64,000 nucleotides of DNA, from the NCBI GenBank assembly GCA_015056945.1, contig SVFH01000001.1, forward strand, positions 1-64,000, given 5' to 3'. This DNA comes from Lachnospiraceae bacterium (lineage in GTDB: Bacteria > Bacillota > Clostridia > Lachnospirales > Lachnospiraceae). How positions within the stretch are numbered: the stretch's first letter is position 1; each line of letters opens with the position of its first letter. A program made the translations under genes and the position numbers. The notes under the pieces are model-generated. The model saw only the letters and a list, made by a program, of their open reading frames with translations. It ran no database searches and was not told where the DNA came from. Below are positions 1 through 64,000 of this stretch, one piece after another.

Positions 1-2
1 AT

Positions 3-3000
3 TCAACAAACAGCAGTTCCTATGGCGTTTATTCCCTTTATACCGGAGATGGCAGCGGCAATATAGCACTGACTGCAAAAGGCGCTGCACATAATATTCA
101 GAATACATTTTCTCTTGATGATGATATGACGGGTAATGTTACCGTTAAAGGATATCTTTCGTATGTAAATGCTTCAAAAGCGAAATGGACCGTACAGGAT
201 CAGGATAGTTTCCTGTGGAGTTACTATACAACATCGGAGGGAGGTTTTTCCGGTAGATATGTTTGCGACAGCACAGGTGCTCCTATTAAGGACTTTGTGC
301 TGGTAAAATCAGAGAGCAATCTTCCCTTTAAATTCATGGACAGTGCTTTGTTTGACATGCCTGAAGGCAAGGTGGGAGATGAATATAAGCAGCAACCTTA
401 TTGGGTAGAAGGCTGTGTAGGCGGAAATGGTGCTTACAGCTTTGCATTGGCATCTGATAGTAATCCATTACCTGACGGGTTGTCGATTGATGCTACCAAT
501 GGTTATGTAAAAGGCACACCGACCAAGCTTCACGATGCGGGTGTTGCCAAGATTAAAGTAACTTCCGGTTCGGAAAGTGCTACCTTTGAGGTGAATTACG
601 GGGCTATCACATGGAATGTTCTGGTAGAGAGCATGAGCCTTGATCAGGAGGAAATCATTCTCAATCAGGAAGATAGCGTGGACCTTGTTGCAACTGTGCT
701 GCCTGTTAATGCAGACAGCTGCGATGTGATTTGGACTGTAGATTGGCAGTATCTGAGAGAAGCGGATAAAACTGCCGAAGAATCCAATCAGCGTGCAGTA
801 ACCCTTACTGCATTGAGTAAGGCAGGTAAGACTAAGGTTACCGCTACAACAGAAATCGGTAATCTGCAGGATAGCTGCGATGTTTATATCAAAGAAGAGA
901 AGCCGGAAGCTTATGTAACTCCCGGCGGTGGTTATATCGGCGGTCTGAAAGAGGGCGCAACCTATCTGATTAACGGTACCTCCTATACACCGGAAGCTAT
1001 GGTTGGTTTTAGTGGATATGGTGTGGCCATGGACACCGATTGGGCAGGAACTACGTTGACCATTGTGCATGTGAATGCAGAAGAGAAGTGTAACAGTGAC
1101 GCACAGTCTCTGATTGTGCCTACCGCATTGATTCCGGAAAGTCTTACCGTGAAGCTTGCAGGTCCTGTTATGGATGAAGCGCCTGCAACGCGTTCTCAGG
1201 TTGGAATTTGGGATACAGTAAATGATTATGCAGTAACGGATGTGCTGGTAACCTGCGACAGCTTAAATTGGAGTCCCTATGTGGCAGATTGTTTTGAGGG
1301 CGGCATGGTATATACGGCTACCATAACCTTGAAGGTATTAGGTTCTATGACATTCCCTACAGATGTGGAAGTGCTTGCAGATAGCGGCGACACAGAGATT
1401 ACTTCATTAAGCTACGAAGTTTCTGCTGATGAGAAGACCATCACTGTGACTGTAGTGTATGCAAAAACCACACCGGACGGCCTGTGGATGGAGGAGATTC
1501 CTGTCCAGCGTTATACGGGTAAGGCATTAAAGCCGGAAGTAAATGTATATTACAGAGACGAACTGCTTACCGGCAAGGATTACACCATATCTTATAAGAA
1601 CAATACCAATGCGGCAGCATCGGATGCGGTAAATGCCAAGGGTAAGAGCATTGCACCTACCGTAACCATTAAGGGTAAGGGGAACTTTACCGGCAGTGTG
1701 ACCAAGACATTTACCATTAGTCCCATCAATCTGGATGATTATGAGATCGATGAAGAGTTGCAGAAGATTCTCTCCATCAGTCCTGTTTATGTGAAGAACT
1801 CGGGCAAGGAGATTAAGGGTGTTCCCGTAATTAAGTTAAACGGCAAGACCTTGGCTTTAAAGTCCAAAGAGTATACCTTAGAATATCAGGATACCGCTCC
1901 CGGTGCATATCAGGAGAACGGAACCTATGCAATTACCGTAGTTGGTGCAGGCAAGAATTTTGTGGGAAGCACCACTGTAAACCAGACCATTTCCGGTAAG
2001 TTGATTAACAAGGTGAAGATTACGCTGGATAAGAGTTCTTATCCCTATGATGCAGTGACCGGAGAAACCTATCCTGCAACGATTACGGTAAAGGATGGCA
2101 AGACGCTTCTGGAGAAGGATGTGCATTATACGGTAAGTTACAAGAATTACGATAAGATTGGTACGGCTACCGTAGTTATCACCGGTATCGGAGAGTACAG
2201 CGGAGTTGCTACCAAGACCTATAAGATTACAGGTACCAAGCTTACCGCTAAGATGGTGAAGCAGTTAAAGAATTTTGTCTACGATGACACAGAACACAGT
2301 GTAGTGAGCGGTGTGAATTATACCATTACCGATAAGGAGACTGCACTGGTAGAGGGTACGGATTATAAGATCAGCTATACGGGCGACAGAACCAACGCAG
2401 GTAAGTTTAAGGTAACCTTTACCGGTATCAATCAGTATACCGGTTCCGTGACAAAGACTTATACCATCAGCAAGGTGCAGGCAGATACCCTTGAAATTTT
2501 ACTGGATGACGCAGATGCAGTGCCCTATGCCAAGAATGGTGCAATGCCCAGACACAGAGTGTATTTTGGCAGTATTCTGTTGCAGGAAGGTGTAGATTAT
2601 AAGGTTAGTTATTCCAATAATAAGAAATTAGCCACGGCTTCTGATAAGAAAGCACCTTCTTTGTACATTACCGGCATGGGCAACTTTACCGGCAATACCA
2701 AGAAGAATCCTGTGAAGTTTACCATTGTGGGAGCTGATATTACAAGCCAGACCTGCATCGCGGCAGAAGATGTGCTGTATAAGAATAAGAAGAATAATTA
2801 TGTGCCTAAGATTACACTTGTGGATCAGATAACCGGCAAGAAGCTTGCCCAGAAGACGGATTATAAAGTAGTCCGCTATGAAATTTGGGATGAAACTGCC
2901 GGAGATTACATATTCTTTGAAGGAGATAAGGTGGATGCGCCTACTGACAGAATAAAGATGAGTGTAACGGTAGAAGGCGTGGGCAATTACAGCGGAAGCC

Positions 3001-3308
3001 TCACTTCTCACTATGAGATTTATCTTACAAGTATTTCCACGGTGAAGGTGGACAAGATTCCTTCCATGGAATACACCGGTAAAGAGATTACGCCTGTACC
3101 GGTAGTAACCGTGAAGACCAAGGTAGGTAACAAGACCCAGTACGTGGCCCTGGATCCTGCATACTATGAGGTGGCATACTCCAACAATGTAGAAAAGGGA
3201 ACCGCAACCGTTTATATCTATGGCAAGGGTCAGTATGGCGGAATGAAGAAGGTAACCTTTAAGATTACCAGCCAGAAGATGAGTTGGTGGGAGAGCTTGT
3301 TTCTGTAA
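3..3308 (+). CDS. Large repeat-built surface protein, 5' end outside window
   Basis: The reading frame is already open at the first bases of the window, so the true start and any signal peptide lie upstream; at least 1,101 residues are present. In order I see a putative Ig-like stretch (around nt 400-600), a bacterial Ig-like BIG2-type domain (around nt 600-900), and seven degenerate units of about 70-95 residues (nt 1497-3290), each with a YTGK-like opening, a central G-x-DY-x-x-SY strand and a G-x-G-x-F/Y-x-G closing strand. Such units are common in clostridial cell-surface proteins and probably form stacked beta-sandwiches. The C-terminus (WWESLFL) has no LPxTG motif, positively charged tail or recognisable anchor, so anchoring must be N-terminal or absent. 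Lysine is coded mostly by AAG, unlike the AAA-rich genes that follow, which suggests different expression level or origin. The substrate is unknown. Confidence 0.75.
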   Translation, partial: STNSSSYGVYSLYTGDGSGNIALTAKGAAHNIQNTFSLDDDMTGNVTVKGYLSYVNASKAKWTVQDQDSFLWSYYTTSEGGFSGRYVCDSTGAPIKDFVLVKSESNLPFKFMDSALFDMPEGKVGDEYKQQPYWVEGCVGGNGAYSFALASDSNPLPDGLSIDATNGYVKGTPTKLHDAGVAKIKVTSGSESATFEVNYGAITWNVLVESMSLDQEEIILNQEDSVDLVATVLPVNADSCDVIWTVDWQYLREADKTAEESNQRAVTLTALSKAGKTKVTATTEIGNLQDSCDVYIKEEKPEAYVTPGGGYIGGLKEGATYLINGTSYTPEAMVGFSGYGVAMDTDWAGTTLTIVHVNAEEKCNSDAQSLIVPTALIPESLTVKLAGPVMDEAPATRSQVGIWDTVNDYAVTDVLVTCDSLNWSPYVADCFEGGMVYTATITLKVLGSMTFPTDVEVLADSGDTEITSLSYEVSADEKTITVTVVYAKTTPDGLWMEEIPVQRYTGKALKPEVNVYYRDELLTGKDYTISYKNNTNAAASDAVNAKGKSIAPTVTIKGKGNFTGSVTKTFTISPINLDDYEIDEELQKILSISPVYVKNSGKEIKGVPVIKLNGKTLALKSKEYTLEYQDTAPGAYQENGTYAITVVGAGKNFVGSTTVNQTISGKLINKVKITLDKSSYPYDAVTGETYPATITVKDGKTLLEKDVHYTVSYKNYDKIGTATVVITGIGEYSGVATKTYKITGTKLTAKMVKQLKNFVYDDTEHSVVSGVNYTITDKETALVEGTDYKISYTGDRTNAGKFKVTFTGINQYTGSVTKTYTISKVQADTLEILLDDADAVPYAKNGAMPRHRVYFGSILLQEGVDYKVSYSNNKKLATASDKKAPSLYITGMGNFTGNTKKNPVKFTIVGADITSQTCIAAEDVLYKNKKNNYVPKITLVDQITGKKLAQKTDYKVVRYEIWDETAGDYIFFEGDKVDAPTDRIKMSVTVEGVGNYSGSLTSHYEIYLTSISTVKVDKIPSMEYTGKEITPVPVVTVKTKVGNKTQYVALDPAYYEVAYSNNVEKGTATVYIYGKGQYGGMKKVTFKITSQKMSWWESLFL
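1497..3290 (+). repeat. Seven degenerate protein repeats within the surface gene
   Basis: Units begin near nt 1497, 1774, 2014, 2266, 2488, 2758 and 3040. The shared signature is a D-Y-x-x-S-Y strand followed by G-x-G-x-F/Y-x-G and an aromatic-rich strand ending in TISx. They diverge at the DNA level, so this is an old domain duplication rather than a recent tandem repeat. Confidence 0.6.
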
Positions 3309-3385
3309 GAGTAAGTAGTGTATTACAATCGGGTTGGGGACAGGTTGATTGTCCCCTTCCTCCCTTATAATGGATTTGAGCTATG

Positions 3386-3419
3386 CAGGACCGTTTGATA
3401 TAAGCGGTCCTGTTTTTTT
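3386..3419 (+). terminator. Intrinsic terminator after the surface protein gene
   Basis: A perfect 8-bp stem (CAGGACCG/CGGTCCTG) with an 11-nt loop is followed by seven T. A second 7-bp hairpin (GGGGACA/TGTCCCC, 3336-3356) lies just upstream and lacks a T run. Confidence 0.9.
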
Positions 3420-3472
3420 GGAACGAATGAACTTATTTTGTTATAGAAAATGATATCTGAATAAAAAAGTAC

Positions 3473-3501
3473 TTGCAAATCAAATAAACTTATGTTAAAT
3501 T
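3473..3501 (+). promoter_or_regulatory. Candidate sigma-A promoter for rplS
   Basis: TTGCAA (3473-3478) is followed after 16-17 nt by TTAAAT/TAAATT. About 80 nt of leader separates it from rplS. Low-G+C Gram-positives can carry an autoregulatory L19 leader here; I cannot confirm that fold by eye. Confidence 0.5.
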
Positions 3502-3582
3502 AAATCTGTTGCGAAGTAAAGAGATGGTCCGCTGAACCTATATGGTATCAAGAACGTCCGATGAAAGAAGGAGGCTTATACA

Positions 3583-3930
3583 ATGAGCGAAATTATCAAA
3601 GAGATTGAACAGGCACAGTTAAAAGCTGAAGTTCCTGTGTTCAACGTAGGTGATACCGTAAGAGTACACGGTAAAATCAAAGAAGGTAACCGCGAAAGAA
3701 TTCAGGTTTTCGAGGGTACTGTATTAAAGATTCAGGGTGGTAGCAATCGCCAGACTTTCACAGTTAGAAAGTTTTCTAACGGTGTAGGTGTTGAGAAGAC
3801 ATGGCCGATTCACTCTCCTAACGTAGAAAAGGTTGAAGTTGTACGTGAAGGTAAAGTAAGACGTGCAAAACTTAACTACTTAAGAGAACGTATTGGTAAG
3901 AGAGCTAAAGTTAAAGAAAAAATCAGATAA
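3583..3930 (+). CDS. rplS: 50S ribosomal protein L19
   Basis: This 115-residue protein has the normal L19 length and its conserved core (F-x-VGDTVRVH near residues 20-29, then the VEKTWP-x-HSP segment around residues 70). L19 sits at the 30S-50S interface. The ATG follows a strong AGGAGG site. In many Firmicutes rplS ends the rimM-trmD operon; here the upstream neighbour is an unrelated surface protein gene, and rplS has its own promoter and terminator, so it looks monocistronic. Confidence 0.97.
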
Positions 3931-3973
3931 TTATCTTTTCTATTCCGTACAAATAAAAAAAGATGATTTTTCA

Positions 3974-4025
3974 AGGGCTGTCGTATTGATTGATTTATAT
4001 CTTTCAATGTGCCGGCTCTTTTTTT
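3974..4025 (+). terminator. Terminator after rplS
   Basis: A long stem of about 16 pairs (AGGGCTG..., closing with CGGCTCT), including wobble pairs and one mismatch, runs straight into seven T. It separates rplS from the lepB-rbgA operon. Confidence 0.85.
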
Positions 4026-4115
4026 GTCGAAAAGGCTAAAAAAGATAGTAATGAATGATAAAATATGATAAAATATTTAGTTGTAGTTAATAAACCTGGT
4101 AAAGGGAGAAGTTTT

Positions 4116-4706
4116 ATGGCTCAAAAAAGAAAAAGAAGAGGCTTGTCCTTTTATGAAGAAAAGAAGAAAATTAAACCCGGATTTTGGAAGGAAGTATTCA
4201 GTTATATCTTTTATCTTTTTATGGTGACGCTGATTGCTTTTGTATTGGTTTTGGTTTTTGGGATGCGCGTTAGTACAATCGGTGTTTCTATGGAACCCAC
4301 ACTGGCACATGGACAGGAAGTATTAATAAACAGAATGTCATATATTCTTTTTAAACCGGAATGCGGTGACATCATTGCTTTTAAGCCGAACGGCAATGAA
4401 AAATCGCATTATTACATTAAGAGGGTAATTGCCGGTCCCGGAGAAACCGTTCAGATTATTGGTGGTCAGATTTATGTGAATGAGAAGCCGCTTGAAAAAT
4501 ATTCGTATGATCGAATTGAAACAGCGGGACTTGCTGCAACCCCGTATTTGCTTGGCGAGAATGAATTTTTTGTTTTGGGAGATAATCGTAATAATAGTGA
4601 AGACAGCCGTTCCGGTAATATTGGTGCGGTACAAAGAGATGATATTGTTGGCAGAGTCTGGTTTTGTTTTGCCAAAGATAATATTGCGATGGGATTTGTG
4701 AAATAG
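4116..4706 (+). CDS. lepB: Type I signal peptidase (first copy)
   Basis: This membrane peptidase removes signal peptides from exported proteins. The 196 residues hold a basic N-terminus, one transmembrane segment (about 28-49), the catalytic serine in SMEPT (Ser58), the catalytic lysine in YIKRVIAGPGE (Lys102) and the GDNRNNSEDSR box near the C-terminus. I start at 4116 because GGGAG lies 7 nt upstream; an in-frame ATG at 4065 has no ribosome binding site. It is the first gene of the operon with rbgA, and a second signal peptidase follows rbgA. Confidence 0.93.
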   Translation: MAQKRKRRGLSFYEEKKKIKPGFWKEVFSYIFYLFMVTLIAFVLVLVFGMRVSTIGVSMEPTLAHGQEVLINRMSYILFKPECGDIIAFKPNGNEKSHYYIKRVIAGPGETVQIIGGQIYVNEKPLEKYSYDRIETAGLAATPYLLGENEFFVLGDNRNNSEDSRSGNIGAVQRDDIVGRVWFCFAKDNIAMGFVK

Positions 4707-4722
4707 AATCGGAGGACTGAAA

Positions 4723-5580
4723 ATGAATTATCAATGGTATCCCGGTCATATGACCAAGGCCAAAAGAATGATGGAAGAAAATATCAAACTGATTGATTTG
4801 TGTATAGAGCTTGTTGATGCAAGGACCCCGTTAGCGAGTAGGAATCCTGATATTGATGAGCTTGGAAAGAATAAATCAAGAATGATACTTTTGAATAAAT
4901 CGGATTTGGCAGATCCTGAATGTAATAAGAAATGGATGGATTATTTCAAGAAGAAAGGCTATTATGTCGTAGAAGTGAATTCCAGAAACGGTGTCGGAAT
5001 GAAAGAAATCAATAAAACTGTTCAGGAAGCCTGCAAAGAAAAGATAGAAAGAGACAGAAGAAGAGGAATTATAAATCGTCCCGTCAGAGCAATGGTTGTA
5101 GGAATTCCTAATGTTGGGAAATCAACTTTTATTAATTCCTTTGCGGGAAAAGCATGTACAAAGACCGGAAATAAGCCCGGTGTGACAAAAGGAAAGCAGT
5201 GGATACGTCTGAACAAGAGTCTGGAGTTGCTGGATACGCCCGGTATTTTATGGCCGAAATTTGAGGATCAAAGAATCGGACTTTTACTTGCGTTGATTGG
5301 CTCCATTAATGATGATGTATTACAGATGGAAGAACTCGCGCTGGAATTAATCGTTATTTTGAAACAATTTTATCCGCAATTCCTTATTCAAAGATATGAG
5401 ATTGCAGATTTGGAGAAAGAACCGCTCGAAATATTAAAAGAGATTGCAACTGTAAGAAAGTGCTTTTTAAAAGGTGAAGAACTTGATTACAGAAAAGCAG
5501 CAGCTCTTTTAATGGATGATTTTCGTTCCGGAAGAATCGGAAAAATAACATTGGAAAGACCGGAGGCATTAGATGAATAA
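4723..5580 (+). CDS. rbgA: Ribosome biogenesis GTPase RbgA (YlqF)
   Basis: RbgA is a circularly permuted GTPase needed for late maturation of the 50S subunit. The permutation is visible: the G4 motif NKSD (58-61) comes before the G1 P-loop GIPNVGKS (127-134), and G3 DTPG (172-175) follows. The N-terminal WYPGHM motif is typical of the family. At 285 residues it has the usual length. A GGAGG site precedes the ATG, and the 3' end overlaps the next signal peptidase gene by 8 nt, implying translational coupling. Confidence 0.96.
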   Translation: MNYQWYPGHMTKAKRMMEENIKLIDLCIELVDARTPLASRNPDIDELGKNKSRMILLNKSDLADPECNKKWMDYFKKKGYYVVEVNSRNGVGMKEINKTVQEACKEKIERDRRRGIINRPVRAMVVGIPNVGKSTFINSFAGKACTKTGNKPGVTKGKQWIRLNKSLELLDTPGILWPKFEDQRIGLLLALIGSINDDVLQMEELALELIVILKQFYPQFLIQRYEIADLEKEPLEILKEIATVRKCFLKGEELDYRKAAALLMDDFRSGRIGKITLERPEALDE

Positions 5581-6112
5581 ATATTTAAAAGAAGCATTAG
5601 AAATGAGTTTGTATATCCTGATTGCATTGGTTGCATCGCTTTTGATTGTAACTTTTATAGGGCAAAGAACGGTAGTGTCAGGGTCAAGTATGAATGATAC
5701 TTTGTTTGACGGGGATAATCTTGTGGTTGATAAGATTACATACCGTTTTCGGGATCCGGAACGTTTTGAGGTAATTGTTTTTCCGTTTCATGGGAATCGC
5801 AAAGACCATTATATCAAGCGTGTTATAGGACTTCCGGGAGAAACGGTACGGATAGATGAAGACGGCTCGATTTATATAGACGGTATGATCTTAGAAGAGA
5901 ATTACGGGAAAGAAATAATGCTGAGTCCGGGACGCGCGAAAGAAGCGATTATTTTAGGACCTGACGAATATTTTGTTCTTGGAGATAACCGTAATGATTC
6001 CAGTGACAGTCGGGATTTTATGGTTGGAAATATCAAACGGGATGAAATAATCGGAAGAGCATGGTTGCGTGTATTTCCGTTTGATAGTATGGGATTTGTT
6101 AAACATGATTAG
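5573..6112 (+). CDS. lepB: Type I signal peptidase (second copy)
   Basis: This is a second S26 signal peptidase of 179 residues. It has an N-terminal membrane segment (about 11-30), the serine motif GSSM (Ser39), the lysine in YIKRVIGLPGE (Lys82) and the GDNRNDSSDSR box. The usual proline after SMx-P is an aspartate here (SMNDTL), which may alter substrate preference but leaves the dyad intact. It overlaps the end of rbgA (ATGAATAA), so the order is lepB-rbgA-lepB in one operon. Confidence 0.92.
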   Translation: MNKYLKEALEMSLYILIALVASLLIVTFIGQRTVVSGSSMNDTLFDGDNLVVDKITYRFRDPERFEVIVFPFHGNRKDHYIKRVIGLPGETVRIDEDGSIYIDGMILEENYGKEIMLSPGRAKEAIILGPDEYFVLGDNRNDSSDSRDFMVGNIKRDEIIGRAWLRVFPFDSMGFVKHD

Positions 6113-6144
6113 AAAATGAGTGTTCTCTGAAAGGAATAATACAT

Positions 6145-6912
6145 ATGAGTGAAAGTATGAAATCCATCAAAGAAAAGCTTGCATTGGCGCAAAGTGTGGA
6201 AGAACTTCTTGCTTTTCGTACTCAATTTGAAACAGATGACAGAAAAAGTGTTCAGGCGATTGTTTTATCTGCCGATAAAAAAAGAAAGGCTTTGGAAGCA
6301 GAACTTGCACGAATCAATGAAATGAAAAAATATGAGCGTGAATATGCAGCCTTTGGTGCGATTTGCGGGATTGATGAAGTTGGAAGAGGGCCGTTGGCAG
6401 GACCGGTTGTGGCTGCGGCTGTTATTTTACCGAAGGACTGCAATATTTTATATTTGAATGATTCCAAGAAGCTAACGGAGAAGAAGAGAGAAGAATTGTA
6501 TGATATTATTCTCAGGGAATGTATTGCATACGGAATTGGTATGAGAGATGCTGCCCGTATTGATGAGATTAATATTCTTCAGGCAACGTATGAAGCGATG
6601 CGCGATGCAGTTGCGGCTCTTGATGTTTTGCCGGATGTATTATTAAATGACGCAGTGACAATTCCCGGACTTTCGATGAAACAGGTGCCGATTGTAAAAG
6701 GTGATGCGAAAAGTATTTCAATTGCTGCTGCAAGTATTGTCGCTAAAGTAACCAGAGACCGGATGATGGTTTTATATGAAGAAGAATTTCCGGGGTATGG
6801 TTTTGCATCTAATAAAGGATATGGCTCTGCAGCACACATACAGGCATTGAAAGAGTTGGGGCCGACAATATTACATAGAAGAAGTTTTATCGGTAATTTT
6901 ATTGAAATATAA
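6145..6912 (+). CDS. rnhB: Ribonuclease HII
   Basis: RNase HII cuts RNA in RNA-DNA hybrids and single ribonucleotides in DNA. The hallmark GIDEVGRGPLAGP begins at residue 75, with Asp77 and Glu78 as metal ligands. An N-terminal extension of about 70 residues is charged and probably helical, as in the Bacillus enzyme. The 255 residues match that size class. rbgA-rnhB linkage is the standard Bacillus order, which supports the assignment. Confidence 0.96.
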   Translation: MSESMKSIKEKLALAQSVEELLAFRTQFETDDRKSVQAIVLSADKKRKALEAELARINEMKKYEREYAAFGAICGIDEVGRGPLAGPVVAAAVILPKDCNILYLNDSKKLTEKKREELYDIILRECIAYGIGMRDAARIDEINILQATYEAMRDAVAALDVLPDVLLNDAVTIPGLSMKQVPIVKGDAKSISIAAASIVAKVTRDRMMVLYEEEFPGYGFASNKGYGSAAHIQALKELGPTILHRRSFIGNFIEI

Positions 6913-6944
6913 TTTGTAACTGAATGAGGAAGGGGGGACGCATT

Positions 6945-8558
6945 ATGTCGGATTATTGGAATTTATATCAGCCAGCAATGGACCGTGTACGTCCAGTTGT
7001 GCCCACGAATCCGGAGGGCGCTCCTTCTTCTGTGAAAGAACAGACAGCTCTGTTAAAAGATATGTCAACGGGAGAGACCATACAGGGAGAAATTGTTTCT
7101 GTGAAAGGAAATGAAGTGATGGTCAGGCTCCCCGATCAGTCTGTTATTTCCGCTAAATTGTCCGGCGATTTGCAGATTCAGATTGGGCAAAACTTAATGT
7201 TTGAAGTTTCAAACGGTGCAAACGGTCAAATTGCACTTCGGGCACTGTTTACAAATCTGTCAGGAGGAGAGCTTCTTGCTAATGCACTTGCCGATGCAGG
7301 AATTCCTATAAATGCTGATACGGCGGAAATGGTAGAACAACTGGTGAAAGAAGAACTTCCGATAGGAAGAGAACATCTGCAGGAAGTCTATCGCGATGTT
7401 TTGGAATTTCAGGAACTTAAACCGGCCGAAATTGTTAAAATGCATAAGCTTGGAATTGAAGTTAACGAACATCAGGTGAAACAGTTTTCGGCATTTATCA
7501 ATTGTGAAGAACGTATTGCGAATGATACAATGAATTTAATTGCATCTCTAAAGAATGAAATTGTATCCTTACGTGAAACAGGAAATGCAGAAGCTGCATT
7601 CCGTCTTGAAGTGCAACTTATGAAAATGCTTGCTGAGTCACCCGACACGTTGCCGCTGCAGACGCAGGACGGAAGGATTTTGGGGAAGGATGAGATTCTT
7701 GATTTGTTTCAGAATATTATTTCCGAAGCCGACAATTTGCTCGCAGAAAAAGATGCGGGTTTGTTCAATAAAAATAATGACTTGAACGGACTGCTACGTG
7801 AATTTATGTCTGAAATTTCTGACAATGAGAACCGGAATTTTTCCGTAAAAGAATTGTTTAGTGCAATTAAGGGTGAATTTGAACTTGGAAAGCTTCCGAA
7901 AGAATTTGTGCTTAAGTTGTTTGAAAAGAGCGAATTCTCAGAAATTGTTGGAAAAGCATTGGAAGAACAATGGCTTTTGAAACCAAACGAGGTTGAAGAC
8001 GGAAAGAATATTTCGGATTTTTATCAAAAACTTCAGCAGCATGTTTCGATGCTTTCCGCAACAGCCACAGAAAGTTTGAGCGCATCACAGTCTTTGACAC
8101 AGTCTTTGGCGCAGATGAAGGAGAATGTTGATTTCCTGAATCAATTAAGTCAGATGATTCCGTATGTGCAGTTGCCGCTTAAACTAAACGGACAATCTGC
8201 AACGGGAGATTTATATGTTTTTGCAGATAAAAGACGTTTGAGCGAAAAAGGTGAAAATATAACGGCTGCGTTGCATTTGGATATGCAGCATCTTGGACAT
8301 TTGGATGTATTTGTTAAACTGATAAATGCTAAGGTTGAAACTGATTTTAAGGTTGAGAATGATGCTACGCTTGATTTTTTGAGTAATCATATTGATGTTT
8401 TGAATGAAAGATTAAAAAAGCGCGGATATGAGTTGCAGGTAAATTTGGATAAAATGAAAGAACCGTCCGATATTAAAACAGATTTGATACATGGAGCGAA
8501 AGAAGAAACGGTAGAAAGCCAACCGATTGCTTACTATCGCCTAGATGTTAGAGCATAG
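6945..8558 (+). CDS. YlqG/FliK-like protein of unknown function
   Basis: The product has 537 residues from the ATG at 6945, which has an AAGGGGGG site; an ATG at 6924 lies upstream of that site and is less likely. It is acidic, without membrane segments. Residues about 40-100 look like a small beta domain (GETIQGEIVSVKGNEVMV), the middle is helical, and the last about 130 residues (PLKLNG..., AALHLDMQHLGHLDV..., RLKKRGYELQV) resemble the C-terminal domain of flagellar hook-length protein FliK. In Bacillus the position between rnhB and ylqH is held by ylqG. Here it also precedes an FlhB-tail-like gene. A FliK/FlhB-like pair without other flagellar genes nearby is curious; the role is unknown. 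Confidence 0.6.
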   Translation: MSDYWNLYQPAMDRVRPVVPTNPEGAPSSVKEQTALLKDMSTGETIQGEIVSVKGNEVMVRLPDQSVISAKLSGDLQIQIGQNLMFEVSNGANGQIALRALFTNLSGGELLANALADAGIPINADTAEMVEQLVKEELPIGREHLQEVYRDVLEFQELKPAEIVKMHKLGIEVNEHQVKQFSAFINCEERIANDTMNLIASLKNEIVSLRETGNAEAAFRLEVQLMKMLAESPDTLPLQTQDGRILGKDEILDLFQNIISEADNLLAEKDAGLFNKNNDLNGLLREFMSEISDNENRNFSVKELFSAIKGEFELGKLPKEFVLKLFEKSEFSEIVGKALEEQWLLKPNEVEDGKNISDFYQKLQQHVSMLSATATESLSASQSLTQSLAQMKENVDFLNQLSQMIPYVQLPLKLNGQSATGDLYVFADKRRLSEKGENITAALHLDMQHLGHLDVFVKLINAKVETDFKVENDATLDFLSNHIDVLNERLKKRGYELQVNLDKMKEPSDIKTDLIHGAKEETVESQPIAYYRLDVRA

Positions 8559-8580
8559 CTTTTGGCGTGAGAGGTATTTC

Positions 8581-8874
8581 ATGGATATAAAAAAGAAAAA
8601 AGTGAAACAGGCGATAGCCCTGGAATACAATCCTGCGGAGGATGCACCGAAAGTTATAGCTTCCGGTCAGGGGGCTTTGGCGGAACGTATTATAGAGAAA
8701 GCGAAAGAGAATAATGTGCCTCTTCATCGGGATGATTCGCTTGCCGAAACACTTTCCAGATTGGAAATCGGCGAGATGATTCCGCCGGAATTGTATGAAG
8801 TGGTTGCAGAAATTCTTGTGTTTGTTGATGCAATGGATAAAATCAGACAAAAAGAATTAGAACGGGGGAAATAA
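8581..8874 (+). CDS. ylqH: FlhB C-terminal-domain-like protein (YlqH family)
   Basis: This 97-residue protein matches the cytoplasmic tail of FlhB/EscU export-switch proteins: A-L-x-YNP near the start, PKVIASGQGALAERI, then a small alpha/beta fold with the PLHRDDSLAETL segment. It has no membrane part and lacks the N-P-T-H autocleavage motif, having YNPAEDAP at the corresponding place. The ATG at 8581 follows GAGAGG by 6 nt; an ATG 36 nt upstream inside the preceding gene lacks a site. Its position after rnhB and a FliK-like gene matches Bacillus ylqH. Confidence 0.8.
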   Translation: MDIKKKKVKQAIALEYNPAEDAPKVIASGQGALAERIIEKAKENNVPLHRDDSLAETLSRLEIGEMIPPELYEVVAEILVFVDAMDKIRQKELERGK

Positions 8875-9233
8875 TTATAGATAGGAACAAACGTGAGGTT
8901 GGCGCCTCATATGAAAAAATTGCGGAAGAATTTCTTTTGAGTAATAATATAAGGATTGTTGAAAGAAACTTTCGTACACGTTTCGGTGAAATTGATTTAA
9001 TCGGTTATGACGGTGAATATTTGGTGTTTTTTGAAGTGAAATACAGAAGAACGAAATTATACGGAGCTCCGGTACAGGCAGTAAATACGGGAAAACAACA
9101 TGTTATTTGCAGAGTGGCGGATTTTTACAGAATGAAAAAGCGTATTGGTGATTTTGAACCAATGCGCTTTGATATTATCAGTATTCATAATGGAAAAATA
9201 ACCTGGTATAAAAATGCATACGACTATTGTTAA
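8874..9233 (+). CDS. yraN: YraN/UPF0102 family protein with apparent non-AUG start
   Basis: YraN proteins have a restriction-endonuclease-like fold; their role is poorly known. The family core RNFRTRFGEIDLIG followed by FFEVKYRR is clear. The family N-terminus (NKREVGASYEKIAEEFL) is also present in frame, but it lies upstream of the first ATG, GTG or TTG in this frame (a TTG at 8937), with only a stop at 8838-8840 before it. Translation therefore probably starts at ATT (8874) or ATA (8877), 5-8 nt after a GGGGG run and overlapping the stop of the previous gene. The product would be about 118-119 residues, normal for YraN. A short indel is the alternative. Confidence 0.8.
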   Translation: MIDRNKREVGASYEKIAEEFLLSNNIRIVERNFRTRFGEIDLIGYDGEYLVFFEVKYRRTKLYGAPVQAVNTGKQHVICRVADFYRMKKRIGDFEPMRFDIISIHNGKITWYKNAYDYC

Positions 9234-9652
9234 GAGAATGGATCCCGGCAATGAAAAAGTTGAAAAGCCTTTCTTAAAAAGGCATCCATTTGTTCATCGG
9301 TGATTGTTGCGTTGTTGGAATCAATTTTAGATTCGGTTTCAGCGCGAAGCATATTGCTGTAATGATCGGCAGGACGGATTTTTGTACCGTTTATTTGTGC
9401 ATTGTTATGAGTAGGCACAACAAATTGCTCGCGCCTGTAAAGTAAACCTTTGTTTTTAGCAAAAGAGGATTTTGCAGATGTTTCCAGTGTTGCTGCCAAT
9501 TCGCCTTTTTGGAGGTTTGCAGAATCGGATTTATTTCCTTCGGCAGTTTTGTTTATTGCACTTTTAGAAAGGGCATCAGCAGATGAAACAGCAGAATATA
9601 AAGAAGTTGTCTGATTTAAATTCTTATAAAAGTTTTGATCTGTTATATTCAT
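9230..9652 (-). CDS. Small Ser/Ala/Asn-rich protein, unknown function
   Basis: The reverse strand carries a 140-residue frame with a very strong AGGAGGAGG site and its own promoter-like sequence. The product is polar and low in complexity, with no signal peptide, membrane segment or cysteine pair. It is rich in Ser, Ala, Asn and Lys up to residue 65, and has an R-A-E-T/S-E-S-K-I helix and a T-D-E-Q-M-D-A-F-L-R-K-A segment near the end. It converges on yraN with a 4-nt overlap. I do not recognise the family. Confidence 0.65.
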   Translation of the reverse strand: MNITDQNFYKNLNQTTSLYSAVSSADALSKSAINKTAEGNKSDSANLQKGELAATLETSAKSSFAKNKGLLYRREQFVVPTHNNAQINGTKIRPADHYSNMLRAETESKIDSNNATITDEQMDAFLRKAFQLFHCRDPFS

Positions 9653-9686
9653 CTGTTCCTCCTCCTTTTCTATGTTTACATAAAAT

Positions 9687-9715
9687 ATTATCGTTTATTT
9701 TAATTGAAATGTAAA
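9687..9715 (-). promoter_or_regulatory. Sigma-A-like promoter for the reverse-strand gene
   Basis: On the reverse strand TTTACA and GATAAT are separated by 17 nt, about 35 nt upstream of the start codon at 9652. Confidence 0.5.
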
Positions 9716-9757
9716 TACAAAAATGAAAAGATATTTTTTTTTTTGTGAAAAAAAGTA

Positions 9758-9786
9758 TTGGCACACAGTTTTTTCGGAAGTATAAT
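9758..9786 (+). promoter_or_regulatory. Sigma-A promoter for the patatin-like gene
   Basis: TTGGCA (9758-9763) and a perfect TATAAT (9781-9786) are 17 nt apart, 41 nt upstream of the ATG. Confidence 0.8.
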
Positions 9787-9827
9787 GAATAAAGTTAAAG
9801 AATTTTAGAGATAAAGAAGAGGTTTTT

Positions 9828-10694
9828 ATGAAATTAGGAATTGTTTTGGAAGGCGGCGGAATGAGAGGTCTTTACAGTGCCGGAATTCTGGATGTATTGA
9901 TGGAAGAAGGTATTGTGGCGGATGGCCTTGTAGGTGTTTCCGCGGGTGCAGTATTCGGAAGCAATTATATGTCGAAGCAGATTGGACGTGCCATCAGATA
10001 TAATAAAAAAGTATGCAAAGATCCTCGTTACGGAACCATTCGTTCTTTGATAAAATCCGGCGATATGTTTGAAGTTGAATTTTGCTATCATGAAATTCCG
10101 GAACAAATTGACCCGGTTGATGTTGAAACATACAGAAACAATCCGATGGAATTCTATGTTACATGTGCAGATGTCTCGGATGCGTCTGCTGTTTATCATA
10201 GATCCGTTTCAATGGAAGAATCTTTAAAATGGCTTCAGGCCTCTGCATCCATGCCGATGGTTTCGCGTCCTGTTAAAATCGGAGAGAAAGAATATCTCGA
10301 CGGCGGAATTGCTGATTCGATTCCGATTTCCTTTATGCGACAAAAGGGTTTTGACAGAAATATTGTTGTTTTGACAAGACCGCGCGGATACAGAAAAACC
10401 AAAAATAAATTTATGTTACCGGCAAAAATTATATTGCGTAAAATGCCTGCTGTGATTGCAGCAATGAAAACTCGTCATATTAATTACAATCATACGCTGG
10501 AAAAACTCGAAGAATTAGAGAAAAACGGTGAAGTATTTGCGTTTTATCCTAAAAAAGAGGATATTGTCAGCAGGACGGAAAGTGACCCGAATCGTCTACA
10601 AAAAATTTATGATGCCGGACGCCGTGATGCCTTAGAAAATCTTGAAGAACTCAAGAAATTTGTAGAAAAAGCGCGTGTCGAAAAGCCTTTCTAA
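9828..10694 (+). CDS. Patatin-like phospholipase
   Basis: This 288-residue protein belongs to the patatin lipid acyl hydrolase family. The oxyanion hole GGGMRG (about 9-14), the nucleophile elbow G-V-S-A-G (Ser around residue 39) and the catalytic aspartate in DGG (around residue 158) are all present, so it should be active with a Ser-Asp dyad. There is no signal peptide, so it is probably cytosolic. It resembles the bacterial RssA/YlbK-type subgroup. It is transcribed from its own consensus promoter; the physiological lipid is unknown. Confidence 0.88.
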   Translation: MKLGIVLEGGGMRGLYSAGILDVLMEEGIVADGLVGVSAGAVFGSNYMSKQIGRAIRYNKKVCKDPRYGTIRSLIKSGDMFEVEFCYHEIPEQIDPVDVETYRNNPMEFYVTCADVSDASAVYHRSVSMEESLKWLQASASMPMVSRPVKIGEKEYLDGGIADSIPISFMRQKGFDRNIVVLTRPRGYRKTKNKFMLPAKIILRKMPAVIAAMKTRHINYNHTLEKLEELEKNGEVFAFYPKKEDIVSRTESDPNRLQKIYDAGRRDALENLEELKKFVEKARVEKPF

Positions 10695-10710
10695 ATGCGT
10701 TTTTATTCTG

Positions 10711-10739
10711 TTGAAATCAGAAAGATTCCCCGATATAAT
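10711..10739 (+). promoter_or_regulatory. Consensus sigma-A promoter for the Spo0A-like gene
   Basis: TTGAAA (10711-10716), a 17-nt spacer and a perfect TATAAT (10734-10739). The expected start site is near 10746, right beside the dyad at 10748-10764. Confidence 0.8.
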
Positions 10740-10747
10740 CACTTTTG

Positions 10748-10766
10748 CGACAGGGACGCTGTCGAT
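10748..10766 (+). promoter_or_regulatory. Dyad resembling paired Spo0A boxes, candidate operator
   Basis: CGACAG and CTGTCG form a 6-bp inverted repeat around a 5-nt centre. The right arm reads TGTCGAT and the left arm, on the other strand, TGTCGCA; the Spo0A box is TGTCGAA. A perfect TGTCGAA also lies at 10676-10682, inside the end of the patatin-like gene. The dyad covers the predicted start region and has no T run, so an operator is likelier than a terminator. Confidence 0.45.
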
Positions 10767-10808
10767 TTCAATAAGAGGTGTACTTTTATTGGATGAAAGG
10801 AGAATATC

Positions 10809-11345
10809 ATGGAACAATTAAATCTCATGTCTACGCAGGATAACGTAAAAGTGTTTGATATTTTATCTGATTTACTCGAAGGTGATAAAGAATTTCAAAT
10901 TATGATTACCGTACCCGGTATAAAAAAAGAGAAAACTGCTTTTCAGGCTTCTTCTTTTTCCGAAACGAAAAAAATGATTTTGCCGACAGAACGTGATCTT
11001 GAACGTGAGGTAACGGAAATGATTCATGAAATCGGTGTTCCTGCCCATATCAAAGGGTATCAATATCTCCGGGAGGCAATTATGGTTTCGGTGGAAGATG
11101 CCGAAATGCTTAATTCGATTACCAAGCTTTTGTATCCGTCCATTGCAAAGAAATTTCAAACGACACCAAGCAGGGTGGAAAGAGCAATCAGACATGCGAT
11201 TGAAGTTGCATGGAGCAGGGGCAGAATGGAGACCTTGGATGCTTTGTTTGGCTATACCGTAAATCACGGCAAAGGGAAACCTACAAACTCTGAATTTATT
11301 GCATTGATTGCTGACCGAATTCGATTGCAATATCGATTGGGATGA
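10809..11345 (+). CDS. Spo0A-like DNA-binding protein lacking a receiver domain
   Basis: Residues about 70-178 match the Spo0A effector domain: [30 protein letters not shown], the recognition segment [18 protein letters not shown], and [17 protein letters not shown]. Spo0A normally has about 260 residues with a phosphorylated receiver; this protein has 178 and the first 70 contain no receiver with a phosphoacceptor aspartate. Residues 10-33 (QDN...[14 protein letters not shown]) loosely recall the first helix of a Spo0A receiver, as if most of the receiver had been deleted. The upstream 114 nt hold a promoter, not receiver sequence, and a GAAAGGAG site supports the start. It could be a constitutive activator, or a competitor for Spo0A sites. 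Whether a full Spo0A exists elsewhere cannot be seen here. Confidence 0.85.
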
Positions 11346-11353
11346 TGTATAAT
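11325..11353 (+). promoter_or_regulatory. Sigma-A promoter for glgA
   Basis: TTGCAA and TATAAT are 17 nt apart. The -35 lies inside the last codons of the Spo0A-like gene. Confidence 0.7.
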
Positions 11354-11416
11354 AATTTATTAAGAGATGGGGATTTCTTAGGGGTTTTTACATGATGATA
11401 TATGGAGGGCGATACG

Positions 11417-12862
11417 ATGAAAAACATTCTATTTGTAGCTTCTGAAGGTGTTCCTTTTATCAAAACAGGCGGTCTTGCTGATGTAGTTGGTTCTTTGCCG
11501 AAATGTGTTGACAAAAGATATTTTGATGTTCGTGTCATGTTGCCGAAATATACCTGTATTCCTCAAGAGTGGAAGGATAAAATGGAGTTTAAAACTTCGT
11601 TTTATATGGATTTTAACTGGAAGAATGAATACGTTGGTATTTTAGAGGCTAAAGTGGATGGCGTGATTTATTATTTTATCGATAATGAATCTATGTTTGG
11701 CGGATTTCGTCCATACAGTAACAATGTTTATGATGATATTGTTAAATTTACGTTCTTTTCTAAGGCTGCTCTTTCTGCAATGCCTTTGTTGGGATTTAGA
11801 CCGGATGTGATTCATTGTCATGACTGGCAGACGGGACTTGTGCCGGTTTATTTAAGAGAGCGATTCCAGGGGAATCCGTTCTTCCACGGTATCAAATCCG
11901 TTATGACAATTCATAACCTGAAATTCCAGGGTAAATGGGATGTAAAGACAATCAAAGAGATTTCCGGTTTGGATGAATCTTATTTTACACCCGATAAGCT
12001 GGAAGCATATAAGAATGCAAATCTGCTCAAGGGCGGTTTGGTTTATGCTGATGCAATTACTACGGTTAGTGATACATACGCACGAGAAATTATGACTCCG
12101 TTCTACGGAGAAAGCCTAGATGGCCTGTTACGTGCAAGAGAGCATGATTTACGTGGTATTGTGAATGGCATTGATTATAAGGATTATAATCCGGAGAATG
12201 ATAAGTATATTGATTTTAGATACAATGCAAAGAATTTCCGCAAAGAAAAGATTAAGAATAAGAGAAACCTTCAAAAAGAACTTGGTCTTGAACAGAATGA
12301 TAAAATTATGATGATTGGTATTGTATCCCGTTTGACAGATCAGAAAGGATTTGACCTGATTGCTTATATGATGGATGAACTTTGTCAGGATGCAGTACAG
12401 ATTGTCGTGCTCGGAACAGGCGATGAACAATATGAAAATATGTTCCGTCATTTTGACTGGAAGTACAGTAATAAAGTTTCTGCAAATATTTATTATTCGG
12501 AAGAAATGTCACATAAGATTTATGCCGCGTGTGATGCATTTTTGATGCCGTCATTATTTGAACCTTGCGGATTAAGTCAGCTGATGTCCTTGCGTTACGG
12601 AACACTTCCGATTGTAAGAGAAACAGGCGGTTTGAAAGATACCGTAGAACCTTACAATGAATATGAAAGTACGGGTACAGGCTTTAGCTTTGTGAACTAC
12701 AATGCGCATGAAATGCTTGCAACGGTACGTTATGCTGAAAAGATTTATTATGATAAGAAACGTGAATGGAATAAAATGATTGACCGTGCTATGGCTGCTG
12801 ATTTTTCATGGGAAGTATCGGCATTGAAATATCAGGAAATGTATGATTGGCTGATTGGTTAA
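11417..12862 (+). CDS. glgA: Glycogen synthase (GT5)
   Basis: GlgA transfers glucose from ADP-glucose to a growing alpha-1,4-glucan. The KTGGLADVVG motif near residues 15-24 binds the sugar nucleotide, and the C-terminal half carries the GT-B donor domain with SLFEPCGLSQL and the ETGGL loop. At 481 residues it is the standard length. I start at the ATG at 11417, 7 nt after GGAGGG; an ATG 15 nt upstream lies before that site. No other glg genes are adjacent. Glycogen storage is common in spore-forming clostridia. Confidence 0.95.
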   Translation: MKNILFVASEGVPFIKTGGLADVVGSLPKCVDKRYFDVRVMLPKYTCIPQEWKDKMEFKTSFYMDFNWKNEYVGILEAKVDGVIYYFIDNESMFGGFRPYSNNVYDDIVKFTFFSKAALSAMPLLGFRPDVIHCHDWQTGLVPVYLRERFQGNPFFHGIKSVMTIHNLKFQGKWDVKTIKEISGLDESYFTPDKLEAYKNANLLKGGLVYADAITTVSDTYAREIMTPFYGESLDGLLRAREHDLRGIVNGIDYKDYNPENDKYIDFRYNAKNFRKEKIKNKRNLQKELGLEQNDKIMMIGIVSRLTDQKGFDLIAYMMDELCQDAVQIVVLGTGDEQYENMFRHFDWKYSNKVSANIYYSEEMSHKIYAACDAFLMPSLFEPCGLSQLMSLRYGTLPIVRETGGLKDTVEPYNEYESTGTGFSFVNYNAHEMLATVRYAEKIYYDKKREWNKMIDRAMAADFSWEVSALKYQEMYDWLIG

Positions 12863-12880
12863 TTTGAATTTCATGAAAAA

Positions 12881-12904
12881 AGAGTCGCGTGCGGCTCTTT
12901 TTTT
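12881..12904 (+). terminator. Terminator after glgA
   Basis: A short stem (AGAGTC/GGCTCT, extendable) is followed by seven T. Confidence 0.8.
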
Positions 12905-12922
12905 ACGAAAAGGAGTAGAAAC

Positions 12923-14683
12923 ATGGCTTTTGATGGTATTACCATGGCTGCTGTGACTAATGAATTGCAACAGAAACTGAAAGACGGAAGAGTTGTTAAA
13001 ATTTCACAGCCGGAAAGAGAAGAAATAATATTAACAGTGAAAAATGCAGGCGTACAATACCGTTTGTTTTTATGTGCGTCGCCTTCGTTGCCGCTTGTGT
13101 ATTTGACAGACAATGCAAAACCAAGTCCTATGACAGCACCGAATTTTTGTATGGTTCTGCGTAAGCATTTACAGGGGGCAAGGATTCTTTCTGTTACACA
13201 ACCTGAATTGGAGCGCGTTTTGATTATTTCAATGGAACACCTTGATGAGATGGGTGATTTATGTGTCCGTAAGCTTGTATTTGAACTGATGGGAAAATAC
13301 AGCAATCTGATTTTGTGTGATAGCAATGATTTGGTTATAGACAGTATGAAACATGTTTCCGGTATGATGAGTTCTGTCCGTGAAGTGTTACCGGGAAGAG
13401 CATATTTTATCCCGAAAACGCAGAATAAGGATAATCCGCTTACCGTAGGTGAAGCACAATTTATCGATAAACTTAAAAGTGTATCTGCGCCTGTGTATAA
13501 GGCGATTTATACTTCTTATACAGGGATGTCTCCGTTTATTGCACAGGAAATCTGTAATCAATGCGATATAGATGATAGGATTATTGCCGGGGCATTATCG
13601 CAAGCACAACTTGAAAAGCTTTATCAATATTTTGATGCATTAATGAATGCTGTAAAAGAATGTCGTTTTTCACCTGTTATTTTACAGGAAAATAACAGTA
13701 TGAAAGAGTTTGCTGTGACAGAAATTTTGTCTTATCCGAAAGAGGTACAGATTTCTTATACGGATCCGTCAGCTATGCTCAGAACATTCTATGAGTCAAA
13801 AAACACGCAGGATACCATGCGTCAGAAGTCTGTACATTTGCGTAAGCAGATCCAGACGATTTTAGAAAAAGATTATAAAAAGCTTGATTTGCAGTTGAAA
13901 CAGCTTGATGATGCACAGCAGAAAGATACATACAGAATCTACGGTGAGTTACTGAATACGTATGGTTATGATATCGATGAAGGGGCGAAAAAAGCGACGG
14001 TTCTCAATTACTATACAAATGAGAGTGTGACGATTCCGCTTGATGAGAATAAAAGCATAAAAGAGAATGCCAAACGCTATTTTGACAAATATGTCAAACT
14101 GAAAAGAACACAGGAGGCATTAGCTGTTCAGATTGAAGATACCAAAAAAGAGATTGAATATCTTGAGTCTGTACAAACCTTTATGCAGTTTGCTGTCTCG
14201 AAGGATGATTTGGATCAAATCCGTCAGGAATTGTACGAAAACCATTATATTCGTAAAAAGCCGGAAAAAGGAAAAAACAAATTGAAAAATCCGCCGCTTC
14301 ATTACCGGACGAAAGAAGGATATGATATTTATGTCGGCCGGAATAATTTGCAGAATGATGAGCTGACTCATAAGTTCGCAACAGGCAATGACTGGTGGTT
14401 TCATGCCAAAGGTGTACCGGGGTCACATGTCATTGTGAAGGCGCCGTTCGAAAATCAGGCAATTGAATGGGATATGCCTGATGAAGTGTTTGAAGCAGCC
14501 GCTGCACTGGCTGCAATATATTCAAAAAATAAAGAACAGGACAAGGTGGAAGTTGATTATCTTCGTAAAAAAAATGTAAAGCGTCCGGCCGGAGGAGAGG
14601 CAGGTTTTGTCGTTTATTATACGAATTATTCTATGGTGATTGAGACAAATATTGAAAGGTTTACATTGACGTTGGTTCCTTAA
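12923..14683 (+). CDS. rqcH: RqcH/NFACT ribosome quality control protein
   Basis: RqcH (bacterial Rqc2, often annotated fibronectin-binding protein) binds stalled 50S subunits with peptidyl-tRNA and adds C-terminal alanine tails. The 586 residues show the NFACT-N domain at the start (AFDGITMAAVTNELQ...), helical and coiled-coil segments around residues 290-430, and the NFACT-R domain (about 467-510; YVGRNNLQND and DWWFHAKGVPGSHV). An AAAAGGAG site precedes the ATG. It is flanked by a terminator and appears to be transcribed alone. Confidence 0.93.
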   Translation: MAFDGITMAAVTNELQQKLKDGRVVKISQPEREEIILTVKNAGVQYRLFLCASPSLPLVYLTDNAKPSPMTAPNFCMVLRKHLQGARILSVTQPELERVLIISMEHLDEMGDLCVRKLVFELMGKYSNLILCDSNDLVIDSMKHVSGMMSSVREVLPGRAYFIPKTQNKDNPLTVGEAQFIDKLKSVSAPVYKAIYTSYTGMSPFIAQEICNQCDIDDRIIAGALSQAQLEKLYQYFDALMNAVKECRFSPVILQENNSMKEFAVTEILSYPKEVQISYTDPSAMLRTFYESKNTQDTMRQKSVHLRKQIQTILEKDYKKLDLQLKQLDDAQQKDTYRIYGELLNTYGYDIDEGAKKATVLNYYTNESVTIPLDENKSIKENAKRYFDKYVKLKRTQEALAVQIEDTKKEIEYLESVQTFMQFAVSKDDLDQIRQELYENHYIRKKPEKGKNKLKNPPLHYRTKEGYDIYVGRNNLQNDELTHKFATGNDWWFHAKGVPGSHVIVKAPFENQAIEWDMPDEVFEAAAALAAIYSKNKEQDKVEVDYLRKKNVKRPAGGEAGFVVYYTNYSMVIETNIERFTLTLVP

Positions 14684-14785
14684 TGAAGTATAATCAAACG
14701 AGATATGCGTGTTTTATATTTGTAGAAAAAATATACATGAAACGGAAATGATGTATTATACATGATTCCAACGGGGGTAACACAG

Positions 14786-15664
14786 ATGATTAAAAGCATG
14801 ACGGGCTTCGGCCGTGCAGAAATTGCTGAAAGCACAAAGAAATGTACGGTAGAGATTAAATCCGTAAATCACAGATATCTTGATCTTGCTATTAAGATGC
14901 CGAAAAAATTAAATTTTTTTGAGTCTTCCATCAGAAATGTTTTGAAAGAATATATTCAACGCGGTAAAGTAGATGTATTTATTACGTTTGAAGATGTGAA
15001 GGAACAGAATGTTTCCATTAAATATAACAGTGAAGTTGCTTCTGAATATTTGAAATATTTGAAAGCGATGTCCGAAGAGTTTGGACTTGATAATGATATT
15101 CGTGTTTCGACACTTTCAAGATATCCGGAAGTATTTACAATGGAAGATGTTGATGTGGATGAAGAAGAACTTTGGCTGATTCTCGAGAAGGCTTTGCGTG
15201 AGGCTGCAACGAATTTCGTGCAGACGAGAGTGAAAGAAGGCGAAAATTTAAGAGAGGATATGATCTCTAAATTAGATGGAATGTTGAAACATGTAGATTT
15301 CATTACGGAGCGTTCGCCCATTATCATTGCGGAATATAAAGCACGTTTGAAAGATAAGGTGAAAGAACTTCTTGAAGATTCTAAGATTGACGAAAACAGA
15401 ATTTTAATGGAAGTCACTATATTTGCGGATAAATCATGTGTAGATGAGGAACTTGTCCGATTGAGAAGTCATATTGAAACAACAAAAGAAACATTGTTAC
15501 AAGGCGGCAGTATCGGACGTAAGCTTGATTTTATCGCACAGGAAATGAATCGTGAAGCGAATACTACTTTGTCAAAGTCGAATGATTTAGAGATTTCAAA
15601 TGTTGCAATTGAGTTGAAAACTGAAATCGAAAAGATTCGCGAGCAGATTCAGAATATTGAATAA
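14786..15664 (+). CDS. yicC: YicC/YloC family endoribonuclease
   Basis: The 292-residue product begins with the family hallmark MIKSMTGFGRAE and ends with the conserved C-terminal block (RLRSHIETTKETL..., GRKLDFIAQEMNREANT, KTEIEKIREQIQN). YicC homologues are endoribonucleases. I start at 14786 rather than the ATG 24 nt upstream because a GGGGG site lies between them and the family starts here. In Bacillus the order is yloC-remA-gmk-rpoZ; no remA is present between yicC and gmk in this window. Confidence 0.93.
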   Translation: MIKSMTGFGRAEIAESTKKCTVEIKSVNHRYLDLAIKMPKKLNFFESSIRNVLKEYIQRGKVDVFITFEDVKEQNVSIKYNSEVASEYLKYLKAMSEEFGLDNDIRVSTLSRYPEVFTMEDVDVDEEELWLILEKALREAATNFVQTRVKEGENLREDMISKLDGMLKHVDFITERSPIIIAEYKARLKDKVKELLEDSKIDENRILMEVTIFADKSCVDEELVRLRSHIETTKETLLQGGSIGRKLDFIAQEMNREANTTLSKSNDLEISNVAIELKTEIEKIREQIQNIE

Positions 15665-15680
15665 AATTGAGGCTAAAGAT

Positions 15681-16301
15681 ATGAATTCAGGGATTTTAAT
15701 TGTAATTTCCGGTTTTTCCGGTGCAGGAAAAGGAACACTTGTAAATCGTTTGGTGACGGAATATGATAATTATGCGCTTAGCATATCCATGACGACCAGA
15801 AAACCGCGTGTGGGAGAAGTAAACGGTAAATCTTATTTCTTTGTAACACATGAAGAATTTGAACATGAAATTAAACAGGACGGTTTGCTGGAATATGCAT
15901 CATATTGTGACAATTATTACGGTACACCTAAATTTTATGTAGAGGAACAACTTAAGGCCGGAAAGGATGTTATTCTTGAGATAGAAGTACAGGGAGCATT
16001 ACAGATTAAAGAAAAATATCCTGACGCACTTTTATTGTTTGTGACACCGCCAAGTGCCAAGGTGTTAAAAGAACGTTTGGAGTCCAGAGGAACCGAAACC
16101 AAAGACGTAATTGACAAACGTATGAGGACAGCCTGTAAAGAGGCTGAGGTTATGAAACGGTATGATTTCATTGTGGTAAATGATGATTTGGATAAATGTG
16201 TTAAGGATACCCATGAAATGATTCGTGCTGCGCATTATGCTTCAAACCGCTCGGACGATTTCATACAGTTTTTGAAAGAAGATTTATTAAAACTATCATA
16301 A
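15681..16301 (+). CDS. gmk: Guanylate kinase
   Basis: Guanylate kinase phosphorylates GMP or dGMP with ATP. The P-loop GFSGAGKGT sits at residues 10-18, followed by the GMP-binding TTRKPRVGE-x-x-G-x-x-Y-F-F segment. At 206 residues it is the usual length. The ATG at 15681 has a GAGG site 8 nt upstream; an upstream TTG overlapping the end of yicC is less likely. It lies 16 nt after yicC and 15 nt before rpoZ, in one operon. Confidence 0.96.
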   Translation: MNSGILIVISGFSGAGKGTLVNRLVTEYDNYALSISMTTRKPRVGEVNGKSYFFVTHEEFEHEIKQDGLLEYASYCDNYYGTPKFYVEEQLKAGKDVILEIEVQGALQIKEKYPDALLLFVTPPSAKVLKERLESRGTETKDVIDKRMRTACKEAEVMKRYDFIVVNDDLDKCVKDTHEMIRAAHYASNRSDDFIQFLKEDLLKLS

Positions 16302-16316
16302 AGGAGATTAAAAAGA

Positions 16317-16556
16317 ATGTTACATCCATCTTATTCAGATTTAATGAACGTTGTAAATGCTGAGGTTGAACCCGGCGAACAGGCTGTGGTTAACAGCCGT
16401 TATTCCATTGTTATGGCAACATCAAAGAGAGCAAGAGAAATCATTGATGGTGATGAACCCATGGTTGCATGTGATTGCAATAAAGCTCTTTCTATTGCGG
16501 TTGCTGAGCTTGAAGGCAAGAAACTGAAAGTTCTTGCAGAAGAAGAGGAAGAATAG
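16317..16556 (+). CDS. rpoZ: RNA polymerase omega subunit
   Basis: This 79-residue protein carries the omega signature: Y-S-I-V-M-A-T-S-K-R-A-R-E-I, then K-A-L-S-I-A-V-A-E-L. Omega helps fold and hold the beta-prime subunit. It ends in an acidic tail (AEEEEE). AAGGAG precedes the ATG, and the gmk-rpoZ order is conserved in Firmicutes. Confidence 0.93.
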   Translation: MLHPSYSDLMNVVNAEVEPGEQAVVNSRYSIVMATSKRAREIIDGDEPMVACDCNKALSIAVAELEGKKLKVLAEEEEE

Positions 16557-16572
16557 AATTTTTTCAGATGCA

Positions 16573-16600
16573 AAAAAGTGCCCTTTTTTAGGGCATTTTT
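16573..16600 (+). terminator. Terminator after rpoZ
   Basis: GTGCCC/GGGCAT form the stem, flanked by an A run on the left and T run on the right. It separates yicC-gmk-rpoZ from rimO-pgsA-cinA. Confidence 0.8.
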
Positions 16601-16633
16601 ATGCTTAAAAAGACATTCGAAAGGATTTAGGGA

Positions 16634-17974
16634 ATGAAAATACTTTTTCACTCGCTTGGTTGTGATAAAAATCTTGCTGATTCCGAAGAAATGATTGGAT
16701 TACTGGTAAAGGCCGGTTATGAAATCACGGATGATGAGATGCAGGCAGATGGTGTTGTTGTCAATACCTGTTGCTTTATTCATGATGCCAAGCAGGAAAG
16801 TGTCGATACGATTCTTGAATTTGCCGAGTTGAAGAATTCAAACGGGTTGAAAGCTTTGATTGTAACAGGATGTCTTGCACAACGGTATGCGGATGAGTTA
16901 CTCGAAGAAATTCCGGAGATAGATGCACTTCTGGGAACTGCGGGATGTGAAGAGATTGTAGAGGCACTTGATAATGCGTTGAATGGCATATCGTATAAAA
17001 GCTTACCTGATCTCCATGCCGGGATTAAAGCTACCACAAATCAAATTGTGACAACCGGAGGACATTATGCATACTTAAAGATTGCAGAAGGCTGTGATAA
17101 ACACTGCACGTATTGCGTAATTCCGCGTATCAGGGGAAGTTATCGCTCTGTCGCATTCGAAGAACTTGTTATACATGCCAAAACATTAGTTGAAAATCAT
17201 GGTGTGAAGGAGTTAATTCTTGTTGCTCAGGAAACTACGGTTTACGGAGTGGATTTGTACGGCAGAAAGCGTCTGGCTGAGCTATTGGATGCATTAAATG
17301 AGATTCCTGGTCTTGTTTGGATTAGAATTTTATATTGTTATCCGGAAGAAATAGACGAGGAACTGATTGCTGCAATCAAAAGAAATAAAAAGGTGTGTCA
17401 CTATCTTGATGTTCCGATTCAGCATGCATCAGATTCTGTGTTAAAAAGAATGGGAAGACGAACCTCTCAGGCTGAATTGATTGAAAAAATTGAACTTTTG
17501 CGACGTGAAATTCCGGATATCTGCCTTCGGACGACTTTTATTACCGGATTTCCCGGGGAAACGCAGGAAGATCATGAAGAAGCATGGCATTTTATCAATG
17601 ATATTGAATTTGACAGGCTTGGTGTTTTCACTTATTCAAGAGAAGAGGAGACAGCGGCTGATTTGTTAGATGGTCATCTTCCTGAGGAAATAAAAGAAGA
17701 ACGTAGAAATGAATTGATGGAATTGCAGCAGGAGATAGCTTTTGAAAAAGCAGAAAAGCATATCGGAGACCGCTTGCTTGTTATGATTGAAGGAGCATTG
17801 CCGGAGGATGGTGTATATGTTGGTCGTACCTATATGGATGCACCAAATGTAGATGGTTTCATTTTTGTTAAAACAAATAAAGTACTTATGACGGGTGATT
17901 TTATTGATGTTGTTGTTACGGAAGCGAATGAATATGATTTGATTGGAGAGCCGGAAGATGAATATTGCCAATAA
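16634..17974 (+). CDS. rimO: Ribosomal protein S12 methylthiotransferase RimO
   Basis: RimO adds a methylthio group to an aspartate of ribosomal protein S12. The 446 residues show the N-terminal MTTase domain (HSLGCDKNLADSE, with three cysteines for one iron-sulfur cluster), the radical-SAM motif CDKHCTYC (CxxxCxxC) near residues 154-161 with the RimO-typical VIPRIRGSYRS, and a C-terminal TRAM domain. The HSLGC-x-KN-x-x-DSE pattern separates RimO from the tRNA enzyme MiaB. The end overlaps pgsA by 17 nt. Confidence 0.96.
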   Translation: MKILFHSLGCDKNLADSEEMIGLLVKAGYEITDDEMQADGVVVNTCCFIHDAKQESVDTILEFAELKNSNGLKALIVTGCLAQRYADELLEEIPEIDALLGTAGCEEIVEALDNALNGISYKSLPDLHAGIKATTNQIVTTGGHYAYLKIAEGCDKHCTYCVIPRIRGSYRSVAFEELVIHAKTLVENHGVKELILVAQETTVYGVDLYGRKRLAELLDALNEIPGLVWIRILYCYPEEIDEELIAAIKRNKKVCHYLDVPIQHASDSVLKRMGRRTSQAELIEKIELLRREIPDICLRTTFITGFPGETQEDHEEAWHFINDIEFDRLGVFTYSREEETAADLLDGHLPEEIKEERRNELMELQQEIAFEKAEKHIGDRLLVMIEGALPEDGVYVGRTYMDAPNVDGFIFVKTNKVLMTGDFIDVVVTEANEYDLIGEPEDEYCQ

Positions 17975-18551
17975 GTTGACATTGTTAAGAATTATAATGA
18001 TACCTGTGTTTCTTGTTTTTTTAATTCCGAACGAGATTCCCGGTCTTGCGGAGTGGGTAAATTCTGCCGGTGAGAGTGTACAGGTTCTTTTTTCCTGGAT
18101 AGCACTTGGTATTTTTGTACTTGCTTCTTTTACGGATTTTCTTGATGGTTTTATTGCAAGAAAATATAATATGATTTCTAATTTCGGAAAGTTTATGGAT
18201 CCGTTGGCTGATAAACTTTTGGTTTGTTCTGCGTTAATCGGATTGATGTCATTGCAAAAGTTAAATATCTGGTTTGTTCTTATCATTATTGCAAGGGATT
18301 TTATAATCAGCGGATTTCGACTTGTTGCAGCGGAACGTGGTGTTGTGATTGCAGCCGGAATGTCCGGTAAAATTAAGACTGCGTTACAGATGATATTGAT
18401 CGGATGTCTTATTCCGACGATTCATATACCTTTTTATTCAATTTTTTTGCTGGTTTTAGAAATTATTGTTTTGATTTTAACAATTTTTTCACTTTTTGAG
18501 TATATAATAAAGAACAGAACAGTTTTATCGGATGTAACAACAAAGAAATAA
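17958..18551 (+). CDS. pgsA: CDP-diacylglycerol-glycerol-3-phosphate 3-phosphatidyltransferase
   Basis: PgsA makes phosphatidylglycerol phosphate at the membrane. The CDP-alcohol phosphotransferase signature D-G-x2-A-R-x8-G-x3-D-x3-D is present (DGFIARKYNMISNFGKFMDP then LAD, about residues 63-87), and four or more hydrophobic segments span the 197 residues. I start at 17958, which has GGAG 9 nt upstream; this overlaps rimO by 17 nt. rimO-pgsA-cinA is a common Firmicute order. Confidence 0.95.
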   Translation: MNIANKLTLLRIIMIPVFLVFLIPNEIPGLAEWVNSAGESVQVLFSWIALGIFVLASFTDFLDGFIARKYNMISNFGKFMDPLADKLLVCSALIGLMSLQKLNIWFVLIIIARDFIISGFRLVAAERGVVIAAGMSGKIKTALQMILIGCLIPTIHIPFYSIFLLVLEIIVLILTIFSLFEYIIKNRTVLSDVTTKK

Positions 18552-18566
18552 TACCGGAGGATATGT

Positions 18567-19841
18567 ATGGTAGGAGAGATTATATCGGTTGGTACCGAAT
18601 TGTTATTGGGTAATATTGTTAATACAAATGCTGCATATCTTGCAGAGCAATGTGCTGCACTCGGAGTTTCCTGTTATTATCAGACTTGTGTTGGTGATAA
18701 TGAAGAACGTCTGACAGAAACGCTTAAGACGGCTTTTAAACGTTCTGATGTTGTGATTCTTACCGGCGGTCTTGGGCCTACACAGGATGATTTGACCAAA
18801 GAGGTTGTCGCGAAGCTTATGCAACTTAAGTTGGTTGAGGATTCTAAGGCGAAAGAGATGCTTATTTCTTATTTCGAAAAGAGAGGTATAGAAATCACTG
18901 ATAATAATTGGAAACAGGCGCTTGTGCCGGAACAATCGATTGTTATGTATAATGACAATGGTACGGCTCCGGGAATTATTGCTGAAAAAGGCAAAAAAAC
19001 TGCAATTCTTTTGCCGGGACCTCCCGGAGAAATGAAGCCTATGTTTGAGAAGTATGTTGTTGATTATTTTAAACAACGCAATCCTTTCGTGATTTCTTCT
19101 GTCACCGTGAAACTTTGCGGCATTGGCGAAAGCAAGGTGGAATCTGAAATCAAAGATCTGATTGATAAACAGGATAATCCTACGATTGCTACGTATGCCA
19201 AAACAGGTGAGGTGCATCTTCGTGTTACGGCGAAAGCAGAAAATGAAAAAGAAGCGCTGAAGTTGATTCGACCGGTTGTTAAGAAATTAAAAACAAGATT
19301 TGGGGAAAAAGTTTTTACCACAGAAGAATCGGTAACATTAGAACAGGCTTTTGTAGATCTTCTTTTAGCAAATAATCTTACTGTATGTACTGTTGAATCT
19401 TGTACAGGCGGCCTTGTTTCTGCAAGGCTTATAAATGTACCGGGAGTTTCTGAGGTTTATAAGTTTGGCCATGTTACGTACTCTAATAAGGCTAAGAGAA
19501 AAATTGTCGGTGTTAAAAAGAGTACCTTGGAGAAATATACTGCGGTAAGTGAACAGGTTGCTTTGCAGATGGTAAAGGGAGCAGGTGTGTTCAGTAAGGC
19601 AGATGTTGCAATTTCCGTAACAGGAATCGCAGGGCCCGAAGGAGGAACGGAAGATATTCCGGTAGGAACCGTTTTCATAGCGTGTGATGTAAAAGGAAAT
19701 ACACGTGTTGAAAAATTCCAATTTAAGGGAAATCGAACAAAAATAAGGGAAAATGCAGTTGCGGCGGCACTTACGCTTTCGCGTAAATGTGTTTTGGAAT
19801 ATATTACGCAAGTGTCTTTTGGAAATAAAAAGGATAAATAA
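18567..19841 (+). CDS. cinA: CinA family competence/damage-inducible protein
   Basis: The 424 residues comprise an N-terminal molybdopterin-binding-like domain (about 1-165, GTELLLGNIVNTN and TGGLGPTQDDLTKE) and a C-terminal CinA domain (about 265-420) with ESCTGGLVSARL and SVTGIAGPEGGT, seen in NMN deamidases. In other bacteria cinA is linked to recA and pyridine nucleotide recycling. Here it ends 1.9 kb upstream of recA, with one gene between. It is in the rimO-pgsA-cinA operon behind a CGGAGG site. Confidence 0.94.
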   Translation: MVGEIISVGTELLLGNIVNTNAAYLAEQCAALGVSCYYQTCVGDNEERLTETLKTAFKRSDVVILTGGLGPTQDDLTKEVVAKLMQLKLVEDSKAKEMLISYFEKRGIEITDNNWKQALVPEQSIVMYNDNGTAPGIIAEKGKKTAILLPGPPGEMKPMFEKYVVDYFKQRNPFVISSVTVKLCGIGESKVESEIKDLIDKQDNPTIATYAKTGEVHLRVTAKAENEKEALKLIRPVVKKLKTRFGEKVFTTEESVTLEQAFVDLLLANNLTVCTVESCTGGLVSARLINVPGVSEVYKFGHVTYSNKAKRKIVGVKKSTLEKYTAVSEQVALQMVKGAGVFSKADVAISVTGIAGPEGGTEDIPVGTVFIACDVKGNTRVEKFQFKGNRTKIRENAVAAALTLSRKCVLEYITQVSFGNKKDK

Positions 19842-19868
19842 TCTAAATGAATAAATAGGGGGATTTTT

Positions 19869-21344
19869 ATGTCGGGAAATATTGAATACTCTTTCTGTCC
19901 GGAATGCGGTGCGCTGATGAGCGGATCTGTATGTTCAGCCTGTGGTGCTGCCCGCCAGGAAGAGGAAAATGTAATTGTACAAAATACGGAATCGGTTTAT
20001 ATGACCGGTAATTTAAATGCTGGAAATGTTGTTGAGCAAGAAAAGCCAAAGGGAAAAGGAAAAATACCTGTGCTGGTGTGGGTTTTAGGCGGAATAGTAG
20101 GTCTGCTTTTGCTCGTAACCGTTGTTTTTATTATTGGAGCAATTATTTTTATTGTTTTTGCAACCAATAAAATACAATCAACAAATCATGTCACACCTTC
20201 TTCAACACAACAAAGTTTTGTTTCTTCGGAAGAGGAGGAATCAGAAGAAGTTACATCAGAAGATGAATTTGATACGAGTTTGAATTCTGTTAGCGTTTCT
20301 AAGCTGGAAGGCTATAAAAAAGTAGATGTTTTCGGTGCGGATGTGCAAGGCTATTTTGATTCTGCTGATCAATATTCTGATGAAGTAAGAATGCCTTTGG
20401 ACATGAATGTATATTATTTTGATATTTTTCCGTATGCGCATGTAAATGTACCGCGTGAAGATATTATGGACTTATACTACAGTTCATGGGGAGAGTCATT
20501 TGATTATAGTTGCGGATATTCCATTGAAGGGCATAATGTTTTTTATTCGGATTATGTAAATTCTGTAAATACTGTTGCATATATCGGTTATTATCAATTG
20601 GTAGGGGATCAGATTCCGAATGTTGCTGAACTAAACAAAGAAATGTATGAGCAGGCGATTAATCCCTTGATTGCACAGTTAGAGGGTAAATCGAAGCATA
20701 GTGTTACCTCCGATTATACGGTATACGTTGAGCCTTTTGTTACGTATAACGATGAGAAAAAAATGAGTATTATCTACCTTGTATATACGTTTATCGATGG
20801 CTATAGAGATCAGGTTTATCTTGCTTCGCAGAATATTGATTTACAGGAAGGACGCATTTTATCAACTAAGGAGTTGATTGATTTAGATGAATCATTTGCA
20901 CAAGAGTTTTATGAACGAAGTGTGAAGCAGAACGGTTCTTATGTAGAGGCGTTGGAAGCACTTTCAGATGCTGAGATAATTGATTATTTGATGGATGATG
21001 AAACAAATATTTTATTCTTTTCACCTTGCGGTCTTGAAATCGGTATTAATTACATGCAGGATGCGAGTGCATGGGGATGGGTTACGGTTACTCTTCGTGA
21101 AATGGGCGATGTCCTGATTGATGATTCTTACGATTTCATAAAGCCTGCAAAGAGCACCTGGGTTGCACCAAACGGTGAGCCTTATGATTTAGACGAGGCA
21201 TTAAAAGAATATCAGGATGCATATAATGAAAAGAATGGCTTGTCGGATGATTATGACGATATATTTGATGAAGAATTTCCGGAAGATGATTCCGATGACG
21301 GTTTTGTATTGCCGCCCGAACATGAAGATGCAGGAGATTTATAG
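19869..21344 (+). CDS. Zinc-ribbon membrane protein with RsiV-like extracellular domain
   Basis: The 491-residue protein starts with a double-CxxC zinc ribbon (CPECG and CSACG, about 9-28), then a Gly/Lys linker, one membrane segment (about 62-96), a Ser/Glu-rich stalk and a large outer domain. Residues about 275-430 (YVEPFVTYNDEKKMSIIY..., LSTKELIDL, FFSPCGLEIGINYM) resemble the DUF3298 domain found in the anti-sigma factor RsiV and in cell-wall deacetylases. The tail is strongly acidic. A sensor or cell-envelope role is an inference; there is no sigma factor gene next to it. It lies 27 nt after cinA with a strong terminator behind. Confidence 0.7.
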   Translation: MSGNIEYSFCPECGALMSGSVCSACGAARQEEENVIVQNTESVYMTGNLNAGNVVEQEKPKGKGKIPVLVWVLGGIVGLLLLVTVVFIIGAIIFIVFATNKIQSTNHVTPSSTQQSFVSSEEEESEEVTSEDEFDTSLNSVSVSKLEGYKKVDVFGADVQGYFDSADQYSDEVRMPLDMNVYYFDIFPYAHVNVPREDIMDLYYSSWGESFDYSCGYSIEGHNVFYSDYVNSVNTVAYIGYYQLVGDQIPNVAELNKEMYEQAINPLIAQLEGKSKHSVTSDYTVYVEPFVTYNDEKKMSIIYLVYTFIDGYRDQVYLASQNIDLQEGRILSTKELIDLDESFAQEFYERSVKQNGSYVEALEALSDAEIIDYLMDDETNILFFSPCGLEIGINYMQDASAWGWVTVTLREMGDVLIDDSYDFIKPAKSTWVAPNGEPYDLDEALKEYQDAYNEKNGLSDDYDDIFDEEFPEDDSDDGFVLPPEHEDAGDL

Positions 21345-21353
21345 CAGATAAAA

Positions 21354-21397
21354 AAAGAAGGAATGTGAGTTGAAAGTGACTTGCATTCTTTCTTTTT
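21354..21397 (+). terminator. Terminator after the zinc-ribbon gene
   Basis: An AAGAAGGAATG/CATTCTTTCTT stem with one wobble and a TTTTT run. The rest of the 393-nt gene-free stretch (21345-21737) holds the recA promoter and LexA boxes; I see nothing clear in 21398-21583. Confidence 0.8.
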
Positions 21398-21583
21398 ATT
21401 TGATAGAATACATAACATAATCATTATCACATCGAATGAATTTCAAGGCAGTTCTGCCGAACATTCCCGGATAATATTTTATAATTGAATAAAAGAGGAG
21501 GGATGTGTATTGAGGGTTGTTTATCGGACACTTCTTTGTTTATGATATATTTGTCAATTACAGATAAAAAATCGAAAAAAGAA

Positions 21584-21612
21584 TTGACAAAAACGAACAT
21601 TTGTTTTATTCT
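21584..21612 (+). promoter_or_regulatory. recA promoter
   Basis: A perfect TTGACA (21584-21589) and TATTCT (21607-21612) are 17 nt apart. The first LexA box fills the spacer. Confidence 0.8.
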
Positions 21613-21634
21613 AGACAAAGAGAACAAATGTTTG
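21594..21634 (+). promoter_or_regulatory. Two LexA (DinR-type) SOS boxes at recA
   Basis: The Gram-positive consensus is CGAAC-N4-GTTYG. Box 1 reads CGAACATTTGTTTT (21594-21607), between -35 and -10; box 2 reads AGAACAAATGTTTG (21621-21634), over the expected start site. Each differs slightly from the consensus. Paired boxes fit tight SOS repression of recA. Confidence 0.8.
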
Positions 21635-21737
21635 CGCAAAAGGTGAAAAGAAAAACAATATGAAAGGATAAAAAGCAAATCGTTCTTTTTGCCTTAGATT
21701 TGCACCTTGTTGAAGAAAACAAGGTTAGGTGGACGAA

Positions 21738-22799
21738 ATGGATAGAGATGAAAAAAAGAAAGCATTAGAAGCTGCATTATCACAGATTGAAAGACAATAT
21801 GGCAAGGGTGCTGTTATGAAACTTGGAGATCCTGCGACACAGATGAACGTGGAGACAATTCCGACAGGTTCTTTAAGTCTTGATATTGCTCTTGGGCTTG
21901 GTGGAATTCCGAAAGGAAGAATTATAGAAATTTACGGACCAGAGTCCAGTGGTAAGACAACGGTAACGTTACATATGATTGCTGAAGTACAGAAACGAGG
22001 CGGTATTGCCGGTTTTATTGATGCTGAGCATGCGTTGGATCCTGCTTATGCAAAGGCAATCGGTGTAGATGTTGATAATATGTATATTTCTCAGCCTGAT
22101 AACGGAGAACAGGCACTTGAAATTACGGAAACAATGGTTCGTTCCGGCGCAATTGACATTGTTGTTGTGGACTCTGTTGCAGCACTCGTTCCGAAGGCTG
22201 AATTAGATGGTGAAATGGGAGATTCCCATGTTGGTCTTCAGGCAAGACTTATGTCTCAGGCTCTTCGTAAATTAACAGGTGCGATCGGACGTTCTAACTG
22301 TACTGTGATTTTTATCAACCAGCTTCGTGAAAAGGTTGGTGTATTTTACGGAAATCCTCAGGTTACGACAGGTGGTAATGCTTTGAAGTTCTATTCTTCT
22401 GTCAGAATGGAAATTAAACGTACGGAGCAGTTGAAGCAAGGCGGTGAAATTATTGGTAACAGAACCCGTGCTAAAATTGTTAAAAATAAGATTGCGCCTC
22501 CATTTAAAGAGGCTGAGTTTGATATTATGTTCGGAGAAGGTATATCCTTTGAAGGTGATGTACTCGATTTGGCAACAGAAGTGGGAATTATCAGCAAAAG
22601 TGGTGCATGGTATGCTTATGAAGGAAATAAAATTGGCCAGGGTAGAGAAAATGCAAAAATGTTCCTGATTGAAAACGCCGATATCTGCGCAGAAGTCGAG
22701 AAGAAGGTGCGGGCATATTATCATTTAGAAGGAACCGCATCTGAAATGGATGGGAAAGTCGAAAAAGCAAGTAAGAAAGATGCAGAAGTGACAGAATGA
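21738..22799 (+). CDS. recA: Recombinase RecA
   Basis: RecA forms filaments on single-stranded DNA, drives strand exchange and triggers LexA self-cleavage. The 353 residues contain the Walker A motif GPESSGKT (67-74), the [11 protein letters not shown] Walker B strand, and loop L2 with [12 protein letters not shown]. Start at the ATG at 21738, 5 nt after AGGTGG; a GTG at 21729 overlaps that site. The C-terminus is charged. The stop overlaps the start of recX (ATGA). Confidence 0.99.
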
Positions 22800-23416
22800 T
22801 ACAAATAACACAAGTTATTAAAGTGAATCAGAAGAAATATAAAGTACGAACAGATCATAAAGAAATCGCCTTTGTTGTATACAAAGGCGATTTGCTAAAA
22901 TACGGGTTCTGTGAGGGTAATTATATTGAGAAAACAGATATTGACTCTTTTTATGAAGAAGTATTACTTCCAAGAGCAAAGAAGCGTGCAATGCACTTAT
23001 TGGAAGCAAGAGAGTATTCCTCGCTGACTTTGTCTGATAAGCTGCAAAAAGACGGATATCCTGATGCTGTTATTGAGAAAGTGCTTGTTAAGTTTGTAGA
23101 ATACCGATATCTGGATGATGAACGATTTACCAAAGCTTTTCTTCGAACCTATTCTCGGACAAAAAGCATGAACGAGTTGAAGCGCTTGCTCCATACAAAA
23201 GGAATTTCTGATGAATGTTTGGAACGAGCTTTGGCAGAATTACAATCAGATGATGAATTGCCGAATGAAAAGGAACTGATTAAGAAATATATTGTGAAAC
23301 GAAAGTATAATCCGGAGTGTGCAACTTTACAGGAGCGTGATAAGATGTTTCTGTATTTGAGAAGCAAAGGGTTTGAATATGATTTGATTAAAGAGTGCAT
23401 TGGTTTTGAAGAGTGA
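22796..23416 (+). CDS. recX: Regulatory protein RecX
   Basis: RecX binds RecA filaments and modulates their activity. The 206 residues show the RecX three-helix repeats: [19 protein letters not shown]-like ([21 protein letters not shown]), [14 protein letters not shown] and the C-terminal [11 protein letters not shown]. An N-terminal extension of about 60 residues is typical of Gram-positive RecX. The ATGA overlap with recA implies coupled translation and SOS induction. Confidence 0.94.
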
Positions 23417-23499
23417 GCTGCTATTGTCATATTTTAATGAAGTGAACAGAAGATAAGGAATTTCTTGTGCAATTCCTACAATTTATCTGCAATAATTGC

Positions 23500-23528
23500 T
23501 TGACATAATATCAGAAAAAGTATAAACT
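23500..23528 (+). promoter_or_regulatory. Candidate promoter for rny
   Basis: TTGACA (23500-23505) is followed by TATAAA after 15 nt or TAAACT after 17 nt. A leader of about 85 nt follows. Confidence 0.5.
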
Positions 23529-23598
23529 AGATATGTTGTAATATCGTTAGTTAGAGTGAAATAGCTCTATTAGATAATTGTACAATGAAAACTAAATA

Positions 23599-23611
23599 AG
23601 GAGGTGCTCCT
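23599..23611 (+). promoter_or_regulatory. Mini-hairpin overlapping the rny ribosome binding site
   Basis: AGGAG-GTG-CTCCT is a perfect 5-bp inverted repeat whose left arm is the Shine-Dalgarno sequence, 4 nt before the ATG. It could lower translation or be an RNase target. Confidence 0.4.
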
Positions 23612-23615
23612 GTAC

Positions 23616-25178
23616 ATGAAAACAGTCAGTTTGCTAGTTCTGCTGATTGCTGTCTTGGTTACATTAGTTCTTTCCTCGGTAATCAGTATTGTCATTGCTC
23701 TTTCGATTTATAAGAAAAAAGTCGAAAAGAAGATTGGGAATGCTGATGACAAAGCGCGTGAAATTATTGACGAAGCATTAAAGACTGCTGAAGCGAAGAA
23801 GCGTGAAGGTTTACTTGAAATCAAAGAAGAGTCTATTCGTACAAAGAATGAACTTGATAAAGAAATCAAGGAACGTCGTGCTGAAGCGCAGCGTTTTGAA
23901 CGCAGAGTTCAGCAAAAAGAAGAAAGCGTTGATAAGAAGCTTGAATCTATTGAGAAGAAAGAAAATGCGCTTGCTGCTAAGGAAGAAGAGATTGCTAAGC
24001 AGAGAGAAGTGATTTCTAAGCTGAATGAACAAAGAGTACAGGAACTGGAACGAATTTCAGGTTTGACCTCTGAACAAGCAAAAGAGTACTTGTTAAAAAT
24101 TGTTGAAGATGAAGTGAAACATGAAACTGCTGTGCTTATTAAAGAGATGGAAAGCAGAGCAAAAGAGGAAGCAGATAAGAAAGCAAAGGAACTTGTGGTA
24201 AATGCCATTCAGAAGTGTGCGGCAGACCATGTGTCCGAAACAACAATTTCTGTTGTTCAGCTTCCCAGTGATGAGATGAAAGGTAGAATCATTGGTCGTG
24301 AGGGACGAAATATTCGTACACTCGAGACAATGACCGGGGTTGAGTTGATTATTGATGATACACCGGAAGCAGTTGTTCTTTCCGGATTTGATCCGATTAG
24401 AAGAGAAGTTGCACGTATTGCCTTGGAAAAATTGATTGTGGATGGTCGTATTCATCCGGCCAGAATTGAAGAAACAGTTGAAAAGGCAAAGAAAGAAGTT
24501 GAAATGTTGATTAAAGAAGAAGGTGAGTCTGCATGTCTTGACGTTGGTGTGCATGGAATTCATCCTGAACTTGTGAGACTTCTTGGAAAGATGCACTTCA
24601 GAACCAGTTATGGTCAGAATGCTTTGAAGCATTCTATAGAAGTTGCACAATTAAGTGGATTGCTTGCAGCTGAAATGGGCTTAGATGTCCGTGTTGCAAA
24701 GCGTGCAGGATTGTTGCATGATATAGGTAAATCTGTTGACCAGGAGATGGAAGGTTCACATATCCAGCTCGGTTCAGATTTGTGTCGCAAGTATAAAGAA
24801 TCCGCGATTGTTATTAATGCTGTAGAATCACATCATGGTGATGTTGAAGCAACTTCATTGATTGCATGTATTGTGCAGGCTGCAGATGCAATTTCGGCGG
24901 CAAGACCCGGTGCAAGACGTGAAACTCTTGAAACGTATACATCTCGATTAAAACAATTAGAAGAAATAACCAACAATTTTAAAGGCGTTGATAAATCTTT
25001 TGCTATTCAGGCAGGTAGAGAAATTCGTGTAATGGTAGTTCCTGAGCAGATTACTGATGATGACATGGTATTATTGGCACGTGATATTTCAAAACAGATT
25101 GAAGCTGAATTGTCTTATCCCGGACAGATTAAAGTCAATGTAATCCGTGAATCCAGAGTGATTGATTACGCGAAGTAA
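23616..25178 (+). CDS. rny: Ribonuclease Y
   Basis: RNase Y is the membrane-anchored endonuclease that starts mRNA decay in many Firmicutes. The 520 residues contain an N-terminal membrane helix (about 3-28), a long charged coiled coil (about 35-200), a KH RNA-binding domain ([15 protein letters not shown], about 221-235 onward) and an HD domain with the HDIGK motif near residue 367. I start at the ATG at 23616; a GTG 12 nt upstream falls inside the AAGGAGG site. It has its own promoter and terminator. Confidence 0.97.
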
Positions 25179-25191
25179 AGAACAAAAAATG

Positions 25192-25226
25192 GCCTTGATG
25201 ATTATAATAATCATTGAGGCTTTTTT
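25192..25226 (+). terminator. Terminator after rny
   Basis: GCCTTGATGATT pairs with AATCATTGAGGC around a short loop and is followed by six T. Confidence 0.85.
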
Positions 25227-25342
25227 ATTGTAAGGAAAGGCTTTTTTGGCGGTGTTTACAGTATTTATTATGTTTAATATTTATAAATAATTGTCAAAAT
25301 TTTTGAAACAATTAGATACTTCTATGAAAATACTTTTTTTTC

Positions 25343-25371
25343 TTGTTTATTGAATTAACATGTAGTAAAAT
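25343..25371 (+). promoter_or_regulatory. Candidate promoter for the aminotransferase operon
   Basis: TTGTTT and TAAAAT are 17 nt apart, about 50 nt upstream of the start codon. Confidence 0.5.
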
Positions 25372-25419
25372 GTACTGAGTGAAATGATAGATGTTATAAG
25401 AAGTAAAGGAGCAATTCAT

Positions 25420-26619
25420 ATGTCGTTGACTTTATCTCAAAAAGCAAAAAGTGTAAAACCGTCATCTACATTGGCGATTACTGCAAAAGCAAAGGAAATG
25501 AAAGAAAAGGGGATAGATGTTGTTGGCTTTGGGGCCGGAGAACCCGATTTTAATACCCCTGATAATATTTGTAATGCTGCTATGAAGGCAATTCGTGAAG
25601 GTTTTACCAAATATACACCTGCATCCGGAACCAATGAATTAAAAGAAGCAATTTGTAAGAAGTTTAAAACGTTTAATAATTTGGAATATACACCTTCTCA
25701 GATTGTTATCAGTAATGGTGGAAAGCATGGTCTTAGTAATGTATTTGATGCGATTTTGAATCCCGGAGATGAGGTTATTATTCCTGCTCCTTACTGGTTG
25801 AGTTACCCTGAGATGGTTAAGCTTTCTGATGGTATTCCTGTTTATATTACAGGCTCTAAAGAACAGGGTTATAAAGTAACTGCACAACAGATTCGCGAAG
25901 CGGTGACAGATAAGACCAAAGCACTGGTTCTGAATACGCCGAGCAATCCTACAGGCATGATTTATACAAGAAAGGAACTTGAGGAAATTGCTGCGGTTGC
26001 TGTAGAGTGTGATTTTTATGTTGTTTCAGATGAGATGTATGAGCATTTGACTTATGGAGAAGAGCATGTTAGTATTGCTTCTTTGAATGAGGAAATATAT
26101 AAGAGAACCATTACATGTAGTGGTATGTCTAAGAGTTATGCGATGACCGGTTGGAGAATCGGATATACTGCTTCTTCTGTAGAAATAGCAAAATTGATGA
26201 GCGCAATGCAGTCTCATGCAACTTCTAATCCGAATTCAATTGCCCAAAAGGCTGCGTTAGAAGCCTTGACTGGTTCACAGGATCAGGTAAAATACATGTG
26301 TCAGGCTTTTGATTCCAGAAGAGTTCATATGTTTGAAAGAATCAGTAAGATGCCTTTGATCTCTTGTATAGAACCCAAGGGAGCCTTTTATGTGTTTATT
26401 GATTTGGCGGATGCAATCGGCAAAAATTATAAGGGTGAAGTGATTGCTGATGCAGCTAAGTTTGCGGAAATTTTGTTGCGCGACTTTGCTGTCGCTGTAA
26501 TTCCTTGTGCGGATTTTGGTTTTGCTGATCATATCAGACTTTCTTATGCGATTAGTATTGAACAAATCAATAAAGGACTTGATCGTATTGAAGAGTTCCT
26601 TTCTCTTTTAGAAGCTTAA
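25420..26619 (+). CDS. Pyridoxal-phosphate aspartate/aromatic aminotransferase
   Basis: A class I/II aminotransferase of fold type I, 399 residues. Visible are NTPSNPTG (substrate and cofactor binding), SDEMYEHL, the PLP lysine in SGMSKSYAMTGWRIGY (about Lys238) and the C-terminal arginine region IRLSYA. The N-terminal LSQKAKSVKPSSTLAI is typical of the aspartate aminotransferase Ib subgroup (AspB-like), but the substrate cannot be fixed from sequence. The ATG at 25420 follows AAAGGAG; an ATG 36 nt upstream has none. nudF follows after 12 nt. Confidence 0.92.
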   Translation: MSLTLSQKAKSVKPSSTLAITAKAKEMKEKGIDVVGFGAGEPDFNTPDNICNAAMKAIREGFTKYTPASGTNELKEAICKKFKTFNNLEYTPSQIVISNGGKHGLSNVFDAILNPGDEVIIPAPYWLSYPEMVKLSDGIPVYITGSKEQGYKVTAQQIREAVTDKTKALVLNTPSNPTGMIYTRKELEEIAAVAVECDFYVVSDEMYEHLTYGEEHVSIASLNEEIYKRTITCSGMSKSYAMTGWRIGYTASSVEIAKLMSAMQSHATSNPNSIAQKAALEALTGSQDQVKYMCQAFDSRRVHMFERISKMPLISCIEPKGAFYVFIDLADAIGKNYKGEVIADAAKFAEILLRDFAVAVIPCADFGFADHIRLSYAISIEQINKGLDRIEEFLSLLEA

Positions 26620-26631
26620 GCGGAGGCATCT

Positions 26632-27180
26632 ATGAGTGAATTTAAACGCTTAGAACGTAAGCTGATTGCCAAAGGTAGAATTATTGATTATTATCAGGAT
26701 ACCATTGAGGTTGAAAACGGTAATATTGTTACGTGGGATTTTATAGGTCATAAAGGTGCTGCAGCTGTTGTACCTGTGTTGCCGGATGGTCGTATCTTGA
26801 TGGTAAGACAATATCGAAATGCCTTAGAGCGATATACTGTTGAAATTCCAGCCGGTGGTTTGGATACACCGGATGAACCACATTATGATGCTGCTCTTAG
26901 GGAGTTAAAAGAAGAAACCGGTTATACGGCAAAAGAATTGGAATTACTGATTCGTATTAATACAACAGTTGCATTTTGTAATGAAATAATCTCTGTTTAT
27001 GTAGCTTTTCTTGATGGAGTAAGAGGAGAACAGGAGCTGGATGATGATGAGTTTATTCATGTAATTCCTTATGAAGTTTGCGATTTGGAACGAATGATTT
27101 ATACCGGTGAAATCACTGACTCTAAAACAATTTCCGCAATTATGTGTTATAAGAACAAGTTTTTGTTGCCGAATGCATAA
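26632..27180 (+). CDS. nudF: ADP-ribose pyrophosphatase (Nudix)
   Basis: The 182-residue Nudix hydrolase carries a complete Nudix box G-x5-E-x7-R-E-x-x-E-E-x-G (about 76-98, ending RELKEETGY). The upstream VRQYRNALERYTVEIPAG segment is typical of ADP-ribose pyrophosphatases. It probably splits ADP-ribose into AMP and ribose 5-phosphate. nudF upstream of spoIIM and xerD matches Bacillus gene order. Its last codons and stop form the left arm of a perfect 17-bp inverted repeat. Confidence 0.92.
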   Translation: MSEFKRLERKLIAKGRIIDYYQDTIEVENGNIVTWDFIGHKGAAAVVPVLPDGRILMVRQYRNALERYTVEIPAGGLDTPDEPHYDAALRELKEETGYTAKELELLIRINTTVAFCNEIISVYVAFLDGVRGEQELDDDEFIHVIPYEVCDLERMIYTGEITDSKTISAIMCYKNKFLLPNA

Positions 27181-27207
27181 ACTGTAAATAACAGTTTATG
27201 CATTCGG
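27169..27207 (+). repeat. Perfect 17-bp inverted repeat between nudF and the spoIIM-like gene
   Basis: Positions 27169-27185 pair perfectly with 27191-27207 around a 5-nt loop (AAATA). There is no T run, so it is not an ordinary terminator. The left arm covers the nudF stop codon; the right arm ends 8 nt before the spoIIM-like ATG and enters the GGGTGAT ribosome binding site. Within the left arm, CATAAACT (27176-27183) resembles a sigma-E -10 (CATACAHT), but I see only a weak -35. Confidence 0.85.
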
Positions 27208-27215
27208 GTGATGTT

Positions 27216-27833
27216 ATGAAAAAAATTAGAAGAATAAATGATGGTCTGAGCCGGAAGCAAAATATTATTATTTTGTTTCCGGCCGGTTTTATTATTGGTG
27301 TGATTTTAGGTTTTACTTTGTTTGATACAGAGCAGATTAATAACTGGATAGAATGTTTATTGGCTTTTGTAATTGATGTGTCAATAATACCATCATCCTT
27401 TTTTTGTTACGTGTTGTGGAAACGCTTGAAGCAGTTCGGTATGTTGGTGTTGTTTTGTTTCATGCCGTATGGACCATTAATGTATTATTCTTATTTGTTA
27501 TTTTGCTTGATTATATACGGTATTATTTTTTCGTGTTTTTGCAATTTTTATGGTTTGGGCGGATTCTTTGTTGGGTTGGCAAGTCTTATGCCTCATTTTA
27601 TTTTATACGGAATCGTATTATATTTTGGGTATGAACTTTTTATCTGTTTTTGGAGTTCGTTACATGGTAGTGACTCGCGCGGTCAATTTAAGCCAAGGCT
27701 ACAAGTATGTATTAAAGGTGTGTATATTCCGTTAATCATGCTTGTTTTGGTAGTTGCAATAATAGGTTTGGTTACTGAATGTTATGTAAATCCATTACTG
27801 GTGAAATTTTTCGTTAATATATTTTTAAAGTGA
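27216..27833 (+). CDS. spoIIM: SpoIIM-like sporulation membrane protein
   Basis: The 205-residue protein is strongly hydrophobic with about five membrane segments. SpoIIM, part of the DMP complex (SpoIID-SpoIIM-SpoIIP), drives peptidoglycan remodelling in engulfment. Support comes from position (between nudF and xerD, as in Bacillus), from size, and from matching features: a loop F-x-G-L-A-S-L-M-P-H-F (compare the SpoIIM S-V-L-P-Q-N region) and a C-terminal E-C-Y-V-N-P-L-L-V-K (compare E-A-Y-I-S-P). The sequence is divergent. Start at 27216; an upstream ATG at 27198 lies within the inverted repeat. Confidence 0.65.
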   Translation: MKKIRRINDGLSRKQNIIILFPAGFIIGVILGFTLFDTEQINNWIECLLAFVIDVSIIPSSFFCYVLWKRLKQFGMLVLFCFMPYGPLMYYSYLLFCLIIYGIIFSCFCNFYGLGGFFVGLASLMPHFILYGIVLYFGYELFICFWSSLHGSDSRGQFKPRLQVCIKGVYIPLIMLVLVVAIIGLVTECYVNPLLVKFFVNIFLK

Positions 27834-27928
27834 ATCGCAAGATATTGTTTTACTATTTCTTTCGTTCACAATATTTAGAAAAACGCCTTAAAATAAAGGG
27901 AAAATTGTAAAAAAGTTGTAAAATCTAT

Positions 27929-27957
27929 TTGCTTTTTCGGATGATTTTATCTATAAT
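27929..27957 (+). promoter_or_regulatory. Sigma-A promoter for xerD
   Basis: TTGCTT and TATAAT are 17 nt apart, about 76 nt upstream of the xerD start. Confidence 0.7.
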
Positions 27958-28033
27958 GGTACTTGCACAGTCAATGATTTACATAATTGTATTTTGTTAA
28001 CTTTGCAATAAGTTAGAGAAGGATAGTGGGTTG

Positions 28034-28918
28034 ATGGAGCAAAAGATTCATGCATTTATTGAATATATGCATAATGTGAAAAAAACATCGACAAATACAG
28101 AACTATCATATAAGCGGGATCTGATGAAACTGAATCAGTATTTATCTGCAAAAGGGGTTACAAGCTATCAAAATGTCACAACGATAATCTTGCGTGAGTT
28201 TATTGAAGAGATGCAAAATCGTAATTTTTCAGCAGCGACAATTTCGAGAACGATTGCATCCATGAAAGCATTTTGGCAATATTTGTTGTTACAGGAGATT
28301 GTTAGTACGGATGCGTCAGCGCCGTTAAAAGCACCTAAGATAGAAAAGAAGATGCCTGAAATACTTTCGGAGCGTGAAGTGACAAAGCTTTTAGAGCAAC
28401 CTTCAGGCAAAACACCAAAGCAGATTCGTGATCGCGCCATGATGGAACTATTATATGCAACCGGAATTCGTGTAACGGAACTGATTACGCTTAAAGTATC
28501 GGATGTGAATCTTAACATGGGCTTTATTGTGTGCAGAGATGCCAATAAAGAACGTCTTATACCTTTTGGCGCGAAGGCTAAGCATGCTCTGATGGAGTAT
28601 TTAAACGGTACGAGAGAGGCTATGCTTGAAGCTTCCGGATCTGATATTTTATTCGCGAATTGCTCCGGAGAGGAAATGAGTAGACAGGGCTTCTGGAAGA
28701 TTATTAAATATTACGCCAAGAAAGCCGGAATTGTTGCGGATATTACACCTCATACGCTTAGACACTCTTTTGCGGCTCATCTTGTTGAACATGGCGCAGA
28801 TTTAAAGAGTGTGCAGGAAATGCTTGGTCATTCCGATATTTCGACAACACAGATTTATGCTAACCTTACGCATAATCATTTGAGAGAAGTGTACGATAGT
28901 GCACATCCCAGAAAATAA
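28034..28918 (+). CDS. xerD: Site-specific tyrosine recombinase XerD
   Basis: XerD resolves chromosome dimers at dif with XerC. The 294 residues hold an N-terminal SAM-like core-binding domain (about 1-90) and the catalytic domain with Arg in TGIRVTEL (about 145), H-T-L-R-H (about 240-244), G-H-S and the tyrosine in TTQIYAN (about 275). Location downstream of spoIIM is the Bacillus xerD position; XerC cannot be fully excluded from sequence alone. Confidence 0.92.
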   Translation: MEQKIHAFIEYMHNVKKTSTNTELSYKRDLMKLNQYLSAKGVTSYQNVTTIILREFIEEMQNRNFSAATISRTIASMKAFWQYLLLQEIVSTDASAPLKAPKIEKKMPEILSEREVTKLLEQPSGKTPKQIRDRAMMELLYATGIRVTELITLKVSDVNLNMGFIVCRDANKERLIPFGAKAKHALMEYLNGTREAMLEASGSDILFANCSGEEMSRQGFWKIIKYYAKKAGIVADITPHTLRHSFAAHLVEHGADLKSVQEMLGHSDISTTQIYANLTHNHLREVYDSAHPRK

Positions 28919-29041
28919 TTCAGACTATATTACACGTATACTTGAAGTTTGTATGCGCACATGATAAAATCTCATTTGCGTATAGGAATTCTATTTATAC
29001 GTAGGATAAAGATTTTAGAAATATTAACACGGAGAATTAAC

Positions 29042-30265
29042 ATGACTATTTTTGAAGAACTTCAGGCCAGAGGATTGCTGGCACAGTTGACTGACGAAGA
29101 AGAGATTAAGAATTTAATTAATGAAGGGAAAGCTACATTCTACATTGGCTTTGATCCGACTGCTGACAGTTTGCATGTTGGTCATTTCATGGCACTTTGC
29201 CTTATGAAAAGATTGCAGATGGCAGGTAATAAGCCTATTGCTTTGATTGGCGGTGGTACCGGTATGATAGGTGATCCTTCCGGCAAAACTGATATGAGAA
29301 AGATGCTTACTCCCGAAATTATTCAACATAACTGCGATTGCTTTAAAGAACAGATGAGTAAGTTTATTGATTTTTCTGAAGGAAAAGCAATAATGGTTAA
29401 TAATGCAGACTGGCTTCTTGATTTGAATTATGTTTCTTTTTTAAGAGAAGTCGGAGCTCATTTTTCCGTTAACAGAATGCTTACCGCTGAATGTTATAAG
29501 CAGCGTATGGAAAAGGGTCTTACATTTCTTGAATTTAATTATATGATTATGCAGAGCTATGATTTCTATATGTTATATCAGAAGTACGGCTGTAATATGC
29601 AGTTTGGTGGTGACGACCAGTGGAGCAATATGCTTGGCGGTACAGAACTGATTCGCCGTAAACTTGGCAAAGATGCATATGCTATGACAATTAATCTTCT
29701 TTTGAATTCAGAAGGAAAGAAGATGGGAAAAACAGAAAAAGGTGCTGTTTGGCTTGATCCGAATAAAACATCACCTTATGAATTCTACCAGTATTGGAGA
29801 AATATTGGTGATGCAGATGTATTGAAATGTATTCGTATGTTGACTTTCCTTCCTTTGGAAGAGATTGATAAAATGAACGACTGGGAAGGAAGCCAGTTAA
29901 ATACTGCGAAAGAAATTCTTGCTTTCGAACTCACGAAAATGATTCATGGCGAAGCGGAAGCAACAAAGGCCCAGGAAGCTTCGAAAGCTTTGTTTGGCGG
30001 TGGTGGAAATAGTGCAAATATGCCCACATATACACTTTGCGAAACAGATTACAGAGATGGTACGATTGATTTGATTGGCATTCTTACGGCTGCTAAACTG
30101 GTGCCGACCAGAAGTGAAGGTCGTCGTGCAATTGAGCAGGGTGGTGTTGCCGTAAATGAAGAAAAGATTACTGATATTAAGAAGGTATATACCAAAGATG
30201 AAATTGGAGCCTCTGAATTTATTGTCAGAAGAGGTAAAAAGAATTTCTGTAAGATTTTAGTATAG
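29042..30265 (+). CDS. tyrS: Tyrosyl-tRNA synthetase
   Basis: TyrRS charges tRNA-Tyr. The 407 residues contain the class I HIGH-type motif HVGH (about 44-47), the KMSKS-type KMGKT (about 226-230) and a C-terminal S4 RNA-binding domain (about 345-405). The ATG at 29042 follows CGGAG; an ATG 93 nt upstream would add an unusual basic extension without a site. I see no T-box leader upstream. Confidence 0.97.
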
Positions 30266-30287
30266 TCTTTCAAGTATGTATTAAAGA

Positions 30288-30321
30288 CCGAAATGTTTTT
30301 CGAAACATTTCGGTTTTTTTT
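30288..30321 (+). terminator. Terminator after tyrS
   Basis: A perfect 11-bp stem (CCGAAATGTTT/AAACATTTCGG) with a TTCG loop and eight T. Confidence 0.95.
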
Positions 30322-30423
30322 ATATGGTAAGTTCTTGTGAAATCTAAAAATATTCTGTAGAAGTGTTTGTTTATCATTAAAATAAAAGAAAAAAATAAAG
30401 TATAAATTTTAAAAAAAATGTTA

Positions 30424-30476
30424 TTGACAACTTTCCTTGTCAATGATATATTGTGTTTGACAAGGAAAGTTGTCAA
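30424..30476 (+). promoter_or_regulatory. Promoter inside a composite 20-bp palindrome, candidate XRE operator
   Basis: Two 20-bp arms (30424-30443 and 30457-30476) are perfect inverted copies around a 13-nt centre. Each arm is itself a dyad, TTGACAA-N6-TTGTCAA, giving four half-sites. The first TTGACA is also a consensus -35, 17 nt upstream of TATATT (30447-30452). A repressor bound here would block the promoter of the CPBP-XRE-DUF3169 cassette; the XRE protein encoded in the cassette is the obvious candidate. Confidence 0.8.
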
Positions 30477-30514
30477 AATGCAAACAAAAATAGTCAAAGG
30501 AGTGTGATTTGTGA

Positions 30515-31582
30515 ATGAATGAAACGAATGTTACTACAGATGAACCGCAATTGACACATTGTGAAGTTCTGTACCGTGAGCAGCATCGAGCGGCAAGTGC
30601 AATTGGCTGGAGATATGCTGTTATGGGTATTGTTGTAATTGCCTTACAATTTTTAGCCGGAGCAGTATTGAGTGTGGTTGCCCCTGATTTTTACATCAAT
30701 AATCTTGGTTTTGTCAGTTTGTTGCTTACATTAGTTACGTTTGATGTAATCGGATTTTTACTGGTATTTCTTCTTACCAGAAATATGAATAAAGTTCAGA
30801 TTGAAAAGAAACGTATGCCTTTTGGCCATCTGATATTGGCAATATTGATTTCGGCAGGTTTTTGCGGTGTGGGATCTATTATTGGTGTTTTTGTGCATAC
30901 GCTGTTAACATTGCCGTTTGGCGGTGACGGTTCGACAGATATCAGCATGATAATGCTTAACAGCAGCATGTGGCTTCGTATTCTGGTAGTCGGAATCGGC
31001 GCACCGGTAATTGAGGAAATAATTTTCCGTAAATTCTTAATAGACAGAACGGTTATGTTCGGAGAATTTTTTGCAATCTTTTTATCAGGTATTTTCTTCG
31101 GATTATTTCATGGGAATTTTTCACAGTTTTTCTTTGCAACGTTACTTGGTTTTTTCTTTGCTTTTATTTACATTAAAACAGGAAATGTTTTGTATACTAT
31201 CATTCTTCATATGGTAATTAATATGACAACAAGTGTAGTAACTACGGTTCTTGCAGGAAAATATTTAAATGCTATTGGTGACGGTACTACTGAAAATGTG
31301 ATGAATGCGCTTACGACAAATCCGCTTCCGATTGTGATGTATTTGTTATGGATTTTCGTTCTTTTTATTATTTGTTTCGTTGGATTGATTGTTTTTATTG
31401 TTACGGTAGTAAAAAAGAAATATAAGCTCACACCGGTTGAAGGTGGATGTACTAAAAAGAAAACAATCTATGTAAGCATCTTTAATGTTGGATCTTTGTT
31501 GTTTTTTGCTGAAACTTTAATTCTGTTTGCAAACGCTTACGTGTTACCTGCATTACAGTATATACTTTCTTTGGAGCATTGA
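30515..31582 (+). CDS. CPBP family intramembrane metalloprotease
   Basis: The 355-residue protein has about eight membrane segments and the CPBP (Abi, Rce1-like) motifs: EExxxR in VIEEIIFRK (about 163-171), then F-x-x-x-H in FGLFHGN, and the later H-x-x-x-N in LHMVINM. These glutamates and histidines form the metal site. Members act in protein or peptide processing and in bacteriocin self-immunity. It is the first gene behind the palindromic operator, followed by an XRE regulator and a DUF3169 protein. The substrate is unknown. Confidence 0.88.
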   Translation: MNETNVTTDEPQLTHCEVLYREQHRAASAIGWRYAVMGIVVIALQFLAGAVLSVVAPDFYINNLGFVSLLLTLVTFDVIGFLLVFLLTRNMNKVQIEKKRMPFGHLILAILISAGFCGVGSIIGVFVHTLLTLPFGGDGSTDISMIMLNSSMWLRILVVGIGAPVIEEIIFRKFLIDRTVMFGEFFAIFLSGIFFGLFHGNFSQFFFATLLGFFFAFIYIKTGNVLYTIILHMVINMTTSVVTTVLAGKYLNAIGDGTTENVMNALTTNPLPIVMYLLWIFVLFIICFVGLIVFIVTVVKKKYKLTPVEGGCTKKKTIYVSIFNVGSLLFFAETLILFANAYVLPALQYILSLEH

Positions 31583-31600
31583 TATAGAGGAGGTGTTTTT

Positions 31601-31816
31601 ATGCCTTTAATAAACAGATTGAAAGAGCACAGAGGAAGACTTGGCATTAATCAACAGGAACTTGGTTTTCGGGTTGGCGTGAGCAGGCAGACAATCAGTT
31701 TGATTGAACGAGGAGACTATTCGCCGTCTGTTACGCTTGCAATTAAGATTGCCAAGGAGTTTGGCGTAACTGTAGAAGAGGTGTTTGATTATTATTCTGA
31801 TGATTCCGATAAATAA
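31601..31816 (+). CDS. XRE-family HTH transcriptional regulator
   Basis: This 71-residue protein is essentially one Cro/C1-type helix-turn-helix: LGINQQELGFRVGVSRQTIS contains helices 2 and 3, followed by LIERGDYSPSVTLAIKIA. There is no extra sensory domain. It has an excellent AGGAGG site and lies between the CPBP protease and the DUF3169 protein, the usual setting for small regulators controlling a membrane protein operon. It probably binds the palindrome upstream of its own operon (inference). Confidence 0.9.
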   Translation: MPLINRLKEHRGRLGINQQELGFRVGVSRQTISLIERGDYSPSVTLAIKIAKEFGVTVEEVFDYYSDDSDK

Positions 31817-31834
31817 AAGAAAGGTGTATTTGTT

Positions 31835-32680
31835 ATGAACATAGATGATAAAAAACATGAGGAATTACAAATAAAAAATATTGAAAAAGATAACAATGCT
31901 AAAAAACCTCTTGCAATTTTAATTTTGATTAGTTCGTTTTTTTTCGGGGCTTTTTTAGGAGCGGCAATGTGTTTTTTGTCGGATTTTATTGGTGATTTTG
32001 AAGGATTAAGCTTTGGTGAAGCGTGGCTTAGTATACAGAAATATTTGACGATTCCGACAAGGGCACTTTATGTTGTAGGTGATTTGGTTCTTTTGGGTGT
32101 AGTACTGTTTTTCTATCGGAAAGCAATGAAAACATGGAAGACGAATACGGATGAAGATGAAAAATACGAAAAAACCGATAAGTATATCAGCTTATTCATG
32201 ATTCTTGTGTCATTTGCAAATTGTTTTAATTTATCTGTATTTGGTGTTGCTTTATACAATAAGCCCGGTGTGATTACATTGCTGAATGAGTTATATGGAG
32301 ACATTGTTTCAAAGATTGTAAATTTTGCAGATTTATTGATTGCAGTATTTTTAACAATTCTTTTGTCTCTTGTATATTTGTATTTACAGAAAAAAATAAT
32401 TGATTTATTAAGAATTATGAATCCTGAAAAAAAGGGAAGTGCTTATGACCCCAAATTCCATAAAGTATGGTATGAAAGCTGTGATGAGGCAGAAAGAATG
32501 CAAATCGGAAATGCATCCTATAAAGCATATAGAACGACGAATGCATTGTGTATCATTATGATGACAGTATTTATTTGTATCGGTGTTGTGTTTGAAATCG
32601 GCATTCTTCCTATTGTGATTCCTGCGGTGATATGCGCTGTTATGAATTTGGTTTATGGTTTTGAGGCAATGAAAAGATAA
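31835..32680 (+). CDS. DUF3169-like membrane protein
   Basis: The 281-residue protein has a charged N-terminus and about six membrane segments (around 26-50, 74-95, 120-140, 165-190, 235-255 and 257-275). The overall pattern, with YESCDEAERMQIGNASYKAY in the last third, fits DUF3169, a family often next to small XRE regulators. No function is known. It ends the cassette; a bidirectional terminator separates it from prs. Confidence 0.65.
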   Translation: MNIDDKKHEELQIKNIEKDNNAKKPLAILILISSFFFGAFLGAAMCFLSDFIGDFEGLSFGEAWLSIQKYLTIPTRALYVVGDLVLLGVVLFFYRKAMKTWKTNTDEDEKYEKTDKYISLFMILVSFANCFNLSVFGVALYNKPGVITLLNELYGDIVSKIVNFADLLIAVFLTILLSLVYLYLQKKIIDLLRIMNPEKKGSAYDPKFHKVWYESCDEAERMQIGNASYKAYRTTNALCIIMMTVFICIGVVFEIGILPIVIPAVICAVMNLVYGFEAMKR

Positions 32681-32698
32681 AAAAATAATAGAAGATAT

Positions 32699-32734
32699 GA
32701 AAAACCTTTCGCTATTATAAGCGAAAGGTTTTTT
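32699..32734. terminator. Bidirectional terminator between DUF3169 gene and prs
   Basis: AACCTTTCGCT/AGCGAAAGGTT forms a perfect 11-bp stem flanked by A and T runs, working for both convergent genes. Confidence 0.9.
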
Positions 32735-32736
32735 GG

Positions 32737-33927
32737 TTAAAATTCAATGTTTTCATTTCTTTCATTATATAAAGAAAGAATTTTATGGATTTTTTCAGTA
32801 GGAGTAAGCGCGTTCATCAGTGAACTGTCGTGATTCATGAAGTCAATAATGGAAGCAATAAACTTACTCATGTCAGCCTGCAAATAGTATGGTCTTTGTA
32901 ATACTTCAGGCGGAGTGTATGTCAAGTTTGTAGTGATGATTTTATCAAAATAACACTTTTCGTAAGCTTTATCGAAGGCATCTAAACCATTTGTAAATAA
33001 TCCGAAAGTACAGCAGATGAAAACACGCTTTGCATTCATTGCTTTCAGCTGACGTGCAGTGTCAATCATGCTGTCACCTGAGGAAATCATATCATCCATA
33101 ATAATAACGTCTTTGCCGTCAATATTATCACCGAGAAACTCGTGAGCAACAATCGGATTTTTGCCATTTATAATTTGGGTATAATCTCTTCGTTTGTAAA
33201 ACATACCTGTATCAACACCTAATACGGTTGCAAAATATATAGCTCGATCAAGTGCGCCTTCATCGGGACTGATAACAACAGTATGTTCTTTGTCGATGAT
33301 TAAGTCGTTTTCATTGCTCAAAAGCGTGCGTGCAAACTGATAGTTTGGTGTGAAATTATCGAAACCACAAAGCGGTGTTGCATTGGCAACACGCGGGTCG
33401 TGACAATCAAAAGTAATGATGTTGTCAACACCCATTTCGGCAAGTTCGCTTAAAGCATATGCACAATCGAGGGATTCACGGCCGCTTCTTTTGTGCTGAC
33501 GACCTTCATACATAAAAGGCATAATGACTGTAATTCTGTGTGCTTTTCCGCGAGCAGCACTGATTAAGCGTTTCAAATCCTGATAATGATCATCAGGAGA
33601 CATGTGATTCTCGTATCCAAACATTTTGTAAGTTAAACTGTTGTTGCATACGTCAACGAGGAAGAATAAATCTTTTCCTCTGACAGATTCAGCAAGCTGT
33701 CCTTTGCCTTCGCCGCTTCCAAAACGCGGAGTAGAGCAGTTTGCAAGATAGTTATTTTCGATATAGCCGTTGAAGGCATGGTCTGCCCGATGAACGTTAT
33801 TAATTTTGCGACGATAGGATACAAGATGATTGTTTACCATATCACCCAACATCGCGGCACCGGGAAGTGCAACTAATTTCAATGGTGCAACCGGCATTGC
33901 ATTTTCTAAAGCATTTAAGTTCGCCAT
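32737..33927 (-). CDS. prs: Ribose-phosphate pyrophosphokinase, long form
   Basis: Prs makes PRPP from ribose 5-phosphate and ATP. The PRPP-binding loop is clear (VIIMDDMISSGDS), as are the flexible-loop KRR and the FDCHD motif that replaces the usual DLHA. At 396 residues it is about 80 longer than the bacterial norm; an N-terminal extension and an insertion near residues 60-80 account for this. The GQFFDIPVDN-type segment has diverged to PLCGFDNFTP. An AAAGGA site precedes the ATG. It is on the reverse strand with its own promoter. Confidence 0.9.
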   Translation of the reverse strand: MANLNALENAMPVAPLKLVALPGAAMLGDMVNNHLVSYRRKINNVHRADHAFNGYIENNYLANCSTPRFGSGEGKGQLAESVRGKDLFFLVDVCNNSLTYKMFGYENHMSPDDHYQDLKRLISAARGKAHRITVIMPFMYEGRQHKRSGRESLDCAYALSELAEMGVDNIITFDCHDPRVANATPLCGFDNFTPNYQFARTLLSNENDLIIDKEHTVVISPDEGALDRAIYFATVLGVDTGMFYKRRDYTQIINGKNPIVAHEFLGDNIDGKDVIIMDDMISSGDSMIDTARQLKAMNAKRVFICCTFGLFTNGLDAFDKAYEKCYFDKIITTNLTYTPPEVLQRPYYLQADMSKFIASIIDFMNHDSSLMNALTPTEKIHKILSLYNERNENIEF

Positions 33928-33980
33928 GATATCAAATAATCCTTTCCGGATAAAATATCTGTATTATCCGCATCATTTAT

Positions 33981-34009
33981 ACTATATCGCGAGGTTGTGA
34001 ATGCGTCAA
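33981..34009 (-). promoter_or_regulatory. Sigma-A promoter for prs
   Basis: On the reverse strand TTGACG and TATAGT are 17 nt apart. The leader contains a 7-bp hairpin (33947-33970) just upstream of the ribosome binding site. Confidence 0.75.
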
Positions 34010-34062
34010 GAATGATTATTTCCTTATTTTTCAGTCAATTTATAGATTTTTTATACAATATT

Positions 34063-34091
34063 TTGAAAAAAGTGTGAAATTTTGGTAGATT
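34063..34091 (+). promoter_or_regulatory. Possible promoter for the GH43 gene
   Basis: TTGAAA and TAGATT are 17 nt apart. The region is A+T-rich, so chance matches are likely. Confidence 0.35.
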
Positions 34092-34145
34092 TTTATAAGA
34101 AAACATGCTAAAATAAACAAGAAGTAATAATTAGGAGGCAGCGAT

Positions 34146-35123
34146 ATGGCAAATCAAAAAGAACCTTTAGTAACACATATTTTTACCGCAGATCCTTCTG
34201 CACATGTTTTTGACGGCAAACTTTATGTATATCCTTCACATGACTTAGCGCATGATGGCGAAGACAATGATGAAGGCGATGAGTACCAGATGGAAGATTA
34301 TCACGTGTTATCAATGGATAGCTTAGATGCTCCTTGTGTTGATAATGGTGAAGCACTTCATATGAAAGATGTACCTTGGGTGAGCAAACAGATGTGGGCT
34401 CCTGACTGTGCTTTTAAGGATGGTAAGTATTATCTTTATTTCCCTGCAAGAGATAAGGAAGGAAACTTCCGTATCGGTGTAGCGATTAGTGATAATCCTG
34501 CAGGACCTTTCAAGCCGGAAGATAACTATATTCAGGGAACTTTCAGTATTGACCCTGCTGTTTTGGTTGATGATGATGAAGAGTCTTACATTTATTTTGG
34601 TGGACTTTGGGGCGGTCAGCTTGAAAAGTGGGTTACCGGTTCCTTTAATCCGGATGGTGCTGAACCGAAGGAAGAAGGTGCACATGAAGTTCGTCCCCGT
34701 GTTGCAAAATTAAATAAAGATATGATCTCTTTGGCTGAAGAACCCAGAGAAATTGTAATTCTTGATGAGAACGGAAATGAATTGCTTGCATCTGATGAAG
34801 ACAGAAGATACTTCGAAGGTCCTTGGATGCACAAGTATAACGGCAAATACTATTATTCTTATTCTACAGGTACAACTCATTACCTTGTATATGCTATCGG
34901 TGATTCACCTTATGGTCCGTTTACTTATCAGGGTAGAATTCTTGAACCTGTTATTGGTTGGACAACTCATCATTCCATCGTTGAATATAACGGTAAATGG
35001 TATCTGTTCTATCATGACAGCGAGATGTCAAACGGCGTAAATCACAGAAGATGTGTTAAGTTCAGAGAATTGAAATACAATCCGGACGGAACCATTATCT
35101 GCATGAAGCCTTACGAAGATTAA
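34146..35123 (+). CDS. Glycoside hydrolase family 43 enzyme
   Basis: The 325-residue protein is a five-bladed beta-propeller glycosidase. Typical GH43 landmarks are FTADPSAHVFDGKLYVYPSHD (catalytic base Asp around residue 15), WAPDCAF, SIDPAVLVDDDE (pKa-modulating Asp region), and FEGPWMHKYNGKYY (general acid Glu around residue 226). It has no signal peptide, so it probably cleaves imported arabino- or xylo-oligosaccharides in the cytosol. No transporter or regulator gene is adjacent. The start follows TAGGAGGC. Confidence 0.9.
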   Translation: MANQKEPLVTHIFTADPSAHVFDGKLYVYPSHDLAHDGEDNDEGDEYQMEDYHVLSMDSLDAPCVDNGEALHMKDVPWVSKQMWAPDCAFKDGKYYLYFPARDKEGNFRIGVAISDNPAGPFKPEDNYIQGTFSIDPAVLVDDDEESYIYFGGLWGGQLEKWVTGSFNPDGAEPKEEGAHEVRPRVAKLNKDMISLAEEPREIVILDENGNELLASDEDRRYFEGPWMHKYNGKYYYSYSTGTTHYLVYAIGDSPYGPFTYQGRILEPVIGWTTHHSIVEYNGKWYLFYHDSEMSNGVNHRRCVKFRELKYNPDGTIICMKPYED

Positions 35124-35136
35124 TAATTTGATGAAT

Positions 35137-35165
35137 AAGCGCATTGCCCAAAGCAATGCGCTTTT
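35137..35165 (+). terminator. Terminator after the GH43 gene
   Basis: A perfect 11-bp stem (AAGCGCATTGC/GCAATGCGCTT) followed by a T-rich run. Confidence 0.85.
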
Positions 35166-35232
35166 CTTCTTGTTTAAAACATTTTTCTGTTGTATGATGA
35201 AATGAAGAGTACAGAAAGAATAGGAAATTGAC

Positions 35233-36588
35233 ATGAAAAATGAGCATGTGATTCAAAGTGTTATTCCCGGAAGTATTGCAGAAGAGTGCGGATTTGAACC
35301 GGGAGATTCCCTGTTAAGAATCAATGGAAATGAGATTAAAGATATTTTTGATTACAGATATTTATGTATGGATGAATTTCTTTTGCTGGAGGCGAAATCT
35401 TCTGACGGTGAGATTGTTGAAATAGAAGTAGAAAAGGATTTCGAGGAAGATTTGGGATTGGAGTTTGTGAATTCTTTCATGGATCAATACCGGTCTTGTT
35501 CCAATAAATGTATATTCTGTTTTATTGATCAGCTTCCGAAAGGTATGCGTGAAACCCTCTATTTTAAGGACGATGATGCGAGACTGTCTTTTTTGCAGGG
35601 AAATTACGTGACTTTGACAAATATGTCGGATGAAGACGTGGAGCGAATTATACAGTATCATCTCGAACCGATTAATATATCCTTTCAAACAATGAATCCG
35701 GAACTTCGTTGTAAAATGCTTCATAACAGATTTGCAGGAGATGCACTTTTAAAGGTAGATCGTTTTGCAGAAGCCGGCATCAGAATGAACGGACAAATTG
35801 TTTTATGCAAGAATGTAAATGACGGAAAAGAGCTGGATGATTCAATTGAAAAACTGATGAAATATATTCCTTTGCTTGAAAGTGTATCCGTTGTTCCTTC
35901 CGGTTTAACGAAATACAGGGAGGGGCTTTATCCGTTGGAACTTTTTACAAAAGAAGATGCAAAAGCATTGTTACTGCAAGTGAAAAGCTGGCAGGAACGT
36001 TGTATGAAAAACCATGGAATACATTTTGTGCATGCTTCTGATGAATGGTATTTACTGGCAGGGGAAGACATTCCTTTCGCAGAAAATTATGACGGATATT
36101 TACAGCTTGATAATGGCGTTGGAATGCTTCGGCTATTTATGGATGAATTTCGTATTGCCTTACAGGAACTGAAAGAGGAACTTTTGGTGAATCAGGTATT
36201 AAGCGAACAGTTGAAACAGATTTCAGATGTGAGTTTTGCAACGGGAGTGGCGGCGTATGATACTTTGCAAATGCTTTCTGAAGAGTTAAAAGAAGTAATT
36301 CCGTGGCTGCAAGTATATCCGTATCAGATTAAAAATGATTTTTTTGGAGAGCATATTACCGTTGCAGGATTGATTACGGGTCAAGATTTGATTGCGCAGT
36401 TAAAAGGTAAAACACTTGGCACAAGATTGATGATACCGGAGTGTATGCTTAGAAGTAATGAGGATGTTTTTTTGGATGATATCCGTGTTGCTGATGTGGA
36501 AAAGGCTTTACAAGTTCCGATAGATATTGTAAAATCAAGCGGGCAAGAATTTTTGTACCATATTTTGGGGTTTAGACCTGTAGAATAA
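35233..36588 (+). CDS. PDZ/radical-SAM DUF512 protein
   Basis: The 451 residues have an N-terminal PDZ-like domain (about 1-70; VIPGSIAEECGFEPGD), a radical-SAM-like cysteine cluster CSNKCIFC (CxxxCxxC, about 91-98) followed by FIDQLPKGMR, and the C-terminal DUF512 domain (HASDEWYLLAGEDIP, VATGVAAYDT-like). The reaction is unknown. The gene commonly precedes der in clostridia, as here, hinting at a link with ribosome assembly. Confidence 0.88.
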   Translation: MKNEHVIQSVIPGSIAEECGFEPGDSLLRINGNEIKDIFDYRYLCMDEFLLLEAKSSDGEIVEIEVEKDFEEDLGLEFVNSFMDQYRSCSNKCIFCFIDQLPKGMRETLYFKDDDARLSFLQGNYVTLTNMSDEDVERIIQYHLEPINISFQTMNPELRCKMLHNRFAGDALLKVDRFAEAGIRMNGQIVLCKNVNDGKELDDSIEKLMKYIPLLESVSVVPSGLTKYREGLYPLELFTKEDAKALLLQVKSWQERCMKNHGIHFVHASDEWYLLAGEDIPFAENYDGYLQLDNGVGMLRLFMDEFRIALQELKEELLVNQVLSEQLKQISDVSFATGVAAYDTLQMLSEELKEVIPWLQVYPYQIKNDFFGEHITVAGLITGQDLIAQLKGKTLGTRLMIPECMLRSNEDVFLDDIRVADVEKALQVPIDIVKSSGQEFLYHILGFRPVE

Positions 36589-36632
36589 ACAATGAAGCAG
36601 ATGATGTTGTATTATAAATAGAGGTTGTGAAA

Positions 36633-37970
36633 ATGTCAAAAAAGAAAAGAAAACCGATTGTTGCCGTTGTCGGCAGACCGAATGTTGGAAAATCTACACT
36701 TTTTAACTGCCTGGCAGGAGAACGGATTTCAATTGTCAAAGATACGCCGGGTATTACCAGAGACAGAATTTATGCTGATATTCAATGGCTGGATAAAAAT
36801 TTCACCATGATTGATACCGGTGGAATTGAACCGGACAGTAATGATATTATTCTTTCTCAGATGCGTGAACAGGCTGAAATTGCGATTTTGACTGCAGATG
36901 TTATTATCTTTTTGGTTGATGTTAAACAAGGACTTGTTGATGCTGATGCAAAGGTTGCTGATATGCTTCGCAGAAGCAAAAAACCTGTTTTACTTGTAGT
37001 TAATAAGGTTGACAGTTTCGAAAAGTATATGGCTGATGTATATGAGTTTTATAATTTGGGAATTGGAGATCCGATTCCTATTTCAGCAGCAAACAGACTC
37101 GGTCTTGGCGATATGCTTGATAAGGTGATGGAATATTTTCCGGAAGATGCTTTTACGGATGAAGAGGATGAAAGACCGAAAGTTGCAATTGTCGGAAAGC
37201 CGAATGTCGGGAAGTCTTCTATTATTAATAAATTAGTTGGTGAAAACAGACTGATTGTATCTGATATTGCAGGTACGACAAGAGATGCGGTTGATACAAA
37301 TGTTACTTTTAATGGTAAAGAGTATGTATTGATTGATACGGCAGGTGTTCGTCGTAAGAATAAAATCAAAGAGGATTTAGAGCATTATATGATTGTGCGT
37401 ACTGTCAGTGCCGTAGAACGCGCTGATGTTGTTGTTCTTGTGATTGATGCGACAGAAGGTGTTACGGATCAGGATGCTAAAATTGCGGGAATTGCGCATG
37501 ATCGCGGCAAAGCAATTATTATTGCAGTAAATAAGTGGGACGCAATCGAAAAAGATGATAAAACCACAAAGAAATTTACGGAAAACATTCGTGATATGCT
37601 TGCATTTATGTCTTATGCTGAAATTATGTTTATCTCGGCAAAGACCGGTCAGCGAATGATTAAGTTATATGAGATGATCGATGTTGTTATGGAAAATCAT
37701 GCGCTTCGTGTTGCAACAGGTGTATTGAATGAGATTATGACAGAAGCAGTGGCAATGCAACAACCGCCTACAGATAAGGGTAAGCGATTAAAACTCTTTT
37801 ATATTACGCAGGTGGCTGTTAAACCGCCAACCTTTGTTATTTTTGTAAATGATAAAGAATTAATGCATTTTTCTTATACAAGATATATTGAAAACAGAAT
37901 CAGGGATGCATTTGGATTTCGGGGGACTCCATTACATTTTATAATTCGTGAAAGAAAGGATGACCAGTAA
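36633..37970 (+). CDS. der: Double-domain GTPase Der (EngA)
   Basis: Der assists 50S subunit assembly. Its 445 residues contain two tandem GTPase domains with P-loops GRPNVGKS (14-21) and GKPNVGKS (188-195), their DTGG/DTAG G3 motifs and NKVD/NKWD G4 motifs, and a C-terminal KH-like domain. I start at the ATG at 36633, 8 nt after AGAGG. Its stop overlaps the plsY start (TAATG). Confidence 0.98.
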
Positions 37971-38659
37971 TGGAATTCGTTATTAGAATTATTTGTCTGT
38001 TTGCCGGCTATTTGTTCGGCTTGATAGAGACGGGCTATTTGTATGGCAAAGCCAAAGGTGTTGATATTCGTGAACACGGAAGCGGTAATGTTGGCACAAC
38101 TAATACTTTAAGGACACTTGGAAAAAGAGCAGGCGCAATTGTTTTGCTTGGTGATATGCTTAAAACATTTATTCCTGCTATCTTGACATGGGTGATTTTA
38201 CATCCGTTTTTTCCGGAAATGGATTATATTTTCCGACTTTACACTGCTGCCGGTGTTATTCTTGGGCATGATTTTCCTTTTTACCTTAAATTTAAAGGCG
38301 GAAAAGGTATTGCCTGTTCCGGCGCAATGATTTTGTCTTTTTACTGGGGAATCATTCCGGCAGAGGTTGTGATTTTCTTTGGAATCTATTTCCTGACCAA
38401 ATATGTGTCTTTGGCAAGTATTTTTATGTATATCGGCTTTTTTGTTCAGTTGATTGTGTTTGGACAAGCAGGTATATTGGGAATGACACAGGCACAATTA
38501 ATAGAAGCATATATCGTTGTGTTTATTCTTACTGTTATTGCAATTAATTGTCATCGTGAGAATATTAAACGTTTATTTAAAGGCGAAGAGAGGCGGACAT
38601 ATTTACGTAAGAGCAAATCTACGGAGCGTCTTGATATGAATGAAGAAGTAAAAGAATAA
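37970..38659 (+). CDS. plsY: Glycerol-3-phosphate acyltransferase PlsY
   Basis: PlsY transfers acyl groups from acyl-phosphate to glycerol 3-phosphate, the first step of phospholipid synthesis. The 229 residues have about five membrane segments and the three PlsY motifs: GSGNVGTTNTLRTLG (about 37-51), the KFKGGKGIA loop (about 104-112) and a later membrane-loop motif. A charged C-terminal tail of about 30 residues is longer than usual. It is coupled to der and followed by gpsA, which supplies its substrate. Confidence 0.95.
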   Translation: MEFVIRIICLFAGYLFGLIETGYLYGKAKGVDIREHGSGNVGTTNTLRTLGKRAGAIVLLGDMLKTFIPAILTWVILHPFFPEMDYIFRLYTAAGVILGHDFPFYLKFKGGKGIACSGAMILSFYWGIIPAEVVIFFGIYFLTKYVSLASIFMYIGFFVQLIVFGQAGILGMTQAQLIEAYIVVFILTVIAINCHRENIKRLFKGEERRTYLRKSKSTERLDMNEEVKE

Positions 38660-38694
38660 AGAAGTAAAACAGAAGGAAAGTTGGTAGGTGAAAA

Positions 38695-39708
38695 ATGGAG
38701 AATGTTAGTGTTCTTGGAGCAGGGAGTTGGGGGATTGCCCTTGCGAGAGTTCTTGCGACAAACGGTCATAAGGTGACTGTTTGGTCCGCGTTAAAAGATG
38801 AAATCGATATGTTGAATGCCAATTATGAGCATTTGCACAAACTTCCGGGCGTGAAATTGCCTGAGTCAATGGTATTTACAGATTGTCTTGAAACAGCCAT
38901 GAAAGATAAAAAGATGGTAGTGTTGGCGGTTCCTTCTTCTTTTGTGCGAAAAACTGCCTCTTCAATGAAAGAATATTATGAACCCGGACAGGTTGTTGTT
39001 AATGTTGCAAAAGGTATTGAAGAAGCAACACTTATGACGATGTCAGAGGTGATTGCGGATGAAATCAAAGATGCTAGGGTTGCGGTTCTTTCCGGTCCTT
39101 CCCATGCGGAAGAAGTGGGGCGAGCAATTCCTACAACGATTGTTGCCGGTGCTGTTGAAAAAGAAACTGCAGAGTTTGTTCAGAACTTATTTATGAATGA
39201 TGTATTCCGTGTTTATACCAGTCCTGATGTGGTTGGCATTGAAATCGGGGCGGCTTTAAAGAATGTTGTTGCTCTTGCAGCCGGAATTGCAGATGGTCTT
39301 GGCTATGGCGATAATACCAAAGCTGCGCTTATAACACGAGGAATGGCGGAGATTACAAGACTTGGCATCGCAATGGGTGGAGAAGCGCAAACTTTCTATG
39401 GCCTTTCCGGTATCGGTGATTTGATTGTAACTTGTGCAAGTATGCACTCGAGAAATCGTCGTGCCGGTATTCTGATTGGTCAGGGAAAAAGCATGGATGA
39501 AGCGATGGCAGAGGTAAAGATGGTTGTTGAAGGTGTTTATTCTGCTAAGGCAGCTATGAAACTTGCGCAAAAATATGATATCTGCATGCCGATAGTAGAA
39601 AGTGTAAACGCTGTTTTGTTTAACGGAGAATCGGCACGTACACGCGTGAAAGATTTGATGCTTCGTGATAAGAAAAGCGAGGTTTTTTTACATGAGTGGA
39701 CAAATTGA
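38695..39708 (+). CDS. gpsA: Glycerol-3-phosphate dehydrogenase [NAD(P)+]
   Basis: GpsA reduces dihydroxyacetone phosphate to glycerol 3-phosphate. The 337 residues begin with the dinucleotide fold GAGSWGIALA (6-15), followed by GPSHAEEV and the catalytic lysine in GAALKNVVALAAG (about 188-192), then GNGxxG-like KAALITRGMAE. The plsY-gpsA pair forms a phospholipid precursor unit. The 3' end overlaps the next small gene by 17 nt. Confidence 0.97.
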   Translation: MENVSVLGAGSWGIALARVLATNGHKVTVWSALKDEIDMLNANYEHLHKLPGVKLPESMVFTDCLETAMKDKKMVVLAVPSSFVRKTASSMKEYYEPGQVVVNVAKGIEEATLMTMSEVIADEIKDARVAVLSGPSHAEEVGRAIPTTIVAGAVEKETAEFVQNLFMNDVFRVYTSPDVVGIEIGAALKNVVALAAGIADGLGYGDNTKAALITRGMAEITRLGIAMGGEAQTFYGLSGIGDLIVTCASMHSRNRRAGILIGQGKSMDEAMAEVKMVVEGVYSAKAAMKLAQKYDICMPIVESVNAVLFNGESARTRVKDLMLRDKKSEVFLHEWTN

Positions 39709-39970
39709 TGGATCTGTAAATGGACGTATTGAGGAATTTAAAATGGAACGACCCGGTCTGGTAAAAGAAAATGACGTTGTTCCGATCACAGAGGGCGTTT
39801 TGCCGGCAAGTTATTATTATACGGCAGAGCCGGCTATTGCAATGTCCGGAAATTTTGCTTATTTTGAACGTATCAAAAGCAAAACCGGTATTGTGAAAGC
39901 CATAGTAGAGAAACCACAGGGTTTTTATCTGCAGATTCTCTTTGACGAAGAAACTCCTTCAAGGCGATAG
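39692..39970 (+). CDS. Small protein, unknown function
   Basis: From the ATG at 39692 (CGAGG 9 nt upstream) the product has 92 residues; an alternative start 27 nt upstream lies deeper within gpsA. It is soluble, with segments VVPITEGVLPASYYYTA and AYFERIKSKTGIVKAIVEK that look like a small beta-rich domain. The 17-nt overlap with gpsA and 7-nt gap to the HAD gene show it belongs to the operon. I do not recognise a function. Confidence 0.75.
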   Translation: MSGQIDGSVNGRIEEFKMERPGLVKENDVVPITEGVLPASYYYTAEPAIAMSGNFAYFERIKSKTGIVKAIVEKPQGFYLQILFDEETPSRR

Positions 39971-39977
39971 GTGATAT

Positions 39978-40676
39978 ATGAAGTACAGATATTTATTGTT
40001 TGATGCAGATCAGACACTTTTGGATTTCACCAAAGCACAAAGAAGTGCATTATCGGTTGTGCTTGAGAAGTACGGTTTTCCGAAAGAGGAATCTGTGTTT
40101 GAGGATTTTCGTGTTTTCAACGATGAAATGTGGAAACGATTCGAGAGAAAAGAAATCAGTAAAAGTGAATTGATCCGTACAAGATTTGTTTTGTTTTGTC
40201 AAAAATACGGGATTGAACATCCTTCTGACGGAACGTTGGAAAAAACATATCAGGAAGCACTTTCAAATGCTGCATTTCTTATGCCGGATGCACTTGAGGT
40301 GTGCGGCAGGCTTTCGAGACATTTTCGGATGTATATTGTGACAAACGGTTTGGCGACCACGCAATATCAAAGGCTTGAATTAAGTGGATTACGGCCCTTA
40401 TTTCAGGATGTTTTTGTTTCGGAAAGTCTTCATGCGCAAAAACCATCGATAGAATATTTTGAGGCTGTGTATGAAGCTTTGGGAAAACCGGATAAGAAGG
40501 ATATGATTATTATTGGTGATTCCTTGAGAAGTGATATAAAAGGTGGCGAGATGTTTGGGATTGATACCTGCCATGTTAAAATTCACTCTGTTAAGGAGGA
40601 TGAAAGTTTGGCTTCGCCGACCTATACCATAACCTCGTTGAAAGAACTATATACAATTTTATATGAACAACCGTAG
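39978..40676 (+). CDS. HAD-superfamily hydrolase, YjjG-like
   Basis: The 232-residue enzyme has the HAD motifs: nucleophile loop LFDADQTLLDF (about 6-16), threonine motif VTNGL, the lysine in AQKPS, and GDSLRSDIKGG. YjjG-type enzymes dephosphorylate nucleoside monophosphates; the exact substrate here is unproven. It lies immediately upstream of the spoIVA sigma-E promoter, whose -35 begins with the base after its stop codon. Confidence 0.9.
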   Translation: MKYRYLLFDADQTLLDFTKAQRSALSVVLEKYGFPKEESVFEDFRVFNDEMWKRFERKEISKSELIRTRFVLFCQKYGIEHPSDGTLEKTYQEALSNAAFLMPDALEVCGRLSRHFRMYIVTNGLATTQYQRLELSGLRPLFQDVFVSESLHAQKPSIEYFEAVYEALGKPDKKDMIIIGDSLRSDIKGGEMFGIDTCHVKIHSVKEDESLASPTYTITSLKELYTILYEQP

Positions 40677-40705
40677 GTATATTTAACAGACCTTCTGCAT
40701 ACTAT
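40677..40705 (+). promoter_or_regulatory. Sigma-E-type promoter for spoIVA
   Basis: GTATATT (40677-40683; consensus KMATATT) is followed after 14 nt by CATACTAT (40698-40705; consensus CATACAHT, 7 of 8). The predicted start is near 40712, 23 nt upstream of the spoIVA ATG. spoIVA is a known mother-cell sigma-E gene in Bacillus. Confidence 0.75.
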
Positions 40706-40733
40706 GAAACAGTGATAGCAGGAGGTCTTTTAT
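40688..40733 (+). terminator. Hairpin with terminator form that also covers the spoIVA ribosome binding site
   Basis: AGACCTTCTGC (40688-40698) pairs with GCAGGAGGTCT (40718-40728) in 11 pairs with one wobble, followed by TTTT. The right arm contains the AGGAGG site. Read-through RNA from the HAD gene would fold it; RNA started at the sigma-E promoter would lack the left arm. Confidence 0.7.
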
Positions 40734-40734
40734 T

Positions 40735-42222
40735 ATGGAATTAGAACATTTTCACACAAATGATCTTTACCGCGATATTTCACAAAGATGTAATGGTGAG
40801 ATCTATCTTGGAATCGTTGGACCTGTCAGAACCGGAAAATCTACATTTATTAAGCGCTTTATGGATCTTCTGGTGTTACCGAATATGACGGATGAAAACG
40901 AAAGAAGCAGAACGAAGGATGAATTGCCGCAAAGCGGAGACGGTAAAATGATAACAACGACTGAACCGAAATTCATTCCTAATAAAGCAGCAGAAATTAC
41001 GCTTTCTGAAGATGTTTCTTTTAAGGTTCGTTTGATTGATTGCGTCGGATATATGGTAGACGGAGCGACAGGGCATATAGAAAACGGCAAAGAAAGAATG
41101 GTTAAAACACCCTGGTCTGAAGAAGCAATTCCTTTTTCCAAGGCTGCTGAAATCGGGACGGATAAAGTGATTTTAAAGCATTCTACGGTTGGAATTGTCA
41201 TTGTAAGTGACGGAAGTTTTACGGATATTGATAAAGGGGCATATATGGATGCTGCAGATGAAGCGATTGTCCGCTTGAAGAAGTTAAATAAACCGTTTAT
41301 TGTACTTGTCAATACAACAAAGCCTTATGGAGATGATGTAAAAGAAATGGTTTGCGCAATTGAAGAAAAATATCGTGTAAAAGCGCTTGCAGTCAATTGC
41401 GCACAGTTAAAAAAAGATGATATTTGTTTGATTCTTAAAGAACTGTTGTATGCATTTCCGATTTCGAAAATTTCATTTCAAACACCGAAATGGATTCAGT
41501 TTCTTTCTGAAGAGCATCCGTTGCGGAATGAACTGTTGCAATCAGTCAAAACATTTATGGATGATTTGTATCAAATGAAAGATTTTGTGTGTAAAGAGCT
41601 TAGTTTCGAAACGGAAGCAGTAAGAAAGATGAAATTAGAAAGTCTTAATCTTTCTAACGGAGCCATTCGGATTCGACTGGATGTGGATGATTCCTATTAC
41701 TATGATATGCTTAGTACACTTTTGGACGAAAAAATCGAATCGGAGCATGATTTTATACATATTTTGAAAGAAATCGGCGAGCGTAGGAACGAGTATAAAA
41801 AAGTAGAAAAAGCATTGGAAGATGTACGCACAAACGGTTACGGTGTCGTCACACCTGAAATTGAAGAGATTACATTGATGAAGCCGGAAGTGATTAAAAA
41901 CGGAAACAAATACGGAATTAAAATAACAGCCCACAGTCCGAGTATTCATTTAATAAAAGCGGACGTTGAGAGCGAAATTTCTCCAATTGTCGGAACGAAA
42001 ACACAGGCGGAGGACTTGATATCATTTATCGAGGAAGAAGAAACCAAGATGCATGGTATTTGGGAAACAAATATTTTTGGTAAAACTGTGGAACAGCTTG
42101 TGCGAGAAGGTATTGATGGTAAAATGTCGAATATCGGAAATGAAAGTCAGATTAAATTGCAGGAAACCATGCAAAAGATTGTGAATGAATCCACAGGCGG
42201 AATGGTTTGTATTATCATTTGA
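40735..42222 (+). CDS. spoIVA: Spore coat morphogenetic ATPase SpoIVA
   Basis: SpoIVA polymerises on the forespore surface, using ATP, to form the base of the coat. The 495 residues carry an N-terminal TRAFAC-like ATPase domain with Walker A GPVRTGKS (about 29-36), followed by the family's TTTEPKFIPN and RLIDCVGY segments, and end in the conserved hydrophobic tail GGMVCIII that docks SpoIVA through SpoVM. Length and ends match the family. Expression is probably sigma-E-dependent from the promoter just upstream. Confidence 0.98.
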   Translation: MELEHFHTNDLYRDISQRCNGEIYLGIVGPVRTGKSTFIKRFMDLLVLPNMTDENERSRTKDELPQSGDGKMITTTEPKFIPNKAAEITLSEDVSFKVRLIDCVGYMVDGATGHIENGKERMVKTPWSEEAIPFSKAAEIGTDKVILKHSTVGIVIVSDGSFTDIDKGAYMDAADEAIVRLKKLNKPFIVLVNTTKPYGDDVKEMVCAIEEKYRVKALAVNCAQLKKDDICLILKELLYAFPISKISFQTPKWIQFLSEEHPLRNELLQSVKTFMDDLYQMKDFVCKELSFETEAVRKMKLESLNLSNGAIRIRLDVDDSYYYDMLSTLLDEKIESEHDFIHILKEIGERRNEYKKVEKALEDVRTNGYGVVTPEIEEITLMKPEVIKNGNKYGIKITAHSPSIHLIKADVESEISPIVGTKTQAEDLISFIEEEETKMHGIWETNIFGKTVEQLVREGIDGKMSNIGNESQIKLQETMQKIVNESTGGMVCIII

Positions 42223-42264
42223 TTTATTTGATTTTTTCTTTCATTCATCTTTGATTTATGGTAG

Positions 42265-42294
42265 AATAAGGGAGTGCATAGCACTTCCTTATTT
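42265..42294 (+). terminator. Hairpin between spoIVA and punA
   Basis: AATAAGGGAGTGC pairs with GCACTTCCTTATT around a 3-nt loop with one wobble. The T run is short, so termination may be weak. Confidence 0.5.
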
Positions 42295-42327
42295 GCATAT
42301 AACTAAATTGAAAGGCGGGTAACAGAT

Positions 42328-43161
42328 ATGAATCCGATTTATGAAAAATTACTCAATTGTGTAGCTGCTGTCAGAAAGATTACAGACTTTGAACCGAAAG
42401 TTGCAATTGTACTTGGTTCCGGACTCGGCGGATATGCCAAAGACATTAAGGTTGAATGTGAAATTCCGTATTCTGAAATTGACGGTTTTCCGGTATCGAC
42501 GGTGCCCGGTCATGACGGACGTTTCATTTTTGGATATGTATCAGATGTTCCGGTTGTCTGCATGAAAGGACGTGTTCATTATTATGAGGGATATCCGATT
42601 ACGGATGTTGTCCTTCCGATTCGTCTTATGAAGATGCTTGGAGCAAAAGTATTATTTTTAACAAATGCGTCCGGCGGAATCAATCCTGCATTTTCTGCGG
42701 GTGATTTTATGTTGATTAAAGATCATATTGCTGCGTTTGCTCCTAATCCTTTGATTGGTCCGAATATCGATGAACTGGGTGTGCGTTTTCCTGATATGAC
42801 GCATGTATATGATGTTGAACTTCAGGAATGTATCAAAGAAGCTGCGAAACAGCAGAATATTAAAATACAGGAAGGTGTATACATACAGCTGACAGGTCCT
42901 TCTTTTGAATCTCCGGCTGATATTAAAATGCTTCGCGTGCTTGGAGGAGATGCAGTTGGCATGAGTACTGTTGTTGAGGCGATTGCGGCAAATCATTGCG
43001 GAATGAAAATTTGCGGTATTTCCTGTGTTTGTAATCTCGCTGCCGGCATGACTGAAAATCCGCTCACACATGATGAGGTTCAGGAAGCTGCAAATACTGC
43101 AGCACCTTTATTTAAAACTCTTGTGACAGAATCTGTTATTAAGATGGGAGAACTTATTTAG
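42328..43161 (+). CDS. punA: Purine nucleoside phosphorylase
   Basis: PNP splits purine nucleosides into base and ribose 1-phosphate. The 277 residues show the trimeric-PNP motifs: VLGSGLGG phosphate loop, PGHDGRF, KGRVHYYEGY, NASGGINP and the C-terminal E-A-I-A-A-N-H-C-G with Asn for base recognition (typical of the inosine/guanosine-specific class). It leads a nucleoside-salvage cluster with cdd and mtaD, spaced 21 and 12 nt. Confidence 0.95.
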   Translation: MNPIYEKLLNCVAAVRKITDFEPKVAIVLGSGLGGYAKDIKVECEIPYSEIDGFPVSTVPGHDGRFIFGYVSDVPVVCMKGRVHYYEGYPITDVVLPIRLMKMLGAKVLFLTNASGGINPAFSAGDFMLIKDHIAAFAPNPLIGPNIDELGVRFPDMTHVYDVELQECIKEAAKQQNIKIQEGVYIQLTGPSFESPADIKMLRVLGGDAVGMSTVVEAIAANHCGMKICGISCVCNLAAGMTENPLTHDEVQEAANTAAPLFKTLVTESVIKMGELI

Positions 43162-43182
43162 TCATGAAACAGGTGGTATGGA

Positions 43183-43584
43183 ATGAATAAATTGGAATTA
43201 ATTCATGAAGCTTCGGAGGCACGAAAAAGAGCATATGCACCATATTCCGGTTTTATGGTTGGGGCGGCTCTTCTTTCGTCTTCCGGTAAGATTTATCATG
43301 GTTGTAATATTGAAAATGCGTCGTATTCGGCAACAAACTGTGCAGAGCGTACTGCATTGTTTTCGGCCGTCGCATCCGGAGAAAGTCATTTTGAAGCTAT
43401 AGCAATCATCGGCGGTAAAAAAGGAGAAGAACCATCCGATTTTTGTTATCCCTGCGGAATTTGCAGACAGGTGTTGGCAGAATTTGTTTCACCGGATTCT
43501 TTTGTTGTTTTGGTAGCGAAATCAGAAACGGAATTTCAGGAATTTTTATTAAAAGATTTATTGCCGTATGGGTTTACGCTTTGA
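43183..43584 (+). CDS. cdd: Cytidine deaminase
   Basis: Cdd converts cytidine and deoxycytidine to uridine and deoxyuridine. The 133-residue protein has the Gram-positive zinc site: CAERTALF (Cys plus catalytic Glu) and PCGICRQ (two cysteines), as well as the N-terminal YAPYSGFMVGAAL. It forms part of the salvage cluster with punA. Confidence 0.97.
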   Translation: MNKLELIHEASEARKRAYAPYSGFMVGAALLSSSGKIYHGCNIENASYSATNCAERTALFSAVASGESHFEAIAIIGGKKGEEPSDFCYPCGICRQVLAEFVSPDSFVVLVAKSETEFQEFLLKDLLPYGFTL

Positions 43585-43596
43585 TGGAGGTCAGAC

Positions 43597-44892
43597 ATGC
43601 AAACCAGGTTTATTAATGCGAAATTGTTGCGTATGACAGATGTGCCTGTTGTGGAAGAACAACTTCAGGTTTGGGTTGAAAATGAAAGAATTTCCTTTGT
43701 TGGCACAAATGAAGAGGCATCCGTACTTGATAAGGAAATTGCTTGCAGTGAAGTACAAGTGATAGATTGTGAAGGAAATCTTTTGATGCCGGGGTTTAAA
43801 AATGCACATACCCATTCTGCGATGACTTTTTTGCGTTCCAAAGCAGATGATATGGTTTTACATGACTGGTTGAATTTACAAGTGTTTCCTGCTGAGGCTA
43901 AACTGACAGGGGAAGACATAGAAATTTTTACCAAACTTGCAATTTTGGAATATTTGCAGAGCGGGATAACCGGTATTTTTGAGATGTATTTGATTCCTAA
44001 AGCGATTGCAAATGCCTGTATTTCGCTTGGCATGCGTGTAACCATGACCGGAGGATTAAATGATTTTTCTCAGTCTGTTGAACAATTGCGGGATTGGACT
44101 TCCAAATATAATAATATGTCTGATCTTGTTCGGTTTTTGCCCGGTTTTCATGCTGAATATACGACAAGTTATGAATTATTGGAAAAGGTGGCAAAGCTTT
44201 CCAAAGAATTGCAAATGCCTGTATTTGCTCATATGTGCGAAACACAAAGTGAATGTGACGGATGTGTCGCGCGTTACGGCAAAACACCCATTGCCTTATT
44301 TGATTCTCTTGAGATGTTTGAATATGGCGGTGGCGGGTATCATATGGTTTATGCATCGGAAGAAGAACTTGAAATTTGTAAAAAGAAAGGTCTGTATCTT
44401 GTTACCAATCCTTCTTCCAATTTGAAGCTGGCAAGCGGAATCGCACCGATTGACCAATGGCTTGAGAAAGGACTTTGCGTTGCAATCGGAACAGATGGTC
44501 CGGCAAGCAATAATGCTTTGGATTTCTTTCGTGAGATGTTCCTTGTGGCAACTTTGTCTAAAGCTGTCAGCAAAAACCCGACAGTGGTAAAAGCGGAAGA
44601 GGTTTTGAAAATGGCATGCAAAAACGGAGCCTATGCAATGGGCGTCCCGGAGAGTGATTCTATTGCACCGGGTAAGAATGCTGATTTGATTTTGATAGAT
44701 TTAAAACAGCCCAATATGCAGCCTGTTCATAATATTGTTAACAATATTGTATATGCTGGTAATAAAATCAATGTCAAAATGACAATGATAGCAGGTAAAA
44801 TACTTTATCGTGACGGGGTTTTTCATCTTCCTGAATCTGTCGACAGAATATATGAAGATGCTAAGAAATCCTGTGAACGTATTTTTTCCTGA
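43597..44892 (+). CDS. mtaD: MTA/SAH deaminase-type amidohydrolase
   Basis: A metal-dependent amidohydrolase of 431 residues. It shows the HTH metal motif in NAHTHSAMTFLRSKADD, the E/AHMCET histidine, and the IGTDGPASNN aspartate typical of 5'-methylthioadenosine/S-adenosylhomocysteine deaminases. It would convert these toxic by-products to inosine derivatives that the neighbouring phosphorylase might process. Related chlorohydrolases (TrzN/SsnA) have the same fold, so the substrate is a family inference. Confidence 0.85.
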   Translation: MQTRFINAKLLRMTDVPVVEEQLQVWVENERISFVGTNEEASVLDKEIACSEVQVIDCEGNLLMPGFKNAHTHSAMTFLRSKADDMVLHDWLNLQVFPAEAKLTGEDIEIFTKLAILEYLQSGITGIFEMYLIPKAIANACISLGMRVTMTGGLNDFSQSVEQLRDWTSKYNNMSDLVRFLPGFHAEYTTSYELLEKVAKLSKELQMPVFAHMCETQSECDGCVARYGKTPIALFDSLEMFEYGGGGYHMVYASEEELEICKKKGLYLVTNPSSNLKLASGIAPIDQWLEKGLCVAIGTDGPASNNALDFFREMFLVATLSKAVSKNPTVVKAEEVLKMACKNGAYAMGVPESDSIAPGKNADLILIDLKQPNMQPVHNIVNNIVYAGNKINVKMTMIAGKILYRDGVFHLPESVDRIYEDAKKSCERIFS

Positions 44893-44923
44893 TTAGATTT
44901 ATTAAAAAGGATTATGTTATAGA

Positions 44924-46609
44924 ATGAAATATTTGATAATTATACTTGCGGTTTTGTTTTTTTACATTTGTCTTTATGCTTACGGTGTCTTTGGAGAAAA
45001 GAGAAAAGAAAAGCTTTTTAAGTATCGTCTGCGTAAAGAATATGGTTCCGTACAATACAAGGAGTATAGTGAAGACAGAAAGAACTCTTTAAAAGGGTAT
45101 TTTAATAAACATATTGATGAAGTATCACTGGTAGATGATATTTCATGGAATGATATTGACGGTGAACGTCTTTTTCAAAGACTGAATTATTGTTACTCTT
45201 CAATAGGAGAAGAATATTTATATTACAGACTCAGACATCTGAAGTTTTCGGTTACCGAAGAAGAACGGTCTGACATTGAAGAACGGCTTTTGGCAATTGA
45301 TTCGGATGAAAAGGAACGACTTCAGGTTCAGTTTATGTTTGCCAAGCTTGGCAGATGCGGCAAATATTCTATTTTTCAGTATATCGACTGGTTGAATCAG
45401 ATAAAAAAGAAGCCGGTAATTATTTATTGGTTGTGTCTTCTTGTTTATCCGGCTTGCTTTGCTTTGTTTAGTATTGAGCCGTCTTTGGGAGTACTTTCGC
45501 TTGCAGTTGTCATTTCTGCAAGAATTTTATTGCATGTTAAAGAGAGAAAAGAGATTGAACCTTATATTTTGAGTTTGGCTTACCTGATTCGCACATTACA
45601 GTTTGCGGATAAAATTTCAAAAAATTCATTTATGCAGAAAGTCTGGCCGCAAAAAACGTCACGTATTAAAGAATTGCGGAAACAATTAAAGGGAATATCG
45701 TCTTTCCATATGATTTTTTTGCAAAACAGCGGTGAATCCTTGTGGGATGGTATTATGATTTATCTGAATTCACTAACCGGATTTGATATGATTGCTTTTT
45801 ACGGTATGTTGAAAATAGTGGAAAAGTATAAAGAAGAAATGGATGAAATGATTTCTCTTCTCGGACAGATGGAAGCTGACATCAGTATTGCTTCTTTCAG
45901 AAAATCTTTACCGCATTATTGTGTGCCGGAATTTTGTTCCGAATTATCGATGCGAATCGATGAAGCAATTCATCCGATGATAATCGATCCTGTTTCTAAT
46001 TCTTTTGCTGTTCATAAAGGGATGCTTCTTACAGGTTCTAATGCATCGGGTAAATCTACCTTCTTAAAAACGGTTGAAATAGCTGCAATTCTTGCACAGA
46101 CAATACAAACAGTACCGGCTAAAAGCTATTGTGCACCTTTCTTTCGTGTCTATTCATCTATGTCGCTTCGCGACAGCCTGTTAGAGAAAGAAAGTTATTA
46201 TATTGTCGAAATTAAAGCAATTAAGCGTATTTTAGATGCATTGAATAAATCTGAAATACCGGTTCTTTGCTTTGTGGATGAAGTTTTGCGCGGAACAAAT
46301 ACAATAGAACGTATTTCAGCAGCTTCTGAGATTTTGCGTGAATTCTCACTTTCTCCTGTGATGTGTTTTGCTGCGACACATGATATTGAATTAACAAAGA
46401 TTCTTGCTGACATATACGATAATTATCATTTTGAAGAACTTGTTACGAATGAAGATGTTTCCTTCCCGTATAAATTGTTAGAGGGACCGGCGCAAACAAG
46501 AAATGCAATTAAGTTGCTTCAATTGATGAGTTATCCTGAACGAATTATAGAAAAAGCGGAGAATAGAGCACTATCTTTGCTTGCAAAAAAGGTGGATTTA
46601 GATGGATAA
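44924..46609 (+). CDS. Membrane-anchored MutS-like ATPase
   Basis: The last 200 residues are a MutS-type ABC ATPase domain: Walker A GSNASGKST (about 371-379), SMSLRDSLLEKESYY, Walker B CFVDEVLRGTNTIER, and ATHD. The N-terminus has a membrane segment (about 1-20), with two more about residues 160-205. There is no mismatch-recognition domain. At 561 residues it matches a group of TM-bearing MutS homologues of unknown role; it is not expected to do canonical mismatch repair. The stop overlaps rnhA by 8 nt. Confidence 0.85.
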   Translation: MKYLIIILAVLFFYICLYAYGVFGEKRKEKLFKYRLRKEYGSVQYKEYSEDRKNSLKGYFNKHIDEVSLVDDISWNDIDGERLFQRLNYCYSSIGEEYLYYRLRHLKFSVTEEERSDIEERLLAIDSDEKERLQVQFMFAKLGRCGKYSIFQYIDWLNQIKKKPVIIYWLCLLVYPACFALFSIEPSLGVLSLAVVISARILLHVKERKEIEPYILSLAYLIRTLQFADKISKNSFMQKVWPQKTSRIKELRKQLKGISSFHMIFLQNSGESLWDGIMIYLNSLTGFDMIAFYGMLKIVEKYKEEMDEMISLLGQMEADISIASFRKSLPHYCVPEFCSELSMRIDEAIHPMIIDPVSNSFAVHKGMLLTGSNASGKSTFLKTVEIAAILAQTIQTVPAKSYCAPFFRVYSSMSLRDSLLEKESYYIVEIKAIKRILDALNKSEIPVLCFVDEVLRGTNTIERISAASEILREFSLSPVMCFAATHDIELTKILADIYDNYHFEELVTNEDVSFPYKLLEGPAQTRNAIKLLQLMSYPERIIEKAENRALSLLAKKVDLDG

Positions 46610-47096
46610 ACTGATGAAAGTAGATTTGTTTTCCGACGGTTCGGCCAAGGGGAATCCAAACGGACCGGGAGGATATGGTAGTATTTTACATTTTCGTGAT
46701 GCGAAAGGAATGCTTCATGAAAGAGAGTTTTCGGGCGGATATAAGCTTACAACTAATAACAGAATGGAGTTGATGGGTGTAATTGTTGCTTTGGAAGCTT
46801 TGGTGAAACCATGTGAAGTGCGCGTGGTGTCTGATTCGAAATATTTGACAGATGCTTTTAATGCGGGCTGGATGGATTCATGGTTGCGTAATCAATGGAA
46901 GACAGCTGCAAAAAAGCCTGTTAAAAACGTAGATTTGTGGAAGCGCCTGTTAGAAGCCATGAAACCGCATAAGGTTACATTTGTATGGGTGAAAGGTCAT
47001 GCCGGACATCCTGAAAATGAGCGTTGTGACAGGCTTGCTTGTGCAGCTGCAGAAGGTGATGTCCTTCTTGACGATACTGTAGAAGAAATGATATGA
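46602..47096 (+). CDS. rnhA: Ribonuclease HI
   Basis: RNase HI cuts the RNA strand of RNA-DNA hybrids. The 164-residue protein has the DEDD set: LFSDGSAKGNPNGPGGYG (Asp), NNRMELMGV (Glu), VVSDSKYLT (Asp) and the ERCDRLA aspartate with the preceding VKGHAGHPEN loop. It starts with ATGGATAA overlapping the MutS-like gene. The genome also encodes RNase HII at 6145-6912. Confidence 0.96.
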   Translation: MDKLMKVDLFSDGSAKGNPNGPGGYGSILHFRDAKGMLHEREFSGGYKLTTNNRMELMGVIVALEALVKPCEVRVVSDSKYLTDAFNAGWMDSWLRNQWKTAAKKPVKNVDLWKRLLEAMKPHKVTFVWVKGHAGHPENERCDRLACAAAEGDVLLDDTVEEMI

Positions 47097-47125
47097 TTTA
47101 ACCGATTAGAAAAGAGGAGATAGAT

Positions 47126-47293
47126 ATGACAGTTTCATTTATCAATACATTATTATCCTATTTACTTGTTTTGATTGTATTTGTTGCAGCGATTGCTGTT
47201 GCTGTTTGCATCGGTGTATTTTGTGCTAAGCTGATTGCCAAATCCAAAGAGAAAAAAGCAGTTACGGAAGCGACAGAGGACGCAACAGAGTAA
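47126..47293 (+). CDS. 55-residue single-pass membrane protein
   Basis: A short frame with a good AGAGGAG site encodes a protein with one strongly hydrophobic helix (about 8-34, LLSYLLVLIVFVAAIAVAV followed by CIGVFCAKL), then a charged tail (KSKEKKAVTEATEDATE). The topology and small size resemble membrane adaptor or OadG-like peptides, but I cannot assign a family. It sits 29 nt after rnhA and 11 nt before the WYL regulator, so it is probably co-transcribed. Confidence 0.7.
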   Translation: MTVSFINTLLSYLLVLIVFVAAIAVAVCIGVFCAKLIAKSKEKKAVTEATEDATE

Positions 47294-47304
47294 AGGGGTA
47301 GTTT

Positions 47305-48300
47305 ATGCCTAAATCAGAAAATCAAAAAAGAAAGTTATTAGTTCTCTTAAAGCTTTTATATGAACAAAGTGATGAATTACATCCTTTGTCCATGAAAATG
47401 ATTTTGGAAAGTCTTGAAAAAGAGAATATTACGGCTGAGCGTAAAAGCATTTACAGTGATATGGAAGTGTTGCGTGATTGCGGTTATGACATAGAACTGC
47501 TTGGTGGTAAAAATGGCGGTTATTATCTTGCTTCGCGGGAATTTGAGCTTGCGGAGCTTAAGGTGTTGGTTGATGCAGTTTGTGCATCTCGATTTATTAC
47601 AGAGAAAAAATCCAGAGAATTGATTCGTAAAATTACCAGCCTTGCCGGTAAGCATGATGCAAATCGCCTGAAACGTGAAGTTTATGTTGTGAATCGGATT
47701 AAATCTGAGAATGAGAGTATTTTGTACAATGTCGATGAGATTCATCATGCGATTGCGACAAATCATCAGATTATGTTTCAATATTTGGAATACAGGGTTA
47801 ACAAAACCGAAAATTTTCGTAAAGGCGGCGCTTTGTACGAAGTAAGCCCTATTGCGCTTACGTGGAATGAAGAAAAATATTATTTGATTGCCTTTGATAC
47901 TTCTGCAGGTATGATGAAGCATTATCGGGTTGACCGAATGAAAAATATTTTTCTTTCTGAAAAGAAATGTGATACGGGGAATTATGAAAATGAATTTGAC
48001 TTAGCTTCTTACTGTAATAAAACTTTCGGAATGTTTTCCGGTGAAGAGGAACTTGTGACAATTTCTTTTCCGAATTCTCTTATTGGTGTCGTGCTTGACC
48101 GTTTTGGAAAAGATATATCAATGCATCCTGAAGGAGATGCACGCTTCCGAGTATCTATCCGTGTTCAGGTTAGCGGTCAGTTTTTTGGCTGGATCACAGG
48201 ATTAGGCCCTGAAGTGAAGATTATTTCTCCGTCTAAAGTAGTCAGGGATTATGTTCATTTCCTTCAGAAGGTAGCAACGCAGTATTCAAGTATAGACTGA
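47305..48300 (+). CDS. WYL-domain transcriptional regulator
   Basis: The 331-residue protein has an N-terminal winged-helix domain (about 1-75; KSIYSDMEVLRDCGYDI is the recognition part), a WYL domain (about 140-215; YEVSPIALTWNEEKYYLIAF) and a C-terminal WCX extension. WYL regulators sense ligands such as single-stranded DNA or nucleotides. It lies 8 nt before nrdD, which suggests, without proof, a role in nucleotide supply. Confidence 0.9.
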   Translation: MPKSENQKRKLLVLLKLLYEQSDELHPLSMKMILESLEKENITAERKSIYSDMEVLRDCGYDIELLGGKNGGYYLASREFELAELKVLVDAVCASRFITEKKSRELIRKITSLAGKHDANRLKREVYVVNRIKSENESILYNVDEIHHAIATNHQIMFQYLEYRVNKTENFRKGGALYEVSPIALTWNEEKYYLIAFDTSAGMMKHYRVDRMKNIFLSEKKCDTGNYENEFDLASYCNKTFGMFSGEEELVTISFPNSLIGVVLDRFGKDISMHPEGDARFRVSIRVQVSGQFFGWITGLGPEVKIISPSKVVRDYVHFLQKVATQYSSID

Positions 48301-48308
48301 GGTTAGAT

Positions 48309-50471
48309 ATGGATAAAATAAACTTTGGAGAACTTTACAAACCCCAAAAAGACGTTTTTGTTGTAAAAAAAGATGGCAGCAAAGAAAAGTTTAATGTTCA
48401 GAAAGTTATCGATGCTGTTGATAAATCCGCATATAGAGCGCTTACCAAATTTAATGAAAATGAGAAAAGAGCAATATGCGAGAGCGTCATTACCAGAATT
48501 GATGAAATGGGGGAAGTGGCAGTCCCTATTAAAATGATGCATAATATCGTTGAGCTTGCACTTGAAGAAATCAAGCCGATTGTAGCGAAAAGTTATCGTG
48601 ATTATCGTAATTACAAACAAGATTTTGTCCGTATGCTTGATGATGTATACAAAAAAAGCCAATCGATTATGTATATCGGAGATAAAGAGAACTCGAATAC
48701 GGATTCTGCATTGGTTTCGACTAAAAGAAGTCTTATTTTTAATCAATTAAATAAAGAGTTATATCAGAAATTTTTTATGACAACGGAAGAAATTCAGGCC
48801 TGCAGGGATGGATATATATATGTACATGATATGTCTGCCAGACGGGATACCATGAATTGTTGTCTTTTTGATGTTGCGAATGTTTTACGCGGCGGTTTTG
48901 AAATGGGTAATATTTTTTACAATGAGCCCAAGACACTAGATACTGCTTTTGATGTTATCGGTGATATTGTTTTAAGTGCCGCAAGTCAACAATATGGTGG
49001 ATTTACTGTGCCTGAGGTGGACAAGATATTAAAGCCCTATGCCGAAAAATCTTATCAAAGATATATTGATAAATATCAGTCTCTTGGCATTGACACTGAT
49101 TTGGCGCAGAAGACTGCAATGGAAGATGTCAGACGTGAGTTTGAACAGGGATTCCAGGGATGGGAATATAAATTCAATACGGTTGCTAGTAGCAGAGGAG
49201 ATTATCCTTTTATCACAGTGACCGCTGGGCTTGGCACATCATGTTTCGAGAAAATGGCCACGATTAGCATGTTGAAGGTGAGACAAAGAGGACAGGGGCG
49301 CCCGGAGTGTCGTAAACCGGTGTTGTTTCCCAAAATTGTTTTTTTGTATGATGAAGAATTACATGGTCCCGGCAAGGAACTTGAAGAAGTGTTTGAAACC
49401 GGTGTTGAATGTTCTGCCAGAAGTATGTATCCGGACTGGCTAAGCTTGAGCGGCAAAGGTTATGTTGCCGGTATCTACAAACGTTATCACAAAGCAATAT
49501 CCCCGATGGGATGCAGAGCTTTTTTATCTCCGTGGTATGAGCGCGGTGGAATGACACCGGCCGATGATGAAGATGTTCCTGTTTTTGTTGGTAGATTCAA
49601 TATTGGTGCAGTTTCTCTTCATCTTCCAATGATTTATGCTCGTGCAAAGCATGAGAGCCGTGATTTCTATGAGGTACTTACGTATTATCTCGAGTTGATT
49701 CGTCAGCTTCATATACGTACGTATGCATATTTAGGTGAAATGCGGGCTTCTACCAATCCCCTTGCGTATTGTGAGGGTGGATTCTTAGGCGGAACGCTTT
49801 CTCTTACAGATAAAATTAAACCACTGTTAAAATCAGCTACGGCATCATTTGGAATTACAGCATTAAATGAGCTTCAAATGCTTCACAACGGAAAATCTCT
49901 TGTGGAGGATGGTAAATTTGCTGTTGAAGTGATGGAATTTATCAATGAAAAAGTAAACAGATTCAAAGAAGAAGATGGAAATCTTTATGCGATTTACGGA
50001 ACACCTGCAGAAAGTCTGTGCGGTTTACAGGTGAAACAGTTCCGTAAAAAATACGGTATTGTAGAAGGTGTATCGGATCGTGAATATGTCTCGAACAGTT
50101 TTCATTGTCATGTTACAGAGGATATTTCACCGATTGAAAAACAGGATTTTGAAGCAAGGTTTTGGGATTTGTGTAACGGCGGAAAAATCCAATATGTACG
50201 TTATCCGATTGATTACAATCTGGATGCCATTAAAACATTAATCAGACGTGCCATGCAGCTGGGCTTTTATGAAGGGCTGAATATGTCGCTTGCTTATTGC
50301 GATGATTGCGGACATCAGGAACTTGAAATGGATGTATGTCCGAAATGCGGTAGTTATAATCTTACAAAAATTGACCGGATGAATGGCTATTTATCATATT
50401 CACGTGTACATGGTGATACACGTTTAAACGCAGCCAAAATGGCAGAAATTGCGGAACGTAAATCCATGTAG
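48309..50471 (+). CDS. nrdD: Anaerobic ribonucleoside-triphosphate reductase
   Basis: The class III reductase makes dNTPs without oxygen using a glycyl radical. The 720 residues open with an ATP-cone (about 14-100; KKDGSKEKFNVQKVIDAV) for allosteric control, then the ten-stranded barrel (TVTAGLGTSCFEKMATI, RSMYPDWLSLSGKG), a zinc site of two CxxC pairs (about 664-680) and the glycyl-radical motif RMNGY (Gly about 693) near the C-terminus. The activase gene nrdG follows after 20 nt. Confidence 0.98.
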   Translation: MDKINFGELYKPQKDVFVVKKDGSKEKFNVQKVIDAVDKSAYRALTKFNENEKRAICESVITRIDEMGEVAVPIKMMHNIVELALEEIKPIVAKSYRDYRNYKQDFVRMLDDVYKKSQSIMYIGDKENSNTDSALVSTKRSLIFNQLNKELYQKFFMTTEEIQACRDGYIYVHDMSARRDTMNCCLFDVANVLRGGFEMGNIFYNEPKTLDTAFDVIGDIVLSAASQQYGGFTVPEVDKILKPYAEKSYQRYIDKYQSLGIDTDLAQKTAMEDVRREFEQGFQGWEYKFNTVASSRGDYPFITVTAGLGTSCFEKMATISMLKVRQRGQGRPECRKPVLFPKIVFLYDEELHGPGKELEEVFETGVECSARSMYPDWLSLSGKGYVAGIYKRYHKAISPMGCRAFLSPWYERGGMTPADDEDVPVFVGRFNIGAVSLHLPMIYARAKHESRDFYEVLTYYLELIRQLHIRTYAYLGEMRASTNPLAYCEGGFLGGTLSLTDKIKPLLKSATASFGITALNELQMLHNGKSLVEDGKFAVEVMEFINEKVNRFKEEDGNLYAIYGTPAESLCGLQVKQFRKKYGIVEGVSDREYVSNSFHCHVTEDISPIEKQDFEARFWDLCNGGKIQYVRYPIDYNLDAIKTLIRRAMQLGFYEGLNMSLAYCDDCGHQELEMDVCPKCGSYNLTKIDRMNGYLSYSRVHGDTRLNAAKMAEIAERKSM

Positions 50472-50491
50472 TATGCAGAAAGGAGTGTCCT

Positions 50492-51052
50492 TTGCGTTAC
50501 CATAATATCACTAAAGATGATATGAAAAACGGAGATGGTTTGCGTGTTGTTCTCTGGGTTTCGGGATGTTCTCACTGCTGTAAAGATTGTCACAATCCTG
50601 TTACATGGGATGCAAACAGCGGTGTATTATTTACACAGGAGACGAAGGACGAAGTATATGAACAATTAGCAAAAGAATATATTTCAGGAATTACATTTTC
50701 CGGCGGAGATCCTATGTTTTATCCGAACAGAAAGGAGATTACTGCATTTGCCAGAGAAATCAAAAATGATTTTCCCGAAAAGACGATTTGGCTATATACC
50801 GGTTTTTTATGGGAAGAAATTTGTGATGAGGACATTATGCAGTATGCGGATGTTTGCGTTGACGGTCCATTTGTTGCAGAGCAGAAAGATACGCTTCTGA
50901 TGTGGAAAGGAAGCAAAAACCAGCGTGTAATTGATGTGAAAGAGACGCGAAAAAGAGGCGAGGTCGTTTTGCATTGTGCAGACTATGCACCTTATCGTGA
51001 ACTTCAGACCGATACCTCAAAAAATATTTTGACCGGAGGGTTAGATTCATAA
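50492..51052 (+). CDS. nrdG: Anaerobic ribonucleotide reductase activating protein
   Basis: NrdG is the radical-SAM activase of NrdD. The cluster motif CSHCCKDC (CxxxCxxC) near residues 26-33 and the FSGGDPM SAM-binding motif are present in 186 residues. Translation starts at TTG (50492), 6 nt after AGGAG; no ATG is suitably placed. Its stop overlaps the dut start (TAATG). Confidence 0.95.
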
Positions 51053-51483
51053 TGGAAATTTTAATTAAATATTTTGATGATGAAATTGATAAACTTTGTT
51101 ATGTAGAGGGAAAATCAGATTGGATTGATTTGCGCGCAGCCAAAGAAGTTGTGTTAAAAAAGGGAGAATTTGCATTGATTCCTCTCGGAGTCGGCATGAA
51201 GTTGCCGCAAGGATATGAAGCGCATGTTGTGCCGCGTTCCTCTACGTTTAAAAATTTCGGGATTATCCAGACAAATCATCAGGGTGTGATTGATTCCTCT
51301 TATTGTGGGGATGATGACCAGTGGTTTATGCCTGTTCTTGCTGTCAGAGACACAAAAATTTGCAAAAATGACAGAATCTGCCAGTTCAGGATTATGGAGA
51401 ATCAGCCGAAATTGACCTTTGTCCAAACAGATGTACTCGGTGAAGTAAATCGTGGCGGACATGGTAGTACCGGTAAACAATAG
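51052..51483 (+). CDS. dut: dUTP diphosphatase
   Basis: Dut hydrolyses dUTP to dUMP, keeping uracil out of DNA and supplying thymidylate. The 143-residue trimeric-type enzyme shows motif 2 VPRSSTF, motif 3 [14 protein letters not shown], motif 4 DRICQFRI and the glycine-rich motif 5 RGGHGSTG at the C-terminus. It is translationally coupled to nrdG, so nrdD-nrdG-dut act as one nucleotide unit. Confidence 0.93.
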
Positions 51484-51559
51484 ATTCCTGTGAATCTTTT
51501 GTGAATATAGTTTTATGTAACCAAAAAATATTGTATATTACAAAATGGAGGATTTAGTT

Positions 51560-51997
51560 ATGAACAAAAAGTTTGGTGTTTCTGTAGGTTTATTAAGTGC
51601 AATTGTTTTCTTTGCCGGATATTCAAGTTGGTTATCCTGCGTACTTTTGCTTATTGCAATTCTTGCATTTGCTTCTGATGACGTAACATTAAAAACCAAT
51701 GCACTTTCCGCAACAGTATTATCATTTGTTATTTCAATTATTCAGATTGTGTTAAGATTTTTCTCTAATACATATATGAAGCTTATGAACACACTTGCAG
51801 AAGCATTTATTGATGTCGAAGTGGCTTACAATGTGATTGACTTTATTCGTGATGTTAATTTTGCAGATTTTCTGATTGGATTTATCGATGTGGTTTATTT
51901 TATTGTAACAATCATTTTTATGATAAAAGCAGTAAAAGGATCTGTTGTGAAGGTTCCGGTTATTACATCTAAAATCAGCAAGCATATCGATGCTTAA
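51560..51997 (+). CDS. Small membrane protein, unknown function
   Basis: The 145-residue protein has four hydrophobic stretches (about 5-18, 21-38, 46-67 and 105-124) joined by short loops, resembling DUF-type tetraspan proteins. I start at 51560, 9 nt after GGAGG; an ATG 15 nt upstream contains that site. A hairpin follows. I see no family motif. Confidence 0.7.
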   Translation: MNKKFGVSVGLLSAIVFFAGYSSWLSCVLLLIAILAFASDDVTLKTNALSATVLSFVISIIQIVLRFFSNTYMKLMNTLAEAFIDVEVAYNVIDFIRDVNFADFLIGFIDVVYFIVTIIFMIKAVKGSVVKVPVITSKISKHIDA

Positions 51998-52029
51998 TCA
52001 AAATTAAATTTATTATTTCACATGTTTAC

Positions 52030-52066
52030 AAAAGACACTGTGCCGTTTGACGGTATAGTGTCTTTT
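52030..52066 (+). terminator. Terminator-like hairpin before the ABC transporter
   Basis: AAAAGACACT/AGTGTCTTTT is a perfect 10-bp arm pair; the centre can form a second CCGT/ACGG stem. Four T follow. It lies 22 nt upstream of the ABC gene start. Confidence 0.7.
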
Positions 52067-52087
52067 AAAGGAAAGGAGCTATATAAG

Positions 52088-53143
52088 ATGATTGAAGTTT
52101 CAAATCTTACAAAAAAATACGGAGATCATACAGCCTTGGATTCTGTCAGCTTTAAAGTTGAAAAAGGGCATATTTACGGCTTGCTTGGTCCGAACGGGGC
52201 CGGTAAGTCAACTACAATGAATATATTGACAGGATATATTGCACCATCTGAGGGAAGTGTGATTATCAATGGATTTGATATGGGATTAAAACCGCATAAG
52301 GCGAAAGCGTGTATTGGGTATTTGCCTGAAATACCGCCTCTTTATCCCGATATGAATGTATATGAATATTTATACTTTGCATCTTCAATCAAAAAAGTTC
52401 CCGCATCTAAGAGAAAAGATGAAGTTGCGCGCGTTATGGCGCTTACTAATATTGATACAGTACAAAAAAGATTGATCAAAAATCTTTCAAAAGGTTTCAA
52501 ACAACGTGTTGGAATTGCTCAGGCTTTACTTGGAGAACCAGAAATTATCATTCTGGATGAGCCGACGGTAGGTCTTGATCCGGAACAGATTATTGAAATC
52601 AGATCTTTGATTTCAAACCTGAAGGAGAAGCATACGGTTATTTTGAGCTCTCATATTTTATCAGAGATCAGTGCTGTATGCGATGAAGTATTGATGATTG
52701 CCAAAGGTAAAGTGGTTGCACTTGATACGACTGATAATATTTTGAAAATGAGTAAAAAGAGCCAGAAACTTGAACTTTTGTTAAAAGGTACTCAGGAACA
52801 GGTTGAAGAAGTTTTCGCAAAACTTTCCTTGATTGAAAGTTATACGTTTATTGAAGAGGCAGACGGTAGATGTAAGTTTGAAATTATTGCGGTGGAAAGC
52901 AAAGAGGATATCAGGGAAGAATTGTCCTTTGCATTATTTGATGCTAAAATATTGATTTTGGAAATGCGATCCACGCTCGCTTCTCTGGAAGATATTTATC
53001 TTGAAATTTTGCAGAGCTGTGTAGACGAGAAGGACGAAATATCTGAAAACGATGATGAAATTTCTGTTGAAGAGATGAGTTCTGATTCAAGTGACTTCGA
53101 ATCAGAAAATGATAATCCTGTAGATGAGAAGGAGGAAGCGTAA
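52088..53143 (+). CDS. ABC transporter ATP-binding protein, GldA-like
   Basis: The 351 residues contain Walker A GPNGAGKST (34-42), signature LSKGFKQRVGIAQ (about 134), Walker B IIILDEP, and the H-switch SSHI. The family is the ABC-2 type exporter ATPase. An unusual acidic tail (about residues 310-351, rich in Asp, Glu and Ser) has been added at the C-terminus. I start at 52088 (AAAGGAG site). The partner permease begins 1 nt after the stop. Confidence 0.93.
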   Translation: MIEVSNLTKKYGDHTALDSVSFKVEKGHIYGLLGPNGAGKSTTMNILTGYIAPSEGSVIINGFDMGLKPHKAKACIGYLPEIPPLYPDMNVYEYLYFASSIKKVPASKRKDEVARVMALTNIDTVQKRLIKNLSKGFKQRVGIAQALLGEPEIIILDEPTVGLDPEQIIEIRSLISNLKEKHTVILSSHILSEISAVCDEVLMIAKGKVVALDTTDNILKMSKKSQKLELLLKGTQEQVEEVFAKLSLIESYTFIEEADGRCKFEIIAVESKEDIREELSFALFDAKILILEMRSTLASLEDIYLEILQSCVDEKDEISENDDEISVEEMSSDSSDFESENDNPVDEKEEA

Positions 53144-53144
53144 A

Positions 53145-55265
53145 ATGGCAGCAATATATATAAAAGAACTAAAAAGTCTGATGCGTTCATTTTATGGCTG
53201 GGCTTTTCTTGCAGTAATGACTTTTTTTTCCAGTATTTATCTTATCGTCAATAATTTTTTCTCGGGCAATCCCTATATTTCATGGACATTGACAGGTTTT
53301 CTTGTTATTCCGATGTTTGTGCTTCCGTTGTTGACCATGCGTTCTTATTCGGAAGAAAAAAAGCAAAAAACAGATCAGCTTTTATTAACCTCACCTTTGC
53401 GGATATGGGATATTGTACTTGGTAAATTTTTTGCAATTGCAACCATTGTTTTTTGTGCAGGTATTATCTATTTTCTTTGCTTTTTTATATTGATGATATA
53501 TGGTGAGGTGCCTGTAGCAGAGAATTTGCTTGGTATACTTGCTTTTTACCTGTATTGTTTAATTTGTGTTTTGGTTGGATTATTTATTTCGGCTATGACA
53601 GAGCATCAGTTTCTTGCAGCAATTATGACATATGTTGTTTATCTTGCTGTTTTGCTTGTTCCGTCTGTGTTGAATACTGTATTTCCGGATAAATGGTTTA
53701 CCAAGGTGTTTGATGCGTTTGATTTCATTAACCGTTTTACAAATATGTTTAACGGAATGATTCTCATATCTGACGTTGTATATATTGTTTCGGCAATTGG
53801 AATTTTCTTGCTTTTGACATACTTTTGTGTCGGACGATTTTCTTTTGGAATGTATCGAAACGGCAAGAAAAGATTTTTGACAAACTTTGTTGTGGTATTA
53901 TGCGGAATTATACTTTTTGTCGGTGTTAACTTTTTGGTAAAATATACAAGTTTAAAAGAAGTGCAATATGATTTGACCAAACGTCAGCTTTATTCGATTT
54001 CCGAAGAAACAGAAAAGCTGCTTGAAACTTTGGAAGATAAAGTTGTGATTTATGTTATCGGTGATGAAATAAGTGTGGATCAGGCTGTTGTGTTATATTT
54101 AGCTGATTATGAGAGAGCATCTTCAAATATTGATATCGAATATAAATCAGATGTAACAGAACCGTTATTTTATCAGAAATATAGTGAAGACCCATTGCAG
54201 ATTTCTACTATGATTGTTGAGTTTCCTGATAAAAATCTTCATAAAATCGTTAATTACGATGATTGTTATGAGTATGAGTATGTTAACGGTCAGTTTACTA
54301 CAACTGCTGTTGATATTGAAGGTCAGGTTTCTGCGGCAATTTCTGCACTTCAAAACGGTGAAATTTCTTGTGTTTATGAGCTTGTAGGTCATAATGAAGT
54401 TGGTTTGTTGGATCAGAGTATTATTTCGCGCTTGACGAAGGGCGGATATGAGTATAAGACATTAAACCTGATTGAAAATCCTGTCATTCCTGAAGATGCA
54501 GAGTGTATTTTTGTTTCGGGTCCGATTGTTGATTTGACTCAGGATGAAGTGAAACTTTTGCTTGAGTTTTCAGTCGAGGGAGGCGATTTGATATTGTTTG
54601 CTTCTCATCCTTCCTGTGATACACCGAATTATAATGCCTTTATTGAATTGTATGGTGTTACGGTGTTAAATGATTATGTCTGCGATACGGATTATTCAAA
54701 GATTTATCAAAGCTATCCGCTTTATATCTGGGGAGAACGTCAATATCACGGTCTTTCTGCAGAAATGGATCATTCACGTATGAATCTGTTTCCTGAGACC
54801 AGAGGATTTATTTTACCGGAGGAATCAGATGATAAATATTTAATTGAAGATTTGTTCAGATCCTCTGAAACGTCAATTACAAATACAGAGCTTGGAATCC
54901 TAAATGGTGAAGTGTCTGATGTTACTGCTGAAGAATTACCGGATGGACCGTATTCTCTTGCATTCTGTGCGACACCAATGAATGAGGGAATGGGAACTGT
55001 TCTTGTAATAGGTTCTCCGTACTTCCTGTTGAATAAGGTTGATGAAGCCTGTGCTTATGCAAACTCTGAATTTGTACTTGGTGTCGTTGATGAATTTGCT
55101 GATATCGGATTGAATGTTACTATTCCTGCGAAGTCCTTTGCATATCAGACGGTAGTTGTGCCTACAACAATGATTTTACTGTTTGGAATTTTGCTTACAT
55201 TGATTATTCCGATGGCATTTATTGTATGTGGTGTGGTTATTTCTTTTGTCAGACGTAAAAGATAA
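53145..55265 (+). CDS. ABC-2 permease fused to GldG-like domain
   Basis: Residues about 1-235 form a six-helix ABC-2 permease (MRSYSEEKKQKTDQLLLTSP is typical of GldF). A further membrane helix (about 245-265) leads into a large outer domain (about 275-670) of the GldG/ABC_transp_aux type (LTKRQLYSISEETEKLLETL, YELVGHNEVGL), and the protein ends with another helix and RRKR. In Bacteroidetes GldF and GldG are separate; here they are one 706-residue chain. AAGGAGG precedes the ATG at 53145. The transported substrate is unknown. Confidence 0.88.
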   Translation: MAAIYIKELKSLMRSFYGWAFLAVMTFFSSIYLIVNNFFSGNPYISWTLTGFLVIPMFVLPLLTMRSYSEEKKQKTDQLLLTSPLRIWDIVLGKFFAIATIVFCAGIIYFLCFFILMIYGEVPVAENLLGILAFYLYCLICVLVGLFISAMTEHQFLAAIMTYVVYLAVLLVPSVLNTVFPDKWFTKVFDAFDFINRFTNMFNGMILISDVVYIVSAIGIFLLLTYFCVGRFSFGMYRNGKKRFLTNFVVVLCGIILFVGVNFLVKYTSLKEVQYDLTKRQLYSISEETEKLLETLEDKVVIYVIGDEISVDQAVVLYLADYERASSNIDIEYKSDVTEPLFYQKYSEDPLQISTMIVEFPDKNLHKIVNYDDCYEYEYVNGQFTTTAVDIEGQVSAAISALQNGEISCVYELVGHNEVGLLDQSIISRLTKGGYEYKTLNLIENPVIPEDAECIFVSGPIVDLTQDEVKLLLEFSVEGGDLILFASHPSCDTPNYNAFIELYGVTVLNDYVCDTDYSKIYQSYPLYIWGERQYHGLSAEMDHSRMNLFPETRGFILPEESDDKYLIEDLFRSSETSITNTELGILNGEVSDVTAEELPDGPYSLAFCATPMNEGMGTVLVIGSPYFLLNKVDEACAYANSEFVLGVVDEFADIGLNVTIPAKSFAYQTVVVPTTMILLFGILLTLIIPMAFIVCGVVISFVRRKR

Positions 55266-55336
55266 AGGATTTTTGCTTGATTTCAGAGTAAATATGTGAC
55301 AATATAAATAAAGACTAATTTAAAAGAGGTAGAGTT

Positions 55337-56785
55337 ATGGAAAAAGTACGAACACGATTTGCACCTTCTCCTACGGGAAGAATGCATGTCGGTAATTTAA
55401 GAACTGCTTTGTATGCATATCTGATTACAAAGCATGAGAACGGTGACTATATTCTCCGTATTGAGGACACTGATCAGGAACGTTATGTGGAAGGTGCAGT
55501 AGATATTATTTATCGTACATTGGATAAAACAGGACTGCATCATGATGAAGGTCCGGATAAAGACGGTGGTGTTGGTCCTTATGTGCAGAGTGAAAGACAG
55601 GCAAGCGGTGTATATTTGGAATATGCGAAGAAACTTATAGAAAAAGGTGAAGCATATTATTGTTTCTGTGATAAGGAACGTCTTGCTTCCCTGGAAAGAG
55701 AAGTTGAAGGTAAAACAATTAATGTCTATGATAAACATTGTTTAAAGTTAAGCAAAGAAGAGGTAGAAGAGAAACTTGCTGCAGGAGTTCCGTATGTCAT
55801 TCGACAGAATAATCCTACAGAGGGAACAACAACATTTCATGATGATATTTATGGAGATATTTCTGTAAATAATAATGAACTTGACGATATGATTTTGATT
55901 AAATCTGATGGCTTTCCGACATATAATTTTGCAAACGTTGTTGATGATCATTTGATGGGGATTACGCATGTTGTCAGAGGAAATGAATATCTTTCTTCTT
56001 CGCCGAAATATAATCGTCTCTATGAGGCTTTTGGCTGGGAGGTTCCGGTTTATGTGCATTGTCCTTTGATCACTGACGAAAATCATAATAAATTGTCTAA
56101 GAGAAGCGGTCATTCTTCCTATGAAGATTTGATTGAGCAGGGTTTTTTAAGCGAAGCAGTTGTTAATTTTGTTGCGCTTCTTGGATGGTCCTGCCCGGAC
56201 AATCGCGAAATTTTCACTTTGGATGAGTTAATTGAAGTATTTGATTATCATCATATGTCCAAATCTCCGGCAGTCTTTGACTATACGAAATTGAAATGGA
56301 TGAACAGTGAATATATTAAGGCGATGGATTTTGAAGCATTTTATGAAAATGCACTTCCTTATCTGAAAGAGACATTGCCTGAGTCACTTGATTATCGTAA
56401 AATAGCCGAGATGGTTAAGACCAGAATTGAAGTATTCCCGGATATTCCTGCATTGATTGATTTCTTTGCTGCGGTTCCGGAATATGATTCTGAAATGTAT
56501 ATTCATAAAAAAATGAAGACGGATTTATCCTCTTCATTACAGGTTTTACAGGAAATTCTTCCTGTCTTAGAAGCGATGGATGATTACTCGAATGATGCTT
56601 TGTATCAGGCTCTTGTTGCATTCTGCCAGGAAAAAGGCTATAAGAACGGTTATGTATTATGGCCGATTCGTACTGCTTTGTCAGGCAAACAGATGACTCC
56701 TGCCGGCGCAACGGAGATTCTTGAAATTCTTGGGAAGGAAGAATCCTTGGCGCGTATACGCAAGGCAATTGAAAAGTTATCCTAA
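55337..56785 (+). CDS. gltX: Glutamyl-tRNA synthetase
   Basis: GluRS charges tRNA-Glu (and tRNA-Gln where a transamidase is present). The 482 residues have the HIGH-type motif in [17 protein letters not shown] (17-20), KMSKS-type KLSKR (about 252-256) and the helical anticodon-binding domain in the C-terminal third. AAGAGGT precedes the ATG. The helicase gene starts just downstream, and coding sequence for it may overlap the gltX stop. Confidence 0.97.
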
Positions 56786-56847
56786 ATAATTTATTTGACG
56801 GAGTTGATGAAGTACAGCTTCGTGCAATCAAACACGGCGTTGGGCCC

Positions 56848-58599
56848 ATGCTTGTTACAGCTGGGCCCGGTTCCGGTAAAACAACAGTAATCACATATCG
56901 CATTTATTATCTAATACATTCTTTGGGAATTTCTCCCGAACAAATCCTTGTAATTACTTTTACAAAAGCTGCGGCAAAACAAATGCACGAAAGATTTATT
57001 TCCCTTTCAGAACATGTAACGCTAGGTGTTACATTTGCTACATTTCATGCGCTTTTTTATTCTATTGTACGAGAAGAAAATGCTTTTGAAACAATCAGGG
57101 TACTGAAAGAAAGTGAAAAGAAACAGATAATGTCTGAAATTCTGAAGCGGGAAGGTATTTTTTTTCCACAGGCAGAAATGATTGAAGAAATCATAAGGCA
57201 GATATCATTTATCAGAAATCAGAATATTGATTTAGAGAAATATCAACCTTTATATTTTGAACGTTCCATGTTTATTAAAGTATATAAATCATATGAGAAA
57301 CAGGTAAAAAATCTTGGCAAGGTTGATTTTGACGATATGATGTTAGAGTGTAAGAAGTTACTTTCTTCCCATCCTTTGATATTGGACAGATGGCAAAAAA
57401 GATTTCGTTTTTATCTCGTTGATGAGTTTCAGGATATTAATCCGTTACAATATGATATTTTGATGCTTTTAACACAGAAAGAACATAATATATTTTGTGT
57501 TGGCGATGAAGACCAGGCAATATACGGATTTCGTGGAGCGAGACCTAAGCTTATGTTTGATTTTCTAAAGTGTTATGACAATGTAGAACATCTTTTGATG
57601 ACAAGAAATTACAGAAGTGAATCAATGATTGTTGAAGCTTCAAATAAATTAATTCAAAAAAATAAAGAACGGTTTCAGAAAAAAGTTATTGCAACAAAAA
57701 AAGGAACTACGGAAAATATTAAAACCGTCTGCTTTGATGATGAGGTTGCCCAGTATGAAACAATAGTTAATGAAATAAATCAGTATTTACAAACAGGAAG
57801 CGCAGAAGAGATAGCAATACTTTTTCGTACGAATCAGATTCCGCAAGAGTTCATTGAGGTTATGCACGAAAATCAAATCAAGATCAAATTGAAAACAGAG
57901 TTTTTGACTCTTGGTGATGATGAAATCACAAAAGATATTTATGCGTACCTTATGCTTTCGCGAGGTGAATTAAAGAGTATGTATCTTCGTCGCATCATGA
58001 ATAAACCGGTCAGATATTTATCCAAAGATTTACTGGATGAGGAAACTTTTTCGTGGGAACAATTATTAGTTCGTGCCGGAAGCAGACAGTACTGCATCGA
58101 TGCGCTCATGCAATTACGAACACAGATAAATTTTCTCGGAGGCCTTCCTTTGTATGCAGCGACGCTGTTTATTCGCAAAGGAATAGGGTATGAACAATAT
58201 TTGTTTGATAGATTTGAAAGCAAAAAGCAAAAGACAATTGAGCGGTTGAATGAAATACAGAATAGTGTAAAAAATTATGAGACACCAATGGAGTGGATGG
58301 AACACTTGATAGACTTGAAAGAAATACAAAAAAAGGAATCAAATGAAGATAGAAATTGTGTATCGGTATTAACCATGCATGCAGCAAAAGGCTTAGAATG
58401 GCAGTTTGTTATTATTCCGGATGTGGTAGAAGGTAATTATCCTTTTCGCAGGGCGAAGACAAAAGATGAATTCGAAGAGGAACGTCGTATTTTTTATGTC
58501 GGAATGACAAGAGCGAAAAGGAAACTCCTGCTTACCGCGGTTAACAATCCTTTAACAGAAAAGAAACCGTCTGTTTTTTTCAAAGAACTTCTGTTATAA
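56848..58599 (+). CDS. UvrD/PcrA-like superfamily 1 helicase, start unresolved
   Basis: An SF1A helicase with Walker A GPGSGKTT, VDEFQDINP (Walker B, about 190), GDEDQAIYGFRGA (motif III), TMHAAKGLEW (motif V) and YVGMTRAKRKL (motif VI). From the first ATG (56848) it is 583 residues, but the frame stays open upstream to 56773 and encodes the helicase Q-motif region (F-D-G-V-D-E-V-Q-L-R-A-I-K-H). No ATG, GTG or TTG exists in that stretch, so either a non-AUG start is used or a base is missing. Without the Q motif, nucleotide binding would be impaired. It lacks the PcrA C-terminal tail and is shorter than PcrA. Confidence 0.88.
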   Translation: MLVTAGPGSGKTTVITYRIYYLIHSLGISPEQILVITFTKAAAKQMHERFISLSEHVTLGVTFATFHALFYSIVREENAFETIRVLKESEKKQIMSEILKREGIFFPQAEMIEEIIRQISFIRNQNIDLEKYQPLYFERSMFIKVYKSYEKQVKNLGKVDFDDMMLECKKLLSSHPLILDRWQKRFRFYLVDEFQDINPLQYDILMLLTQKEHNIFCVGDEDQAIYGFRGARPKLMFDFLKCYDNVEHLLMTRNYRSESMIVEASNKLIQKNKERFQKKVIATKKGTTENIKTVCFDDEVAQYETIVNEINQYLQTGSAEEIAILFRTNQIPQEFIEVMHENQIKIKLKTEFLTLGDDEITKDIYAYLMLSRGELKSMYLRRIMNKPVRYLSKDLLDEETFSWEQLLVRAGSRQYCIDALMQLRTQINFLGGLPLYAATLFIRKGIGYEQYLFDRFESKKQKTIERLNEIQNSVKNYETPMEWMEHLIDLKEIQKKESNEDRNCVSVLTMHAAKGLEWQFVIIPDVVEGNYPFRRAKTKDEFEEERRIFYVGMTRAKRKLLLTAVNNPLTEKKPSVFFKELLL

Positions 58600-58630
58600 T
58601 GAATAGCAAGCGGAAAAGAGGAGGAAAAGT

Positions 58631-59305
58631 ATGTATCGCTACGACACACATGTTCATACTTCTTTGGCAAGTGCCTGTGCCCGTAATACCGGAATTGAAA
58701 TGGTAAGGGCATATAAAGAAAAAGGTTATACCGGTATTTTTATTACAGATCATTTTTTTAACGGAAATACTTGTATTGATACAACACTACCTTGGAAAGA
58801 TAAAATTGAACAATTTTGTAAAGGATATGAAGATGCGTACATAGAAGGGCAAAAAGTAGGTCTTGATGTATTCTTTGGATTTGAATATGCAGTCGGCGCA
58901 GCGGATTTTCTTGTTTATAATATTGACAAACAATGGCTTATGGAACATGAAGATATTGATAAGTATTCACCGGTGAATGCTTTTCGTTTGTTTCGCGATT
59001 CCGGCGGATTTGTTGTTCATGCGCATCCGTTTCGTCAAAGAGACTATATTTCTCACATTAAGCTATGTCCTGACTGGGTGGATGCAGTTGAAATATACAA
59101 TGGTTCTCATGGTGTTGATTCTGTATTTGATGAACGGGCTAAGTGGTATGCAAATAGTTACGGTTTTCCTGTAACGGCCGGTTCGGATACTCATTCAGTC
59201 GCTGCTATGTATCATACAGGCATTATGACTTCCGAAAAAATTATCAATATTAGTGAATATAAAAAACTTGTGCAGGAGAGCAAAATAATGTTATTTTCTG
59301 AATGA
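58631..59305 (+). CDS. PHP-domain hydrolase
   Basis: The 224-residue PHP-fold protein has the first metal motif YDTHVHTSLAS (HxH), then FITDHFF, the FGFEYAVG glutamate, VHAHPF and the late GSDTHS motif. Members are metal-dependent phosphoesterases. It is shorter than the histidinol phosphatase HisK encoded at the end of the window and is closer to the tRNA/nucleotide-phosphatase-type PHP group. GAGGAGG precedes the ATG. Confidence 0.87.
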   Translation: MYRYDTHVHTSLASACARNTGIEMVRAYKEKGYTGIFITDHFFNGNTCIDTTLPWKDKIEQFCKGYEDAYIEGQKVGLDVFFGFEYAVGAADFLVYNIDKQWLMEHEDIDKYSPVNAFRLFRDSGGFVVHAHPFRQRDYISHIKLCPDWVDAVEIYNGSHGVDSVFDERAKWYANSYGFPVTAGSDTHSVAAMYHTGIMTSEKIINISEYKKLVQESKIMLFSE

Positions 59306-59461
59306 AATGAGATTATATTGTTATTTTTGACGTGTTTTATGCTCGAATTGTGCAACAAATTCCTAAAATGCATCTTATTTGCTGGAAAAAATGTGAAAAA
59401 TAAGTTACAATATTTTTAAGATAATAATAATTCTGTCATATAACGAAAGGCGGAGTGGTTT

Positions 59462-61273
59462 ATGATGAGAGTGACTTCTTTTCTTATGGTACACCGTCCG
59501 GAACGTATTCTATGTTATCTGCCTGAAATGTCGGATGATATTTTGCAGAATATTTCTGATGGGAAATGTCCTGAACAATTGAAAGTTTATCAGGATGCAT
59601 ACGGCACTTATGATGTGGCCGGTTTCTTTGTGTTGCCTAAAGAATTGCAAAAACAAACAGGGCATGCAACTGTTGTTGGTATTGAATGCAAAAAAAATGT
59701 ATTTGATTTCTCAACAAATCCTTCTGTGGCAACAATTGTCTTGCCTGCAAATGATATCATTATTCAGTCACTTGCATTTGAAAAAGTTTTAACCGCTGAT
59801 ATCTTTCCCGAAATGATACAATATGTAAAAGAGCAAAAAAACGATATGAGTCATAAGTATCAATTTATTGATGATGGTTTGTCGATTGTTTTTCCGGGTG
59901 AAGATAAATTGCGTATAATTTCAGAAATTAAATGGAAAGAAGAAGCTAAGCGCTTTAGAGCTGATTCGGTTGAAACATATACCAAAGAAGAATTGTTTCA
60001 AAAGGCTTTTCGGGAACCGATTACAGGATATTATAATTGGGCATGGATTTCCGAACGCATTCGTTCTTATTATTTAGACGGAATTGAAGAATATTGTTTT
60101 GTACATTTTGATATCAAAGATTTTAAAATGATTAATGAGTTGTTTTCACATTCAATTGCAGATGCCCATTTGCGCAGAGTGACAGAAGCAATTGAACGTC
60201 ATAAAGACTGGATTTATTTTGGAGCCAGATGTGATAATGATAATTTTGCATTGATGATTAAAGATATGCCTGAAGCTGAAATAGAAGAGAAATTGTATTC
60301 CTTTTTCGATGAGATTTCAGAATTGAAAGAGAGCCCGGGATATAATATTTATTATCGTTGCGGTGTTGCATGTATGCGTACAGCGATGAATACCGGTGAG
60401 ATTGTTGCGGATTGTGCCAAATTGGCACAGGCATTTGGACAAGGCATTAATGTGACGGAAGTGAATTTCTATAATAATCAGATTTATGACAATCTGTTAT
60501 GGGGAAAACAGCTGAAGGCATATTTGAATACAGCAATTGAACAGGATGAATTTCTTGTATACTTACAGCCGAAGATGGATATATATAAAGAGAAGGTTGT
60601 CGGTGCGGAAGCGCTTGTTCGCTGGTACTATAAGCATAAAGAGTTTATGACACCTTATCGATTTATTTCCTATTTGGAGTTAGATGATTCTATTATTAAA
60701 GTGGATAAGCTTGTGTTAAAAAAGGTATGCGAGAAACTGAAAGAATGGAAAGAACAAGGCTATCAGCTTTGTCCTGTTTCTGTGAATCTTTCCAGAAAAC
60801 ATATGGAAATCAATAATCTTGCAGAAAAGCTTGCCGAGATCGTAGATGAATACGGAATTGATCATTCATATATTGAATTTGAGTTGACAGAATCGGCTGC
60901 TTATGAGAATCAGGCATATATGATTTCTGTGCTTGTCGATTTAAAAAAGCATGGTTTTCAGATTTCTATGGATGATTTTGGTACGGGATATTCCTCTTTT
61001 GCACTTTTGAAAGAGATGCCGCTTGATACCCTTAAAATTGATAAAAGTTTTGTTGATTTAATATCTGCAACAAAAGACTCTCAAAAAATTCAGGTTATTT
61101 TACGTCATATTATTTCTATGGCAAAAGAACTCGGTGTACACTGTATTGCTGAAGGTGCAGAAGAATACGATCAGGTTTTGACACTGAAAGCACTTGGTTG
61201 TGATACCGTTCAGGGATATTTTTACAGTAAACCTATTTCAACAGAAGATTTTGAAGAGAAGTATTTAAAATAA
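59462..61273 (+). CDS. Degenerate GGDEF plus EAL cyclic-di-GMP phosphodiesterase
   Basis: The 603 residues comprise a 180-residue N-terminal region of unknown fold, a GGDEF domain (about 200-345) and an EAL domain (about 365-600). The GGDEF signature is lost (CDNDN near residue 256 in its place), so cyclase activity is unlikely. The EAL domain looks active: EALVRW, the N in VNLSRKH, ELTES, DDFGTGYSS, LKIDKSF, AEGAEE and QGYFYSKP are present. It probably degrades c-di-GMP. No membrane segment is seen. AAGGCGGAG precedes two adjacent ATG codons; the first is used here. Confidence 0.9.
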   Translation: MMRVTSFLMVHRPERILCYLPEMSDDILQNISDGKCPEQLKVYQDAYGTYDVAGFFVLPKELQKQTGHATVVGIECKKNVFDFSTNPSVATIVLPANDIIIQSLAFEKVLTADIFPEMIQYVKEQKNDMSHKYQFIDDGLSIVFPGEDKLRIISEIKWKEEAKRFRADSVETYTKEELFQKAFREPITGYYNWAWISERIRSYYLDGIEEYCFVHFDIKDFKMINELFSHSIADAHLRRVTEAIERHKDWIYFGARCDNDNFALMIKDMPEAEIEEKLYSFFDEISELKESPGYNIYYRCGVACMRTAMNTGEIVADCAKLAQAFGQGINVTEVNFYNNQIYDNLLWGKQLKAYLNTAIEQDEFLVYLQPKMDIYKEKVVGAEALVRWYYKHKEFMTPYRFISYLELDDSIIKVDKLVLKKVCEKLKEWKEQGYQLCPVSVNLSRKHMEINNLAEKLAEIVDEYGIDHSYIEFELTESAAYENQAYMISVLVDLKKHGFQISMDDFGTGYSSFALLKEMPLDTLKIDKSFVDLISATKDSQKIQVILRHIISMAKELGVHCIAEGAEEYDQVLTLKALGCDTVQGYFYSKPISTEDFEEKYLK

Positions 61274-61313
61274 GTTTGGAATTTTTTCAGACGTATTAGG
61301 AGAATTACAGAAA

Positions 61314-62792
61314 GTGAAGAAGAGAGAAAAATTTGGTTCCAGACTTGGATTTATTCTTGTTTCGGCAGGATGTGCGGTTGGTCTCGGAAATGTTTGGAAG
61401 TTTCCGTATGTGTGCGGGCAAAACGGCGGAGCGGCATTTATTTTGATTTATCTGTTGTTTCTTGTTTTGCTTGGATTTCCCATTATGGTATGCGAGTTTT
61501 CCGTTGGACGGGCAAGCCAGAAGAGTTGTGCTACTTCATTTAAAGTGCTGCAAAAGCCGCAAAGCAGATATCATGTTTTTGGATATCTTGCAATTGCCGG
61601 AAATTATTTATTGATGATGTTTTATACGATGGTAGCCGGTTGGATGTTATATTATTGTTTTCTTTCCCTGTTCCGTAAGTTTACGGAAACTGAGCTTGAT
61701 GTAGAAGCTGTGACAGGGATTTTTCATTCCATGACACAAAGTGCACCTACAATGTTGTTATGGACATTTGTTGCTATTGCTTTATCTTTTTTTATTTGTT
61801 CCTTTGGATTACAAAAGGGCGTGGAAAAGATCACCAAGATAATGATGATATGCCTGCTTTTGCTGATTGTTGCTTTGGTTGTTCATTCTCTTATGTTAGA
61901 GGGCGCATCAAAAGGTGTAGCGTTTTATCTTGTTCCTGATTTTTCTAAAATGAAAGAGGTTGGAATCGGAACAGTAGTGTTTGCTGCGATGTCGCAGGCT
62001 TTTTTTACCTTAAGTGTAGGCATTGGTTCAATGGCTATTTTCGGTAGTTATTTAAGCAAAGAACGTACTTTGGCAGGAGAAACAGTGAACATTATCTCTG
62101 TGGATACCTTTGTTGCTTTGATGGCCGGTCTGATAATTATTCCTGCTTGTTTTTCGTTTGGGATTGAGCCGGGGGCAGGACCTTCTCTGATATTCATTAC
62201 GTTGCCGAATATTTTTAACAGAATGGCAGGTGGATATATTTGGGGAACCCTATTTTTTGTTTTCCTTTCCTTCGCTGCTTTATCAACGGTAATTGCTGTC
62301 TTTGAGAATATTATTTCTTTTGCAATGGATTTATGGGGTATTTCTCGTAAGAAGGCAGTTGTTATTAATATGATTTTGTTAAGTGTTCTTTCCCTGCCTT
62401 GTGTGCTTGGATTCAATGTTCTTTCAGGGATAGAACCTTTAGGTCCGGGTACGAATATTATGGATTTGGAAGATTTTCTTGTTTCACAGAATCTTTTGCC
62501 GATCGGGTCACTTGTATATCTTTTATTTTGTGTAAAAAATAACGGATTCGGATTTCAAAATTTTATTGCGGAAGCAAATACAGGTATGGGATTGAAATTT
62601 CCTTTGTTTCTGAAAGGCTATATGACATATGTATTGCCGGTTGTAATTGTTGTAATATATTTGAAAGGTTACTGGGATTTCTTCTATCCGAAAGGAATAC
62701 AGTATCTGATTCCGTGGATGATGATAGCATTTGGGGTATTGGGATTCTGTTCGTGGATTGTGTTTACTACAAAAAAGAAGAAAGAATCTTAG
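61314..62792 (+). CDS. Neurotransmitter:sodium symporter (LeuT family)
   Basis: The 492-residue protein has about 11-12 membrane helices and the NSS signature at its start: GSRLGFILVSAGCAVGLGNV followed by WKFPY and GQNGGAAF. The unwound part of helix 1 (AGCAVGLGN) holds the substrate and sodium sites. Substrates are usually amino acids. The start codon is GTG (61314) with AGGAGA about 10 nt upstream. A terminator follows. Confidence 0.92.
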   Translation: MKKREKFGSRLGFILVSAGCAVGLGNVWKFPYVCGQNGGAAFILIYLLFLVLLGFPIMVCEFSVGRASQKSCATSFKVLQKPQSRYHVFGYLAIAGNYLLMMFYTMVAGWMLYYCFLSLFRKFTETELDVEAVTGIFHSMTQSAPTMLLWTFVAIALSFFICSFGLQKGVEKITKIMMICLLLLIVALVVHSLMLEGASKGVAFYLVPDFSKMKEVGIGTVVFAAMSQAFFTLSVGIGSMAIFGSYLSKERTLAGETVNIISVDTFVALMAGLIIIPACFSFGIEPGAGPSLIFITLPNIFNRMAGGYIWGTLFFVFLSFAALSTVIAVFENIISFAMDLWGISRKKAVVINMILLSVLSLPCVLGFNVLSGIEPLGPGTNIMDLEDFLVSQNLLPIGSLVYLLFCVKNNGFGFQNFIAEANTGMGLKFPLFLKGYMTYVLPVVIVVIYLKGYWDFFYPKGIQYLIPWMMIAFGVLGFCSWIVFTTKKKKES

Positions 62793-62799
62793 AATCATT

Positions 62800-62828
62800 A
62801 AGGATTCGCTTATTCGGCGAATCCTTTT
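62800..62828 (+). terminator. Terminator after the symporter gene
   Basis: AAGGATTCGC/GCGAATCCTT is a perfect 10-bp stem with a 7-nt loop and a T run. Confidence 0.85.
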
Positions 62829-62877
62829 AGTTTATCTTTGGGAAATCAATAGAAGATTAGGGTATAACAAACTTGTT

Positions 62878-63693
62878 TTACAGTTTTATAAACTCGGGCT
62901 TTCTGTTTTGAAAAACGGTATAATAGCAGAAACCTGAATTTTTTAAGATTTCCTCGATTTGGTCAAAATTGTCAGCAAGGTCATGCGGAGTATGTGCATC
63001 GCTCGCTACCGTTATAATTTCGCCTCCGCATTCTTTGTAGAAGCGAATTATTTCAGGCGTTGGGTTTGGTACACCAAGTCCGCGTCTGTAACCGCCTGTA
63101 TTAATTTCAATACCTTTGCCGTTTGAGATCAGATGCTTAAAAATCGATTCAAAAATGTCTGCATAATCTTTAAAGAAGTATGATTTGTTAGTATCAGGAG
63201 CATAACGGACAACATAATCGAGATGTCCGTAAACATCAAAATCCTGAAATGCACGAATGTTTCTGTCGATGGATGTAAAATATGCATAAAAAGCCTCTTT
63301 GGAGGTCCTGTTTTCAAAGAAAGACTTGTCGTACGGATCCATCCGGTCACAAATGTGCGAAGAAGCAATGATAAAATCAAACGGATATTTGTTCGCATAA
63401 GCAGATAAATTATCTGCCAAATGTTCCTGAATACCAAGTTCCACACCATGTAAAACTTGAATTTTATCTGCATATTTGTGTTTGTATAAGGCTGCACTTT
63501 CTAAATATTTATCTGTGTTTAAGTCAAACATTCCTTTTTCTTCCGGAATGATATAAACGAAATCAGGATCGTTGTGCTCTGTGAAACAGATTCTTTCGAG
63601 TCCCTTATTAATGGCACCTTTAATCATTTCTTTCATCGGTGATTTGGAATCACCGGAAAAATCTGAATGTGTGTGAAAATCCGAACGTATCAT
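62878..63693 (-). CDS. hisK: Histidinol-phosphatase, PHP type
   Basis: The 271-residue PHP protein has the motifs of HisK: SDFHTHSDFSGD at the start, FTEHND, HGVELGIQ, SSHICD, FDVYGHLDYV and the closing VASDAHTP. It dephosphorylates histidinol phosphate in histidine synthesis. It is on the reverse strand, convergent with the symporter. The ribosome binding site is weak (GAAAG/AGTTGG). No other his genes are in the window. Confidence 0.9.
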   Translation of the reverse strand: MIRSDFHTHSDFSGDSKSPMKEMIKGAINKGLERICFTEHNDPDFVYIIPEEKGMFDLNTDKYLESAALYKHKYADKIQVLHGVELGIQEHLADNLSAYANKYPFDFIIASSHICDRMDPYDKSFFENRTSKEAFYAYFTSIDRNIRAFQDFDVYGHLDYVVRYAPDTNKSYFFKDYADIFESIFKHLISNGKGIEINTGGYRRGLGVPNPTPEIIRFYKECGGEIITVASDAHTPHDLADNFDQIEEILKNSGFCYYTVFQNRKPEFIKL

Positions 63694-64000
63694 AATTTAC
63701 CAACTTTCCGTACATCTGCATAAATATACATATATTTTGATTTAATTCGATTTAGGTGACGGTGTGTGTCTTTGTTTTGTCAATATATATGACTTGTCTT
63801 CCTAAAAAACTGATATTACAAAGTATATCTTCATAAAAATGATGAGTCAAGACATGAATTGTCGCATTTTGGGAGCGAAAAGCACGTAACAATCCTTCAA
63901 ATCTGTCCAAAAGGAGTTTTGACACTCTGATACTACATGAACAATCTGATTAAATGAATGTTTGAAACCTTTAATGTTTCACGGAAGAGAATAAGGTTTT
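63694..64000. other. Gene-poor end of window
   Basis: Nothing here is convincing. A reverse-strand frame 63752-63925 (GTG start, 57 residues) reads like protein in its last part but lacks a ribosome binding site. A TGAAAC/GTTTCA dyad lies near 63960-63981. An ATG at about 63957 begins a frame still open at the window end, also without a site. Upstream control of hisK is likely in the first 60 nt. Confidence 0.4.

Follow-up and report, generated by a model that had tools for sequence, protein, structure and literature searches.

The window, i.e., the whole stretch of 64,000 nucleotides of Lachnospiraceae bacterium contig SVFH01000001.1 that was analysed, contains a gene for a Spo0A protein of 178 amino acids from which most of the receiver domain has been lost. 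Judged by sequence and gene position, this protein is the spo0A orthologue of its genome and of a whole Lachnospiraceae clade, and not an extra regulator; we hold the architecture, the orthology and the loss of the receiver from the orthologue with high confidence. According to the excerpts of PMC11210211 and PMC3533761, the key switch by which bacilli and clostridia enter sporulation is phosphorylation of the Spo0A receiver. This step cannot take place in the orthologue of at least 18 Lachnospiraceae genera, across which the receiver-less form is spread and which keep sporulation genes. We consider it likely that in this clade a phosphorylation-independent Spo0A starts sporulation and that the remnant of the receiver serves as a new module. 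If these bacteria sporulate, the start is probably unlike that in the textbook species, and it becomes testable whether phosphorylation is needed for the sporulation decision or only for its timing. The coordinates of the features are collected in Table 1.

Table 1. Features of the receiver-less spo0A gene and its surroundings in the window.
Feature	Position	Strand	Basis
receiver-less spo0A, 178 aa	10809..11345	+	ORF list, Pfam, NCBIfam, PDB matches
residues 1-36, receiver remnant, predicted helix 12-24	10809..10916	+	alignment, AlphaFold2
residues 28-36 (EFQIMITVP) codons, most conserved stretch of the family	10890..10916	+	conservation count
variable linker (residues 37-61) with predicted disorder at 38-59	10917..10991	+	conservation, AlphaFold2
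Spo0A DNA-binding (effector) domain, residues 62-176	10992..11336	+	Pfam, PDB matches
ribosome-binding site AAAGGAG	10796..10802	+	by reading
promoter-like TTGAAA-17-TATAAT, 11/12 positions	10711..10739	+	promoter scan
TGTCGAA, 5' of the promoter-like site	10676..10682	+	by reading
glgA, glycogen-synthase type, conserved downstream neighbour	11402..12862	+	named by reading sequence
spoIVA, sporulation gene in the same window	40735..42222	+	profile match

The spo0A frame starts with ATG. Its product matches the whole model of Pfam Spo0A_C (PF08769) with residues 68–171 (E = 2.6e-46), and the Spo0A effector domains in the PDB, 1lq1 and 1fc3, correspond to its residues 59–176 and 62–176, respectively. 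Spo0A_C is the sole Pfam family on the protein among matches listed at E up to 1, and a receiver domain is absent from these matches. NCBIfam TIGR02875 was matched with 201.9 bits (cut-off 200), residues 46–176 covering positions 130–260 of the 262 in the model, and the receiver part of the model was left unmatched. With the receiver domain missing, the protein falls outside the membership of "Response regulator". The phosphoacceptor aspartate is present in all 47 aligned full-length relatives and in B. subtilis Spo0A and is missing here. A complete effector domain and the lack of both receiver and phosphoacceptor had been claimed in an earlier note made from the sequence of the window, and both observations are borne out. 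A weak resemblance of residues 17–48 to Hsp20 (E 0.014) was put down to chance.

The same note had read residues near the start as the beginning of a receiver, most of which had been deleted. Full-length relatives align with the window protein in two blocks, residues 1–32 and 60–177, between which the window protein has about 87 residues fewer (e.g., against L043). The ungapped colinear BLOSUM score of residues 1–36 against full-length Spo0A lies at z = 6.6 over column-shuffled controls, with 12 of 36 consensus identities. The two aligned blocks and this score therefore show that the impression of a mostly deleted receiver was correct. By alignment, residues 1–36 correspond to what we take to be β1-α1-β2 of Spo0A. 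In the AlphaFold2 model, which is a monomer and says nothing on dimerisation, the mean pLDDT is 76; the effector domain is good, helix 12–24 stands at about 73, residues 28–36 are not formed as a strand, and residues 38–59 fall below 50.

The remnant is under strong constraint in the receiver-less family. Over 43 of the 48 receiver-less sequences, the mean pairwise identity reaches 0.950 in residues 28–36, compared with 0.882 in the DNA-binding domain and 0.133 in the linker, the first value being somewhat too high as the five sequences outside the count (L199, L203, L206, L207 and L214) include the most divergent motifs (L206 and L214). The corresponding columns of 47 full-length Spo0A proteins give 0.464 and their DNA-binding domain 0.832. 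F29, Q30, I31, I33 and V35 are invariant in the 43 sequences. dN/dS by region was uninformative, with one unsaturated pair only among the 43. The alternating hydrophobic stretch (F29, I31, I33, V35) after helix 12–24 suggests self-pairing or binding of a partner. In two diverged short Spo0A_C paralogues (L287 of G145 and L288 of G251) the N-terminus reads as a helix-like segment plus a hydrophobic strand-like stretch; the resemblance to the window protein would fit a reused module. Within the effector domain, the commonest residue differs between the groups (48 receiver-less against 75 full-length sequences) at four positions, B. subtilis 178, 230, 232 and 234, and the last three presumably lie in a stretch of contact with sigma-A.

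As to the surroundings, the gene has its own ribosome-binding site, as had been noted earlier; the promoter claimed with it is promoter-like at best, and the evidence is weak, five such sites having been found by the scan against 2.3 expected. TGTCGAA, which lies further upstream, we take to be the 0A-box core, the motif having been given in the earlier note as well. The upstream neighbour is a patatin-like gene, and the gap of 114 bases between it and the ATG leaves no room for a receiver in the same transcript, a possibility raised in the earlier note. The spo0A gene sits between this patatin-like gene and glgA, not in a phage or prophage. The start of glgA was taken as listed, and the second Met may be its start instead. 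Elsewhere in the window, a FliK-type hook-length gene (6924–8558) is directly followed by a solo FlhB C-terminal domain (8545–8874; Pfam PF02120 and PF01312), and an ORF of 140 aa without Pfam match (9230–9652, minus strand) lies among plus-strand genes.

The same architecture was found in 47 other loci (48 with the window), one of which comes from a duplicate genome (L202 = L030; G057 = G047). These comprise 25 loci (L014–L038) from the best 80 of more than 589 relatives in a collection of 84,980 species genomes, five loci of the window genus (L003–L007) and 17 loci of a family survey (L199–L215). The 25 match residues 1–175 to 1–177 of the window protein with 61–78% identity. Their titles read Lachnospiraceae, Acetatifactor, Blautia, Clostridiales or uncultured bacterium, and 24 of them are metagenome-assembled by title; for L035, a genome of a mouse catalogue, nothing on cultured status was found in the main text of PMC8763404. 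The family survey covered 220 genomes from 219 genera, all at least 90% complete except the own genome. Spo0A_C occurs in 150 of them, and the best match is listed for 140, among which 18 are receiver-less (the own genome and 17 other genera) and 120 are frames of at least 260 aa. The 17 loci were all read as receiver-less by sequence; the 120 were called full-length by frame length, 21 of them having been read by sequence for the trees. The remaining two matches are a short frame (G191) and a stop-interrupted one (G083), the latter being a receiver-less-type spo0A with one stop codon (L216), possibly a decaying copy. Compared with full-length relatives, residues 59–176 of the window protein are 83% identical to the effector domain of L039 and 82% to those of L041 and L042. 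Neighbouring full-length Spo0A copies were also seen in the survey (e.g., G144 C22 and G111 C6), and one 3-kb contig (L083) contains two full-length Spo0A genes in opposite orientation.

The genomic position argues for orthology. Neighbour genes were named by reading the sequences, and spoIVB also by PF05580. The order in full-length relatives is nadK-argR-recN-spoIVB-spo0A-glgA. Downstream, the window has glgA in the same orientation, as do 42 of the 43 receiver-less loci with flanks; the two genes are directly adjacent in 40 of these, and L203 has no glgA in the locus. Upstream, spoIVB is found on the same strand in seven of the 43, five of which also contain recN. It directly adjoins spo0A in L023 and L033, where the exact recN-spoIVB-spo0A-glgA order of the full-length relatives is kept, and is one or two frames off in the other five. 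In the GlgA tree (111 rows, quick IQ-TREE), calculated after removal of L065, which is cut by the contig end, the 47 receiver-less and 64 full-length loci are separated by one change (SH-aLRT 99), though the sister of the receiver-less clade is poorly supported (37). A tree built from the short effector domain has little resolution and needs two changes. The simplest history would be that the deletion occurred once, at the root of a Lachnospiraceae clade.

These comparisons settle several points which the earlier note had left for checking. A sequencing error that fused fragments is ruled out because 47 other loci share the architecture, and assembly error or decay into a pseudogene fails equally on this architecture at a conserved site. 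The comparison of orthologues across related genomes gave the receiver-less form in all these loci, and the genome search for a full-length spo0A gave none, the own genome having two PF08769 matches only, i.e., the window gene and a divergent protein of 135 aa. The case named there of a sole Spo0A copy that is a truncated pseudogene applies by half: the gene is the only orthologous copy, and it is conserved and no pseudogene. A side regulator, brake or extra switch, acting beside a normal Spo0A does not agree with the results, as the protein is the clade's orthologue at the orthologous locus with sporulation genes kept, and no orthologue-grade full-length Spo0A was found in the own genome, the six genus members with the domain or the clade genomes searched. 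Overall, the earlier observation was confirmed and its interpretation partly supported.

In the window genus, Spo0A domain matches occur in six of 31 genomes, none in a frame longer than 201 aa. The other 25, three of which are 99–100% complete (G001, G010 and G022), contain no such domain, and sporulation seems to have been lost often within the genus. In the genomes of L014–L038 the best PF08769 match is the receiver-less gene, in a frame of 171–241 aa; 24 of the 25 contain another match, its frame being 119–170 aa long, and three (G046, G047 and G049) have a third, more distant one in a frame of 244–336 aa. By Pfam, the third-match proteins of G047 and G049 contain no receiver. That of G046 (L165:775-1593) is a two-domain paralogue with Response_reg (6.3e-11) and a diverged Spo0A_C (71.7–73.9 bits), and a similar two-domain protein was recognized by reading in G138 (L286:643-1431), with 44.6 bits to the profile of the solo protein described below. 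The DNA-recognition stretches of both read as very different. The two proteins look like phosphorylatable relatives of Spo0A and, by score, not like orthologues. Such paralogues occur in at least two receiver-less genomes, and weaker Spo0A_C matches were counted in others (e.g., G127, G240 and G221).

A receiver encoded elsewhere was sought with a profile of the missing receiver segment. All 11 full-length genomes reach at least 141.5 bits, and the 19 receiver-less genomes at most 70.2 bits, G221 giving zero matches at 1e-12. A split Spo0A was thus rejected at the sensitivity of this search. The best matches in receiver-less genomes include stand-alone receivers in frames of 122–151 aa, which also occur in full-length genomes with up to 74.0 bits. 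They score much lower than the receiver of a Spo0A, and their frame lengths and scores suggest CheY-type proteins.

The second short protein is a solo Spo0A_C of 107–145 aa, which lies among genes that read as glycosyltransferase-like in a polysaccharide-type cluster (L155, L156, L158–L161, L163 and L166–L168), with one such family common to all ten loci. A profile search of 80 of the 116 genomes, the other 36 being all full-length, found it with scores of at least 180 bits in 16 of the 17 receiver-less genera, the 17th (G219) having a diverged intact one. None of 62 full-length genomes reaches this score; G255 has one at 165.7 bits beside sugar-nucleotide genes. The 0A core was seen upstream of one of nine solo genes. 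In the own genome (G000, 88% complete) and in G008, the short Spo0A_C is of a divergent type only. Such divergent receiver-free proteins of 135–137 aa with 'NIYGYAY' were observed in L154:6936-7343 (own genome, C45), L157, L012 and L013, and in L154 and L157 the gene reads as divergent from one for an XRE-like regulator. The co-occurrence of the solo protein and the absence of Spo0E described below are not independent because the receiver-less genomes form one clade.

Sporulation genes are kept along with the receiver-less gene. In the survey set, SpoIVA was found in all receiver-less genera but G228 (16 of 17), in all three genus members with the gene that were included and in all 12 full-length genomes; none of nine genomes without Spo0A exceeds the cut-off, G106 having a match below it. 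In the other set it is present in 29 of 31 receiver-less genomes, i.e., 24 of the 25 of L014–L038 (not G042) and five of the six of the genus (not G015, 74% complete), and in none of five genus members without Spo0A. SpoIIGA occurs in 19 of 19 receiver-less genomes (17 of 17 other genera) and 11 of 11 full-length ones, the copy of the own genome being the lowest of the complete ones with 97 bits. SpoIVB is present in 28 of the 31 receiver-less genomes, the exceptions being G009, G036 and G045, and in none of four without Spo0A. Sigma-F/G-type matches are strong in 30 of 30, of which only four reach the cut-off of the sigma-F model.

The 0A target sites seem to have been kept as well. Within about 300 bases upstream of spoIIGA, TG.CGAA occurs in 10 of 19 receiver-less genomes (12 sites against 2.4 expected) and in five of nine full-length ones (six against 1.1); none is present there in the own genome. 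Of the 29 loci taken, G084 yielded no frame; the gene starts used are approximate, and the expected numbers, here and for spo0A, come from shuffles which keep base composition only. Upstream of spo0A, TGTCGAA is found in 13 of 48 receiver-less loci (16 sites against 1.6 expected) and in 33 of 47 full-length loci (38 against 1.5), and a coding control gave 0 of 48 (1.8 expected). The 13 comprise all six loci of the window genus and seven of the 42 outside it. As the core is commoner in full-length than in receiver-less loci, autoregulation is not general, which speaks against a model of increased autoregulation.

In C. difficile, Spo0E-like proteins keep Spo0A from being activated by binding to it (excerpts of PMC11210211), and the phosphatase role of Spo0E in B. 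subtilis is described in part of PMC3533761. Spo0E-like phosphatases were found in none of 40 receiver-less genomes, 20 of the 25 genomes of L014–L038 having been included, and in 14 of 40 full-length genomes over the cut-off (16 at E 0.01). Such proteins should be useless with a receiver-less Spo0A, and their absence lends weak support to phosphorylation independence. Nevertheless, six full-length genomes near the receiver-less clade on the weakly supported GlgA tree (G255, G175, G068, G197, G187 and G266) are also without Spo0E, so the loss of Spo0E may predate the deletion.

In the mechanism we propose, a single internal in-frame deletion would have taken out the part of the receiver that lay between about residue 36 and the linker, and with it the phosphoacceptor aspartate. 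The nearly unchanged effector domain would bind 0A boxes without phosphorylation, and the receiver-less protein would be the Spo0A that starts the sporulation cascade. From the missing aspartate we infer independence of phosphorylation. The bypass of phosphorylation suggested in the earlier note is thus plausible, the receiver being deleted, and constitutive action may be conjectured. The retained helix-strand piece would have become a new, strongly constrained module, most likely for self-association or binding of a partner. Control has probably moved from phosphorylation to the amount of protein, by transcription, for which the 0A core upstream in the window genus may be relevant, and to the module; the second receiver-free Spo0A domain of the polysaccharide-type cluster perhaps competes. 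Our confidence is moderate for the role in starting sporulation and low for the regulatory details. According to the excerpts of PMC4689505, the constitutively active, phosphorylation-independent sad67 allele of B. subtilis turns on early sporulation genes, and in rich medium sad67 by itself does not suffice for efficient sporulation, a second condition being required. Therefore, something besides Spo0A must gate sporulation in such a system. The bolder version, in which a gut Lachnospiraceae clade sporulates without Spo0A phosphorylation after one deletion, the remnant having turned into a novel module of control, and in which spore entry and surface polysaccharide both depend on the ratio between two Spo0A domains, is offered tentatively, as an idea more apt to fail than to hold.

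The idea of a ratio leads to an explanation in which the solo Spo0A_C is an antagonist or heterodimer partner and its proportion to the receiver-less protein replaces phosphorylation. It is compatible with our preferred mechanism, and its distribution speaks for it, the solo protein accompanying 16 of 17 receiver-less genera, or all if the diverged copy of G219 is counted, with none of 62 full-length genomes at the same score, a second short frame in 24 of the 25 genomes and a constant glycosyltransferase-like neighbour. Yet one clade means one or two events, the own genome and G008 contain the divergent type only, G255 has a solo beside a full-length Spo0A, and the 0A core precedes only one of nine solo genes; this explanation seems to us rather doubtful. 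Another possibility is that Spo0A has been repurposed for a different programme, such as stationary phase, glycogen or surface polysaccharide, the sporulation genes decaying or being started by another regulator, e.g., a two-domain paralogue. The lack of the domain in 25 of 31 genus members, the constant glgA neighbour, the low SpoIIGA score of the own genome, the distant paralogues of G046 and G138 and the clade-typical residues at positions 230, 232 and 234, in the presumed sigma-A contact stretch, all point that way. We nonetheless regard it as unlikely, in view of SpoIIGA and SpoIVA in 17 and 16 of the 17 other genera, of SpoIVA following the spo0A gene among the 11 genus members (five of six against none of five, the exception being the 74% complete G015), of 0A-like sites still near spoIIGA and of the very different DNA-recognition stretches read in both known two-domain paralogues.

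Two-component control might also persist without a covalent receiver, if the N-terminal module docked a sensor or a receiver in trans. Near-invariance of residues 28–36 is what a binding site would show, and stand-alone receivers are available among the best profile matches. However, such CheY-like receivers are found in full-length genomes too, and there is no conserved upstream partner gene at receiver-less loci, and we regard the docking of a partner of this kind as unlikely. As for an artefact, gut phages do carry Spo0A without a receiver (excerpts of PMC10294663), and 14 phage records match the window protein, so that a phage-borne fragment has to be weighed besides assembly error and pseudogene. 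Against these stand 48 loci with the same architecture, an orthologous chromosomal site and a congruent neighbour-gene tree, and 13 of the 14 phage matches begin at query residue 35 or later, the other one spanning 6–177 at 33% identity. An artefact is thus hardly conceivable, and phage origin was rejected by the GlgA tree and the poor coverage of the N-terminus. A phosphorylation-independent Spo0A that starts sporulation remains the explanation which we prefer.

In our searches of the open-access literature, receiver-less Spo0A was described in phages only, and no publication turned up in which the Spo0A belonging to a bacterial lineage itself is without a receiver. The present case exemplifies, in nature, the loss of the receiver by a response regulator, and it bears on surveys in which the presence of spo0A is used as a sporulation marker, as in the parts of PMC8340488 and PMC11536998 that describe it. 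With Spo0A of other Lachnospiraceae and of Bacillus (TIGR02875), the window protein shares the effector domain, the gene position and the start of the receiver; it differs in being about 87 residues shorter, in having neither receiver nor aspartate and in the near-invariant EFQIMITVP. The phage homologues likewise have an effector domain without receiver, and their authors suggest independence from the normal host signals (PMC10294663, in excerpt). The window protein, however, belongs to the bacterium itself, as the orthologue at the spo0A locus, and has kept a conserved remnant of the receiver, and only one of the 14 phage matches reaches residues 1–34. The solo Spo0A_C proteins of the same genomes also lack a receiver, though they are a separate paralogue at a different locus with a signature of their own and no EFQIMITVP module. 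Aspartate-less and pseudo-receivers, as presented in excerpts of PMC4395418 and PMC12632262, are alike in that response regulators have been freed from phosphorylation, but they keep the receiver fold, of which the window protein has lost most. A further parallel is Spo0A-Sad67, an altered Spo0A active without phosphorylation (PMC4689505 and PMC6391423, in excerpt), an activity which would be shared by the window protein. Sad67 is nevertheless a laboratory allele of one species, whereas the form described here is natural, involves a far larger loss and extends over at least 18 genera.
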